Positions 1 to 48,757 of a stretch of DNA of 48,757 nucleotides are shown piece by piece. The notes beneath the pieces were generated by a model. It saw only the letters and a list, made by a program, of their open reading frames with translations. It did not search any database and was not told where the DNA came from. Numbering within the stretch: the stretch's first letter is position 1; every line of letters starts with the position of its first letter. The position numbers were made by a program, and so were the translations under genes. The stretch is from Halieaceae bacterium (GTDB lineage: Bacteria > Pseudomonadota > Gammaproteobacteria > Pseudomonadales > Halieaceae), in contig CACMGJ010000016.1 in the NCBI GenBank assembly GCA_902613175.1, forward strand, positions 1-48,757. The letters run 5' to 3'.

Positions 1-259
1 TGTGATCGGTTAGGACTGTGGCAGAGTCACTATCGTCGTCGGCATAATCCTCATCGTCATCCCCGTCATCGTCAGTAACGTCATCTGAGTCAGAGTCCAT
101 TTCGCTGGCAGGGGGCACCTCGAAGTCACCATCCTCAAGCCAATCGGTACTCTCGTCGATGTCATCTTCGAAGTCGTCAGATGATTTCGGCTTCATCCCT
201 TCCGACCAGTCAGCTGGTGGCGTGAGTACGCGTTTCTTGTCGTCGTTGTCGTCGTCCAT
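1..259 (-). CDS. Very acidic protein, N-terminal part (runs off left edge)
   Basis: An open minus-strand frame starts with ATG at 259 and stays open to the window edge, giving 86 codons. A strong Shine-Dalgarno (AGGAGGG) lies just upstream of the ATG, so the start is credible. About 30 of the 86 residues are Asp and 7 are Glu, in runs such as DDDG, DDDED and ADDD. A short basic and proline-bearing stretch (KKRVLTPPADW) follows the N-terminal MDDDNDD. No signal peptide or membrane segment appears in this part. The look is of a disordered acidic N-terminus preceding a domain that lies outside the window. I do not recognise the family. It is divergent from uvrD. Confidence 0.6.
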   Translation of the reverse strand, partial: MDDDNDDKKRVLTPPADWSEGMKPKSSDDFEDDIDESTDWLEDGDFEVPPASEMDSDSDDVTDDDGDDDEDYADDDSDSATVLTDH

Positions 260-357
260 GGTCTGCCCTCCTACACCTAATGAGAGATTAGCAGAAAGCC
301 CAGATAAACGCGGTGTGTAAGCCGTCGTAAATGGCGCTTTCTAGTACACTGTATCCC

Positions 358-2514
358 ATGGATGTATCAGATATTCTTGATGGCCTCAACGCGGCGCAGC
401 GTGCGGCGGTAGCGGCAGAGCAAGGTAATCAACTGGTGCTGGCGGGCGCAGGGTCGGGTAAGACGCGAGTGCTGGTGCATCGCATTGCCTGGCTCATCAG
501 AGCTGAGGGTCTTTCGCCATACTCTGTCATGGCCGTGACCTTCACAAATAAGGCCGCTCGAGAGATGCGGGGCCGGATTGAAGAAATGCTTGGGCGGCCG
601 ACGCATGGTCTGTGGATTGGTACATTCCATGGTCTGGCGCATCGCCTTCTACAAACCCACTGGGCAGAAGCCGGACTCCCCCAAAACTTCCAGATACTCG
701 ATAGCGACGATCAGCTAAGACTCGTCAAGCGCGTTTGCCGAGAGCTTGGGCTCGATGAGTCGAAGTGGCCGCCAAGACAGGCGCAGTGGTTCATCAATGG
801 TCAAAAAGACGAAGCCTTACGCGCCCAACATATTGAGCCGCCCATGGGCGATCTCTACACCAAAACGATGGTGCGCATTTATGAGGCTTACGAGGTGGCC
901 TGCCAGCGTGGCGGCTTGGTCGACTTCGCTGAGCTATTACTGCGTGCACATGAACTCTGGTTGTATTCGCCAGAAACCCTGGCGCATTACCAAGAGCGCT
1001 TCAACATTTTACTGGTGGATGAGTTTCAGGATACCAACTCCATTCAATACGCCTGGCTGAGAGTGCTTGCTGGCGATGCAATCCCGGTTATTGCTGTCGG
1101 TGATGATGATCAATCCATCTATGGATGGCGTGGCGCAAAGATCGAAAATATTCAGCGGTTTACCCAGGACTTTATGGGCACCCAAACCGTTCGTCTCGAG
1201 CAGAATTATCGGTCAACCAAAACGATTCTTAATGCGGCCAACGGCGTGATATCGCATAACGCAGGTAGGTTGGGTAAAGACCTCTGGACAGATGGTGAGG
1301 ACGGCGAACCCATTAAGTTGTACTCGGGCTTCAACGAACAAGATGAGGCGCGGTTTATCGTCGAGCAGATTCAGTCGTGGACTGATGAGGGCAATCCGCG
1401 TAAATCCAGTGCCATTTTGTATCGATCGAACGCGCAGTCGCGTGTCATTGAGGAAGCACTGATCCGTGTGGGACTCCCCTATCGCATTTATGGCGGCCAA
1501 CGCTTCTACGAGCGCCTGGAGATTCGCAACGCCCTGGCGTACATGCGATTGATCATTGGCCGCGGAGACGACCCTGCCCTGGAGCGCATTATCAATACGC
1601 CTACCCGCGGTATCGGCAGTAAGACGGTCGACGATTTACGCGCGATCGCTCGGGATAACAATGTATCGATGTGGCAGGCAATGGGTCTTGCCCAACAAAA
1701 TGGTTTGCTTGGGTCGAGAGCGCGATCATCACTGGCGGGATTTGCCGCCTTAATTAACGAGCTGGATAGCGAGACGGTAGAGCTTCCTATTGAGGAAATG
1801 GTGGAACACGTCATCCATCGAGCGGGCTTGATTGAGTTTCACAAGGCAGAGAAGGGGGAGCGCGGACAGGCGCGGGTGGAGAACCTCGAAGAACTGGTTT
1901 CCGCGGCTAAGACCTTCAGAGCCGAGGACGACTCGCTGTCCCCACTTCAACAGTTTCTCGATAGTGCCGCGCTTGATGCGGGTGACAGCCAGGCGGACCC
2001 TTACGAAGACAGTGTTCAGATGATGACGCTGCACTCCGCTAAAGGCCTCGAGTTTCCGCTCGTTATTTTGGCTGGACTGGAAGAGAACTTATTTCCGCAC
2101 CGAATGTCGGTAGAGGAGCCAGGCCGCCTGGAGGAAGAGAGGCGACTGGCTTATGTGGGTATCACCCGGGCGCAGCAGCGTTTGCTAATTACCTATGCAG
2201 AGAGCCGGCGCTTGCACGGTAGCGAGACCTATAACACGCCGTCCCGCTTTGTGAGGGAGATACCTGCTGACTTAATCGAGGAAGTACGGCTCCATGGGGG
2301 ATTGACTCGGCCCCTCGCTGACCGGCTGCAGCAGCCGGTGGCTGCCTCAAACGATTCGGGATTGTCTCTGGGTCAGCGTGTGACTCATCCCATGTTTGGT
2401 GAAGGCATGGTGCTCAATATCGAAGGTCGAGGTGCCAACGCGCGGATCGAGGTAAACTTTGCTGAAGGCAGTAAGTGGTTGGTTCTGCAATACGCCAATC
2501 TTCAAGCTTTGTGA
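358..2514 (+). CDS. uvrD: DNA helicase II UvrD
   Basis: Superfamily 1A 3'-5' DNA helicase of nucleotide excision and mismatch repair, 718 aa (E. coli UvrD is 720). Walker A GAGSGKT is at residues 30-36, the TFTNKAA motif follows, DEFQDTN (Walker B) is near 221, GDDDQSIYGWRG is motif III/Q-like, and QNYRS, LHSAKGLEF and VGITRA motifs come later. The C-terminal tail ends in the GQRVTHPMFGEG...W-L segment typical of UvrD rather than Rep. The ATG at 358 gives the family N-terminus MDVS-LD-LN; an in-frame ATG at 331 would add nine unlikely residues. Neither start has a good Shine-Dalgarno. No LexA box is visible upstream. The next gene begins 7 bases after the stop. Confidence 0.96.
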   Translation: MDVSDILDGLNAAQRAAVAAEQGNQLVLAGAGSGKTRVLVHRIAWLIRAEGLSPYSVMAVTFTNKAAREMRGRIEEMLGRPTHGLWIGTFHGLAHRLLQTHWAEAGLPQNFQILDSDDQLRLVKRVCRELGLDESKWPPRQAQWFINGQKDEALRAQHIEPPMGDLYTKTMVRIYEAYEVACQRGGLVDFAELLLRAHELWLYSPETLAHYQERFNILLVDEFQDTNSIQYAWLRVLAGDAIPVIAVGDDDQSIYGWRGAKIENIQRFTQDFMGTQTVRLEQNYRSTKTILNAANGVISHNAGRLGKDLWTDGEDGEPIKLYSGFNEQDEARFIVEQIQSWTDEGNPRKSSAILYRSNAQSRVIEEALIRVGLPYRIYGGQRFYERLEIRNALAYMRLIIGRGDDPALERIINTPTRGIGSKTVDDLRAIARDNNVSMWQAMGLAQQNGLLGSRARSSLAGFAALINELDSETVELPIEEMVEHVIHRAGLIEFHKAEKGERGQARVENLEELVSAAKTFRAEDDSLSPLQQFLDSAALDAGDSQADPYEDSVQMMTLHSAKGLEFPLVILAGLEENLFPHRMSVEEPGRLEEERRLAYVGITRAQQRLLITYAESRRLHGSETYNTPSRFVREIPADLIEEVRLHGGLTRPLADRLQQPVAASNDSGLSLGQRVTHPMFGEGMVLNIEGRGANARIEVNFAEGSKWLVLQYANLQAL

Positions 2515-2521
2515 GGCTTAG

Positions 2522-3676
2522 ATGAAAGAGAGAACGCTGTTACCGGTAGCCGTTGTAGGTCTTTTACTGCTCTGGGTTGGAACACTGTCACTCTGGGCTG
2601 TTGAAGCTCAAATGACCGACGATGATGCGGGTCCCCGTGTCAGTGGAAGTGAAACCAGTATCGAATGGAAGCTGGTGACTACCTGGCCTAAGGGGTTACC
2701 TGGCCTTGGATCGGCCCCAGAAAACTTTGCGCGTCGCGTGGGTGAAATGAGCAATGGTCGACTGACGGTTCGAGTTTACGGTGCGGGTGAGGTAGTGCCC
2801 CCGTTCGAGGTATTTGATGCGGTCTCTCAGGGCGTAGCGGAAATGGGACACGGTGCCTCTTACTATTGGAAAGGCAAGATTCCCTCATCCGTGTTTTACA
2901 CCGCTGTCCCTTTTGGTATGACCGCGCAGGAAATGAACGGTTGGTTGCATTATGGCGGCGGTCTTGAACTATGGCGCGAGCTTTATGCCCCGTTCGGCGT
3001 GCGGCCATTTGCCGGAGGATCAACCGGGGTTCAAATGGCCGGTTGGTTCAACAGAGAGTTGAAGTCGGCGAGTGATCTTAATGGTCTCAAGATGCGCATT
3101 CCGGGCCTCGCTGGCGAGGTATTTGCCGCATCGGGGGGCACCGCTGTTCGATTGGCGGGTGGTGAAATCTACACATCAATGCAGACGGGTGTCATCGACG
3201 CCGTCGAGTGGGTTGGGCCTTATAACGATCGGACACTGGGTCTAATGGAGGTGGCTGAGTACTACTACTACCCGGGTTGGCATGAGCCGGGTGCGATGCT
3301 TGAGTTCACGGTGAATCAGGCGGCCTTTGATCGCTTGCCGGCGGACCTCCAAGCCATTGTTGAAGGCGCAGCAAGAGCCACAAATCAGGACATGCTCGAT
3401 GAGTTCACTGCGCGCAACAATGAGTCCCTCACGACGCTACTAGAAGAGCATTCAACCAAGCTACGGCCATTGCCTGATGACGTTATAAACGTGCTTCACA
3501 GTAACGCTGTGGTTACCTTAGAGAAGCTCAAGAAAGACGACCCTATGGCACAGAAAATTTCGGCCTCCTATGAGGCGTTTTTAGACGGTGTTCGGACCTA
3601 TCACGAGATCTCCGAGCGCGCCTACCTCAATGCCCGAGATCGAGTGTTAGCGCCTATCACGTTTACTGACCAGTAA
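2522..3676 (+). CDS. TRAP transporter substrate-binding protein, TakP-like DctP family
   Basis: Periplasmic solute receptor of a tripartite ATP-independent transporter, 384 aa. Residues 1-29 form a hydrophobic signal peptide (LLPVAVVGLLLLWVG core). The mature part shows TTWPKGLPG, GGSTGVQMAGWFNREL, GLKMRIPG, GGEIYTSMQTGVIDAVEWVGPYND and YYYYPGW. These are the conserved blocks of the TakP branch, whose characterised member binds 2-oxo acids; the real ligand here is not shown by sequence. The conserved Arg of LKMRIPG normally pairs with the ligand carboxylate. The membrane subunits lie 0.4 kb away on the opposite strand, with yciA between them, so the receptor is not in one operon with its permease. 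It follows uvrD closely and could be cotranscribed with it. Confidence 0.9.
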   Translation: MKERTLLPVAVVGLLLLWVGTLSLWAVEAQMTDDDAGPRVSGSETSIEWKLVTTWPKGLPGLGSAPENFARRVGEMSNGRLTVRVYGAGEVVPPFEVFDAVSQGVAEMGHGASYYWKGKIPSSVFYTAVPFGMTAQEMNGWLHYGGGLELWRELYAPFGVRPFAGGSTGVQMAGWFNRELKSASDLNGLKMRIPGLAGEVFAASGGTAVRLAGGEIYTSMQTGVIDAVEWVGPYNDRTLGLMEVAEYYYYPGWHEPGAMLEFTVNQAAFDRLPADLQAIVEGAARATNQDMLDEFTARNNESLTTLLEEHSTKLRPLPDDVINVLHSNAVVTLEKLKKDDPMAQKISASYEAFLDGVRTYHEISERAYLNARDRVLAPITFTDQ

Positions 3677-4058
3677 TCGTTCGCGTACGTTTTGTGTTAT
3701 CGATGGCGACGTAGATGAACCCGCCCTCGGTCACCTTAATTGGCTCGCCGTCGTGTTGGGAGTTAATCCACACCTCGATGAGCACGCGCACTGAGCTCCG
3801 ACCAATTTCGAGAATGTCGCAGTAACAGGTCACTACGGCACCGACGTGCACTGGGGTGAGAAACGACATGCCCTGAATCGCGACCGTTGCGACACGCCCG
3901 CCCGCTACCTCTGACGCGGCTACGCCACCCGCAATGTCCATTTGCGACAATAGCCATCCACCAAAAATATCGCCACTTGCATTGGTATCCGCAGGCATGG
4001 CAACCGTTTGCAGCGCGAGTTCGCCCTGTGGCCTTGGTGTTTCATCAATTGGGTTCAA
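3663..4058 (-). CDS. yciA: Acyl-CoA thioesterase, YciA type
   Basis: Hotdog-fold acyl-CoA thioesterase of 131 aa that hydrolyses acyl-CoA to free acid and CoA in the cytoplasm. The sequence carries the YciA signature MPADTNASGDIFGGWLLSQMD, with the catalytic Asp at residue 41, then GRVATVAIQGMSFLTPVHVG. The length matches the family. Its 3' end overlaps the tail of the TRAP receptor gene by 14 bases in convergent orientation. It lies between the receptor and the two TRAP membrane genes; whether it shares a transcript with dctQ-dctM upstream (61-base gap, same strand) is likely but not proven. Confidence 0.92.
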   Translation of the reverse strand: MNPIDETPRPQGELALQTVAMPADTNASGDIFGGWLLSQMDIAGGVAASEVAGGRVATVAIQGMSFLTPVHVGAVVTCYCDILEIGRSSVRVLIEVWINSQHDGEPIKVTEGGFIYVAIDNTKRTRTITGQ

Positions 4059-4119
4059 CGCTGTCTCCTAACGTTTTAGCGGGGTTGTATTGGATTTACC
4101 ATGTGTTGGCGATATCAGA

Positions 4120-5490
4120 TCAGCGCCCTATGACACCCGGTAGCCATGTGACGATGTCCGGTATTAGCCACAATAGGGCCAACAACCCTAGCTGGATTAA
4201 CACGAACGGGATAACACCCTGGTAGATAGCACTCGTTGCGACCGAGTCATCGGCGACGCCGCGCAGATAAAACAAGGCGAAGCCAAAAGGCGGTGTTAGG
4301 AATGATGTTTGCAGGTTGACGGCTATCATGACGCCAAGCCAGATGGGATCAAAACCCATCGCCAATAAAATGGGCGCGACAATCGGAACGACGACAAACG
4401 TTATTTCGATGAAATCGAGAATAAAGCCCAGGAGAAACATGACAAGCATCACAATCAAAAGTGCCATGTGAGCTCCGCTATCGAGTTCCGCGAAAAATGC
4501 TTCAATCAGTTCGTCGCCACCGAAACCCCTAAATACCAGCGAAAACAGGGCTGCACCGATGAGGATCAGGAACACCATGCTCGTGGTTGCCATGGTGGAG
4601 CGCGCGATGTCTTTAAGCGTTTCCAAATCGAGCGCCGATTTGTAGGCCGCCAGGCACAACGCGCCGACGGCGCCAACCCCTGCGGCTTCTGTCGGTGTCG
4701 CAGCACCGACAATGATGGACCCTAAGACCACGCCGATTAATAGCAGCGGGGGTAATACGGCAGCTAGGATAGAGGACGGGCCGTCATCGCTTATTTCCTC
4801 TGGAGCAGGGCAGTCGGATGGATTTCGCCAAGCCACAAATAGCAGGTATCCAAGGTATAGACCGACCAGCACCATGCCGGGTACCAGCGAGCCGACAAAT
4901 AAGTCACCTACCGATACGGTTTGTGTGTTGATAATGCCGCTCTGTAATTGCGCCTGCTGATACGCGGTGGACATGATGTCCCCAAGCAACACGAGCGCAA
5001 TAGACGGCGGAATGATTTGACCCAATGTGCCCGTGGCACAGATAAGCCCAGTGGCGAGCGATGGCTTGTAGCCTGCACGAAGCATGGACGGAAGCGCCAG
5101 CACGCCCATCGTCACAACCGTCGCACCGACAATGCCGGTACTGGCGGCTAGAAGTGCACCCACCACGATAACGGATATGCCTAGACCGCCTGTTCGATTT
5201 CCCAGACCGCTAGCCATGGCGGTCAGTAGCTCCTCGGCTATTTTGGCGCGCTCTAATGCGACTCCCATAAGGATGAAGAGCGGCACGGCGACAAGCGTCT
5301 CATTGGTAATGGTGCCAAACATACGGCCCGACAGTGCAGCGACGAAGCTAGCGTCGAAGTACCCTGCAATCACGCCCACGACGGCAAATAGTAGTGCGGT
5401 TCCGGCAAGCGTCAATGCAACAGGAAAGCCAAAGAGCAGTAATACGCAGACGCTGCCGAACAGTGCGAGTGCTAATTCTCCTTCAACCAT
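4120..5490 (-). CDS. dctM: TRAP transporter large permease, DctM family
   Basis: Polytopic inner-membrane protein of 456 aa that forms the transport pathway of the TRAP system and uses an ion gradient. It has about twelve hydrophobic segments, with typical DctM blocks such as VALTLAGTALLFAV, NETLVAVPLFILMGVALERA, ATGTLGQIIPPSIALVLLGD, GAATPTEAAGVGA and PPFGFALFYLRGVA. Length fits the family. Its ATG lies inside the end of dctQ (8-base overlap ATGGTTGA), so translation is probably coupled. The cognate receptor gene is on the other strand at 2522-3676. Confidence 0.93.
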   Translation of the reverse strand: MVEGELALALFGSVCVLLLFGFPVALTLAGTALLFAVVGVIAGYFDASFVAALSGRMFGTITNETLVAVPLFILMGVALERAKIAEELLTAMASGLGNRTGGLGISVIVVGALLAASTGIVGATVVTMGVLALPSMLRAGYKPSLATGLICATGTLGQIIPPSIALVLLGDIMSTAYQQAQLQSGIINTQTVSVGDLFVGSLVPGMVLVGLYLGYLLFVAWRNPSDCPAPEEISDDGPSSILAAVLPPLLLIGVVLGSIIVGAATPTEAAGVGAVGALCLAAYKSALDLETLKDIARSTMATTSMVFLILIGAALFSLVFRGFGGDELIEAFFAELDSGAHMALLIVMLVMFLLGFILDFIEITFVVVPIVAPILLAMGFDPIWLGVMIAVNLQTSFLTPPFGFALFYLRGVADDSVATSAIYQGVIPFVLIQLGLLALLWLIPDIVTWLPGVIGR

Positions 5491-6001
5491 CAGTGGGCAC
5501 CTCGCTCAGCTCGATCAAGCCCTGGATGATAAGGCTTACAGCTTGAAGTGCGAGTAGCAGCGCCATAGCTGGTATCAGTGTTTTAAGGAGGAATACCGCT
5601 GGTATGCCACCAGGCTCAGGCGAGGATTCCATGATCGACCAGCTTTCCGACACATAGCCCCACGAACCAAAAACGATGAGTGTGCAGAAGGGCAATGTGA
5701 ACACGGTGTGGCCAATAGTATTCACCCAGTGCTTTTGGCGATTCGCAAAATTTCGATAAAAGACGTCAACCCGTACATGCTTGTCTGCAAGCAAGGTGGG
5801 GGCCGCACCGAGCATGAATAAAGCGCCGTGCAAATAGAGCACAGATTCCTGCGCTGCGATCGCACCCTGCCCAAACCCATAGCGCAGGATCACTACGGTG
5901 GTTGTGACTAGTGCCATGGCAATTGCCGCATACGCCACGGCATTGCCAACGCTGCGGCTTACACCATCGATTGTCTGCGCAAGAGTTGCCCAGTACTTCA
6001 C
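5483..6001 (-). CDS. dctQ: TRAP transporter small permease, DctQ family
   Basis: Small membrane subunit of 172 aa with four hydrophobic segments, roughly residues 18-37, 49-66, 92-112 and 132-158. Family features visible are LRYGFGQGAIAAQESVLYLHGALFMLGAAPTLLADKHVRVDVFY. It pairs with DctM, whose start overlaps its stop codon. It is divergent from yaaA, with 72 bases between the two starts, so the promoter for dctQ-dctM must sit in that gap. Confidence 0.9.
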   Translation of the reverse strand: MKYWATLAQTIDGVSRSVGNAVAYAAIAMALVTTTVVILRYGFGQGAIAAQESVLYLHGALFMLGAAPTLLADKHVRVDVFYRNFANRQKHWVNTIGHTVFTLPFCTLIVFGSWGYVSESWSIMESSPEPGGIPAVFLLKTLIPAMALLLALQAVSLIIQGLIELSEVPTDG

Positions 6002-6073
6002 TGTAATGACCCGTTCCTCAATAGGACGTTGAAGGTTATCATCGTGTGAATATCAATTGCAGAGAGATTCACT

Positions 6074-6853
6074 GTGCTTACCGTACTGTCGCCAGCAAAA
6101 ACACTGGATTACGAGACACCGTCTACAACAGCGACCTCAACGACTCCGCGGTTTATGGATCAGTCGGCCCTGTTAGTAGACGACGCTAGAAAGCTAGCTC
6201 CGGATGAAATTCGTTCGCTTATGGGTGTGAGCGAGTCGATTGCATACCTCAATCACGCGCGCTTCATGAACTGGCAGGAAGAGGCGAGCGCCGATAATGC
6301 AAAGCAGGCGGTGCTTGCGTTTAAAGGCGACGTTTACACGGGCCTTGAGGCAGATTCGATGAGCGAAAGTGATCTCGAGTTCGCGCAGTCCAGACTGAGA
6401 ATTCTATCTGGCCTCTATGGCCTGCTGCGGCCTCTGGACCTCATGCAGCCATATCGATTTGAGATGGGGCTTAAGTTTGCAAACCAACGTGGCAAGAATC
6501 TCTATGAATTCTGGGGTGATCGCGTGACGGATACCCTCAATGAAGACCTGGTCTCGGCTAATACCGACGTCCTGATTAATTTGGCTTCCAATGAGTACTT
6601 CAAGGCGGTGAAGCCAAAAGGGCTGAATGCTGACGTCATTACACCGCAGTTCAAGGACCTTAAGAACGGTCAGTACAGGATGATTTCGTTTTTCGCCAAG
6701 AAGGCGCGAGGCGTCATGGCCCGTTACATCATCGACAATCGAATTACTGATCCGGAGGCGCTTAAGGCCTTTAATGGATTCGGGTACTACTTTAGCGAGG
6801 AACATTCGAAAGGACTGCAATGGGTCTTTTTGCGTGACGAGGCGCCAGCGTAG
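6074..6853 (+). CDS. yaaA: Peroxide stress protein YaaA
   Basis: YaaA (DUF328/UPF0246) family, 259 aa, a cytoplasmic DNA-binding protein that in E. coli limits intracellular iron and oxidative damage. The hallmark N-terminus LSPAKTLDYE is present, followed by FKGDVYTGLEA, LSGLYGLLRPLDLMQPYRFEMG, LINLASNEYFKAVKP and SFFAKKARGVMARYII. The start is a GTG at 6074, the only start that yields the conserved N-terminus. Convergent with the next gene, with a 16-base gap. Confidence 0.95.
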   Translation: MLTVLSPAKTLDYETPSTTATSTTPRFMDQSALLVDDARKLAPDEIRSLMGVSESIAYLNHARFMNWQEEASADNAKQAVLAFKGDVYTGLEADSMSESDLEFAQSRLRILSGLYGLLRPLDLMQPYRFEMGLKFANQRGKNLYEFWGDRVTDTLNEDLVSANTDVLINLASNEYFKAVKPKGLNADVITPQFKDLKNGQYRMISFFAKKARGVMARYIIDNRITDPEALKAFNGFGYYFSEEHSKGLQWVFLRDEAPA

Positions 6854-6869
6854 TCGACGATATCAGGCG

Positions 6870-8003
6870 TTACGATTCCTGTTTAAAGGGTAGTAACGTC
6901 GCAGCTTCGTCCCGGTAGCGACGAACGTGATCACAGTCTCGCCGGCAAAAGTCAGCAACCGCGTCTTTTAACCGTGGTTCGGCTACCCAGTGGTTTGAAT
7001 ATGTGAGTGTGGGCTCGAAGCCACGCTGTATCTTATGTTCGCCTTGCGCCCCCGGATCGAAGCGGCTGATACCGCGCTCAATACAGTACTCGATGCCACG
7101 GTAGTAGCAGGCCTCGAAGTGCAAGAAGTCAAATTCCTTAAGGCAGCCCCAGTAGCGACCATACAGCGTATCGTCATCAACGAAGTACAGCGCAGCGGCG
7201 ACTGGCTTCTCACTTTCGTTCGCAATGACCATGACGGTGCTTTCACCTAACTCAGGACAGACCTTCGTAAAGAAGTCGCCGGTCAAATAACCTTGGTGGC
7301 CGCTTCGTTTCAGATAAGTCGTCTGATAGCAGTAGTAAAAAAATGCCCAGTCTTCCTCACTAATGTCGCTACCTGATTTGGTGACAAGTTGTAGGTTCTG
7401 AGCCGCAATCGCTGCTCGTTCTTTCTTGAGTGCTTTGCGTTTTCGACTGTTAAAGGCGGACAGAAAGTCATCGAAATCTGAGTAGTTTCGGTTAAACCAA
7501 TGGAACTGCGTGGTCATGCGTTGCATCAGGCCGGCATTTGCCAGCTGTGTTGAGGTCGTTTCGTCCGGAAACAAAATATGCCAGCTCGAGATGTTCTCGG
7601 ACGCGCACCAGTCAGTGACAGCAGAGATCAACTCGAGCTGGGCATCAGGATGGTTGTTGTCTGTCCATAACCGAGGCCCAGTCGACGGTGTAAACGGTAC
7701 GCCGGTTACAAGCTTCGGATAGTAGTCCAAACCACTCCGGTGCCATGCATCAGCCCATGACCAGTCGAAGACATATTCACCGTAACTGTGGCTCTTCAAA
7801 AATCCGGGGGCTAGGGCGATTGGATGATCCTTATCCCAAAGACCAAGGTGACAGTTTTGCCAACCAGTCTGACTGCCCGTACTACCTGATGTTTCTAAGC
7901 CTTCGAGAAACCTGTGCGTGAGAAAGGGGTAGCCAGTCGAGAACGACGCGTCCCAAGTCCCTTTGGGTAAATCATTAACGCTTGGGTACAGTCGAAGTTC
8001 CAC
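6870..8003 (-). CDS. FemAB/GNAT-like acyltransferase family protein (COG3146, DUF482)
   Basis: A 377-aa soluble protein of the GNAT-fold family annotated as COG3146 or FemAB-like. Recognisable blocks are YPFLTHRFLEGLE, FLKSHSYGEYVFDWSWADAW, YPKLVTGVPFTPSTGPRL, FHWFNRNYSDFDDFLSAFNSRKRK and the C-terminal ALYFVDDDTLYGRYWGC, FEACYYRGIEYCIERG and FDPGAQGEHKIQRGFEP. These fit an acyl-transfer fold with duplicated GNAT halves, but no member's reaction is known to me with confidence. The start is a GTG at 8003 with a poor ribosome site. It is last in a recG-ubiA-this gene series (28-base gap to ubiA). Confidence 0.82.
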   Translation of the reverse strand: MELRLYPSVNDLPKGTWDASFSTGYPFLTHRFLEGLETSGSTGSQTGWQNCHLGLWDKDHPIALAPGFLKSHSYGEYVFDWSWADAWHRSGLDYYPKLVTGVPFTPSTGPRLWTDNNHPDAQLELISAVTDWCASENISSWHILFPDETTSTQLANAGLMQRMTTQFHWFNRNYSDFDDFLSAFNSRKRKALKKERAAIAAQNLQLVTKSGSDISEEDWAFFYYCYQTTYLKRSGHQGYLTGDFFTKVCPELGESTVMVIANESEKPVAAALYFVDDDTLYGRYWGCLKEFDFLHFEACYYRGIEYCIERGISRFDPGAQGEHKIQRGFEPTLTYSNHWVAEPRLKDAVADFCRRDCDHVRRYRDEAATLLPFKQES

Positions 8004-8031
8004 GCTGGAGAGTCTGGCTAGTATTCAGGGC

Positions 8032-8925
8032 TTATACGGATAGAGTGGCGTAGTGTCCCAATAGCCCACCCGCCACGATTAAACCAATCCACTTACTCTC
8101 GTTGAAGGCTTGAAAGCAGGTTTCGCGTGACCGGTCGCTAATTAGTTGCTGGTGCCTGACAAACAGCGCAGCGACTGCGGCAATCGATAGGAAGTAAATA
8201 ACGCCCAGATTAAAACTCACGCCGGTCGCTACGAAACACAGCAAACACAATATCTGCAGCCCCAAAATGATTCGCGTATCGGCTTCACCAAACAGTATGG
8301 CTGTCGATTTGATACCCACTTCGAGATCGTCCTCTCTATCGACCATGGCGTACTGCGTGTCATAGACCACGACCCATAAAAGGTTCGCGAGGAATAACCA
8401 CCACAGCCCTGCCGGCATTGTCTCCGTGGCGGCTGCGAAGGCCATAGGAATGCTCCAAGAGAAGGCCATGCCTAGGACTACTTGTGGCAGGTGGGTGAAG
8501 CGCTTCAGGAACGGATACACGATGGTTAGCGCAGCGCCAATGAACGAAAGTTGTACGGTGAGCCAGTTAATTTGCATCACCAGCCACAATGCAAGCCCCA
8601 GTAAACCAAACAGCAAGCAGAGCGCTTCAATGACCGATACCTCACCGGACACTAAAGGTCGGTTACGGGTTCGCTCAACAAAGCCGTCCAACTTTCGATC
8701 GGAGAGGTCATTGGTGGTGCATCCCGCCGATCGCATAACGAAGGCGCCGACAATAAAAGTCAAGATCAGGAACGGCGTTGGTAGTCCCTCGGACGCAATG
8801 ATCAGACCCCAGAGCGCGGGTGCGAGCAATAGGTAAGTCCCAATGGGCTTGTCAAATCGAATCACCCGCAGGAGCGCGCTGAGTTTTTGTCGTGTTAGGG
8901 CAATTGCTGACAAGGGGTCATCCAA
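8032..8925 (-). CDS. ubiA: 4-hydroxybenzoate polyprenyltransferase UbiA
   Basis: Integral membrane prenyltransferase of ubiquinone synthesis, 297 aa, which attaches the polyprenyl tail to 4-hydroxybenzoate. Both Asp-rich Mg-diphosphate motifs are visible: NDLSDRKLDGFVERT and YDTQYAMVDREDD. The N-terminal DKPIGTYLLLAPALWGL block is also typical. The best start is a TTG at 8925; no in-frame ATG lies nearby and the ribosome site is weak. No ubiC (chorismate lyase) is present next to it. Lies 18 bases downstream of recG. Confidence 0.95.
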   Translation of the reverse strand: MDDPLSAIALTRQKLSALLRVIRFDKPIGTYLLLAPALWGLIIASEGLPTPFLILTFIVGAFVMRSAGCTTNDLSDRKLDGFVERTRNRPLVSGEVSVIEALCLLFGLLGLALWLVMQINWLTVQLSFIGAALTIVYPFLKRFTHLPQVVLGMAFSWSIPMAFAAATETMPAGLWWLFLANLLWVVVYDTQYAMVDREDDLEVGIKSTAILFGEADTRIILGLQILCLLCFVATGVSFNLGVIYFLSIAAVAALFVRHQQLISDRSRETCFQAFNESKWIGLIVAGGLLGHYATLSV

Positions 8926-8943
8926 ACAAGTTCATGCTAGTGA

Positions 8944-11007
8944 TTATACGTGTGCAAAGGCTTCGCGTGCGCGAGTCCAACGCGACTCAATCTGTTCTGC
9001 CCGTTTGGGGTCGTCCCGTACTAGCTCCTCGGCGACTGTCTGTGCCGTCTCCAGAAGCACTTCGTGCTCGGGGAGTCGAGCGACTCGGAACGATGACAGC
9101 CCGGTCTGTCGTGTCCCCAGCACTTCCCCTGGTCCGCGAATGCTCAGATCTTTCTCGGCGATAACGAACCCGTCTTGTGATTCCCGCATGACCGCAAGAC
9201 GCTGCTTGGCGGGCTGGCTCAGTGGTGATTGATACATCAACAAGCAATGGCTTTCTATGGCACCTCGGCCTACTCGCCCACGCAATTGGTGCAATTGCGC
9301 CAGCCCGAAACGCTCCGCATTTTCGATAATCATCATGCTTGCATTGGGGACATCCACACCGACCTCAATAACGGTCGTTGCGACCAGGATATCAATGCGA
9401 TTTGCAGCAAAGGCGGCCATCATCTCCGCTTTCTCATCAGCGCTGAGTCGCCCGTGTAAGAGACCTACTTTCAGGTCGGTTAAGACTTCGCTCAGTTGCG
9501 CCGCAGCTATTTCAGCCGCATTTGCCTGCAATGCGTCACTCTCTTCAATCAAGGCGCAGACCCAGTACGCCTGACGCCCCTCTCGGCATGCAGCGCCAAC
9601 GCGGTCAATCACTTGTTGTCTTCGTGCCGTATCAATCAACACCGTCGTTATGGGTTTTCGCCCGGGTGGAAGCTCGTCAATCACCGAGCAGTCCAAGTCC
9701 GCGTACGCCACCATCGACAGGGTTCTTGGTATGGGGGTGGCGGTCATGGTCAGCTGATGGGGGGTGATGTCATCTTTTCCCCGGCGGGTAAGTGACAGCC
9801 TCTGATTGACCCCAAAGCGGTGCTGCTCATCGACGAGAACCAGTCCAAGTGATGCGAATGACACGTGGTCCTGAAACAACGCGTGCGTACCAACCATGAT
9901 ATCAACGTCGCCCTCTTCAACAGCCGCCAGCGCCTCTCGTCGAGTCTTGCCTTTGATTTGGCCGGTCAGCCACAACACTTTTACCCCTAAGGGTTCGAAC
10001 CATTGGTTAAAGCCACGAAAATGTTGCTCGGACAAGAGCTCGGTGGGCGCCATCAGTGCCACTTGATGTCCTGCCTCCACCACGTGCGCGGCGCTAATGG
10101 CTGCTACCAACGTTTTGCCTGAACCAACGTCGCCCTGAAGCAGTCGTAACATCGGTGTGGGCTTTTTCAGGTCCTCGACAATTTCGGAGCAAACCCGCGT
10201 TTGCGCGCCGGTAAGTGAGAACGGCAAGGTTTCGATGATGGCCTCGGCGATTTTGCCACCTTCTGCTGCTCGTGCAGACTGCAGTTGCAATGTTCGCGCG
10301 CGTCGAGACAGCATCGAAATTTGGTGTGCGATAAGCTCCTCACTTGCTAGACGGAGTTGCGCAGGGTGTCGTCCCTCAAGAATGGTCTGCGTGTTCACGC
10401 CCGCAGGTGGTTGGTGTAACAAGGCGATAGCCTCTGCCATGGACGGTCCGTCCTCTAACCGTCCCTGAAGTAAATCGTCTGGTGGGTTTTGCGCGAGGTA
10501 GGTCAATGCCTGTCTGGCGAGATTACGCAGCGTGCTTTGACCCATGCCCTCGGTCGTTGGATAAACAGGAGTCAATGCATCCTCCAGCTCTGTCTCTCGC
10601 TCACCCACCTGATATTCAGGGTGTGCGAACTCCGGCTGACCTCCCACGAGGCGGGGTTGCCCGAACAGGGTGATGATCTCACCAACCTTGAGTTGAAGGG
10701 CTTGCGCGCGGCGAAAATGGAAAAAGCGGAGCGTTGTGAGACCGGTTCCATCGTCTACTTTGACGATGAGCGTAGGTCTGCGACCTCTGGCAATGCCGGA
10801 TGCGCGTATGGTGCCTCTCACAACGGCGTCCATGCCCTCACGCAGTTCGCCAATCGCGGTCAGGCGAGTTTTATCCTGATAGCGCAAGGGAAAATGAAAT
10901 AGCATGTCTTCTATGGTTCGAAGACCCATAGCGTTCAGCTTTTCAAAAACCTTTGGGCCTACGCCCTTGAATTGCTGCAGCGGCAGCTGAAGAATGTCAG
11001 TCGGCAC
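8944..11007 (-). CDS. recG: ATP-dependent DNA helicase RecG
   Basis: Branch-migrating helicase that reverses stalled replication forks, 687 aa from a GTG at 11007 (E. coli 693). The N-terminus LQLPLQQFKGVGPKV and LLHFPLRY-like block (MLFHFPLRYQDKT) belong to the wedge domain. Motor motifs are LLQGDVGSGKTLVA (Walker A), VGTHALFQD, LVDEQHRFGV, TMTATPIPRTL, LLHGRLSADEK, VATTVIEVGVDVPNA and QLRGRVGRG. The frame stays open 60 codons further upstream, but that stretch is arginine-rich, unlike RecG, and overlaps the divergent gene. It heads the recG-ubiA-acyltransferase series. Confidence 0.96.
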   Translation of the reverse strand: MPTDILQLPLQQFKGVGPKVFEKLNAMGLRTIEDMLFHFPLRYQDKTRLTAIGELREGMDAVVRGTIRASGIARGRRPTLIVKVDDGTGLTTLRFFHFRRAQALQLKVGEIITLFGQPRLVGGQPEFAHPEYQVGERETELEDALTPVYPTTEGMGQSTLRNLARQALTYLAQNPPDDLLQGRLEDGPSMAEAIALLHQPPAGVNTQTILEGRHPAQLRLASEELIAHQISMLSRRARTLQLQSARAAEGGKIAEAIIETLPFSLTGAQTRVCSEIVEDLKKPTPMLRLLQGDVGSGKTLVAAISAAHVVEAGHQVALMAPTELLSEQHFRGFNQWFEPLGVKVLWLTGQIKGKTRREALAAVEEGDVDIMVGTHALFQDHVSFASLGLVLVDEQHRFGVNQRLSLTRRGKDDITPHQLTMTATPIPRTLSMVAYADLDCSVIDELPPGRKPITTVLIDTARRQQVIDRVGAACREGRQAYWVCALIEESDALQANAAEIAAAQLSEVLTDLKVGLLHGRLSADEKAEMMAAFAANRIDILVATTVIEVGVDVPNASMMIIENAERFGLAQLHQLRGRVGRGAIESHCLLMYQSPLSQPAKQRLAVMRESQDGFVIAEKDLSIRGPGEVLGTRQTGLSSFRVARLPEHEVLLETAQTVAEELVRDDPKRAEQIESRWTRAREAFAHV

Positions 11008-11059
11008 AATACATTTCGTCTTGGTGGCCCAATGATAATAGCGGCATGAAGGTAGGCAG

Positions 11060-11899
11060 GTGAAGACTCCACAGGTAATGGTAATAGGCTTTGGCGATCT
11101 GGCCCGGCGCTTGGTGCCAAAGCTCAGCGGCGCGGCCGAGATTGTTGGTGTCTCTCGTCGACCTGAGCTACTGCCAGAGGGAGTCACGGCGGTCTTTGGG
11201 GATTACACGCAAAGGGACACCCTGGCGGAAGCGGCTTCACTGACACCCGACGTGGTTATTTTTACGCCTGTGCCAGTAAGCCATGATCTCGAAGGATATC
11301 GGCTGGGCTATGCTCAGGCGGCAGGTAATATCTGTGAGGCGGGCGTTTTAACACACGCCGAGCGTGCCATTTTCGTGTCATCAACGCGGGTTTACGCCGA
11401 GAAGGCAGGTGGCTGGGTCACCGAAGATTCACCGCTGGCCGGCGGCGATCCCTTCGTCGATGCCTTGCTCGATGGCGAGGCTAGCTTCCGCCGTCACGCA
11501 ACCACAACAGTATTGCGCCCCAGTGGGCTTTACGATGGTGCGAGGCCCATCATGCTCAAGCCCATCCTCAAGGGCCTAAAGTCCCAACTGGGTTCTGGAT
11601 ACACTAACCGAATTCATAGAGAAGACGTGGCGGGCGCCTTTGCCCACCTTATTGACTTGCACAACAAAGGGGTTCGGATCCCCTCAACACTGTCTCTTAA
11701 TGATAATGAGCCAGTGAAAACCGCTGATCTAGAGGCTTGGTGTTTCAAACAGCTTGGCCGAGATCCGACAGGCGAGCGAGAAAATCAGCCGAGAGGCAAT
11801 CGACGTATTAGCAACGCCAAGCTTTTAGCGACCGGCTTCCAGCTTCGTTACCCCACCTTTCGCGAGGGCTACCGCGACGCTTTGATGCAATACGGCTAA
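11060..11899 (+). CDS. NAD(P)-dependent epimerase/dehydrogenase, YeeZ-like
   Basis: Extended short-chain dehydrogenase fold, 279 aa. The Rossmann glycine motif is VIGFGDLARRL near the N-terminus, FVSSTRVYAEKAGGWV resembles the catalytic Tyr region, and VLRPSGLYDGARP and NRIHREDVAGAFAHLI follow. It looks most like E. coli YeeZ, whose substrate is not known. The start is a GTG at 11060 with AAGGTAGG upstream; a short ATG frame at 11046 ends after five codons. Divergent from recG, with 52 bases between the starts. No lysine matches the usual SDR YxxxK pattern clearly, so catalysis cannot be claimed. Confidence 0.75.
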   Translation: MKTPQVMVIGFGDLARRLVPKLSGAAEIVGVSRRPELLPEGVTAVFGDYTQRDTLAEAASLTPDVVIFTPVPVSHDLEGYRLGYAQAAGNICEAGVLTHAERAIFVSSTRVYAEKAGGWVTEDSPLAGGDPFVDALLDGEASFRRHATTTVLRPSGLYDGARPIMLKPILKGLKSQLGSGYTNRIHREDVAGAFAHLIDLHNKGVRIPSTLSLNDNEPVKTADLEAWCFKQLGRDPTGERENQPRGNRRISNAKLLATGFQLRYPTFREGYRDALMQYG

Positions 11900-11904
11900 G
11901 GCTT

Positions 11905-12288
11905 TTAGATCGCGAGTATTGCCTCGATTTCGACCTGTACCCCTTTGGGTAATGCGGCAACTTCTACACAGGCTCGTGCGGGATAAGGCTCTTTGAACGC
12001 CTCGGCCATCACCGCATTTACCGCCTGAAAGTTGGCTAGATCAGTGAGCGAAATATTAATTTTTACGGAGTTATCGAGCGACCCACCCACCGCCTCAGCA
12101 ATGGCGCTGAGGTTGGCAAATACTTGACGTGTCTCCGCCTCAATGCCGCCCTTTACGACGTCCATTGTTTCTGGGTTCAACGGTATTTGCCCCGATATCC
12201 ACACGGTATTTCCTACTTTCACCGCCTGCGAGTAAGGGCCAATGGCAGCGGGAGCAGCGGCGGTACTGATAACAGCTCTGTTGTTCAT
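11905..12288 (-). CDS. ridA: Reactive imine deaminase RidA
   Basis: RidA/YjgF family, 127 aa, which hydrolyses 2-aminoacrylate and related enamines to 2-oxo acids and ammonia. The signature residues are present: IGPYSQAV near the N-terminus, Arg105 in PARACVEV and Glu120 in VEIEAI, matching the catalytic Arg/Glu positions of the family. It is downstream of spoT on the same strand (14-base gap), a placement also seen in other gammaproteobacteria. Confidence 0.96.
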   Translation of the reverse strand: MNNRAVISTAAAPAAIGPYSQAVKVGNTVWISGQIPLNPETMDVVKGGIEAETRQVFANLSAIAEAVGGSLDNSVKINISLTDLANFQAVNAVMAEAFKEPYPARACVEVAALPKGVQVEIEAILAI

Positions 12289-12302
12289 GAGATGTGACCT
12301 CG

Positions 12303-14516
12303 TTAACGGCGACTGCAGCGAACCACTTTGCGTACGCCTTCCATCACCCTAACGCGTTTCATCACGCGGGCTAGGTGGACTCGGCTGTTTAGCTGCAATT
12401 CAATGATGATGCTGGAAAAGTGTACTGACTCGTCTTGGGTCGATATGCGCTCGATGTTGAGGCCAATGGCGCTGAGTTTTGTAGCTAGCGTGGCGATCAT
12501 GCCGCGCTGATTCGCCATTTCGATCCGGATAGCGACAGGGTAAGTGCCTTCGATTTGATCGTCCCATCTGAGGGGCATTAGGCGCTCAGGCTGTTCTCTC
12601 AGATCTGAGAGGTTTCGACAATTCTCGCGATGGACGACGAGACCTCTGTCTGGGCTTAAAAAGCCCTCAATGGGGTCGCCGGGTAGGGGGCAGCAGCACT
12701 TCGCATAAACGAGTACATAGCCCTCGGTGCCTTTGATTTCCATCGCACTTTGGTCATTTTCGAGGGATGCGCCCGCCTGACCTAGTAGATTAGCGGCGAC
12801 CACCTGTGGCAGCTGATTTCCGAGGGCGATATCGGTGAGGATATCGTCGTAGGCGCTATTGGGATAATGAGCACTGATGAGAGCCTCTAATGATTCAGTT
12901 GTGACCGCATCATCCGATTGCAAGGTCGTTAGAGCCTTCTCCAGTAACTTGCGACCGAGTTCAACAGAGTCTTCCCGTTGCTGCTGCTTTAAGAAGTGTC
13001 TGATTTGCGATCGCGCTCTCGCGGTCACAGCAAAATTCAGCCACGACGGAGTGGGCCTACCGGCCGGGGATGTCACGATTTCCACGGTGACACCGCTTTC
13101 CAGTGGCTCTGACAACGGTGCGAGTTGATTATTGATCCGACAGGCGACACAGTGGTTACCTACATCACTGTGTACTGCGTAGGCGAAATCGACGGCGCAG
13201 GCTCCCTTTGGGAGCTCCATTATGGCCCCTTTGGGCGTAAATACATAAACCTCATCGGGGAATAGATCGACTTTCACACTCTCGATAAATTCAAGCGAAT
13301 TACCGGCTGTTTGTTGCATCTCGAGAAGGCCTTGGACCCACTCTCGAGCGCGCATCTGAGGAATATTGGCATTGTCCTGCTGACTCTTATAAAGCCAGTG
13401 TGCGGCAATCCCGTTGTTTGCCATGTCTTCCATATCGCGAGTGCGTATTTGGATTTCAATGGGGACGCCGTGCATGCCTTTCAGAACGGTATGCAGTGAT
13501 TGGTAACCATTGGCCTTGGGTATAGCAATGTAATCTTTAAATTCACCAGGAACTGGCTTATAGAGCGAATGCACAATGCCGAGCGTTCGATAACAGGCAT
13601 CAACGTCGTCGCATATGATTCGGAAGGCAAAGATATCCATGATGTCGGAGAACGACTTTCGCTTCTCACGCATTTTGGAATAAATACTATAGAGGTGTTT
13701 TTCCCGGCCGATGACTGCGCCCTGAATCCCCTCGCGCGACAGCGCTTGTTCTAGCTGCTCGCTAATCTGCTCAATCAACTGCTTCCGTCTACCACCGGCC
13801 GCTTCTCTGGCTGCTTCCAGACGACGTGCCCGCATCGGGTAGAGTGTACGTAAGCCCAGGTCTTCAAACTCCATGCGTACTTCATTCATACCCAAGCGTG
13901 TTGCTATCGGTGCATAGATATCCAGCGTTTCGTTAGCAATGCGTTTTTTCGCCTCGGGCTTGAGCGCACCGAGCGTTCGCATGTTGTGCAGCCTGTCGGC
14001 GAGCTTTACGAGGATGACGCGGATATCCCGAGCCATCGCCAGCGCCATTTTTTGAAAGTTTTCAGCCTGCTTTTGCTCGGCACTATCGAAATCAACGTGC
14101 GTCAGTTTGCTCACCCCATCCACAAGGTCGGCAACTTCCTCGCCAAATTGCGTTCTGATGTCTTCCTTGGTGACACCCGTGTCCTCAATAACATCGTGTA
14201 GCAGCGCGGCCATGATGCTTTCATGATCCATGTGCATGCGTGCCAGCACGGTAGCAACTGCTAGCGGGTGGGTTACGTATGGCTCACCGGTTCGACGCGC
14301 TTGCCCGTAGTGCGCTTGCTCGGCATAAAAGTAGGCGCGCTTTATGTCGTTGACCCGATCGGGGGGCAAGTAGCTCGCGAGAATATCCTCGAAGCCAGCA
14401 AACGACTGTCGCTGGTTGTGTGAGGGAAGTAGTTGAGGTCTGGACGTTGTGTGGAGCCCCAGACGTCGGGTGACGTCGTTGAAAGAGGCTCCTAGGGCTT
14501 GAAGAGGTGTGGACAC
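12303..14516 (-). CDS. spoT: Bifunctional (p)ppGpp synthetase/hydrolase SpoT
   Basis: Cytoplasmic alarmone enzyme, 737 aa. Order of domains: HD hydrolase (THPLAVATVLARM...LLHDVIEDT, with KLADRLHNMRTL), synthetase (GREKHLYSIYSKM, DIFAFRII, YIAIPKANGYQSLHT, EIQIRT), TGS (VYVFTPKGAIMELPKGACAVDFAYAVH), a Cys cluster YAKCCCPLPGDPI with HRENC, and a C-terminal ACT domain. An intact HDVIEDT argues for SpoT rather than RelA. The start used is a GTG at 14516; it adds about 37 residues before the region that aligns with E. coli SpoT, and no internal ATG offers a better start. It follows rpoZ closely. Confidence 0.95.
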   Translation of the reverse strand: MSTPLQALGASFNDVTRRLGLHTTSRPQLLPSHNQRQSFAGFEDILASYLPPDRVNDIKRAYFYAEQAHYGQARRTGEPYVTHPLAVATVLARMHMDHESIMAALLHDVIEDTGVTKEDIRTQFGEEVADLVDGVSKLTHVDFDSAEQKQAENFQKMALAMARDIRVILVKLADRLHNMRTLGALKPEAKKRIANETLDIYAPIATRLGMNEVRMEFEDLGLRTLYPMRARRLEAAREAAGGRRKQLIEQISEQLEQALSREGIQGAVIGREKHLYSIYSKMREKRKSFSDIMDIFAFRIICDDVDACYRTLGIVHSLYKPVPGEFKDYIAIPKANGYQSLHTVLKGMHGVPIEIQIRTRDMEDMANNGIAAHWLYKSQQDNANIPQMRAREWVQGLLEMQQTAGNSLEFIESVKVDLFPDEVYVFTPKGAIMELPKGACAVDFAYAVHSDVGNHCVACRINNQLAPLSEPLESGVTVEIVTSPAGRPTPSWLNFAVTARARSQIRHFLKQQQREDSVELGRKLLEKALTTLQSDDAVTTESLEALISAHYPNSAYDDILTDIALGNQLPQVVAANLLGQAGASLENDQSAMEIKGTEGYVLVYAKCCCPLPGDPIEGFLSPDRGLVVHRENCRNLSDLREQPERLMPLRWDDQIEGTYPVAIRIEMANQRGMIATLATKLSAIGLNIERISTQDESVHFSSIIIELQLNSRVHLARVMKRVRVMEGVRKVVRCSRR

Positions 14517-14534
14517 CGGTCCTTAAATTGCAGC

Positions 14535-14792
14535 TCAGAGCACGGGTGTTTCAAAGCTCGCTGCAAATTCCTCTTCAGCTTCCAGCTCGTGTTCGCGAGC
14601 CATAACGTCAGGCGTAATGAGACCTTCAGCAATCTCGCGAAGCGCAAGAACAGTTGCCTTGTCGGACTCTACTTCTACGAGTGGATCCTTGCTGCCTGTG
14701 CTCAATTGTCGCGCGCGCTTCGAGGCCAATAAGACCAACTCAAAGCGGTTATCAACATTATCGAGGCAGTCTTCAACGGTTACTCGTGCCAT
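14535..14792 (-). CDS. rpoZ: RNA polymerase omega subunit
   Basis: Omega subunit, 85 aa, which helps assemble core RNA polymerase and forms part of a ppGpp site in proteobacteria. The sequence [21 protein letters not shown] and the block [11 protein letters not shown] are diagnostic. It is immediately upstream of spoT (18-base gap), so an enzyme that makes ppGpp and one of its targets share a transcript. A well-placed sigma70 promoter lies upstream. Confidence 0.97.
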
Positions 14793-14822
14793 CTTTGTTT
14801 CCTAGTGTGTAAACGGCCGCGC

Positions 14823-14852
14823 AGTATAGCGATTGCGTAGCGCGCTTGTCGA
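14823..14852 (-). promoter_or_regulatory. Sigma70-type promoter for rpoZ-spoT-ridA
   Basis: Reading the minus strand, TCGACA (14852-14847) and TATACT (14828-14823) are separated by 18 bases, each matching five of six consensus positions. The -10 ends about 30 bases before the rpoZ ATG. This is a prediction from sequence only. Confidence 0.6.
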
Positions 14853-14868
14853 CTGTGAAAGCGCGGCA

Positions 14869-15498
14869 TTACCGAAGTAAATCGGCAATAACGCCAGTGA
14901 GTTCCTGGGACTGTATCTCCTGTGACAGCCTGTGAGCACGGACGATGGATTGAAGATCATGAAGTGCCGTCTCAAAGTCATCGTTGAGTACAATGAAATC
15001 TGCTTCGCTGTAGTGGGCTATTTCATCTCTAGCGGCTTGCATGCGGCCCTCAATAATCTCATCGTTATCCTGTCCGCGATCGGTCAGACGACTACGGAGG
15101 GCTGCGGTAGACGGTGGGAGTACAAAGATGGAGATGGCGGTGTTTACAAGCGCCTTAACCTGCCGCGCGCCTTGCCAGTCAATCTCTAATATCACGTCGA
15201 TGTCGTCAGCGAGCTTCTCTTGTACCGCCTGACTGCTAGTGCCATAGAAGTTTCCAAATACCTGCGCCCACTCAAAAAAGCCATTGGCGTCCCGGATGGA
15301 TTCAAATTCTGACTCATCGACAAAGTGATAGTTGATGCCATCGGTTTCACCTGGCCGAATATCGCGCGTGGTATGTGAGACCGAGACTTCCAAGTTGGGG
15401 GTGCTCTTTAACAGCGCTTTCACTAGCGATGTTTTACCCGCGCCACTGGGAGCAGAGATAACGTATAGCTGACCTGTCGCGTGATCATTCTTATTCAA
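14869..15498 (-). CDS. gmk: Guanylate kinase
   Basis: Phosphorylates GMP to GDP, 209 aa. Walker A is SAPSGAGKTSLV near residue 15, followed by VSVSHTTRDIRPGETDG, VFGNFYGTS and VILEIDWQGARQV, and RAHRLSQ near the end. The only start compatible with the family N-terminus is a TTG at 15498, which overlaps the yicC stop by 8 bases (TTGAATAA). With no good Shine-Dalgarno, translation probably depends on ribosomes finishing yicC. Confidence 0.95.
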   Translation of the reverse strand: MNKNDHATGQLYVISAPSGAGKTSLVKALLKSTPNLEVSVSHTTRDIRPGETDGINYHFVDESEFESIRDANGFFEWAQVFGNFYGTSSQAVQEKLADDIDVILEIDWQGARQVKALVNTAISIFVLPPSTAALRSRLTDRGQDNDEIIEGRMQAARDEIAHYSEADFIVLNDDFETALHDLQSIVRAHRLSQEIQSQELTGVIADLLR

Positions 15499-16354
15499 GG
15501 TTCTGCACCTGTTCTCGCATTTGCTCGATCAACACTTTGAGATCCACCGCCGCATTGGTCGTTACCAATGAAGCTGTCTTTGAACCCAGGGTATTGGCTT
15601 CGCGATTGAGTTCTTGCATCAGAAAGTCGAGCCTGCGCCCACAGGGCTCCTTGGAAGTGAGGGCGTTACTGATGGCCTGAAGGTGCGAATCGAGGCGATC
15701 TAGCTCCTCGGCGACATCTGACTTATTTGCCAGGAAAACTAGCTCTTCCTCGAGGCGTTTGTCATCACTGGCAACCTCGATTGCGTTGATACGATCTATG
15801 AGTTTCTGTTGCTGAGCTGCTTGAAGTTCGGGTAGTTGGTCCCGGTAATTAGTAATGATGGCTTGGATTCCATCACACCGCTTGCTTAATAGCTCCTCAA
15901 GTCTTTCCCCTTCCTCCAGACGGTGGCTGCGTAGCGATTCAACAATACCGGGCATTACCGCGATGCACTCTTTATTCAGCGCCTCGACGTCGAGTTTATC
16001 GCTAGCCCAAATTCCTTGAGTCATCAGTATGTCTAGGGCTGTAGGTGCTCGCGCATCGGGCATTAGCTCAATGACCTTCTCGAGCGCGTCCTTCATTTCT
16101 GACAGTTTTTCCAGATTAATGCTGGCGTCCGATGACTGCTCGGCTCGCTCGAGCCGGATGGCCAGCTCTACTTTCCCCCTGACAATTTTATCGCTGACGA
16201 TTTTTCGTAACTGCGGTTCTGATCGTTTGAGGACATCAGGGAGCTTGAGGGTGAGATCCAGAAACCGGCTGTTGACAGATTTGCACTCGATAGACAGGTT
16301 CCAATCACCTACGGTGACGGTCTGATTAGCAAATCCAGTCATGCTCTGCGGCAT
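15491..16354 (-). CDS. yicC: YicC family endoribonuclease
   Basis: YicC/YloC family, 287 aa; E. coli YicC has been described as an endoribonuclease. The N-terminus MPQSMTGFA and SIECKSVNSRFLDLTLKLP are typical, and the C-terminal block DFLMQELNREANTLGSK is conserved. The ATG at 16354 has GGAG six bases upstream and gives the conserved start; an earlier in-frame ATG at 16372 would add six residues. Divergent from rph with 79 bases between starts. Followed by gmk with overlap. Confidence 0.93.
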   Translation of the reverse strand: MPQSMTGFANQTVTVGDWNLSIECKSVNSRFLDLTLKLPDVLKRSEPQLRKIVSDKIVRGKVELAIRLERAEQSSDASINLEKLSEMKDALEKVIELMPDARAPTALDILMTQGIWASDKLDVEALNKECIAVMPGIVESLRSHRLEEGERLEELLSKRCDGIQAIITNYRDQLPELQAAQQQKLIDRINAIEVASDDKRLEEELVFLANKSDVAEELDRLDSHLQAISNALTSKEPCGRRLDFLMQELNREANTLGSKTASLVTTNAAVDLKVLIEQMREQVQNLE

Positions 16355-16377
16355 GTGTTTCTCCAAGGGCATCGAAA

Positions 16378-16410
16378 GTCGCTAGTCTAACAAGTAGACT
16401 GCGCAGCGAC
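16378..16410. promoter_or_regulatory. Inverted repeat between yicC and rph
   Basis: Arms GTCGCT plus AGTCTA pair with TAGACT plus AGCGAC around a 5-base centre ACAAG, with a 4-base bulge GCGC on the right side. The repeat lies in the gap between two divergent starts and ends 23 bases before the rph ATG. It could be an operator or a hairpin in the rph leader. No T-run follows, so it is not a typical terminator. Confidence 0.4.
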
Positions 16411-16433
16411 ACCTTCGTATTCGCGAGCAGTTT

Positions 16434-17183
16434 ATGGACTCCAACACCACGCAACCCGTTGAGCAACGACCGAGCGGTCGCCGATCTGATCAGATGAGAG
16501 AAATCGAATTTCACCTCAATTACACCAATCAAGCGGAAGGCAGCGTGCTGGCATGCTTCGGAAATACAAAGGTGCTGTGCACGGCGTCAATTTCTGACGG
16601 TGTACCGCCGTTCTTGAGAGGCAAGGGACAGGGCTGGCTAACGGCCGAGTACGGCATGTTGCCGCGTTCAACATGTACCCGAATGGACCGCGAGGCGGCC
16701 CGAGGAAAGCAGACTGGCCGAACGGTTGAAATTCAGCGCTTGATAGGGAGGTCTTTGCGAGCCAGCATCGATCTGAAGGCATTGGGTGAGCGCACAATGA
16801 CCATCGATTGTGACGTGCTTCAAGCGGACGGAGGTACACGGACAACGGCGATTACTGGTGCCAGCGTTGCGGTAGTGTCGGCGTTAAACAAGCTACAACG
16901 AGCGGGGGTCCTAAAGGCTTATCCCCTGATCGACCGAGTTTGCGCTGTTTCTGTGGGGATGTGTAACGGTCAGCCAGTGGTTGACCTCGATTACCCTGAG
17001 GATTCCACCGCGCAGAGTGATATTAATGTCGTTATGTTGGCTGGCGGCGGATTGATCGAGGTTCAAGGCACTGCTGAAGACAAAGTGTTTACCCGCGCTG
17101 AGCTGAACACATTGCTAGATCTTGCTGAGTCAGCATGTCAGACCTTGAGTCAGGCGCAACTAGAAGCGCTTAGTCGCTTATAG
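16434..17183 (+). CDS. rph: Ribonuclease PH
   Basis: Phosphorolytic 3' exoribonuclease that trims tRNA precursors, 249 aa. Visible family blocks are [62 protein letters not shown] and [17 protein letters not shown]. The N-terminus is about 12 residues longer than in E. coli. Convergent with the crc-like gene (17-base gap). The coding sequence appears intact, unlike the frameshifted rph of E. coli K-12. Confidence 0.97.
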
Positions 17184-17200
17184 CGCTGCTAGCTATCGCT

Positions 17201-17962
17201 TTACAGCACGATGTCATAGTCGATCGTGACTGCGGCATGGCTGGAGAACGCCTCCTCACTCTCAATAACGGCCTGGGTGACGTGCGGCGCGAGGCTACCT
17301 GAAATGATATGGGTATCGGTTCGCACGCCGGGGCCGTCATCGCCGTCTGGCCACCAAGTGTAATCGTCTGTATCCGTTTCCACTTCACGGAATGCGTCGC
17401 AATAACCTATACGATAGAGCGACCCAAGCCAGTCGCGCTCTTCGTTACTAAATCCCGGAATATCGAGGCGATTTCCCGACTCTTCAGCATCGCGCGGCTG
17501 CCAGGCGAGCTCCCACCCTCCGCAAAGAATAAAGTCGCGCTTCTTGTTTCTGACTTTTTGCAGATGGGCGCCCAGTTGCTGCAGGAATCGCATCTTGAGC
17601 TCTTTGTCCCCACACTCGCCCACGGCAGGTGGCACCATGATGCTGCCGATGCTGCAGTCGTCATAATCCGCCTGGATATAGATTCCGAGATGGTCGAAGT
17701 CCATAAAGCCAAGACCGAACATGATGGCTTTCGGCATTTTTCTGCAGTAAACCGCGACGCCATTTACCTTTGCATCGTCATAATTATCGGCAAAGTAGGC
17801 GTGGTAATTCTCGGGGAAGAAGTCGTTTGAAAGCAGTGAGTATTCGGAGCACCGAGTGTCCTGAAAGCAAATCACGTCCGCGTCCTGCTGAAACGCCCAC
17901 GTCAACAGTCCTTCAGCGTGCGCTCGCTCAAGGCCATCGACTGCAAGTGATAACACTTTCAT
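17201..17962 (-). CDS. crc: Crc-type catabolite repression protein (nuclease-dead exonuclease III homologue)
   Basis: Exonuclease/endonuclease/phosphatase fold, 253 aa. Exonuclease III catalytic positions are replaced: the metal-site Asn of the first strand is Ala7, the E of QET is Asp (QDTR, residue 35), the GDMN motif is GGWE (148-151), and the SDH motif is SSH (240-242). The overall pattern instead matches Pseudomonas Crc: ADVICFQDTR, GLGF, ILCG, YTWWPD and a C-terminal FSSHA...DYD. Crc has no nuclease activity and acts with Hfq to block translation of catabolic mRNAs. The position next to rph and divergent from pyrE is the same as in Pseudomonas, which supports orthology. hfq is not in this window. 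Function as a global repressor here is inference. Confidence 0.78.
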   Translation of the reverse strand: MKVLSLAVDGLERAHAEGLLTWAFQQDADVICFQDTRCSEYSLLSNDFFPENYHAYFADNYDDAKVNGVAVYCRKMPKAIMFGLGFMDFDHLGIYIQADYDDCSIGSIMVPPAVGECGDKELKMRFLQQLGAHLQKVRNKKRDFILCGGWELAWQPRDAEESGNRLDIPGFSNEERDWLGSLYRIGYCDAFREVETDTDDYTWWPDGDDGPGVRTDTHIISGSLAPHVTQAVIESEEAFSSHAAVTIDYDIVL

Positions 17963-18039
17963 TTTTGTTTCCCGAAAACTGAACTTGATATACTACGTCA
18001 GAACTTTTCATACTGAAATCTTTGAACCGGTTGATTCAT

Positions 18040-18069
18040 ATTATGTTCATAATTTCAGGGCGGCCGCCC
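18040..18069. promoter_or_regulatory. Two short palindromes in the crc-pyrE gap
   Basis: ATTATG-TT-CATAAT (18040-18053) is a perfect inverted repeat, and GGGCGGCCGCCC (18058-18069) is a 12-bp perfect palindrome just before the pyrE start. No clean -35/-10 pair could be assigned in the gap. Either element could control pyrE or crc, but this is only positional evidence. Confidence 0.3.
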
Positions 18070-18082
18070 AATGGAATATTGT

Positions 18083-18730
18083 ATGCGCGCATCAGACAGT
18101 AAACGTCAATTTATCGAGCTATCGATCCGTTTCGGCGCATTGAAATTTGGTGAATTCACGCTGAAGTCCGGCAGGGTCAGCCCCTACTTCTTTAACGCGG
18201 GCGTGTTTTCAACCGGCGAGGCAATGGCGACGTTGGGTGCCTGTTACGCCGACGCTGCCAAAGGCATCATTGATGAGATCGATGGAGTCTTTGGGCCGGC
18301 ATACAAGGGTATTCCCTTGGCGACTGCGACTGCCATTGCTTTGCAACAAAGTCATAACTGCGATTTATCGGTCACCTTCGATCGTAAAGAGGCCAAGTCT
18401 CATGGCGAAGGCGGTATTCTCATGGGTGCGCCGTTAAGCGGTAATGTGTTGATTATTGATGATGTGATTACTGCGGGAACCGCTATTAGACACTCGGTCG
18501 ACTTAATCATAAGTGAGGGGGCAACGCCCTATGGTGTTGTCATTGGTCTTGACCGCTGCGAGCGAGGTGCAGGCGACACGTCCGCAGTGGAGGAAGTAGA
18601 GCGTAAGCTGGGCCTGCAGGTTCAAAGTGTCATTACCATGCACGATATTATCGAGTGGTTAGCGGAACAGTCTGATATGTCGAAGAGTCTGGATCTCATG
18701 CATCAATACAGGGAGCAGTACGGGGTTTAG
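18083..18730 (+). CDS. pyrE: Orotate phosphoribosyltransferase
   Basis: Converts orotate and PRPP to OMP in pyrimidine synthesis, 215 aa. Conserved blocks: LKFGEFTLKSGRVSPYFFNAG, FGPAYKGIPLA, FDRKEAKSHGEGG and the PRPP loop VLIIDDVITAGTA. The ATG at 18083 gives an N-terminus close to other PyrE proteins; an in-frame ATG at 18071 would add four residues and sits directly against a GC palindrome. Convergent with slmA (7-base gap). Confidence 0.96.
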   Translation: MRASDSKRQFIELSIRFGALKFGEFTLKSGRVSPYFFNAGVFSTGEAMATLGACYADAAKGIIDEIDGVFGPAYKGIPLATATAIALQQSHNCDLSVTFDRKEAKSHGEGGILMGAPLSGNVLIIDDVITAGTAIRHSVDLIISEGATPYGVVIGLDRCERGAGDTSAVEEVERKLGLQVQSVITMHDIIEWLAEQSDMSKSLDLMHQYREQYGV

Positions 18731-18737
18731 GCGAGTT

Positions 18738-19346
18738 TCAATATTGTCCTGGAGCGATATCTCTGGCTAACGTAGCCGTCACTAAGGACCATTGCTCGTC
18801 CCAGGCTTGTGTCGGTACCGTTGCAAAATCCGACCGAACAAACTGTGCGATTCTTCCTTCCGCGAGCGCAAGTAGTAAATTGGCGGCACTGCTGACAGGA
18901 ATACTCGTGCGCCAACCCTCTTCGACTTCTGCCATGCGCAGGCATTGGCGGAGTTGCGTTTCTATCCTGTCATAGACTTGCGCAACCCGGCCCCGAAGTC
19001 TCTCATGCTCTCCGGTTAACGCGTCTCCTGACAGAATGCGTGTGATGCCCGGGTTTCGCTGACAGAAAACGAGGAAGAGCGTCAGGATGTTTTTGCAGCG
19101 AACAAGCTGCTCGGACTCCTCGCTAAGTATCTGAGTAATGCGCGAAAATAAAGTCTCTTCGACAAAATCGATCAGCGATTCATACATCCGGGTTTTAGAG
19201 GGGAAATGTCGATAAAGGGCCGCCTCAGACACGTCCAGACTGACCGCTAGCTTCGCTGTCGTAATTTTACTTCCCGGACTGGACTCAAGCATCGCCGCCA
19301 ATGACTGGAGTATTTGCTCTTTACGGTCGCTTCGTCGTTGAGGCAT
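18738..19346 (-). CDS. slmA: Nucleoid occlusion factor SlmA
   Basis: TetR-family DNA-binding protein, 202 aa, that blocks FtsZ rings over the chromosome. The N-terminal helix-turn-helix ITTAKLAVSLDVSEAALYRHFPSKTRMYESLI matches SlmA closely in E. coli, and RNPGITRILSGDALTGEHERL continues the match. The gene order slmA after argB is shared with Pseudomonas. The ATG at 19346 gives the family-length protein. Confidence 0.94.
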   Translation of the reverse strand: MPQRRSDRKEQILQSLAAMLESSPGSKITTAKLAVSLDVSEAALYRHFPSKTRMYESLIDFVEETLFSRITQILSEESEQLVRCKNILTLFLVFCQRNPGITRILSGDALTGEHERLRGRVAQVYDRIETQLRQCLRMAEVEEGWRTSIPVSSAANLLLALAEGRIAQFVRSDFATVPTQAWDEQWSLVTATLARDIAPGQY

Positions 19347-19377
19347 GAGTTCCGCCGAATGTGCTGGGTGACAAGTA

Positions 19378-20316
<939 letters not shown>

Positions 20317-20408
20317 TTAAGGCGGAGGCAAAATTAGGCCCGGATGCTTTCTCGCCAACATACCTGCCAGATGGAGCTCCAAGCATTGCCCGCATTCTAC
20401 ATTATCAG

Positions 20409-21608
20409 TTAGTCTAGAACTTTGCTTAGCTCTTCAATAATCGATTCGGCGAGTACCCGCTTTGAAGACATTGGCAGAACAATATCTGAGTCTCTGCCAA
20501 TGAGCACCCCTGCGTTATGCTCGCTGTTGAAGCCAATAGAGTGATCGCTGACATCATTCGCAAAAATGAAATCTAGCGACTTACTGGCAAGCTTCTTTCG
20601 AGCGTAATCTTGTACGTGATGTGTTTCAGCGGCGAAGCCAACGACAAGCTCAGGCCTCGCCTTGCTTTCTGCTACCGAGGCGATGATGTCGGGGTTCGGA
20701 ACGAGCGATAGATCCATGGCTTCGACACCACTACGCTTAATTTTCCGATCAGATACCGTCGTTGGTTTGAAGTCGACCACCGCTGCTGCACCGATAAAGA
20801 TATCTGCTGTCGCAGCTGTCGCCATACTCGCATCAAACATTTCCTGTGTTGTTTCAACATTGATCACAGTAACACCCGAAGGAGGCTCACAGCTGACAGG
20901 GCCCGAAATCAATGTTGTTTTGGCGCCCGCGTTGATACAGGCTTCAGCGAGCGCATAACCCATTTTTCCGGAGCTTCGATTGCTTATGTAGCGCACGGGG
21001 CAGATGGGTTCTCGGGTTGGCCCTGCCGTTATCACCACATGCCGACCCGAGAGCGTTCCCGTACAGAGGTGCGCTATAACCGCCGAGACGATATCATCGG
21101 GCTCGAGTAGACGGCCTGCACCGACATCGCCACAGGCCTGACTGCCCGACGAGGGCCCAAGGATCGCAATACCTCTACTAACTAAGGTCTGAACATTGTC
21201 TTGGGTGGCTTGCTTTGCCCACATCTCTTGGTTCATTGCGGGTGCGACAAATACGGGTGCGGGGGTTGCTAGTGCGCAAGCACCAAGCAGGTCGTCCGCA
21301 CGACCCTGTACCAGCCGCGCGATGGAATCCGCACTCGCTGGCGTAATCAGCAATGCGTCAGCCCAGCGCGCGAGCTCGATATGACCCATCGCGGCTTCCG
21401 CCTCGGTGTCTAGCAGATCGGTATGAACCTCATGTCCCGATAAGGCTTGGAGCGTTAGCGGCGTAATAAACTCGCAGGCCGCCTCTGTCATGATGACACG
21501 CACATTTGCGCCCTCGCGAATAAGGCTGCGAGTCAGTTCAGCTGCTTTGTAGGCGGCAATACTCCCTGTAACGCCTACGATAAAATTACGATTAAAAAGC
21601 CTTGCCAT
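20409..21608 (-). CDS. coaBC: Bifunctional phosphopantothenoylcysteine synthetase/decarboxylase
   Basis: Two steps of coenzyme A synthesis in one 399-aa flavoprotein. N-terminal CoaC half: VGVTGSIAAYKAAELTR, AAMGHIELARWADALLI, PAMNQEMW and the Cys loop GSQACGDVGAGRL. C-terminal CoaB half: ITAGPTREPICPVRYISNRSSGKMG, VPNPDIIASVAE, VVGFAAET and FIFANDVS. The ATG at 21608 is preferred; a GTG two codons upstream is possible. Divergent from the radC relic. Confidence 0.96.
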   Translation of the reverse strand: MARLFNRNFIVGVTGSIAAYKAAELTRSLIREGANVRVIMTEAACEFITPLTLQALSGHEVHTDLLDTEAEAAMGHIELARWADALLITPASADSIARLVQGRADDLLGACALATPAPVFVAPAMNQEMWAKQATQDNVQTLVSRGIAILGPSSGSQACGDVGAGRLLEPDDIVSAVIAHLCTGTLSGRHVVITAGPTREPICPVRYISNRSSGKMGYALAEACINAGAKTTLISGPVSCEPPSGVTVINVETTQEMFDASMATAATADIFIGAAAVVDFKPTTVSDRKIKRSGVEAMDLSLVPNPDIIASVAESKARPELVVGFAAETHHVQDYARKKLASKSLDFIFANDVSDHSIGFNSEHNAGVLIGRDSDIVLPMSSKRVLAESIIEELSKVLD

Positions 21609-21614
21609 ATCCAC

Positions 21615-21877
21615 TTAAAAGCTAAGACATTAGGTGCCAAAGGTAGCATTCGACAGCCCCTAATCATACCGGTGCAGATCAAGTATCTCAGGGGGTTTTC
21701 TTCTTGGTAGACATATACAGGTCTAATTCAAAGTCCTGATCTACTGCCACAGGAGGTGAATCATTAAACGGGGACTCTGGGGTGCAGGAGCAGATCCCCA
21801 TCGAAGGCTGGAGTCATGAAGGTACACCTATCAATCAGTCGGCTCTGGCGACGGTTACGCTAAGCCCGGTTTCCCGA
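21615..21877. other. Non-coding gap between coaBC and the radC relic
   Basis: No gene is supported here. It holds a perfect Shine-Dalgarno-like AGGAGGTGA at 21751-21759 that is not followed by an ATG, GTG or TTG at proper spacing; the nearest in-frame GTG is at 21782. A nested hairpin may form (GACTC at 21773 with GAGTC near 21810, enclosing GGGGT with ATCCCC). The plus-strand frame is open from 21733 into the relic. These may be remains of the former radC leader. Confidence 0.4.
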
Positions 21878-22285
21878 TTGCCAATCAAAGACATACCGCT
21901 GCTTTTGGATGAACAACCGGACAGTAGGCGTCTCGATAAGCTGATTTGAGGCTTGGCAAACGGCGATATTAACCACCCTTAATGGACAGGCTTAGCTAGG
22001 GCTCGCTCGAGCGCTTCGATTACCTTGCATTCACTTGCTGGCCAGGGGTCATTGCGCCAGCCTTTACCTAGATATAACTGGCGTTTAAGAGCAATAGCCC
22101 ACCAAGCAACGTCCGTGGTGGTCGCGCACAATCATCCCTCGGGTGTTCTTACGCCAAGTCATTTTGATGTTTCGGTTGCCGAGAAACTGTCGAAAGCACT
22201 GATGCTTCCTGACATCCGGCTGCGCGACGATTTAATCGCCGCTGAAGGTCACTGCGTAAGCCTTAGAAACTTAGGTTTTGTGTAG
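21878..22285 (+). pseudogene. radC: Decayed radC (JAMM-domain DNA repair family)
   Basis: One reading frame carries successive RadC-like segments: LPIKDIP...EQPDSRRLDKLI at the start, then an in-frame TGA at 21947, a TAA at 21980, then WTG, RSS, LAGQGSLRQ, and finally HQATSVVVAHNHPSGVLTPSHFD and ...CVSLRNLGFV. The spacing from the start to the TG pair is 36 codons, as in intact RadC. About 70 codons between GSLRQ and the JAMM motif are missing, which removes the catalytic Glu region. Two stops plus an internal deletion in one preserved frame indicate a relic rather than a working gene. coaBC-radC-rpmB order is ancestral in gammaproteobacteria. Confidence 0.82.
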
Positions 22286-22294
22286 GACTTCGTG

Positions 22295-22323
22295 TTGCTT
22301 ACGGGCTAGGCCTTTGGTATCTT
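22295..22323 (+). promoter_or_regulatory. Candidate promoter of rpmB-rpmG
   Basis: TTGCTT (22295-22300) and TATCTT (22318-22323) are separated by 17 bases and end 28 bases before the rpmB ATG. The match to consensus is moderate (3/6 and 4/6), so this is a plausible rather than firm call. Confidence 0.4.
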
Positions 22324-22351
22324 GCCGCTCCTTTTTTTGGTGGACAGACAG

Positions 22352-22588
22352 ATGTCTCGAGTATGTCAAGTTACAGGTAAGCGCCCGATGACAGGAAATA
22401 ATGTCTCGCATGCGAAGAATCGCACTCGCAGACGCTTCCTGCCTAACCTACACAATCACCGTTTTTGGGTTGAATCTGAGAAGCGCTTCGTTTCGTTGCG
22501 AGTGTCTCCCAAGGGCATGAGAATCATCGATAAGCGCGGTATTGAAACCGTGTTGTCAGAGCTGCGCGCTCGCGGCGAAAAGGTTTGA
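22352..22588 (+). CDS. rpmB: Ribosomal protein bL28
   Basis: Large-subunit ribosomal protein of 78 aa, exactly the E. coli length. [29 protein letters not shown] begins the protein at the ATG at 22352. It is the form without paired zinc cysteines. Upstream frame extension to 22322 is not needed. Operon with rpmG (13-base gap). Confidence 0.98.
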
Positions 22589-22601
22589 GGAGTAGCGACT
22601 T

Positions 22602-22757
22602 ATGCGTGAAAAAATCCGAATGAATTCAACGGCGGGCACAGGCCACTTTTACACGACTGACAAAAACAAGCGTACAACGCCTGATAAGTTGGAAATAAAA
22701 AAGTACGACCCTGTTGCGCGCAAGCACGTGATCTATAAAGAAGGTAAAATCAAGTAA
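22602..22757 (+). CDS. rpmG: Ribosomal protein bL33
   Basis: Large-subunit ribosomal protein of 51 aa beginning [19 protein letters not shown] and ending [10 protein letters not shown]. The Shine-Dalgarno GAGGAG precedes the ATG at 22602. It is the zinc-free form (no CxxC pairs). A strong terminator follows. Confidence 0.98.
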
Positions 22758-22773
22758 GTGCGAGGCTTTATAT

Positions 22774-22802
22774 AAAACCCCGGCAGAGCCGGGGTTTTTT
22801 TT
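22774..22802 (+). terminator. Rho-independent terminator after rpmB-rpmG
   Basis: Stem CCCCGGC/GCCGGGG with loop AGA, flanked by AAAA upstream and a run of eight T downstream. It separates the ribosomal protein pair from mutM. Confidence 0.93.
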
Positions 22803-22827
22803 GCCTTAAATTAGTCGGGAGATAGAT

Positions 22828-24134
<1,307 letters not shown>

Positions 24135-24183
24135 TTACTGATCAAATGAGACTACACAACCCACTCGTGTAGGACAAACTCAA

Positions 24184-24753
24184 CTAGCTGATGCCAACCA
24201 AGCGCGATATCACTTCACCCGCTGCTTTTTCTTTAGTAACGAAGAGGTTGCAAGCTGGCAGTTCGTGGCCTTTCGGCGCCTCTATGTAGATCAGGGTATC
24301 CGGGTGGATCCTGGGGCTTTTTAAAAGCCAATCCAGGGTGTCTGCTAACAGGTGACTCGCAAAGGGCGGGTCCAAAAACACGAGATCGATTGAGTGGTCC
24401 AATGTAATTGCCGAACCTGAGTCCGCGAGCATCACGGTGGCTCGATCTTCGCAGTTCAGCGCCTGCACGCTCGATCCGAGCGCAGCTTGCACTTGTTTGT
24501 TGTTGTCGATGAAACAACAACTTCTGGCGCCTCTCGACAGCGCCTCAAAACCCAACGCCCCCGACCCCGCATAGAGGTCTAGGCAATGTGCGCCCGCCAT
24601 GTGAGGTGAGAGCCAATTGAATAAGGTCTCACGAACGCGATCTGACGTAGGCCGCAATCCTTCGATCGAGGGAAACTGGAGTTTTCGTCCTCGCCAATCA
24701 CCGCCGATAATCCTGACCTGATTGCTGGGCTTAGCGCGATGACTTTTTCTCAT
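24184..24753 (-). CDS. rsmD: 16S rRNA (guanine966-N2)-methyltransferase
   Basis: SAM-dependent rRNA methyltransferase, 189 aa. VRIIGGDWRGRKLQFP, RPTSDRVRETLFNWL, LDLYAGSGALGFEALSRGA (SAM site) and the catalytic DPPF near residue 130 are all present. Divergent from ftsY, as is common in gammaproteobacteria. Confidence 0.95.
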   Translation of the reverse strand: MRKSHRAKPSNQVRIIGGDWRGRKLQFPSIEGLRPTSDRVRETLFNWLSPHMAGAHCLDLYAGSGALGFEALSRGARSCCFIDNNKQVQAALGSSVQALNCEDRATVMLADSGSAITLDHSIDLVFLDPPFASHLLADTLDWLLKSPRIHPDTLIYIEAPKGHELPACNLFVTKEKAAGEVISRLVGIS

Positions 24754-24831
24754 GAGTGCATCACCTAATGATAGACTGGCGTAGCATAGCGTTCATTGCC
24801 TTTGCTTGTTGAAAAAAGGGTTAAATTTGGA

Positions 24832-25854
24832 ATGAAGTGGTTCGGACGTAAGCAAAAAGGCGATCAACAAGATCAAGGTCAGGCTGACGCAAATGGTTCA
24901 GCATCGAGCCAACCTGCAGAGGCCGGTGACAAGGCGACTTGGTTTTCGCGATTAACCTCGGGCCTTGGAAAGACCAGCAAAGTATTGGTATCCGGTATTG
25001 AGGGCGCTCTGGGTGTAAGACCGACCATAGATGATGAGGTCATCGAGGCGCTAGAGACCGAGTTGCTCATGGCCGATGTTGGTGTTGCCACGACACAGAC
25101 CATCATTGATCGACTGACTGATGCCCATCCGCGGAAATCGGAGGTCAATGTCGAGGCAGTCATGGCAACATTGAAGCAGCTTCTTGTTGCTACCTTGGCT
25201 GAGACAGGGTCTGAGTTGGACCGGCCGGCAGATGGCCCACTAGTGATTTTGGTGGTCGGGGTAAACGGGGCAGGTAAAACAACCACTATTGGAAAGCTCG
25301 CACATCGTTATCTGTCAGAGGGTAAGTCGGTCATGTTGGCGGCCGGGGATACGTTTAGAGCCGCCGCGGTCGAGCAACTTAAAACCTGGGGCGAGCGAAA
25401 CAACGTCCCGGTGATTGCGCAGCACACGGGTGCCGACAGCGCATCGGTGTTATTTGATGCACTGACTGCGGCTCGGGCGCGCAATGTCGATGTTTTACTT
25501 GCTGATACGGCGGGTCGGCTCAACAACAAGGCGTACTTGATGGAGGAGCTGGAGAAAATCGTGCGAGTCATCAAAAAGGCCGACGCAAATGCGCCTCATG
25601 AGACGCTGCTCGTTCTCGATGCGGGCACAGGCCAGAACGCCGTAGCACAGGCACGAGAATTCGATGCTGCCGTGGGAATTACGGGGATAGTGCTGACCAA
25701 GCTCGATGGAACGGCAAAAGGCGGGGTGGTGTTTGCGATTGGCGAGCAGATAAAACGCCCCATTCGCTTTATTGGTATTGGTGAGGGCGTTGAAGATCTT
25801 CGCCCATTTGATGCCAAAGAATTTGTCGACGCCCTCTTCACGGCGGCCGAGTAA
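24832..25854 (+). CDS. ftsY: Signal recognition particle receptor FtsY
   Basis: Membrane-associated GTPase that docks SRP-ribosome complexes, 340 aa. A short acidic/basic A region (residues 1-45) precedes the N domain and G domain. G motifs: VGVNGAGKTTTIGKL, AAGDTFRAAAVEQL, LLADTAGRL and VLTKLDGTAKGG. The A region is much shorter than in E. coli FtsY. The ATG at 24832 begins MKWFGRK; a TTG 12 codons upstream is possible. Forms an operon with ftsE and ftsX. Confidence 0.96.
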   Translation: MKWFGRKQKGDQQDQGQADANGSASSQPAEAGDKATWFSRLTSGLGKTSKVLVSGIEGALGVRPTIDDEVIEALETELLMADVGVATTQTIIDRLTDAHPRKSEVNVEAVMATLKQLLVATLAETGSELDRPADGPLVILVVGVNGAGKTTTIGKLAHRYLSEGKSVMLAAGDTFRAAAVEQLKTWGERNNVPVIAQHTGADSASVLFDALTAARARNVDVLLADTAGRLNNKAYLMEELEKIVRVIKKADANAPHETLLVLDAGTGQNAVAQAREFDAAVGITGIVLTKLDGTAKGGVVFAIGEQIKRPIRFIGIGEGVEDLRPFDAKEFVDALFTAAE

Positions 25855-25859
25855 CGCTT

Positions 25860-26540
25860 ATGGATGTCGTCTTTAACCGAGTTGGGAAGCGTTTTGGTCA
25901 GCGAGATGCACTGGCTGATCTCAGCTTCGAATTACAAAGTGGTGAGATGGCATTCCTTACCGGGCATTCGGGTTCGGGAAAAAGCACCCTACTGCGATTG
26001 TTACTTCTCCTCGAACGGGCATCATCGGGCGACATCGCCGTCGGCGGCAGGCCGCTTTCAAAAATAAAACCCTCAGGTATTTCGAAATACCGACGAGATT
26101 TCGGTGTTGTCTTTCAGGACCACCAGCTGTTGAGCGACCGATCTATTTATCACAATGTAGCGCTCCCCCTAGAGATTGCTGGTTTTACACAACGCGACGT
26201 TGACCGTCGTGTTCGCGCGGCTCTGGATAAAGTCGGCTTGTTGGATCGGGAACGGGCTAGTCCAGATACGCTTTCGGGCGGTGAGCAGCAGCGTGTAGGC
26301 ATTGCGCGTGCCGTCGTCACCCGCCCCAAAATTTTGATTGCCGATGAGCCGACAGGAAACCTCGATCCTCAATTGTCGGCAGAGATCATGGGTTTGTTTT
26401 CAGCATTTAACAGTGTGGGAGTCACGGTGATCGTTGCCAGCCACGATTTGGCACTTATCTCACGAATGTCTCATCGCATTTTGATTTTGGACAAGGGTAG
26501 TTTGATCACGGCTGGCGATTCCCAGCGGGGTAGAGGCTGA
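25860..26540 (+). CDS. ftsE: Cell division ATP-binding protein FtsE
   Basis: ABC ATPase, 226 aa, which with FtsX activates cell-wall hydrolases at the septum. Walker [11 protein letters not shown]-loop [11 protein letters not shown], signature [14 protein letters not shown], Walker [13 protein letters not shown] and the switch His in VIVASHD are all intact. Starts 5 bases after the ftsY stop. Confidence 0.97.
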
Positions 26541-27502
26541 TGTCGAATCAGCAGTCAGCAACCGGTATTGGTGTGCGTCCCCGGCCGCCGATTAGCGCCT
26601 GGTTCCATCACCATCGTCAGGCGGCGCAGGCCAGCTATGAAAAGCTGCTGCAGGCTCCGGCATCGAATTTTCTGACTGTTTTAGTCATCGGCGTCGCGCT
26701 TGCCTTGCCGCACTTGGGGATATCGATTGCGACAGCTGTACAGGGCCAAATTGAGCAGCTGGATTCGCCACCTCAACTATCATTACTACTCGATGGCACT
26801 GTGACCTACGAGGAGGCAGCGCGCATTCGGGAACAGGTAATGCGTAAACCCGGTATCGCGGAGGTGAAATTGGTTGACCGAGACCGCGCGTTAGCCGAGT
26901 TCACGGCGGCCACTGGTTTGCAGGATCTCGTTGAGCGACTGAACAGTAACCCGTTGCCCCATTCGTTGTGGGTATACCCTAAGGCGAATGTGAGGACAGC
27001 GGGTTTAGAGCAATTACAATCAGATCTGGGTGCGCTCACCGGGGTGTCACAAGTCATCCTTGATAGTCGTTGGCTCAAGCGGCTGAACGCGTTCACCGAT
27101 TTACTGCGGACAACGGCGTCTGTTTTATTTCTTGTAATGGCGCTAGGCGTCGTTTTAACCCTGGGTAACACCTTGCGGTTAGGCATTGAAGCGCGTCGAG
27201 ATGAGATCGTAGTCATCAAGTTGATCGGTGGCGGTAATGCGTTTGCCCGACGTCCGTTTTTGTACACCGGGTTGTTTACGGGTGCGCTTGGAGGAGTGAT
27301 GGCGAGCTTGCTAAGTGGTCTTGCGCTGATGGCACTCAATGCACCTGTTAACCGCCTTTTTGAACTGTATGATCAGGTTCCTGCCTTACCTTCGCTTGTT
27401 CTGTCGGACTTGTTTGTGCTCATTTTGATGGGTGCTGGACTCGGCTTAATTAGCGCATGGTATTCAGCTCAACTCCACCTCACTCGAATCCAACCGAAGT
27501 AG
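26540..27502 (+). CDS. ftsX: Cell division protein FtsX
   Basis: Membrane partner of FtsE, 320 aa. A cytoplasmic N-terminal segment (about residues 1-45) leads to a first membrane helix, a periplasmic domain with EEAARIREQVMRKPGIAEVKLVDRDRALAEF, and three further C-terminal helices near residues 195-215, 243-268 and 290-310. Its ATG overlaps the ftsE stop (TGATG). Shorter than E. coli FtsX (352 aa). Confidence 0.95.
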   Translation: MSNQQSATGIGVRPRPPISAWFHHHRQAAQASYEKLLQAPASNFLTVLVIGVALALPHLGISIATAVQGQIEQLDSPPQLSLLLDGTVTYEEAARIREQVMRKPGIAEVKLVDRDRALAEFTAATGLQDLVERLNSNPLPHSLWVYPKANVRTAGLEQLQSDLGALTGVSQVILDSRWLKRLNAFTDLLRTTASVLFLVMALGVVLTLGNTLRLGIEARRDEIVVIKLIGGGNAFARRPFLYTGLFTGALGGVMASLLSGLALMALNAPVNRLFELYDQVPALPSLVLSDLFVLILMGAGLGLISAWYSAQLHLTRIQPK

Positions 27503-27525
27503 GCTCTACGGAACTTTTCTGCCAA

Positions 27526-27552
27526 TTAGCACTCTCAGATGAAGAGTGCTAA
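27526..27552. promoter_or_regulatory. CIRCE element (HrcA operator) upstream of rpoH
   Basis: TTAGCACTC, a 9-base spacer, then GAGTGCTAA: both arms match the classical CIRCE consensus exactly, as does the spacing. It starts 23 bases after ftsX and ends 29 bases before the rpoH ATG. HrcA bound here would block rpoH transcription. hrcA is not in the window. Confidence 0.93.
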
Positions 27553-27555
27553 AAT
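27526..27555 (+). promoter_or_regulatory. Candidate rpoH promoter overlapping CIRCE
   Basis: TTAGCA (27526-27531) as -35 and TAAAAT (27550-27555) as -10 are 18 bases apart, giving 4/6 and 5/6 consensus matches. Both boxes lie in or at the edge of the CIRCE arms, so repressor binding would cover the promoter. The predicted transcript leader is only about 20 bases. Confidence 0.5.
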
Positions 27556-27581
27556 TAGGGTTCAAGTGAGGAGTTTTGGGT

Positions 27582-28457
27582 ATGACCGAGACAAATACTT
27601 CAGTTGCATTGACACCAAACGCCATTTTGAGCATGGCGCCTGGTGCCAATTTAGCAGCCTACGTTCAGACCGTCAGCGCGATTTCTGTGCTGACGCCCGA
27701 GCGCGAGCGCGAATTGGCAAAACGTCTATTTTATGAGAACTGCGTTGACGCAGCGCGTGAGTTAGTACTCGCGCACTTGCGCTTCGTAGTTCACGTGGCC
27801 CGCAGTTATTCGGGCTACGGTTTACAAGAGGCCGATCTTATTCAAGAGGGTAATGTCGGCCTTATGAAGGCTGTAAAGCGCTTTGATCCGACCAAAGGCG
27901 TGCGGCTGGTTTCGTTTGCTGTGCATTGGATTAAAGCTGAGATGCACGAGTACATTCTTAAGAACTGGCGCATTGTTAAAGTCGCGACGACGAAAGCTCA
28001 GCGCAAACTGTTTTTTAATTTGCGAAGCCAGAAGACCGGTACGCATTGGTTAACCCATGATGAGACTCTCGCAATTGCGGAGGACTTGGGTGTTGATCCT
28101 GCCGAGGTAACTCGGATGGAGAGCCGACTTTCCAGCCGAGATCTCGCGTTTGATCTTCCTGTGGATGCAGATGAGGAGTCTGCTTGGCAGGCCCCTCAGC
28201 ATTACCTGGAGGATCACTCCGAAGATCCAGCACTGGTCGTTGAAGCAGCAGACTATGTGAGCCACGAGGAAACCCAGTTGACGCAAGCATTGTCAGCGCT
28301 CGACTCCCGAAGCAGAGACATTGTTGCACGGCGATGGCTGGCTGAGCCGAAGGCAACACTTCATGAGCTTGCTGAGGAGTACGGCGTATCCGCTGAGCGA
28401 ATTCGCCAGCTAGAGAATAATGCGATGAAAAAGCTCCGTACGGGGATGGTCGCTTAA
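27582..28457 (+). CDS. rpoH: RNA polymerase heat-shock sigma factor RpoH (sigma32)
   Basis: Sigma-70 family group 3-like heat-shock factor, 291 aa. Region 2 shows LVLAHLRFVVHVARSYSGYGLQEADLIQEGNVGLMKAVKRFDP and FAVHWIKAEMHEYIL. The RpoH box QRKLFFNLR is at residues 140-148. Region 4 ends with TLHELAEEYGVSAERIRQLENNAMKKLR. ATG at 27582 has GAGGAG upstream. The CIRCE over its promoter points to control by HrcA in addition to the usual DnaK/FtsH control of sigma32. Confidence 0.97.
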   Translation: MTETNTSVALTPNAILSMAPGANLAAYVQTVSAISVLTPERERELAKRLFYENCVDAARELVLAHLRFVVHVARSYSGYGLQEADLIQEGNVGLMKAVKRFDPTKGVRLVSFAVHWIKAEMHEYILKNWRIVKVATTKAQRKLFFNLRSQKTGTHWLTHDETLAIAEDLGVDPAEVTRMESRLSSRDLAFDLPVDADEESAWQAPQHYLEDHSEDPALVVEAADYVSHEETQLTQALSALDSRSRDIVARRWLAEPKATLHELAEEYGVSAERIRQLENNAMKKLRTGMVA

Positions 28458-28469
28458 CCCAGCTCTGGC

Positions 28470-28856
28470 ATGCGGTCGTCTTTCATTGTTATCGCCTGCC
28501 TTTTGGGTTTGATGGCTGTCGCACTAGGTGCGTTCGGTGCTCATGCACTCTCCTCAAGTATTCCTGAATCACGTCAAGCTACTTGGGCGACGGCTGTCGA
28601 CTATCACATGTTTCATGTTCTAGGGATGTTAGCGCTTGCAGCAGTTTTTCGAGGCGCGCAATCACCCTGGCTAGTGAGAGCACAAACTAGCTTCCTTATT
28701 GGCATTGGCCTGTTTTCCGGGAGTTTGTACGCGTTGGTCTTGCTCGATATTCCTGCCTTAGGTGCCGTGACGCCTTTTGGGGGCTTGTGCTTTATGCTGG
28801 GTTGGCTGAGCGCTGGCCTAGCCGCTTTTACTAGTGATGATCATGGCCATGACTGA
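28470..28856 (+). CDS. DUF423 family membrane protein (YgdD-like)
   Basis: Small inner-membrane protein, 128 aa, with four hydrophobic segments near residues 5-25, 45-62, 70-92 and 97-118. The block ALGAFGAHAL, then TWATAVDYHMFHVLGMLAL and GIGLFSGSLYALVL, identify the DUF423 family. Function is unknown. The C-terminus is DDHGHD. It starts 12 bases after rpoH and overlaps trmB, so it is probably cotranscribed. Confidence 0.88.
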   Translation: MRSSFIVIACLLGLMAVALGAFGAHALSSSIPESRQATWATAVDYHMFHVLGMLALAAVFRGAQSPWLVRAQTSFLIGIGLFSGSLYALVLLDIPALGAVTPFGGLCFMLGWLSAGLAAFTSDDHGHD

Positions 28857-29535
28857 CTCCGATTTGTCACGTCGTATTCGAACTTTTGTTATTCGAACGG
28901 GCCGCATGACGGATAGCCAAAAGGCTGGATGGGATATCGGATTTCCCAAACATGGCTTCACCTTGCCTGATAACCGATTCGATTGGGATGTGAGCTTTGA
29001 CGCGGCGGGTCCACGAGTGCTGGAAATTGGTTTTGGAATGGGTGACAGTCTTGTTTCCATGGCAGAGCAAAACCCCAAATCGCGGTATCTCGGTATCGAA
29101 GTGCATACGCCCGGTGTTGGTAAGCTTTTGGCCGATGTCGAGCGACGCGGAATTCGTAACCTAAAGGTATTTTCGGATGATGCGGTGCAGGTCCTGGAGG
29201 ATGTCATACCGGTAAACTCGGTTGATCTCATGCAAATCTTCTTTCCCGACCCATGGCACAAAAAACGGCATCATAAGCGGCGTTTGATTCAGCCTGACTT
29301 TGTAAGCCTCGCGGTCTCTAGACTCGCCGCCGGCGGTCACATGCACTTGGCAACAGACTGGGAGCCTTACGCCGAACATATGATGGATGTTCTATCTGCG
29401 ACGGAAGCGCTAGAAAATGAGGTGGGTGACCGACAGTTTTCTCCTCGGCCCGAGTCTCGGCCTGAAACCAAGTTTGAACGCCGAGGCCATCGCTTGGGTC
29501 ACGGCGTCTGGGACTTGTTGTTCACCAAACGCTAA
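28849..29535 (+). CDS. trmB: tRNA (guanine46-N7)-methyltransferase
   Basis: SAM-dependent tRNA methyltransferase, 228 aa. Conserved blocks: RRIRTFVIRTGRM, LEIGFGMGDSLVSMA, LGIEVHTPGVG, IFFPDPWHKKRHHKRRL, HLATDWEPYAEHM and TKFERRGHRLGHGVWDLLF. Several starts are possible (GTG 28834, ATG 28837, 28843, 28849). The last gives an 8-base overlap with the DUF423 stop, a pattern repeated elsewhere in the window, and is used here. No strong Shine-Dalgarno decides. Confidence 0.93.
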   Translation: MTDSDLSRRIRTFVIRTGRMTDSQKAGWDIGFPKHGFTLPDNRFDWDVSFDAAGPRVLEIGFGMGDSLVSMAEQNPKSRYLGIEVHTPGVGKLLADVERRGIRNLKVFSDDAVQVLEDVIPVNSVDLMQIFFPDPWHKKRHHKRRLIQPDFVSLAVSRLAAGGHMHLATDWEPYAEHMMDVLSATEALENEVGDRQFSPRPESRPETKFERRGHRLGHGVWDLLFTKR

Positions 29536-29636
29536 GGCGTTGCTAACAAAAGTACCGTCTAACAACAGCGCCCCCTACTGAAAGCCCCTCTACTAACAGC
29601 CCTCGTTTGGGCGCCAATAAACTGCCTCACCCAGTG

Positions 29637-30785
29637 CTAAACAAATGCCTCGATGAGTGTATCGAGGTATTGAAAACCTCTAGCGGTGGCTTTGAGCTTG
29701 GTAGGATCTTCTACCATTAGCCCTCGGCGACGCTGCTCCTGCAAACTCTGACGGACTACCTTTCGCGAGAGTGCAGTCCTCTGCTCAAATAAAGTCGCGT
29801 CAACGCCCTCCTTGAGTCGCAGGGCATTCATCATGAACTCTGCTGGAAGGTCCAATGGCTCAATGGTCCGCAATTGCGGAGAGAGAGGAGTGGTCAGAGG
29901 TGTTGCGAATTGTTCAAAGTAATGTTTTGGATGCCGCGTCCGATTGAAACGGTGCACGCCGGTCGCGTCAGTCACTTTGCCATGCGCGCCCGCACCAATC
30001 GCGAGATAGTCACCAAATTGCCAGTAATTAAGGTTATGAATGGATCTCTGTCCCAAGGCACTCCAAGCCGATATTTCGTATTGTGCTATTTCTGCAGCAT
30101 TGAATAGCGTCTCAGCCTTTGGCTGCATGGGCTCAATTAGGTCGTCTGTCGGCAATAAAGGTGGCGCTGACCAAAACGCGGTGTTGCGTTCAATGGTGAG
30201 CTGGTACCACGAGAAGTGATCGATTCCTTGCTCAATCCCCGTGCTAATGTCCTCGAGCGCGTCTTCTATCGTTTGGTCGGGGAGGCCATACATTAAGTCG
30301 ATATTCAGCCGATCAAAGCCCGCCGATCGTGCCAACGCTATCGCCTTGATGGCCTCATCTCCCGAATGAATCCGTCCGAGCCTAGACAGGTGCCCCTCGT
30401 TAAAACTTTGTACCCCGATACTGAGGCGGTTAACGCCGGCGTGTTGATAGGCGTCATACTTTCGGGCCTCTGCGCTACCCGGATTGCTTTCGAGTGTGAT
30501 CTCGCAGTGTTCCGCTAACCGGAGTCGCTGCTGGATACCCTCTAGAATCCGCTGAATGGCATCTCCTGAGAACAGGCTAGGTGTACCACCCCCGAAAAAG
30601 ATAGAAACGAGCTCGCGACCTTCCGCCCAGCCAAGTTGCTGATCTAAGTCGTTAAGAAGCGCGTCGATATAGGGGTTCTCAAGTGAAGCATCAAAGTTCT
30701 CATGAGAATTGAAGTCGCAGTAAGGACACTTGCGTTCACACCAAGGAATATGGACGTATAACGCTAGGGGTATGTGCTCAATCAC
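29637..30785 (-). CDS. hemW: Radical SAM protein HemW (heme chaperone)
   Basis: HemW/coproporphyrinogen III oxidase-like radical SAM protein, 382 aa. Cys16-x3-Cys20-x2-Cys23 (CERKCPYCDF) binds the 4Fe-4S cluster, followed by IFFGGGTPSLF, ITLESNPGS, NRLSIGVQSF and LNIDLMYGLPDQT. Members once called HemN-like act as heme chaperones rather than oxidases. GTG start overlaps the rdgB stop (GTGA). Last gene of the eight-gene cluster. The 101 bases to trmB hold no clear terminator. Confidence 0.94.
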   Translation of the reverse strand: MIEHIPLALYVHIPWCERKCPYCDFNSHENFDASLENPYIDALLNDLDQQLGWAEGRELVSIFFGGGTPSLFSGDAIQRILEGIQQRLRLAEHCEITLESNPGSAEARKYDAYQHAGVNRLSIGVQSFNEGHLSRLGRIHSGDEAIKAIALARSAGFDRLNIDLMYGLPDQTIEDALEDISTGIEQGIDHFSWYQLTIERNTAFWSAPPLLPTDDLIEPMQPKAETLFNAAEIAQYEISAWSALGQRSIHNLNYWQFGDYLAIGAGAHGKVTDATGVHRFNRTRHPKHYFEQFATPLTTPLSPQLRTIEPLDLPAEFMMNALRLKEGVDATLFEQRTALSRKVVRQSLQEQRRRGLMVEDPTKLKATARGFQYLDTLIEAFV

Positions 30786-31369
30786 CGAGCTTGCTTGAGT
30801 AACGGCTCAAGTGCCTTGAGCGCCTTGGCGCGATGACTGACGCGCTGCTTGTCTTCACGGGCCATTTCAGCCGCGGTCGTTGTCGCGCCGTCCGGAATAA
30901 ACAGGGGATCATAACCGAATCCACCGTCGCCTTTCGGTGACAATCCGATGCTGCCATGCCATCGCCCCTCGGTAATGGTTGGCATGGGATCTGTTGCTGA
31001 CTTTACGACAGCGATAACCGCCACATAAAAGGCAGCGCGGTCCTCGGCTTTCAAGTCCTTCATTTCGTCCAGAAGCTTGGAGTTGTTAGCGCTGTCACCA
31101 AGGCCGGAATAGCGAGCCGAGTAAATGCCAGGCGAACCGCCAAGGGCCGGGACGACGAGACCCGAGTCGTCTGCAATTGCGGGCAAGCCTGTGGAGTCTG
31201 ATGCATGCCGCGCCTTGATCAGCGCATTTTCAATGAATGACAAGCCTGTTTCATCGGCATCAGTGACACCGTAGTCTCGCTGTGGCGCCACCGTTAGGCC
31301 CATATTGTGAAATAGCTCAGAGAATTCTCTGAGCTTTCCGGCGTTATTGCTCGCTAAAACGAACGGCAC
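30782..31369 (-). CDS. rdgB: XTP/dITP diphosphatase (Ham1/RdgB)
   Basis: House-cleaning pyrophosphatase that removes inosine and xanthosine triphosphates, 195 aa. N-terminal VLASNNAGKLREF, ETGLSFIENALIKARHAS, LPAIADDSGLVVPALGG, GIYSARYSG and C-terminal GFGYDPLFIPDG with DKQRVSHRAKAL are diagnostic. Start is a GTG at 31369. Confidence 0.97.
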   Translation of the reverse strand: MPFVLASNNAGKLREFSELFHNMGLTVAPQRDYGVTDADETGLSFIENALIKARHASDSTGLPAIADDSGLVVPALGGSPGIYSARYSGLGDSANNSKLLDEMKDLKAEDRAAFYVAVIAVVKSATDPMPTITEGRWHGSIGLSPKGDGGFGYDPLFIPDGATTTAAEMAREDKQRVSHRAKALKALEPLLKQAR

Positions 31370-31375
31370 GCAGCG

Positions 31376-31804
31376 TCACTCCTGACGCCACAATTGCGTT
31401 TTGAAGGTGAAACTGTAGGTCTTATCGGACCCTTCAGGTCTGAAATCAAATTCAAAAAAGCGGTACTCCCGATCGAGAAACTCAAACGGAACGAGGTAGT
31501 AGGTAGCTCGCCCTTCTCGCACCTCTTTTATTTGCATGTCTCCGCCTGTAATGAGATCCCAGGTTCGTCCGGAAATTTCCATGGGTCGCCCCTCAACACC
31601 ACCCGCATCAGCATCCCTAACGCTCAGGGTTAGCATGGCTTTGTCTTTACCTCTTGGGATACCGAATTGAGCGGCAATATCGGCCGTTAAAAAGGTGCTG
31701 TAGACAATGCTGTAGTGCAATTCGAATTCATCAAATCGTTCTGATTGTTGAGCGCTTGCCAGTGTCGCCCAAAGCAAGCAAAAGAATGCGAAAAGGTATT
31801 TCAT
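31376..31804 (-). CDS. DUF4426 family exported protein
   Basis: A 142-aa protein with a clear signal peptide (MKYLFAFFCLLWATLASAQ, cleavage after ASA). The mature part has FELHYSIVYSTFLTADIAAQFGI and ends FRPEGSDKTYSFTFKTQLW. This matches the DUF4426 family found between metW and rdgB in Pseudomonas. No function is known to me. Its ATG overlaps the metW stop by 4 bases (ATGA). Confidence 0.85.
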   Translation of the reverse strand: MKYLFAFFCLLWATLASAQQSERFDEFELHYSIVYSTFLTADIAAQFGIPRGKDKAMLTLSVRDADAGGVEGRPMEISGRTWDLITGGDMQIKEVREGRATYYLVPFEFLDREYRFFEFDFRPEGSDKTYSFTFKTQLWRQE

Positions 31805-32388
31805 CGTCGGGTGATCCTATAACTCGCGGACTTTGCGAATAGATTGGGCCAAAGCTGAGCTAACAGTCCCGCACGCGAAGACATGCGGCGCTCTACGACA
31901 ACGATATTGAGGTCTTTACAGAGCGCTTCAAAGTCGGCGACCGTGCAAAAGTGGATATTGGGCGTATCAAACCAGCTGTAGGGAAGCGCCTTGGTCTTTG
32001 GCATCCGCCCATTGAGCAGGAGTGATAGCCGAGATCGCCAGTGCCCAAAGTTAGGAAAGGTCACTATCGCCTCGTTGCCAATGCTGACAATTCGTTCAAG
32101 CACGGCGTGGGGGCGCTCTAGCACCTGAAGCGAGTAGGCAATAATCACCGCGTCAAAACAGCTCCCTTCAAAGTTCTGCAAGCCATCTTCCATGTCCTGC
32201 TGGACGACGCACAGCCCCTTGCAAACAGCGGCAATAATATTTGCAGGGTCAATATCGACTCCTAGGCCCTCAACGCGTTTCTCGGCCTGTAATCGATGCA
32301 GCAGCTCCCCGTCGCCACAGCCGAGATCAAGGACCTTGCCGCCCTCAGGTACCCAGGCCACGATCGTGTCGATATCACCACGTTGCAT
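31801..32388 (-). CDS. metW: MetW methyltransferase-like methionine biosynthesis protein
   Basis: SAM-methyltransferase fold, 195 aa, with VLDLGCGDGELLHRL, GLGVDID, VQQDMEDGL, VIIAYSLQVLERP, VTFPNFGHWRSR and SWFDTPNIHFCTVADFE. MetW partners MetX in many proteobacteria, where it is needed for homoserine acyltransfer. The ATG at 32388 overlaps the metX stop (TGATG), which fixes the start; an upstream frame extension to 32412 is rejected. Confidence 0.94.
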   Translation of the reverse strand: MQRGDIDTIVAWVPEGGKVLDLGCGDGELLHRLQAEKRVEGLGVDIDPANIIAAVCKGLCVVQQDMEDGLQNFEGSCFDAVIIAYSLQVLERPHAVLERIVSIGNEAIVTFPNFGHWRSRLSLLLNGRMPKTKALPYSWFDTPNIHFCTVADFEALCKDLNIVVVERRMSSRAGLLAQLWPNLFAKSASYRITRR

Positions 32389-33530
32389 CACGCGGCTACC
32401 CGTCCCATCCATGCACTGAACAGAGCGAGGTAGTTCGCATCGTCCAACAGGAAGGCGTCATGACCCGCATCAGATTCGATATCCGAGTAGGTCACTCGTT
32501 TCTCTGCTGACAGCAACGCGTTAGCCATTTCGTGGGAGCGCGATGGTGCAAAACGCCAGTCAGAACTGAACGAGATAATTAAAAACTCGGCACTGACGTC
32601 TCTCAGGGCTTCGGTTAGATTTCCTTGTCCGCGTGATGACAGATCAAATCGATCCAGCGCCCGCGTCATCAATACATAGGTATTGGCGTCAAAGCGGCTG
32701 ACAAACTGACTCCCTTGATACCGAAGGTAGCTTTCAACCTGGAAAACGGGTTCCTCGTCATCTTGTGGGTCAAAACTTCCCTGTCGCAATTCACGCCCAA
32801 AGCGATCTGTCATCTTGTCGGCCGACATGTAGGTGAGGTGACCCACCATACGGGCCAGTGCCATGCCCTGCGCCGGGTTGGAAGCGGCCTCCAAGTAATT
32901 TCCATCGTGCCACTCAGGGTCTGAAAATATTGCTTGTCGAGCAATCTCATTAAACGCGATGTTTTGCGCGGTGAGGCCCGGTGCGGCGGCAATAGCGACA
33001 CAGTGCGCTACCCAATCTGGATATCGGACCGACCATTCCAGCGCCTGCATACCCCCTAAACTTCCGCCAATGACCGCCGCCCAGTGCTGAAGATGCAGGT
33101 GCTCAGCCAGCCGTTTCTGAGTTTCCACCCAGTCTGCCACGCTGACTTGGGGGAAGTGAGACCCCCAGGGCTTTCCTGTCGCCTCGCATAGGCTATTGGG
33201 TCCGGTGGAGCCATCGCAGCCACCAATATTATTGGGGCACACCACAAAGAAGCGATTGGTATCAATGGGTTTGCCCGGACCAATCACAGTGTCCCACCAC
33301 CCTGGCTTAGTGTCGTTTTCGGAGTGAAAGCCTGCCGCGTGGTGGTTTCCTGAAAGCGCATGGCATACCAGCACGGCGTTGCTTCCGTCAGCGCAAAGCT
33401 CGCCGTAGGTTTCGTAGATAAGTTCGAACCCATCAAGTACCTCACCCGACTCGAGATACAGGGCCTCGGGGAAGTGCGCACGCTGCGGGCTCACTATGCC
33501 GACACTGTTGTCTAGGGTGGTTTGCGTCAT
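32388..33530 (-). CDS. metX: Homoserine O-acyltransferase MetX
   Basis: Alpha/beta hydrolase-fold enzyme, 380 aa, that acylates homoserine at the start of methionine synthesis. The triad is visible as Ser157 in GGSLGGMQ, Asp324 in SSDWRF and His357 in AGHDAFLL. CHALSGNHHAAG and CDGSTGP are also conserved. MetX from Pseudomonas-type lineages can use succinyl-CoA rather than acetyl-CoA; sequence alone does not settle which applies. ATG at 33530 gives the family start. Confidence 0.95.
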   Translation of the reverse strand: MTQTTLDNSVGIVSPQRAHFPEALYLESGEVLDGFELIYETYGELCADGSNAVLVCHALSGNHHAAGFHSENDTKPGWWDTVIGPGKPIDTNRFFVVCPNNIGGCDGSTGPNSLCEATGKPWGSHFPQVSVADWVETQKRLAEHLHLQHWAAVIGGSLGGMQALEWSVRYPDWVAHCVAIAAAPGLTAQNIAFNEIARQAIFSDPEWHDGNYLEAASNPAQGMALARMVGHLTYMSADKMTDRFGRELRQGSFDPQDDEEPVFQVESYLRYQGSQFVSRFDANTYVLMTRALDRFDLSSRGQGNLTEALRDVSAEFLIISFSSDWRFAPSRSHEMANALLSAEKRVTYSDIESDAGHDAFLLDDANYLALFSAWMGRVAA

Positions 33531-33535
33531 CGCCT

Positions 33536-34126
33536 CTAGATTCCGATGACGAACCGCGGAATTCCCACGGCAACTGCCATGTGCCCTAGCGAGACTCGTA
33601 TGACGTTGAGTACGATAAATAAAATAATCGGCGAGAAATCCAACCCTCCCATGGGCGGTAAAACTTGTCTTAATGGTGCCATGACAGGCTCGGTAAGCTC
33701 CCAAATGAACTCAACGGCGGGATGTGAGCTTTGCGGAGCTAAGAAACTCACGACGATCATCGCAATGACACTGTAGAAGATGATGCTGACCAACAGCCCT
33801 GCAGCGCCGAGGACACTCCAGATGAGTGCCTGCAGGACGTTGAAGGCACCCAATTGACCTACCAGTCCGAACATCAGCGCGATAAACACTACCTGTATCA
33901 GGATCAGTGCAACTAGTGCGCCAGGGCTGAATCTATTACCACCTGGCAATAGGCGTGACAGGGGCAGCACAATGACATTAGTCACGCTCCTGAGTGTCAT
34001 TGATATGGGGTTATAGCCACTCACCCCGCACAGTTGAGCAAGGAATCGCAAAGCAATGAGTAGCATGGCAAGGCTGAAGAGTGGCTGAACGATGGTCATG
34101 CCGATATCGGTTAATGCACTGTTCAT
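33536..34126 (-). CDS. yggT: YggT family membrane protein
   Basis: Inner-membrane protein of 196 aa with two YGGT repeats. Each repeat has a hydrophobic pair and a conserved LRFLAQL...NPIS...PL-RLLP or SFLAPQSSHPAVEFIWELTEPVMAPLRQVLPPMGGLDFSPI block. It is usually adjacent to proC, as here. Exact role is uncertain. ATG overlaps the proC stop by 4 bases. Confidence 0.92.
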   Translation of the reverse strand: MNSALTDIGMTIVQPLFSLAMLLIALRFLAQLCGVSGYNPISMTLRSVTNVIVLPLSRLLPGGNRFSPGALVALILIQVVFIALMFGLVGQLGAFNVLQALIWSVLGAAGLLVSIIFYSVIAMIVVSFLAPQSSHPAVEFIWELTEPVMAPLRQVLPPMGGLDFSPIILFIVLNVIRVSLGHMAVAVGIPRFVIGI

Positions 34127-34953
34127 ACACCAAACTCCTTACTTAGCTCCACCGAGCGACGTGCGGCTGCCTGTGTTGCCTGCGCTACGATGCCTCGAAT
34201 ATCGGATGCCTCAAAGGCCTGAATGGCTTGCTCGGTCGTACCCCCCGGACTTGTGACATTCTTGCGCAGTGTCGCCGCATCCTCGCTACTGAGACTTGCG
34301 AGCCGCGAAGCGCCCAGCGCAGTTTGAAGGGCTAGTTTACGAGCACTCTCACTGTCCATACCAAGGGCAATGGCAGCGTCTGTGAGGCTTTCAATAAATA
34401 GGAAGAAATACGCCGGCCCGCTGCCAGATATGGCCGTTATAACATCGAGGTCAGACTCTTTTTCAACCCAAACACACTGCCCCACACTCGACATGACGAG
34501 CTCTGCGAGTGCTTTACCCTTAGCTGAACCCGCCTCTGTACTGGAGTAGAGCCCTGTCATTCCCTCGCCAACTAGGGCGGGGGTGTTGGGCATGCAGCGA
34601 ATGATGTGTCCTCTATCTGAAAGGCCCAACAACGCAGCCAAAGATTCAGCATTGATACCAGCAACGATCGATAGAACTAACGAGTGAGTCCCCAGCCATC
34701 CCGCCAGGGGTTGCAGCGCGGCTTTCGTAATTTGCGGCTTGATGGCAATCACGATTAAGTCAGCCAATAGCGCCTCGCCCGGGGCACTATCGAATACATG
34801 TTCGATACCCGCTTGACGTGCGTTGTCTTGCGCCGCGGCCGAGGGGTCTACCACCGAGAGGTTGGTGGCACTGAATCCACTTTCGAGCAGCCCACCATAA
34901 ATGGCACTGGCCATATTACCACCGCCGATAAAGGTAACCGTAGGTTGAGTCAC
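34123..34953 (-). CDS. proC: Pyrroline-5-carboxylate reductase
   Basis: Last step of proline synthesis, 276 aa. N-terminal Rossmann motif FIGGGNMASAIYGGL, then VIAIKPQ, RCMPNTPALVGEGMTGLY, AISGSGPAYFFLFIESLTDAAIALG and NVTSPGGTTEQAIQAFE. It lies 24 bases downstream of yggS. Confidence 0.97.
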   Translation of the reverse strand: MTQPTVTFIGGGNMASAIYGGLLESGFSATNLSVVDPSAAAQDNARQAGIEHVFDSAPGEALLADLIVIAIKPQITKAALQPLAGWLGTHSLVLSIVAGINAESLAALLGLSDRGHIIRCMPNTPALVGEGMTGLYSSTEAGSAKGKALAELVMSSVGQCVWVEKESDLDVITAISGSGPAYFFLFIESLTDAAIALGMDSESARKLALQTALGASRLASLSSEDAATLRKNVTSPGGTTEQAIQAFEASDIRGIVAQATQAAARRSVELSKEFGV

Positions 34954-34977
34954 GCGCTGTTTCCCCTGAAGTCGTTC

Positions 34978-35670
34978 CTAAGTATACCGCGCGCCGAAGA
35001 TATCTGTGCCAATTCGGACCATCGTGGATCCCTCGGCAATCGCCGCTTCCATATCCGCCGACATTCCCATTGATAGCTCTGTCATTTCTACGGGCAAGCC
35101 CTCCGTCTTGAGCAGGCCTGCGATTCGTCCAAACTGCTCGCGTTGGCGAGAGAGCTCTGAGCACGGGGCGGGAATGGCCATGATCCCCCGAAGATCGAGT
35201 CGATCGAAGTTATGAACAGCGGTTGCTAGCTCCAGTAATTCATCACTTGAGACAACCCCAGATTTACTCGCTTCAACCGGCATATTCACCTGAATGCAGA
35301 CCTTGAGCGGCGCACTCTCTGCGGGCCTTTGTGCGTTTAACCGCTGGGCAATTTTCAGTCTGTCTACAGAGTGGATCCAATCGAAGTGTTCCGCGACCTG
35401 CCGCGTTTTATTCGATTGTAATGGGCCGAGAAAATGCCATGTAATATCCAGATCGCTGCACTGGATGCACTTATCGACCGCCTCCGTGACATAGTTTTCA
35501 CCGAAATCCGAAATGCCGGCACGAAATGCCGCTCGGATGTCCTCGACCGGTTTCGTTTTACTCACGGCGATCAAACGGATCTCACACGCTGCCCGACTCA
35601 CCGAGTTTGCAGCGGTGGATATTCGGCTTTTGACCTGTGATATTTTGCTATGTAAATGACTGTGCTCCAC
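34978..35670 (-). CDS. yggS: Pyridoxal phosphate homeostasis protein (YggS/PLPBP)
   Basis: PLP-binding TIM-barrel protein without enzymatic activity that buffers cellular PLP, 230 aa. The PLP lysine is Lys38 in AVSKTKP; FGENYVTEA, WHFLGPLQSNKTR, HSVDRLKIAQRL and MSADMEAAIAEGSTMVRIGTDIFG follow. Start is a GTG at 35670. It is first gene of the minus-strand cluster to hemW. Confidence 0.96.
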   Translation of the reverse strand: MEHSHLHSKISQVKSRISTAANSVSRAACEIRLIAVSKTKPVEDIRAAFRAGISDFGENYVTEAVDKCIQCSDLDITWHFLGPLQSNKTRQVAEHFDWIHSVDRLKIAQRLNAQRPAESAPLKVCIQVNMPVEASKSGVVSSDELLELATAVHNFDRLDLRGIMAIPAPCSELSRQREQFGRIAGLLKTEGLPVEMTELSMGMSADMEAAIAEGSTMVRIGTDIFGARYT

Positions 35671-35747
35671 GATTACATTTTACGTAGGTGTTTCCCTCGA
35701 AGGAACCACATAAGTTGTGAACCCACCACATGACTTAGTGCACTTTT

Positions 35748-35939
35748 ATGGGCATCATCCAGTCTTTGGCGTTCACAGAATGGCAGATTGCGCCGGATTT
35801 GCATTTAGCCGCGAGGCCGTCGCTCATGATATGCACCGATGGCCTTGCCAGGTGTATCAATGTGCATATTATGGAAGTAGCTCACCAAACGTTGAGACTC
35901 CTTAAGGTTTTTATAGACCAATATTGGCTGGGCTGCTAA
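35748..35939 (+). pseudogene. pilT: Remnant of pilT (type IV pilus retraction ATPase), N-terminal part
   Basis: A 63-codon frame reads MGIIQSLAFT...APDLHLAA and then a GLARCINV segment. It aligns without gaps to the PilT N-terminus (MDITELLAFS...ASDLHLSAG...GDVRRINLP). The ATPase core, with Walker boxes, is absent; the frame ends at TAA where ruvX's stop lies. In Pseudomonas pilT is divergent from yggS at this position, so synteny supports the identification. The similarity fades after about residue 45. No ribosome site of note. A small functional peptide cannot be excluded but is unlikely. Confidence 0.75.
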
Positions 35940-36358
35940 CGGCTGCTCTGTAACCAGCTTTCCAGTATGATTGACGCTGCGAGGTCGTCAATAGGGTGAT
36001 TAGCGTAATCGCCTCTATGTCCAGCTTCCCTCGCCCGAGACTTAGCCTCTTTTGAGCTATAGCGCTCGTCATGCAGCAAAACATCGATTTGCAGTCGGCT
36101 ATTCAATTGTCGTGCGAAGCGAGAGGCTTTCTTGGAAAGCTCCGTAGTCAGCCCTGACTCATCAATCGGGTTGCCAACTACGAGAGCATTTGGTTGCCAT
36201 TCTTCTATCAGCGCAGCGATGGTATCCCAATTTGGCTTTCCGTTAACGGCCGACAGAATCGTAAGTGGCCGGGCCTCGCTTGTAAGAGTGTTTCCGACTG
36301 CGACACCAATATTCGAGAAGCCGAAGTCAAAGCAAAGGAGTGTCGAGACAGAGTTCAT
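35936..36358 (-). CDS. ruvX: Holliday junction resolvase-like RuvX (YqgF)
   Basis: RNase H-fold protein, 140 aa, linked to 16S rRNA 5' processing and once proposed as a resolvase. LCFDFGFSNIGVAVGN holds the first catalytic Asp, LVVGNPIDESG is conserved, HDERYSS supplies the acidic pair, and DDLAASIILESWL the last Asp. Its ATG directly abuts the algH stop (TAGATG). Confidence 0.92.
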   Translation of the reverse strand: MNSVSTLLCFDFGFSNIGVAVGNTLTSEARPLTILSAVNGKPNWDTIAALIEEWQPNALVVGNPIDESGLTTELSKKASRFARQLNSRLQIDVLLHDERYSSKEAKSRAREAGHRGDYANHPIDDLAASIILESWLQSSR

Positions 36359-36928
36359 CTAGCTGTGACCTGCTTGCTGAGTCATCAAATGGATATCAAT
36401 GCCAAGCAACCTCCCAGCATCCGCAAACTTATCTGTAACTTGTGACTTGAAAAGGATATCTTGGTGGGCTGGGGTGGTGAGCCAGCTATTTTCTGCAATT
36501 TCCTGCTCGAGTTGCCCAGCAGACCAGCCTGCGTAACCCAGTGTGACCAAATGCTGATCAGGGCCCGTGCCTGAGGCGATATCAACCAGTACATCCTTCG
36601 ACGTCGTAAGCCAGAGTTCCTCATTTACTTTTAGCGTCGCGTCGTAAGTGACTCCGGGTGAATGAAGTACAAACCCCCGATCTACCTTAACCGGCCCTCC
36701 CGCCAAAACAGCAACCTCATCGTGGCTCAGTAACGGTTGGATATTCAGGTGCTCGAAAATATCGGCGAGTTGAAGATCTAATGGTTTATTAATGACTATG
36801 CCCATCGCACCCGCTTCACCGTGCTCACAAATATAGGTGACAGAGCTTTTAAAAAAGCCGGATTCGATGACTGGCGTTGCAATCAAAAACTGTCCTCTCA
36901 GCGAGTCTGTAGTTCTTTGGACATCCAT
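36359..36928 (-). CDS. algH: YqgE/AlgH family protein
   Basis: UPF0301 family, 189 aa, of uncertain biochemical function. Conserved blocks: LRGQFLIATPVI, SVTYICEHGEAGAMGIVINKPL, AVLAGGPVKVDRGFVLH, ASGTGPDQHLVTLGYAGWSAGQLEQEIAENSWL. AlgH was named for alginate regulation in Pseudomonas, but the name does not imply that role here. It is paired with ruvX as in most gammaproteobacteria. Confidence 0.94.
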   Translation of the reverse strand: MDVQRTTDSLRGQFLIATPVIESGFFKSSVTYICEHGEAGAMGIVINKPLDLQLADIFEHLNIQPLLSHDEVAVLAGGPVKVDRGFVLHSPGVTYDATLKVNEELWLTTSKDVLVDIASGTGPDQHLVTLGYAGWSAGQLEQEIAENSWLTTPAHQDILFKSQVTDKFADAGRLLGIDIHLMTQQAGHS

Positions 36929-37177
36929 CTTGATAACTTTGTTTTCCTCAGAGGGGAGATTACCAGAGTCTTTAGTTTATCGACTTGTGTACTTAAAGCG
37001 GGAGTGCATAGTGCATAAGGCACTGCGTGCTGGACCGCTCTTATCGCACCTTGATCCGAGATGGTAAAAACCACACGACGCTAGGACCGTGATTTCCTGT
37101 AGAGTGTCAATTTGATTCTCTACCACATCGCTCTAAGCATTTCCGTTGCCACTGGCATATTGGCGGAAACGTCATAG
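36929..37177. other. Intergenic region between gshB and algH
   Basis: No gene is supported. Pseudomonas has tonB1 between these genes; I could not find a convincing TonB trace here. The region holds the 25-bp near-palindrome annotated separately. A TTGACA on the minus strand (37110-37105) has only a poor -10 partner (GTCCTA). Confidence 0.4.
37099..37123. promoter_or_regulatory. Near-perfect 25-bp palindrome upstream of algH-ruvX
   Basis: Arms GTAGAG..TCAA and TTGA..CTCTAC are complementary at ten of twelve positions around a single central T. The element is 170 bases upstream of the algH ATG and 55 bases after the gshB stop. It looks like a dimeric repressor site; no T-run follows, so a terminator is unlikely. 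The regulator is unknown. Confidence 0.4.
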
Positions 37178-38140
37178 TTAACGTCCCCGCGACTCCGAGA
37201 CCTCTCGCTCGATACAGGCGATAAGCTGCTCAGCGATTTGTGTGTTCTTCGCTCGGTCGATTTCGCGCATACAGGTTGGGCTGGTGACATTGATCTCAGT
37301 GAGATAGTCGCCAATGATATCGAGGCCTACAAAAAGTAATCCCCTCTCGCGAAGCGTCGGGCCTACCTGTTCGGCAATCCAGCGATCGCGATCTGACAGT
37401 GGTTGCACGATACCAGAGCCCCCGGCGGCAAGATTACCTCGGTTTTCGCCGGCCATCGGGAGTCGCGCAAGGCAGAAGGGAATCGCTTCACCGTTAATCA
37501 TTAACACGCGCTTGTCACCGTCTTTGATCGCAGGCAGGTATCTCTGCGCCATGATAGTGACACCACCATTGTCAGTCAGTGTCTCCAGAATAACGTTAAG
37601 GTTTGGGTCGTTTTCTTTGACACGAAAAATGGACTGTCCACCCATGCCGTCAAGAGGCTTGAAAATGACATCGCCATGCTCAGCGTGAAAAGCCTTAAGT
37701 GCGGTGGGGTCTCGGGATACCAATAAGGGTGGGCAGCACTCCGGGAATTGCGTCGCAAATAGTTTCTCATTGCAGTCTCTAAGACTCGCGCAGCGGTTGA
37801 CGATTAGGGTGCCCCGTCGTTCAGCATCCTCAAGTAGCTGAGTTGTGTAGAAAAACTCCATGTCAAAGGGCGGGTCTTTGCGCATCAGAACCACGTCGAG
37901 CGTCGATAGCGAGGCGCCGTAACGTTCGCCCATTGCGTACCAAGCGGTGTCGTCGTCATAAACCGTCAGTGGCCGCAGCGAGGCCATGGTCTCACCATTC
38001 CTCACAGTGAGATCAGCTTGTTCAAGGTAGGTGAGTTGGTGACCTGCAGCACTTGCCGCTCGAAGCAAGCCGAGCGTTGTGTCTTTCTTTGTGTTGATGG
38101 TGGCGATGGGATCCATTAAAACCCCGATACGTAAAGCCAT
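37178..38140 (-). CDS. gshB: Glutathione synthetase
   Basis: ATP-grasp ligase joining gamma-glutamylcysteine and glycine, 320 aa. Conserved: IGVLMDPIATINTKKDTT, VLMRKDPPFDMEFFY, NRCASLRDCNEKLFA, FKPLDGMGGQSIFRV, YLPAIKDGDKRVLMI and VGLDIIGDYLTEINVTSPTC. ATG at 38140 gives the E. coli-like start; a GTG five codons earlier is possible. No gshA in the window. Confidence 0.97.
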   Translation of the reverse strand: MALRIGVLMDPIATINTKKDTTLGLLRAASAAGHQLTYLEQADLTVRNGETMASLRPLTVYDDDTAWYAMGERYGASLSTLDVVLMRKDPPFDMEFFYTTQLLEDAERRGTLIVNRCASLRDCNEKLFATQFPECCPPLLVSRDPTALKAFHAEHGDVIFKPLDGMGGQSIFRVKENDPNLNVILETLTDNGGVTIMAQRYLPAIKDGDKRVLMINGEAIPFCLARLPMAGENRGNLAAGGSGIVQPLSDRDRWIAEQVGPTLRERGLLFVGLDIIGDYLTEINVTSPTCMREIDRAKNTQIAEQLIACIEREVSESRGR

Positions 38141-38200
38141 GCTGATTTCACTCACGAATGATGTTTGCTCTCGAGATTCTGATTCGAGGGCGGTTACGGT

Positions 38201-38929
38201 TCAAGCGTTTATATCGCCCCAACGCGCACCGAGGACGCTGAGGGCGACCAGTGGCGCTGTCTCGGTTCTCAACACGCGGGGACCCAGCCGTATGGCAGAA
38301 AAGCCAGTCTCCGATGCCAGTGTCAGCTCCGAGGGGGTCAGGCCGCCCTCCGGCCCAATCAGCAGTGCAACGCTTGTGGGTTGATCATGCAATGCCTTGG
38401 GTGTTGCGTCAGGGTCCAACACCAACTTGCAGTCAGCCTCGACATTGGACAGCCACTGGGACAAACTTGTAGGCGCTGCTATCTCGGGAACAACGGCACG
38501 ACCGCTTTGCTCACAGGCGCTGATGACTATTTGCTGCCAGTGTTCCTGCTTCTTTTGCCAACGCTCGGCCGACAGACGTACATCAACGCGTTGGCTCAGT
38601 ATGGGCACGATGGAGGTAACGCCCAGCTCAGTAGCCTTCTTAATGGCCCACTCAAAGCGATCGCCTTTAGACACGGCTAGGGCCAGACAGGTGTTCAGTG
38701 ACGACTCAGTCTCTGCCGGCTCGATCCTGTCGATGAGTACCGATACCTGATGTTTGGTAGCGGAGACGATAGCACCTTGATAGTTGTTGCCGTCTCCGTT
38801 GAACACAGACAGGCGGTCACCCGTTTTCACTCGTAATACCCGGGCTAGGTGGTGACTAGCACGATCATCAAGATCGCACTGCTCTTCAACTGTTATGGGT
38901 CGTGATGAGTAAACTCGGTAGCTGCGCAT
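38201..38929 (-). CDS. rsmE: 16S rRNA (uracil1498-N3)-methyltransferase
   Basis: SPOUT-class SAM methyltransferase, 242 aa. Conserved blocks: HHLARVLRVKTGD, ALAVSKGDRFEWAIKKATELGVTSIVPI, SACEQSGR, LLIGPEGGLTPSE and RLGPRVLRTETAPLVAL. It lies upstream of gshB on the same strand, as in Pseudomonas and many relatives. Confidence 0.96.
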   Translation of the reverse strand: MRSYRVYSSRPITVEEQCDLDDRASHHLARVLRVKTGDRLSVFNGDGNNYQGAIVSATKHQVSVLIDRIEPAETESSLNTCLALAVSKGDRFEWAIKKATELGVTSIVPILSQRVDVRLSAERWQKKQEHWQQIVISACEQSGRAVVPEIAAPTSLSQWLSNVEADCKLVLDPDATPKALHDQPTSVALLIGPEGGLTPSELTLASETGFSAIRLGPRVLRTETAPLVALSVLGARWGDINA

Positions 38930-38964
38930 AGCGCGGAAGCTTAACAGCTACCGAGTTCGAAGGT

Positions 38965-40356
38965 TTAGTACTTGTAGCTGTCGTTCTTGAAGGGGCCGTC
39001 GACGCTGACACCAATGTAATCACCTTGCTGTTCAGTGAGCTTGGTCATAACCCCGCCAAACCCTTCTACCATCAGCGCCGCGACTTGCTCATCGAGATGC
39101 TTAGGCAGCACCTCTACGGCGATAGCACCGCCCTTGTCAGCCGCAGGAAGATCGGCAAATCGCTTTGCGTACAAGTGGATTTGGGCGAGTACCTGATTTG
39201 CAAAGGAGCCGTCCATAATGCGCGAGGGATGCCCTGTCGCATTACCCAGGTTCACGAGACGACCCTCAGAAAGCAGCAACAAGTGGTCGTTGGTATCGCG
39301 ATCACGATAGATCTTATGTACCTGAGGCTTGACCTCTTCCCACTCCCAATTCTCGCGCATGTAAGCCGTGTCGATTTCATTATCGAAGTGGCCGATGTTA
39401 CACACGACTGCACCAGGCTTGAGTGCGCGCAGCATCGCCGCACTACAGACATCAACATTGCCGGTTGCGGAACACAATAGATCCGTTTGTCCGAGCAATT
39501 GGGTGTCAATGCATGCATCAGTGCCGTCGTTCACACCGTTAGTGAAAGGCGAGACAACTTCATAGCCATCCATGCAGGCTTGCATGGCGCAAATAGGATC
39601 ACACTCGGTCACGCGGACAATCATGCCCTCTTGGCGAAGCGATTGTGCTGACCCCTTGCCAACGTCTCCGTAGCCAAGGACCAAAGCGCGCTTACCAGCT
39701 AACAAGTGGTCGAGGCCTCGTTTTATCGCGTCATTCAAACTGTGGCGGCAGCCGTATTTATTGTCATTTTTTGACTTTGTGATGGCGTCGTTCACGTTGA
39801 TCGCCGGTACTTTGAGCGATCCATCCTCGAGCATGTCGTACAGTCGATGTACGCCCGTGGTTGTCTCTTCAGTGATGCCATGAATTCGCTCGAGCATCTC
39901 GGGGTATTTCTCGTGCAGCATGGCGGTCAAGTCGCCACCATCATCGAGAATCATGTTCGCTTCCCAGGGCTTACCGTCCTGTAGGATGGTCTGCTCGATA
40001 CACCACTCGTACTCTGGCTCTGTCTCGCCCTTCCATGCGAAGACAGGAATATCCCTGGCAGCAATTGCGGCGGCGGCGTGATCCTGAGTGGAGAAAATGT
40101 TGCAACTTGACCAACGGACCTCGGCACCCAAATCGACCAGCGTCTCAATTAGTACACCTGTTTGAATAGTCATGTGGATACAGCCGAGAATTTTCGCGCC
40201 TGCAAGGGGCTGCTCATTACGTAAACGCTCGCGCAGTGTCATCAGTGCGGGCATCTCTGTCTCTGCAATCGCCAGTTCACGGCGACCCCACTCGGCGAGC
40301 GTGATATCGGCGACTTTGTAGTCAGAAAAGGTTGCTAAATCGATGGCAGTGGTCAT
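38965..40356 (-). CDS. ahcY: Adenosylhomocysteinase
   Basis: NAD-dependent hydrolase of S-adenosylhomocysteine to homocysteine and adenosine, 463 aa. Conserved: [78 protein letters not shown] and the C-terminal FKNDSYKY. A perfect Shine-Dalgarno AAGGAGG fixes the ATG at 40356. It follows metK with a 26-base gap, so SAM synthesis and SAH removal are coordinated. Confidence 0.98.
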
Positions 40357-40382
40357 AAAAACCTCCTTAAAGCCGTAATTAC

Positions 40383-41552
40383 TTAAAGTCCTGCCGCAGC
40401 GCGTAGTGCATCGGCTTTGTCTGTTCGTTCCCATGTAAAGTCCGCTTGCTCGCGGCCGAAGTGGCCATAGGCCGCCGTGGGGCGATAGATGGGTCGTTTC
40501 AAGTCAAGCATATTGATAAGACCTTTGGGTCGAAGATCAAAGTGCCTTCTTACCAGATCGATAATGGTGTCTTCGCCAACCTTTGCCGTGCCAAACGTAT
40601 CGATGGAAATAGATGTGGGCTCTGCAACCCCTATGGCGTAGGACACCTGAATTTCGCAGCGATCAGCAAGGCCGGCAGCGACGATGTTTTTAGCTACGTA
40701 ACGACCTGCGTAGGCAGCGGACCGGTCGACTTTGGACGGATCCTTGCCCGAGAAGGCACCGCCACCATGGCGCGCCATGCCCCCATAGGTGTCGACAATG
40801 ATTTTCCGTCCAGTGAGTCCGCAGTCACCCATTGGGCCACCAATGATGAACTGACCGGTGGGGTTGATGTGATATTTGGTGTCGTTAGACAGCCACTCGC
40901 TAGGAAGCACTGCCTCGATGATCTCGCGCTTCACAAAAGCTCTCAGCGCTTCCTGCTCGATGTCAGCGGAGTGTTGCGTGGACAGAACCACTGCATCTAC
41001 TGCGGCGGGTTTGCCGTCCTCGTAGCGCACTGAAATCTGGCTTTTAGCGTCCGGGCGCAGGTAGTCGGCAGCACCCGAGCGGCGGAGCTCCGCCTGTTTT
41101 TCAACCAAGCGGTGCGAGTAGTAAATCGGCGCTGGCATCAATGTATCGGTTTCGTTGGCTGCGTAGCCAAACATGAGACCTTGGTCACCTGCACCCTGAT
41201 TCGCCTCATCGGCCTCGTGCGTTCCCATCGCAATGTCCGCAGACTGAAGGCCAATTGCGTTTATCACGGCACAGGTATTGCCATCAAAACATACGTCCGA
41301 GCTGTCGTAGCCGATATCGCAAATGACTTTCCGCACTGTGCTTTCAATTTCGCCGGGCGTCACAGTCGCTGAGGAGGTGACTTCACCAGCCACAACTGCC
41401 ATGCCGGTCTTAACGAGCGTCTCCACCGCAACGCGCGCGTTTGGATCCTTGGCTAGGTAGAGGTCTAGGATGGCGTCTGATACTTGGTCAGACACTTTGT
41501 CCGGATGTCCTTCTGATACCGATTCCGAAGTAAATAATGAGTACGAACTCAC
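40383..41552 (-). CDS. metK: S-adenosylmethionine synthetase
   Basis: Makes SAM from methionine and ATP, 389 aa. Signature blocks: [55 protein letters not shown] and [32 protein letters not shown]. The start is a GTG at 41552 preceded by GGGGGA. Its promoter region contains a perfect 22-bp palindrome. Confidence 0.98.
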
Positions 41553-41581
41553 AGGTAAATCCCCCGATCTGATTTCAACGA

Positions 41582-41609
41582 ATCATATAAAGATATCTTT
41601 ATATGTCAA
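41582..41609 (-). promoter_or_regulatory. Promoter of metK-ahcY
   Basis: On the minus strand TTGACA (41609-41604) and TATGAT (41587-41582) are separated by 16 bases: a perfect -35 and a 5/6 -10. It lies 30 bases upstream of the metK GTG and 20 bases beyond the rpiA stop. Confidence 0.8.
41584..41605. promoter_or_regulatory. 22-bp perfect palindrome, operator of metK-ahcY
   Basis: CATATAAAGAT followed by its exact reverse complement fills the space between -35 and -10 of the metK promoter, so a bound dimer would block RNA polymerase. The ArsR-family regulator SahR controls metK/ahcY in several proteobacteria from AT-rich palindromes of this kind. I infer a SahR-type site from position and form; no sahR gene is in the window. 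Confidence 0.7.
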
Positions 41610-41629
41610 TGTTTAGTCATTTGGGTTGA

Positions 41630-42298
41630 CTACAAAACTCGGACAACTCCCAAGTCATTGCTGATGAGGAGGACATCGGCAGGCCGATGCGCAAAGATGC
41701 CGTTGCAGACAACGCCAGTCATATTGTTGATCGCGGATTCGAGTTCGAGCGGGTCAGTGATGGTTAGTCCGTGAACATCGAGGATGATATTACCGTTGTC
41801 GGTTACCACACCCTCGCGCCACACGGCATCGCCCCCCAGACTATTCAGTGCGTCGCGGACCAAGGTGCGAGCCATCGGAATCACCTCAACCGGCAAGGGG
41901 AACTTGCCTAACGTCGTCACCAATTTACTGCTGTCTGCAATGCAAATATATTCGTTGGCCTTTGCGGCTGCGATCTTCTCGCGCGTGAGAGCGGCGCCAC
42001 CGCCTTTGATAAGAAAACCGTCTTGCGTGGCTTCGTCGGCGCCATCGACATAGACATCAACACGATCGACAGAATTCAAGTCCTGCACCTCGAAGCCGAG
42101 CTCAAGCAACAGGGCGGATGAGCGCTCAGAGCTTGAGACTGTGGTCTTTATTTTGTCGCGTAATTTCGGCAACTCTGCGATGAAGCATTCGGCCGTGCTC
42201 CCAGTGCCAATCCCGAGAATAATGTCGTCGCCTTGATGGCTTTCGACTCGCTTAATGGCTTCGTTGGCTACTGCCTGCTTGAGCGCGTGCGCGTCCAT
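41630..42298 (-). CDS. rpiA: Ribose-5-phosphate isomerase A
   Basis: Interconverts ribose 5-phosphate and ribulose 5-phosphate, 222 aa. ILGIGTGSTAECFI, DVYVDGADEATQDGFLIKGGGAALTREKI (catalytic region) and PVEVIPMA are conserved. It follows the FAD dehydrogenase gene with a 34-base gap and ends just before the metK promoter. Works with tkt, also in this window, in the non-oxidative pentose phosphate pathway. Confidence 0.97.
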   Translation of the reverse strand: MDAHALKQAVANEAIKRVESHQGDDIILGIGTGSTAECFIAELPKLRDKIKTTVSSSERSSALLLELGFEVQDLNSVDRVDVYVDGADEATQDGFLIKGGGAALTREKIAAAKANEYICIADSSKLVTTLGKFPLPVEVIPMARTLVRDALNSLGGDAVWREGVVTDNGNIILDVHGLTITDPLELESAINNMTGVVCNGIFAHRPADVLLISNDLGVVRVL

Positions 42299-42332
42299 GA
42301 TGGTTCCTTTTTTGCCTTATTGTGTTTGTGCC

Positions 42333-43748
42333 TCACGCGATAGAGAACACCTTGCCTGGATTGAGAATACCGTCCGGATCAAAAATCGCCTTGATGGCGC
42401 GCATAGCATCGATTTCTGAGTCAGATTTACTGTAGCCGAGATAGGGCGCTTTGAGTGTGCCAACGCCATGTTCGGCAGAGACACTGCCCCCAAGCGTCTT
42501 TATCGCATTAAAGATATCCGTAGAGACCTCACTGCATCGCGCTTTGAACGCCTCAATCTGCAGGTGCTCAGGCTTCAAAATATTCAGGTGAAGATTGCCG
42601 TCACCAATATGGCCGTACCAAACCACTTCCCAGTCGGGGTAGTTCTCGTGAACCACGTCGTCGACGGCCGTCAGTAGTTCAGGAACCTTTGATACAGTCG
42701 AGGAAATATCATTCTTATAAGGCGTCCATTTCGAAATGGTTTCCGATATGTCTTCGCGAAGCTGCCACAAGGCCCTCGCTTGGGCCACACTTTGGCTCAT
42801 TACAGCATCAATCACCCAGCCCTCTTCCATGCACTGCTCTATCGCCTCAAAGACATGCGCATCGGTCATGTCATTCTCGCGTTCGAACTCGACCAAGGCA
42901 TAGAACGGTGTGTGAGTGTCGAACGGGCGTGCGACCCCCGCATGGTCAGCCACCTTAGAGACCGCAAGCTCTGAGAAAAACTCATAGGCCAGTAATGGCG
43001 TTGTTGATTGAATGCGATCTAACACGGCCATGATCGCGTTCATATCACTTAGGCCCAATACTAAAACGGTGGGGTCTTTGGGTGGCGCTGTGAGCTTGAG
43101 GGTTGCTTCCGTAATAAAGCCGAGAATGCCCTCCGATCCGATAAACAGGTGACGAAAGTCGAGCCCGGTATTGTTTTTCATCAGACCTTTATTGAGCTCG
43201 AGTACCTCACCTTTGCCGGTTACCACGGTTAAGCCAGCAACCCAGTCTCGGGTCATGCCGTAACGAATGACATTGATACCACCGGCATTCGTTGCAATGT
43301 TGCCACCGATTTGGCTTGAGCCACTCGATGCGAAGTCGACCGGATAAAACAAATCTGCATCTCTAGCGGTCTGTTGTACGTTTTGGGTGATGGCTCCGGC
43401 GCCTACGGTCACAGTGCGGTCCGTCAGATTAACAGGCGAGATGGCGTTTATCTTATCCATCGACACTACAACCTCGCCATTTGCGGCGCAGGCACCACCG
43501 CTCAGGCCTGTTCGACCGCCCGACGGGACGAGCGCGAATTGACAGCGTCGGGCACATTCGACGACGGCCACGACATCGGCAGTATCTCGGGGAAACACAA
43601 TGGCTGTCGGAGCTGGTGGAGTAAATCGGGTCCAATCCTGACCGTAGGTCTCTAGTGATGCGCGATCGATAGCCACCTGCTCCGGAGTCAGCACCGCACT
43701 CAACTCCTGAATAATGTCTATCGACGATCCGGCCACACTGAACTCCAT
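42333..43748 (-). CDS. FAD-linked D-2-hydroxy acid dehydrogenase, probable D-2-hydroxyglutarate dehydrogenase
   Basis: GlcD/D-2-hydroxyglutarate dehydrogenase family, 471 aa. The FAD-binding half has VPSGGRTGLSGGACA and SSQIGGNIATNAGGINVIRYGMTRDWV; the C-terminal half has YGHIGDGNLHLNI and SAEHGVGTLKAPYL, ending in FDPDGILNPGKV. The ATG at 43748 is used; an earlier in-frame ATG at 43790 would extend it. It is divergent from serA, the Pseudomonas arrangement, where SerA makes D-2-hydroxyglutarate as a by-product and this enzyme reoxidises it. A D-lactate or glycolate enzyme remains possible. Confidence 0.85.
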   Translation of the reverse strand: MEFSVAGSSIDIIQELSAVLTPEQVAIDRASLETYGQDWTRFTPPAPTAIVFPRDTADVVAVVECARRCQFALVPSGGRTGLSGGACAANGEVVVSMDKINAISPVNLTDRTVTVGAGAITQNVQQTARDADLFYPVDFASSGSSQIGGNIATNAGGINVIRYGMTRDWVAGLTVVTGKGEVLELNKGLMKNNTGLDFRHLFIGSEGILGFITEATLKLTAPPKDPTVLVLGLSDMNAIMAVLDRIQSTTPLLAYEFFSELAVSKVADHAGVARPFDTHTPFYALVEFERENDMTDAHVFEAIEQCMEEGWVIDAVMSQSVAQARALWQLREDISETISKWTPYKNDISSTVSKVPELLTAVDDVVHENYPDWEVVWYGHIGDGNLHLNILKPEHLQIEAFKARCSEVSTDIFNAIKTLGGSVSAEHGVGTLKAPYLGYSKSDSEIDAMRAIKAIFDPDGILNPGKVFSIA

Positions 43749-43810
43749 AAAGACAATGGGCGTAATGTTACCATCTGCGACCCGCGGCATGACACCAAGT
43801 CAGAGACTCG

Positions 43811-45040
43811 ATGAAACAACAATCGTTACAAAAGTCCAAAATTAAGTTCTTACTGCTTGAAGGCATTCACCCAAGTGCGATTGATGCATTGGCAAAGGCG
43901 GGTTACGACAACGTCGTGTGCTGCCCAGAGGCGCTTCCCACTGAAGAGCTGATGGCAGAAATCAAAGATGCTCACTTTGTGGGCATTCGATCTCGGACCC
44001 AGCTGAGTGCCAAGGTGATCGAGGCAGCGCCGCGTCTTGTCGCCATTGGTTGCTTTTGTATTGGTACAAATCAGGTCGACTTGGAAGCGGCCTCTCGCAA
44101 CGGAATTCCCGTATTCAATGCGCCCTTCTCAAACACGCGAAGTGTGGCAGAGCTGGTGATGACCGAAGTCATTCTTTTATTGCGAGGGGTGCCACAGCGA
44201 AGTGCTGCCGCGCACAGAGGTGAGTGGCAAAAAACCGCCGACGGTTCACATGAGTGTCGTGGCAAGACACTGGGCATTATTGGTTACGGCAATATCGGCA
44301 TGCAGCTTGGCGTAATCGCCGAAGGCCTCGGTATGAAGGTGATCTACTTTGATATTGAGTCAAAGCTCCCGCTGGGTAACGCGCAACCCAAGGCAACCCT
44401 GTCCAGTCTTCTGGAGGACGCTCATGTTGTGAGCTTGCACGTGCCTCAGCACGCCAGCACGTAGTTGTTGATAGGAAGTGACGAAATAGCGAAGTTGCGA
44501 CACGGCGCCATGCTCATTAACGCGTCTCGTGGCAACGTGGTCGATCTAGACGCCTTGGCTGAGGCACTGCGATCGAGGCGCATTGGCGGCGCGGCGATAG
44601 ACGTATTTCCGGTGGAGCCACGTTCGAACAATGATGAATTTCTCTCGCCGCTTCGAGGCCTCGATCAATGCATCCTGACGCCTCACATTGGTGGCTCCAC
44701 CGACGAAGCCCAAGAGAACATTGGTGTTGAGGTGGCGGAGAAGCTGACGCGATACAGCGATAACGGAACAACTACGTCGGCAGTAAATTTCCCCGAGGTA
44801 GCCCTACCCGAGCACGATGGTAAGCATCGGTTACTCCACGTTCATCAGAATATTCCGGGCGTTATGAGTGCGATCAATCAGGTGTTCAGTGAGAACAACG
44901 TGAATGTCAGCGGCCAGTATCTTCAAACTATGGGTGACACGGGTTACGTGGTCATCGACATCGAGGCGGATTACTCAAAAGTCTTAATTACGAGCTTGAC
45001 GGCGATCGAAGGGACCTTGCGAACACGGGTACTCTTTTAG
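43811..45040 (+). pseudogene. serA: D-3-phosphoglycerate dehydrogenase interrupted by one in-frame TAG
   Basis: Codons 1-217 and 219-409 form one continuous frame of SerA, split only by TAG at 44462-44464 (codon 218), where E. coli has Lys. Before it: Arg60 of IRSRTQL, CFCIGTNQVDL, NAPFSNTRSVAEL and the NAD motif GYGNIG (158-163). After it: Arg240, Glu269 and His292 (catalytic, at the same numbers as in E. coli), PHIGGSTDEAQENIG and a C-terminal ACT domain (LLHVHQNIPGVMSAINQVF) with serine-site features. Neither half alone has both substrate site and catalytic residues. A TTG directly after the stop could restart the second half. Recent nonsense mutation, suppression or a base-call error are all possible. 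Confidence 0.85.
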
Positions 45041-45079
45041 TGTTTGTTTAGTGTTTGTTTAGTGTTCGTTTAGTGTTCG
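45036..45079 (+). repeat. Four tandem copies of an 11-base unit at the end of serA
   Basis: TTTAGTGTTTG occurs twice, then TTTAGTGTTCG twice, directly adjoining. The serA stop codon TAG lies inside the first copy. The copies are exact apart from one T/C difference between pairs. The remaining 170 bases to tkt hold no gene; I see no clear terminator or promoter there. Confidence 0.9.
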
Positions 45080-45252
45080 TTTTAATTTGTTTTAGGTCTG
45101 GCGTGTTTTCAGATCTTGTTCGTTAAAACGCGCAGTATTTCACCTCATTCGAAGTAAAAGTTTGCAATAAAAACTGGCGAGTTCGCGGCTTTTAATAGTC
45201 AATCCGTGCGATCATTAGCTCCGCTCACTCGCAACCCAATTGAGGACTCGTT

Positions 45253-47274
45253 TTGCAGGAAGTTAATGGCTCAACCGTAACTCGACAGCACGCAGCAAAC
45301 GCCATTAGAGCGCTCTCCATGGATGCTGTTCAGAAAGCTAATACAGGACACCCTGGTGCCCCCATGGGGATGGCGGACATCGCTGAAGTTTTGTGGACCG
45401 GGTATCTAAAATACAATCCGGCTAATCCTGATTGGGCAGACCGGGACCGCTTCGTGCTCTCCAACGGGCACGGCTCTATGCTGATCTATTCGCTGTTGCA
45501 CCTCACCGGTTTTGACCTGTCGATAGATGACATCAAAGACTTCCGTCAGTTGCATAGCAAGACGCCCGGACACCCCGAGTACGGTTACACCCCGGGTGTT
45601 GAAACCACCACCGGGCCGCTGGGTCAGGGCCTCGCCAATGCCGTGGGTATGGCGGTTGCAGAAAAGCTCATGGCCGCCCGCTTCAACAAAGAAGGTCACC
45701 GTGTTGTCGATCACCGCACCTGGTGTTTTATTGGTGACGGTTGCTTGATGGAGGGCATCAGTCACGAAGCCTGTTCACTGTCGGGTACCCTGGGTTTAGG
45801 GAAGCTCAATGTAGTTTATGACGATAACGGGATCTCAATCGATGGAGAAATCGAGGGTTGGTTCACCGATGACACGCCCGCACGTTTTGAAGCCTACGGT
45901 TGGCACGTCGTTCGCGACGTTGATGGCCACGATCCGGACGCAGTTGCAGCTGCGTTTGACGAGGCAGTTGGTGAAACGTCACGCCCTTCTCTCATTTGTT
46001 GCAAGACAACGATCGGTAAAGGCAGTCCCAACAAGGAAGGCACAGAGTCCTGTCATGGAGCGCCTTTGGGTACGGATGAAATCGCTCTGACGCGTGCGGC
46101 CTTGGGCTGGGGCCATGACCCGTTTGTCGTGCCTGACGATGTGTATGCGCACTGGGATGCACGTACCTCCGGTGCCGAGGCTGAGGCCGCTTGGCAGTCG
46201 CTGTTTGATGCGTATAAGCGCGATTGTCCGGAGCTCGCCGAGGAGTTTCAGCGGCGAATCGCTGGCGAGTTACCGGCAGACTTTTTAAGCGGTGTGGATG
46301 AATTCATAGCACAGTGTGTTGCCAACGAGTCTGATGTTGCATCACGTAAGGCCTCGCAGCAGGCGATTGCAGCGATTGCACCTACATTGCCTGAGCTACT
46401 GGGTGGCAGCGCTGATTTGGCGGGTTCAAACCTCACATTATGGCCCGGTGCCACCGGTGCCGATGCATCGGATGCCGAGGGCAACTACATTTATTATGGC
46501 GTTCGCGAATTCGCCATGGCAGCCATGATGAATGGCATTGCACTGCACGGTGGATTCATTCCCTACGGTGGCACCTTCCTTATCTTCGTGGAATACGCGC
46601 GTAATGCGGTTCGCATGGCGGCGCTCATGAAACAGCGCGCGATTTACGTCTTTACCCATGACTCGGTGGGCTTGGGTGAGGATGGTCCAACGCATCAGCC
46701 GGTAGAGCAGTTAACAGCGATGCGATCAACACCCAACCTAGATACCTGGCGCCCCTGCGATGCGGTTGAGTCTGCTATTGCATGGAAGCAAGCGATCCTG
46801 CGAAGCGATGGACCTTCAGCCTTGGTATTTTCTCGTCAAACCCTGCCGCATCAGGTCGGGGCGGCTGAGCGTGTTTCCGATGTCACGCGTGGTGCCTATA
46901 TCCTCCGAGAGGAGCAAGGCGAGCTCGAGGCAGTCATCATCGCGACCGGTTCGGAGGTTGCACTTGCGATAGAGGCGGCTGAAAAGCTGGCCGCTGCAGG
47001 TCGCGGCGTTCGCGTAGTGTCTATGCCATGTGCCGAAGTCTTCCAGCGACAGGATGTTGAGTACCGTGAATCAGTGCTGCCTAGCCATCTTCTGGCGCGA
47101 GTAGCCGTTGAGGCCTCTCACCAAGATTGGTGGTACAAGTACGTCGGCCTCGATGGCCGAGTGGTTGGCATGAATTCCTTCGGTGAATCTGCGCCAGGGC
47201 CTGTACTCATGAAGGAGTTTGGTTTCACGGTCGACAATGTCACCGAAGCTGTTGAGGATGTGATTCTCAGCTAA
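45253..47274 (+). CDS. tkt: Transketolase
   Basis: Thiamine diphosphate enzyme of the pentose phosphate pathway, 673 aa. [82 protein letters not shown] (ThDP motif), [10 protein letters not shown] and [20 protein letters not shown] are conserved. The start is a TTG at 45253 with TGAGGA upstream; the nearby ATG at 45266 is out of frame. Its stop overlaps the epd ATG (TAATG). Confidence 0.97.
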
Positions 47275-48305
47275 TGGCCGCTGTTGGTATTAACGGCCTT
47301 GGACGCATTGGCCGTCTTCTTTCTCGTCGGCTCTTCGAACGCGATGATGCGAGACGTGCACTTGAGCTGGTCATGTGCAATGAGGTTGCAGACGTTGAAA
47401 CCGTTGTGCATCTGCTCAAATACGACTCCACGCATGGGCGGTTCTCGTACCCTGTCGCTCTAGACAAAAGTGGACTGCGAATCGCTGATCGTTTTACTCG
47501 TCTAAGCCACGAAACTGAGCCATCAAATGTGCGCTGGGGCGATCATGGGGTCGACATTGTTATCGATTGCACGGGTGCTGAGTTCAGTCGTGCCTCGGCG
47601 TCGGCGCACCTAGGCAACGGTGTCAGTAGGGTACTGCTCTCGCAGCCCGCAAGCATTGATGTCGACAGCACCATTATTTGGGGTCTGAACCACAGCTTAC
47701 TGACGCCTGATATGTCCGTTATCTCGGCTGGCTCTTGCACCAGTAATGCACTGATGCCGGTTCTCTCGGTTATTGACAGGGCATTTGACATTAGCGCAGG
47801 TATCGTCACCACCATCCATTCGGCTATGAATGATCAGCCAGTCATCGATGCGTATCACCACACTGATTTAAGGAAGACCAGAGCGGCCTTTAACTCGGTC
47901 ATTCCCGTTGAAACGGGCTTGGCGCAGGGGGTTGAGCGTTTCTTTCCTCACCTCGCAGACAAAATTAGCGCTCGTGCACTGCGTGTACCCACGCTCAACG
48001 TGTCGTCACTCGATGTAGTTCTATCTGTCGATAAAAGCACATCGGCGTATGAGGTCAATGCGGCAATAAGCGAGTCACTCGATGATTTTGATGGTGTGCT
48101 AGCAGTCAACTCGGAGGCACTGGCGTCCTGTGACTTTCTTGGTGCTGAAGCGTCGAGCATCGTTGATACGACGCAGACGCAGGTATCGAACGATCGCCTG
48201 ATCAAGCTGATGATTTGGTTTGATAATGAGTGGGCATTCGTTAATCGCATGGTCGATATCGTCCTTCGGCTGTCGGAATTTGTGGCCGAAGAGTCATCCA
48301 GCTAG
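47274..48305 (+). CDS. epd: Erythrose-4-phosphate dehydrogenase / glyceraldehyde-3-phosphate dehydrogenase family
   Basis: GAPDH-fold oxidoreductase, 343 aa. NAD motif [22 protein letters not shown], catalytic Cys155 in SAGSCTSNA and His182 in [27 protein letters not shown], which is the Epd type, plus [12 protein letters not shown]. The usual SCTTN is SCTSN here. The tkt-epd-pgk order matches Pseudomonas and other gammaproteobacteria, where Epd feeds pyridoxal phosphate synthesis from erythrose 4-phosphate. It could also serve glycolysis or gluconeogenesis. Confidence 0.88.
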
Positions 48306-48348
48306 CAGACTAAAACGAATGCAAGATATAAACGAAAAGAGGTTAATT

Positions 48349-48757
48349 ATGCTGTCGATGGACCAGCTTTCGCTCGCAGGGAAACGCGTTCTGATTCGTG
48401 AGGATCTCAATGTCCCGCTGCGCGACGGGCGGGTAGCCAATGACGCTCGCTTACGAGCTGCGGCTCCAACAATTGAGGCTGCGGTTGCAGCTGGTGCAGG
48501 CGTCATCCTGATGTCGCATCTGGGTAGGCCCGGTGAGGGTGAGGCCTCGGAGGAGTTCTCTCTTTCACCCGTTGCGGATGCGTTGTCTGCGCTGCTGGGA
48601 ATGCCGGTCAGGCTCAAGCGCGAGTGGCCGATCGATGCGCCACAGGTAGGTGACGTCTGGCTCCTAGAAAACGTTCGTTTCAACATCGGTGAAAAGGCGA
48701 ATAGCGACGAATTGGCGAAACGTTACGCAGGCTTATGCGATGTGTTTGTTATGGACG
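48349..48757 (+). CDS. pgk: Phosphoglycerate kinase, N-terminal part (runs off right edge)
   Basis: ATG at 48349 with AGAGG upstream opens a frame to the window end (136 codons). [60 protein letters not shown] and LCDVFVMD are diagnostic of Pgk. It transfers phosphate from 1,3-bisphosphoglycerate to ADP. It lies 43 bases downstream of epd in the same operon. Confidence 0.97.

Follow-up and report, generated by a model that had tools for sequence, protein, structure and literature searches.

Escherichia coli serves as the textbook model of heat-shock control in Gram-negative bacteria. Its heat-shock sigma factor, sigma-32 (RpoH), is adjusted through RNA folding and protein turnover, and the species has no HrcA repressor. 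The thermosensor of E. coli rpoH lies largely within the coding region, and the rpoH promoter P3 has sigma-E input. Nakahigashi et al. are said to have described, in 1999, the Agrobacterium HrcA and RpoH circuits as independent. The Bacillus subtilis-type HrcA/CIRCE regulon comprises the groESL and dnaK operons. GroE is stated to raise the affinity of HrcA for CIRCE (PMC6032397). For Geobacter sulfurreducens, Rodionov et al. (2004; PMC545781, Table 8) predicted a perfect CIRCE at -51 of rpoH, and sigma-E binding at the rpoH promoter was reported for Vibrio alginolyticus (PMC4890791). Here, we analyzed a DNA stretch of 48,757 bases from a Halieaceae bacterium, called the window throughout, in which a predicted HrcA operator overlaps promoter-like sequences before rpoH. 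The arrangement is ordinary as an operator and common in nature; the proposed circuit is unusual by textbook standards.

A perfect CIRCE precedes rpoH and overlaps two promoter-like layouts

The gene was identified as rpoH by a TIGR02392 match above the family cut-off and by the segment ATTKAQRKLFFNLR, which is identical to E. coli RpoH in the alignment and which we take to be the RpoH box. Because this segment is kept, control of the RpoH protein by chaperones probably remains, and HrcA would be an added layer. We adopted the ATG at 27582 as the start codon; the open reading frame list begins the frame at TTG 27576. The gene order ftsE-ftsX-rpoH is that of E. coli K-12. The original prediction of a mismatch-free CIRCE 29 bases before rpoH was right: TTAGCACTC-N9-GAGTGCTAA lies at this distance 5' of the ATG, in the promoter or 5'-end region of a heat-shock gene, and overlaps a promoter-like pair. 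It was the sole match with up to three mismatches in the window, and 100 dinucleotide shuffles gave a mean of 0.01 matches, with one match in a single shuffle. The features are listed in Table 1.

Table 1. Features at the rpoH locus of the window and related sites in other loci and genomes
Feature	Position	Strand	Remark
ftsE	25860..26540	+	upstream of ftsX
ftsX	26540..27502	+	upstream neighbour of rpoH
Sigma-E-type -35 GGAACTT, 7/7	27510..27516	+	first base 8 nt beyond the ftsX stop codon
CIRCE operator (predicted HrcA site)	27526..27552	+	perfect 9-9-9 inverted repeat
Sigma-70-type -35 TTAGCA	27526..27531	+	the first six bases of the left CIRCE arm
Sigma-E-type -10 TCTCA	27533..27537	+	last two left-arm bases and loop; spacer 16
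Extended -10 TGCTAAAAT	27547..27555	+	right CIRCE arm and AAT
Shine-Dalgarno-like GAGGAG	27568..27573	+	sequence
rpoH, sigma-32, 291 aa	27582..28457	+	TIGR02392, 386 bits, cut-off 323
TGAAAANYGGTATTTTTCA repeat, loci L180, L187, L188, L190, L191	2916-2934		
TGAAAANYGGTATTTTTCA repeat, locus L375	1478-1496		
TGAAAANYGGTATTTTTCA repeat, locus L390	1532-1550		
CIRCE beside rpoH, family f187 (another class)			G284, G292, G295, G298, G314, G320, G326, G329

The TTAGCA and TAAAAT pair with its 18-base gap is present at 27526-27555; its score is 9/12, and TG precedes the -10. Taken alone it is weak evidence, because sites of this type occur at a mean of 0.3 in shuffles of the 401-base stretch. From the position of the -10, sigma-70 transcription is predicted to start near 27562, which would give a leader of about 20 nt. 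A sigma-E-type layout, GGAACTT-16-TCTCA, had been missed in the original prediction. We assume GGAACTT, a spacer of about 16 bases and a TCTAA-like -10 as the sigma-E (RpoE) promoter consensus; the window agrees with it at 7/7 bases of the -35 and 4/5 of the -10, where TCTCA is one base off TCTAA, the commonest form in relatives. CIRCE thus overlaps both promoter-like layouts.

Both layouts were followed in an alignment of 104 fetched rpoH CIRCE sites from order and class surveys, chosen at three or fewer mismatches. Arm positions were conserved at 80-100% and loop positions at 27-81%, a difference that the choice of sites itself favours. GGAACTT with at least 5/7 matches, starting 14-18 bases before CIRCE, was found in 81/104 relatives versus about 7% of shuffled controls, and the perfect form at that place in 26/104 versus 0%. 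The sigma-E-type -10 was TCTAA at 41 sites and TCTCA at 11; groES CIRCEs mostly carry TCTC there. The final T of TGCTAAAAT was 92% conserved at rpoH sites, and A stands there in 64% of groES rows. The extended -10 and the GGAACTT/TCTAA patterns occurred at rpoH sites and were absent from 25 groES rows (two of them the same G340 site). Among the 104 sites, a strong -35 at exactly -16 showed no association with a TCTAA-like -10 (30/50 versus 31/54).

In part of the genus, an inverted repeat, TGAAAANYGGTATTTTTCA, replaces the sigma-E -35 before the rpoH CIRCE (7/412 loci; Table 1), and this repeat may serve a different regulator as its operator. The case for sigma-E input is less secure than that for the operator, because -35 and -10 are unassociated and the -35 is replaced in these loci.

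CIRCE at rpoH accompanies HrcA in the order and the class

The order survey covered 145 genomes, all with an RpoH family match (141 over the cut-off) and 42 with HrcA, which was spread over 19 of the 47 families. Usable rpoH upstreams numbered 143 after two genomes without a full-strength rpoH match (G062 and G120) were dropped. CIRCE with up to three mismatches was found at rpoH in 39/41 HrcA-bearing genomes versus 8/102 without an HrcA match. The 39 sites comprised 25 perfect ones, 7 with one mismatch, 5 with two and 2 with three; the misses were G022, whose rpoH is cut by the contig, and G105, with a weaker rpoH match. Among genomes at least 90% complete, the counts were 34/35 versus 4/91 (Fisher 4e-25, uncorrected for relatedness, a value which overstates the evidence because related genomes are not independent).

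The operator followed HrcA in families f24 and f47, where HrcA-bearing and HrcA-less genomes stand side by side, and in family f18 one genome (G092) misses operator and HrcA together. The eight HrcA-less carriers were G000, G002, G016, G082, G087, G090, G091 and G141. Three of them are 95-97% complete with perfect or one-mismatch sites, and five (G000, G016, G087, G091, and G141) sit in families whose other members have HrcA. Another f18 genome, G059 (L086), has perfect CIRCE arms, an N10 loop that the N9 scan overlooked and no HrcA match; an early stage of operator loss or an hrcA missing from the assembly is possible. Of 30 loci fetched around CIRCE sites, 15 hold rpoH, 14 groES and one (L027) neither.

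The class survey comprised 134 genomes, one per family, with HrcA in 94, nine of which were left out for want of RpoH over the cut-off. CIRCE stood at rpoH in 79 of the remaining 85 (26/26 by listed coordinates and 53/59 by fetched sequence), the misses being G156, G169, G180, G215, G256 and G264. A changed loop was considered as the cause of misses in HrcA-bearing genomes of both surveys, and it fits only G256 (three mismatches, N8); G180 keeps the right arm (four mismatches, N11), and G105, G022, G156, G215, G264 and G169 have six or seven mismatches. Of the 40 HrcA-less genomes, G000 and G035 belong to the order survey. Among 23 more that were examined, seven carry CIRCE at rpoH (G149, G159, G218, and G247 by sequence; G181, G237, and G242 by coordinates), and three of the seven are 97-99% complete. 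In 1600 shuffled upstreams, the best CIRCE match never had fewer than four mismatches.

Halieaceae MAGs make up most of the nearest named relatives, with RpoH identity up to 98%. In the 80 closest named rpoH loci, 72 carry CIRCE with at most one mismatch beside rpoH; Parahaliea and Haliea are among the genera with the site. The other eight are one locus cut by the contig (L207) and seven from Marinobacterium, Nitrincola and Amphritea without CIRCE. The guess that the arrangement is uncommon was not supported: among the HrcA-bearing genomes sampled from the class, CIRCE at rpoH is the norm. The site upstream of rpoH is a real, conserved and HrcA-linked predicted operator.

Outside the class, in a 70-genome phylum sample, CIRCE with at most two mismatches stood beside rpoH in 8/17 genomes of family f187, among the matches listed (Table 1). 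The 36 other out-of-class genomes of the sample had no CIRCE beside rpoH among the matches listed, by coordinates.

HrcA and GroEL in the window's assembly and its genus

Co-occurrence of CIRCE and HrcA was seen in relatives; in the window's own assembly (1.9 Mb, 82 contigs, 58.6% complete), HrcA had no match. Absence of hrcA from the genome had been named as evidence against the prediction, and formally the assembly shows this absence. The site could therefore be a relic in a species that has lost hrcA and leaves rpoH unrepressed, as in the few HrcA-less genomes that retain decayed or intact sites. However, GroEL is also absent from this incomplete assembly, although the same search finds it in 14/14 control genomes, and the missing hrcA is for this reason best read as incompleteness. 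The distance from hrcA to the groES CIRCE is about 46-57 kb in G340, G350 and G365, so a single assembly gap could take both. Moreover, hrcA was found in 37/41 genus genomes (own included) and in 13/13 with completeness of 90% or more and contamination of 5% or less, and none of the 31 closest named loci (L169-L199) has a mismatch in the CIRCE arms. A relic at rpoH is thus very unlikely. Genus-wide, CIRCE with at most one mismatch was listed in 39/41 genomes; sites with three mismatches mean little at genome scale, because a reversed control pattern also matches many genus genomes.

Promoters and operator in genomes without HrcA

Both CIRCE arms overlap promoter-like hexamers, and the arms might be conserved merely as promoter elements, with HrcA having no part at rpoH. 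We examined 96 order genomes without a CIRCE of three or fewer mismatches at rpoH, 94 of which have no HrcA match. The combined promoter layout persists in 41 of them at a score of at least 14, versus 1/288 shuffles, and 55 score below. For the comparison of operator decay, genomes were grouped by HrcA, since grouping by CIRCE score builds decay in; a layout score of at least 14 was then found in 37/41 HrcA-bearing and 47/102 HrcA-less genomes.

In the 47 HrcA-less layout genomes, the left-arm bases T, T, G and C at positions 0, 1, 3 and 4, which were not selection criteria, are kept at 72-91%, and G is commonest at position 2, as in TTGGC. The promoter-neutral bases, which serve only the operator, behave differently. 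A2, C6, G18, A19, G20, C23 and A26 are present in 92, 97, 92, 95, 92, 100 and 84% of the 37 genomes with HrcA but in 15, 49, 36, 49, 57, 45 and 40% of the 47 without it. The 9-base spacing and the symmetry also track HrcA. Conservation as promoter elements alone is accordingly a very improbable account of the arms. The comparison indicates that promoters can outlive the operator.

Chaperone targets and hrcA control in relatives

A CIRCE before groES, which the original prediction proposed to look for, was found in relatives of the same lineage, including the genus: locus L392 has CIRCE followed by groES and groEL, and locus L391 has hrcA followed by grpE, dnaK and dnaJ. The window's own assembly has no groEL. 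The groESL operon of the genus carries both CIRCE and a sigma-32-type site, CTTGAAA-N13-CCCCAT. Sigma-32-type sites above the 95% level of shuffles were found at 2/2 groES, 6/6 grpE and 5/6 dnaK loci tested, but at 0/8 hrcA and 0/2 rpoH loci, one of the latter reaching that level. Gene names at these loci come from HMM matches for L391, L392, L012 and three genes of L405 and L407, and from HrcA matches for hrcA; the remaining grpE and dnaK labels follow size and order only.

The hrcA regions of 20 order genomes had no CIRCE with up to three mismatches. With no sigma-32-type site above shuffles at the 8 hrcA loci tested for it either, hrcA looks constitutive in the order. Both class-level hrcA regions that were fetched carry CIRCE (L409 at 3520 and L410 at 3161), and three further class-level genomes (G223, G224, and G225) have it just before or near hrcA by coordinates. 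The order and the class-level groups seem to differ by a loss or a gain of hrcA autoregulation. As judged from these sites, groESL in the genus would be under both controls, and rpoH would be under HrcA, sigma-E-type and sigma-70-type control.

Two genomes have further rpoH-like genes. G175 has a second full-strength rpoH copy without CIRCE (L308), its first copy having one. G003 has a second RpoH-like gene (C22:351243-352031) that scores 316 bits and so stays below the cut-off; hrcA (C22:340557-341213) is about 10 kb away.

RNA folding at rpoH

The repeat lies immediately 5' of the gene, and its main role might be that of a stem-loop in the RNA, at the 5' end of the message, for stability or heat sensing, rather than that of a DNA operator; in Bacillus, a link to stability has been described for CIRCE in mRNA leaders. 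The predicted sigma-70 start, however, is 3' of the repeat, which would therefore be missing from that transcript. An Rfam search of 27400-28500 gave no match at E up to 1. We also folded the leader of about 20 nt with 240 coding bases in silico, a fold that excluded the repeat itself. The start site of the window's rpoH was unpaired at 0.34-0.36 from 10 to 50°C, unlike the E. coli control, which opened with heat (0.10 to 0.51 over this range, with 0.11 at 20°C, 0.34 at 42°C, and 0.51 at 50°C). The window's rpoH thus shows no thermosensor of the E. coli type in silico. Action as an RNA element is the least probable of the alternatives considered here, and a DNA operator is preferred.

A short leader had originally been taken to argue against a long 5' thermosensor. 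The reasoning is weak, because the E. coli thermosensor is mostly inside the coding region. We dropped the idea that HrcA control replaces the RNA thermosensor in general, since heat-opening was alike in 118 CIRCE-bearing and 54 CIRCE-less loci (P = 0.26). The starts in this comparison were picked by Shine-Dalgarno score, a source of noise, and only loci offering both a usable start and 240 coding bases entered it.

Discussion

The operator sequence, the promoter layout, the gene identities, the co-occurrence with HrcA and the sigma-32-type sites at the targets of relatives are directly established. HrcA binding, GroEL dependence, repression and promoter use at rpoH we infer. Taken together, a working HrcA operator over the rpoH promoters, through which HrcA dependent on free GroEL gates rpoH transcription, is a reading in which we have high confidence. 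At normal temperature, free GroEL would keep HrcA in its DNA-binding form, and HrcA would sit on the rpoH CIRCE. There, it would block both the sigma-70 promoter, with its extended -10 in the right arm, and the sigma-E-type promoter, with its -10 in the left arm and loop. Once GroEL is taken up by misfolded protein, HrcA would become inactive and rpoH would be transcribed, and sigma-32 would turn on groESL, grpE and dnaK. Restored GroEL would then make HrcA active again and shut rpoH, closing the loop. Chaperonin gating of this kind would be one step in a series that also includes sigma-E input and the control usually exerted on the sigma-32 protein.

Chaperonin gating of rpoH had been part of the original prediction. 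Its comparative side was borne out by hrcA in most of the genus, by CIRCE at both rpoH and groESL and by the tracking of HrcA by CIRCE; the circuit itself is deduced. Since the arrangement recurs in most sampled HrcA-owning relatives, chaperonin supply probably decides when rpoH is switched on. One observation counts against a simple repressor model: under nitrogen starvation in Xylella, hrcA rises more than 4-fold and rpoH 2-fold together, according to a review (PMC11764788), and such a model does not predict this joint rise.

The Gammaproteobacteria of GTDB take in the former betas. We lean toward the view that HrcA control of rpoH is ancestral in this class, with rpoH a core target beside groESL and with chaperonin shortage licensing housekeeping and envelope-stress transcription. 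The E. coli type would then be derived by HrcA loss, and the double promoter with a decayed operator would be a fossil in many lineages. The sites in 8 of the 17 sampled f187 genomes of another class, among the matches listed, suggest a still greater age. If the circuit holds for most HrcA-bearing lineages, the usual separation of repressor circuit and sigma circuit is wrong there, and the repressor stands upstream of the sigma factor. GroEL, not DnaK alone, would be the gauge. Lineages that have lost HrcA but retained the promoters provide natural comparisons for how such a hierarchy is dismantled.

In the literature text that was searched, Permina and Gelfand 2003 aside, there was no account of CIRCE at rpoH across Gammaproteobacteria. 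As far as checked, what is new is that CIRCE overlaps a sigma-E-type layout and that HrcA-less lineages keep the promoters.

Compared with known systems, the locus shares with the Bacillus subtilis-type regulon the operator sequence, the repressor family and the CIRCE before groESL of relatives; GroE dependence is described for HrcA (PMC6032397). It differs in that the predicted operator stands before the gene for the heat-shock sigma factor and in that the 20 hrcA regions of the order have no CIRCE with up to three mismatches. Geobacter sulfurreducens is also predicted to have a perfect CIRCE upstream of rpoH; that case concerns one delta-proteobacterium with CIRCE also at hrcA-grpE-dnaK-dnaJ, and the accessible text does not discuss overlap with a sigma-E promoter. 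Putative sigma-E input is shared with the Vibrio rpoH promoter (PMC4890791). E. coli rpoH has the same ftsX-rpoH order and a sigma-E-type layout, TGAACTT...TCTGA, from -121, but it lacks CIRCE (best match, seven mismatches), HrcA was not found in the control-genome search, and in silico heat opens the E. coli start site but not that of the window's rpoH. Agrobacterium likewise has both regulators in one cell; the difference is that, at the locus described here, HrcA would be placed upstream of RpoH.
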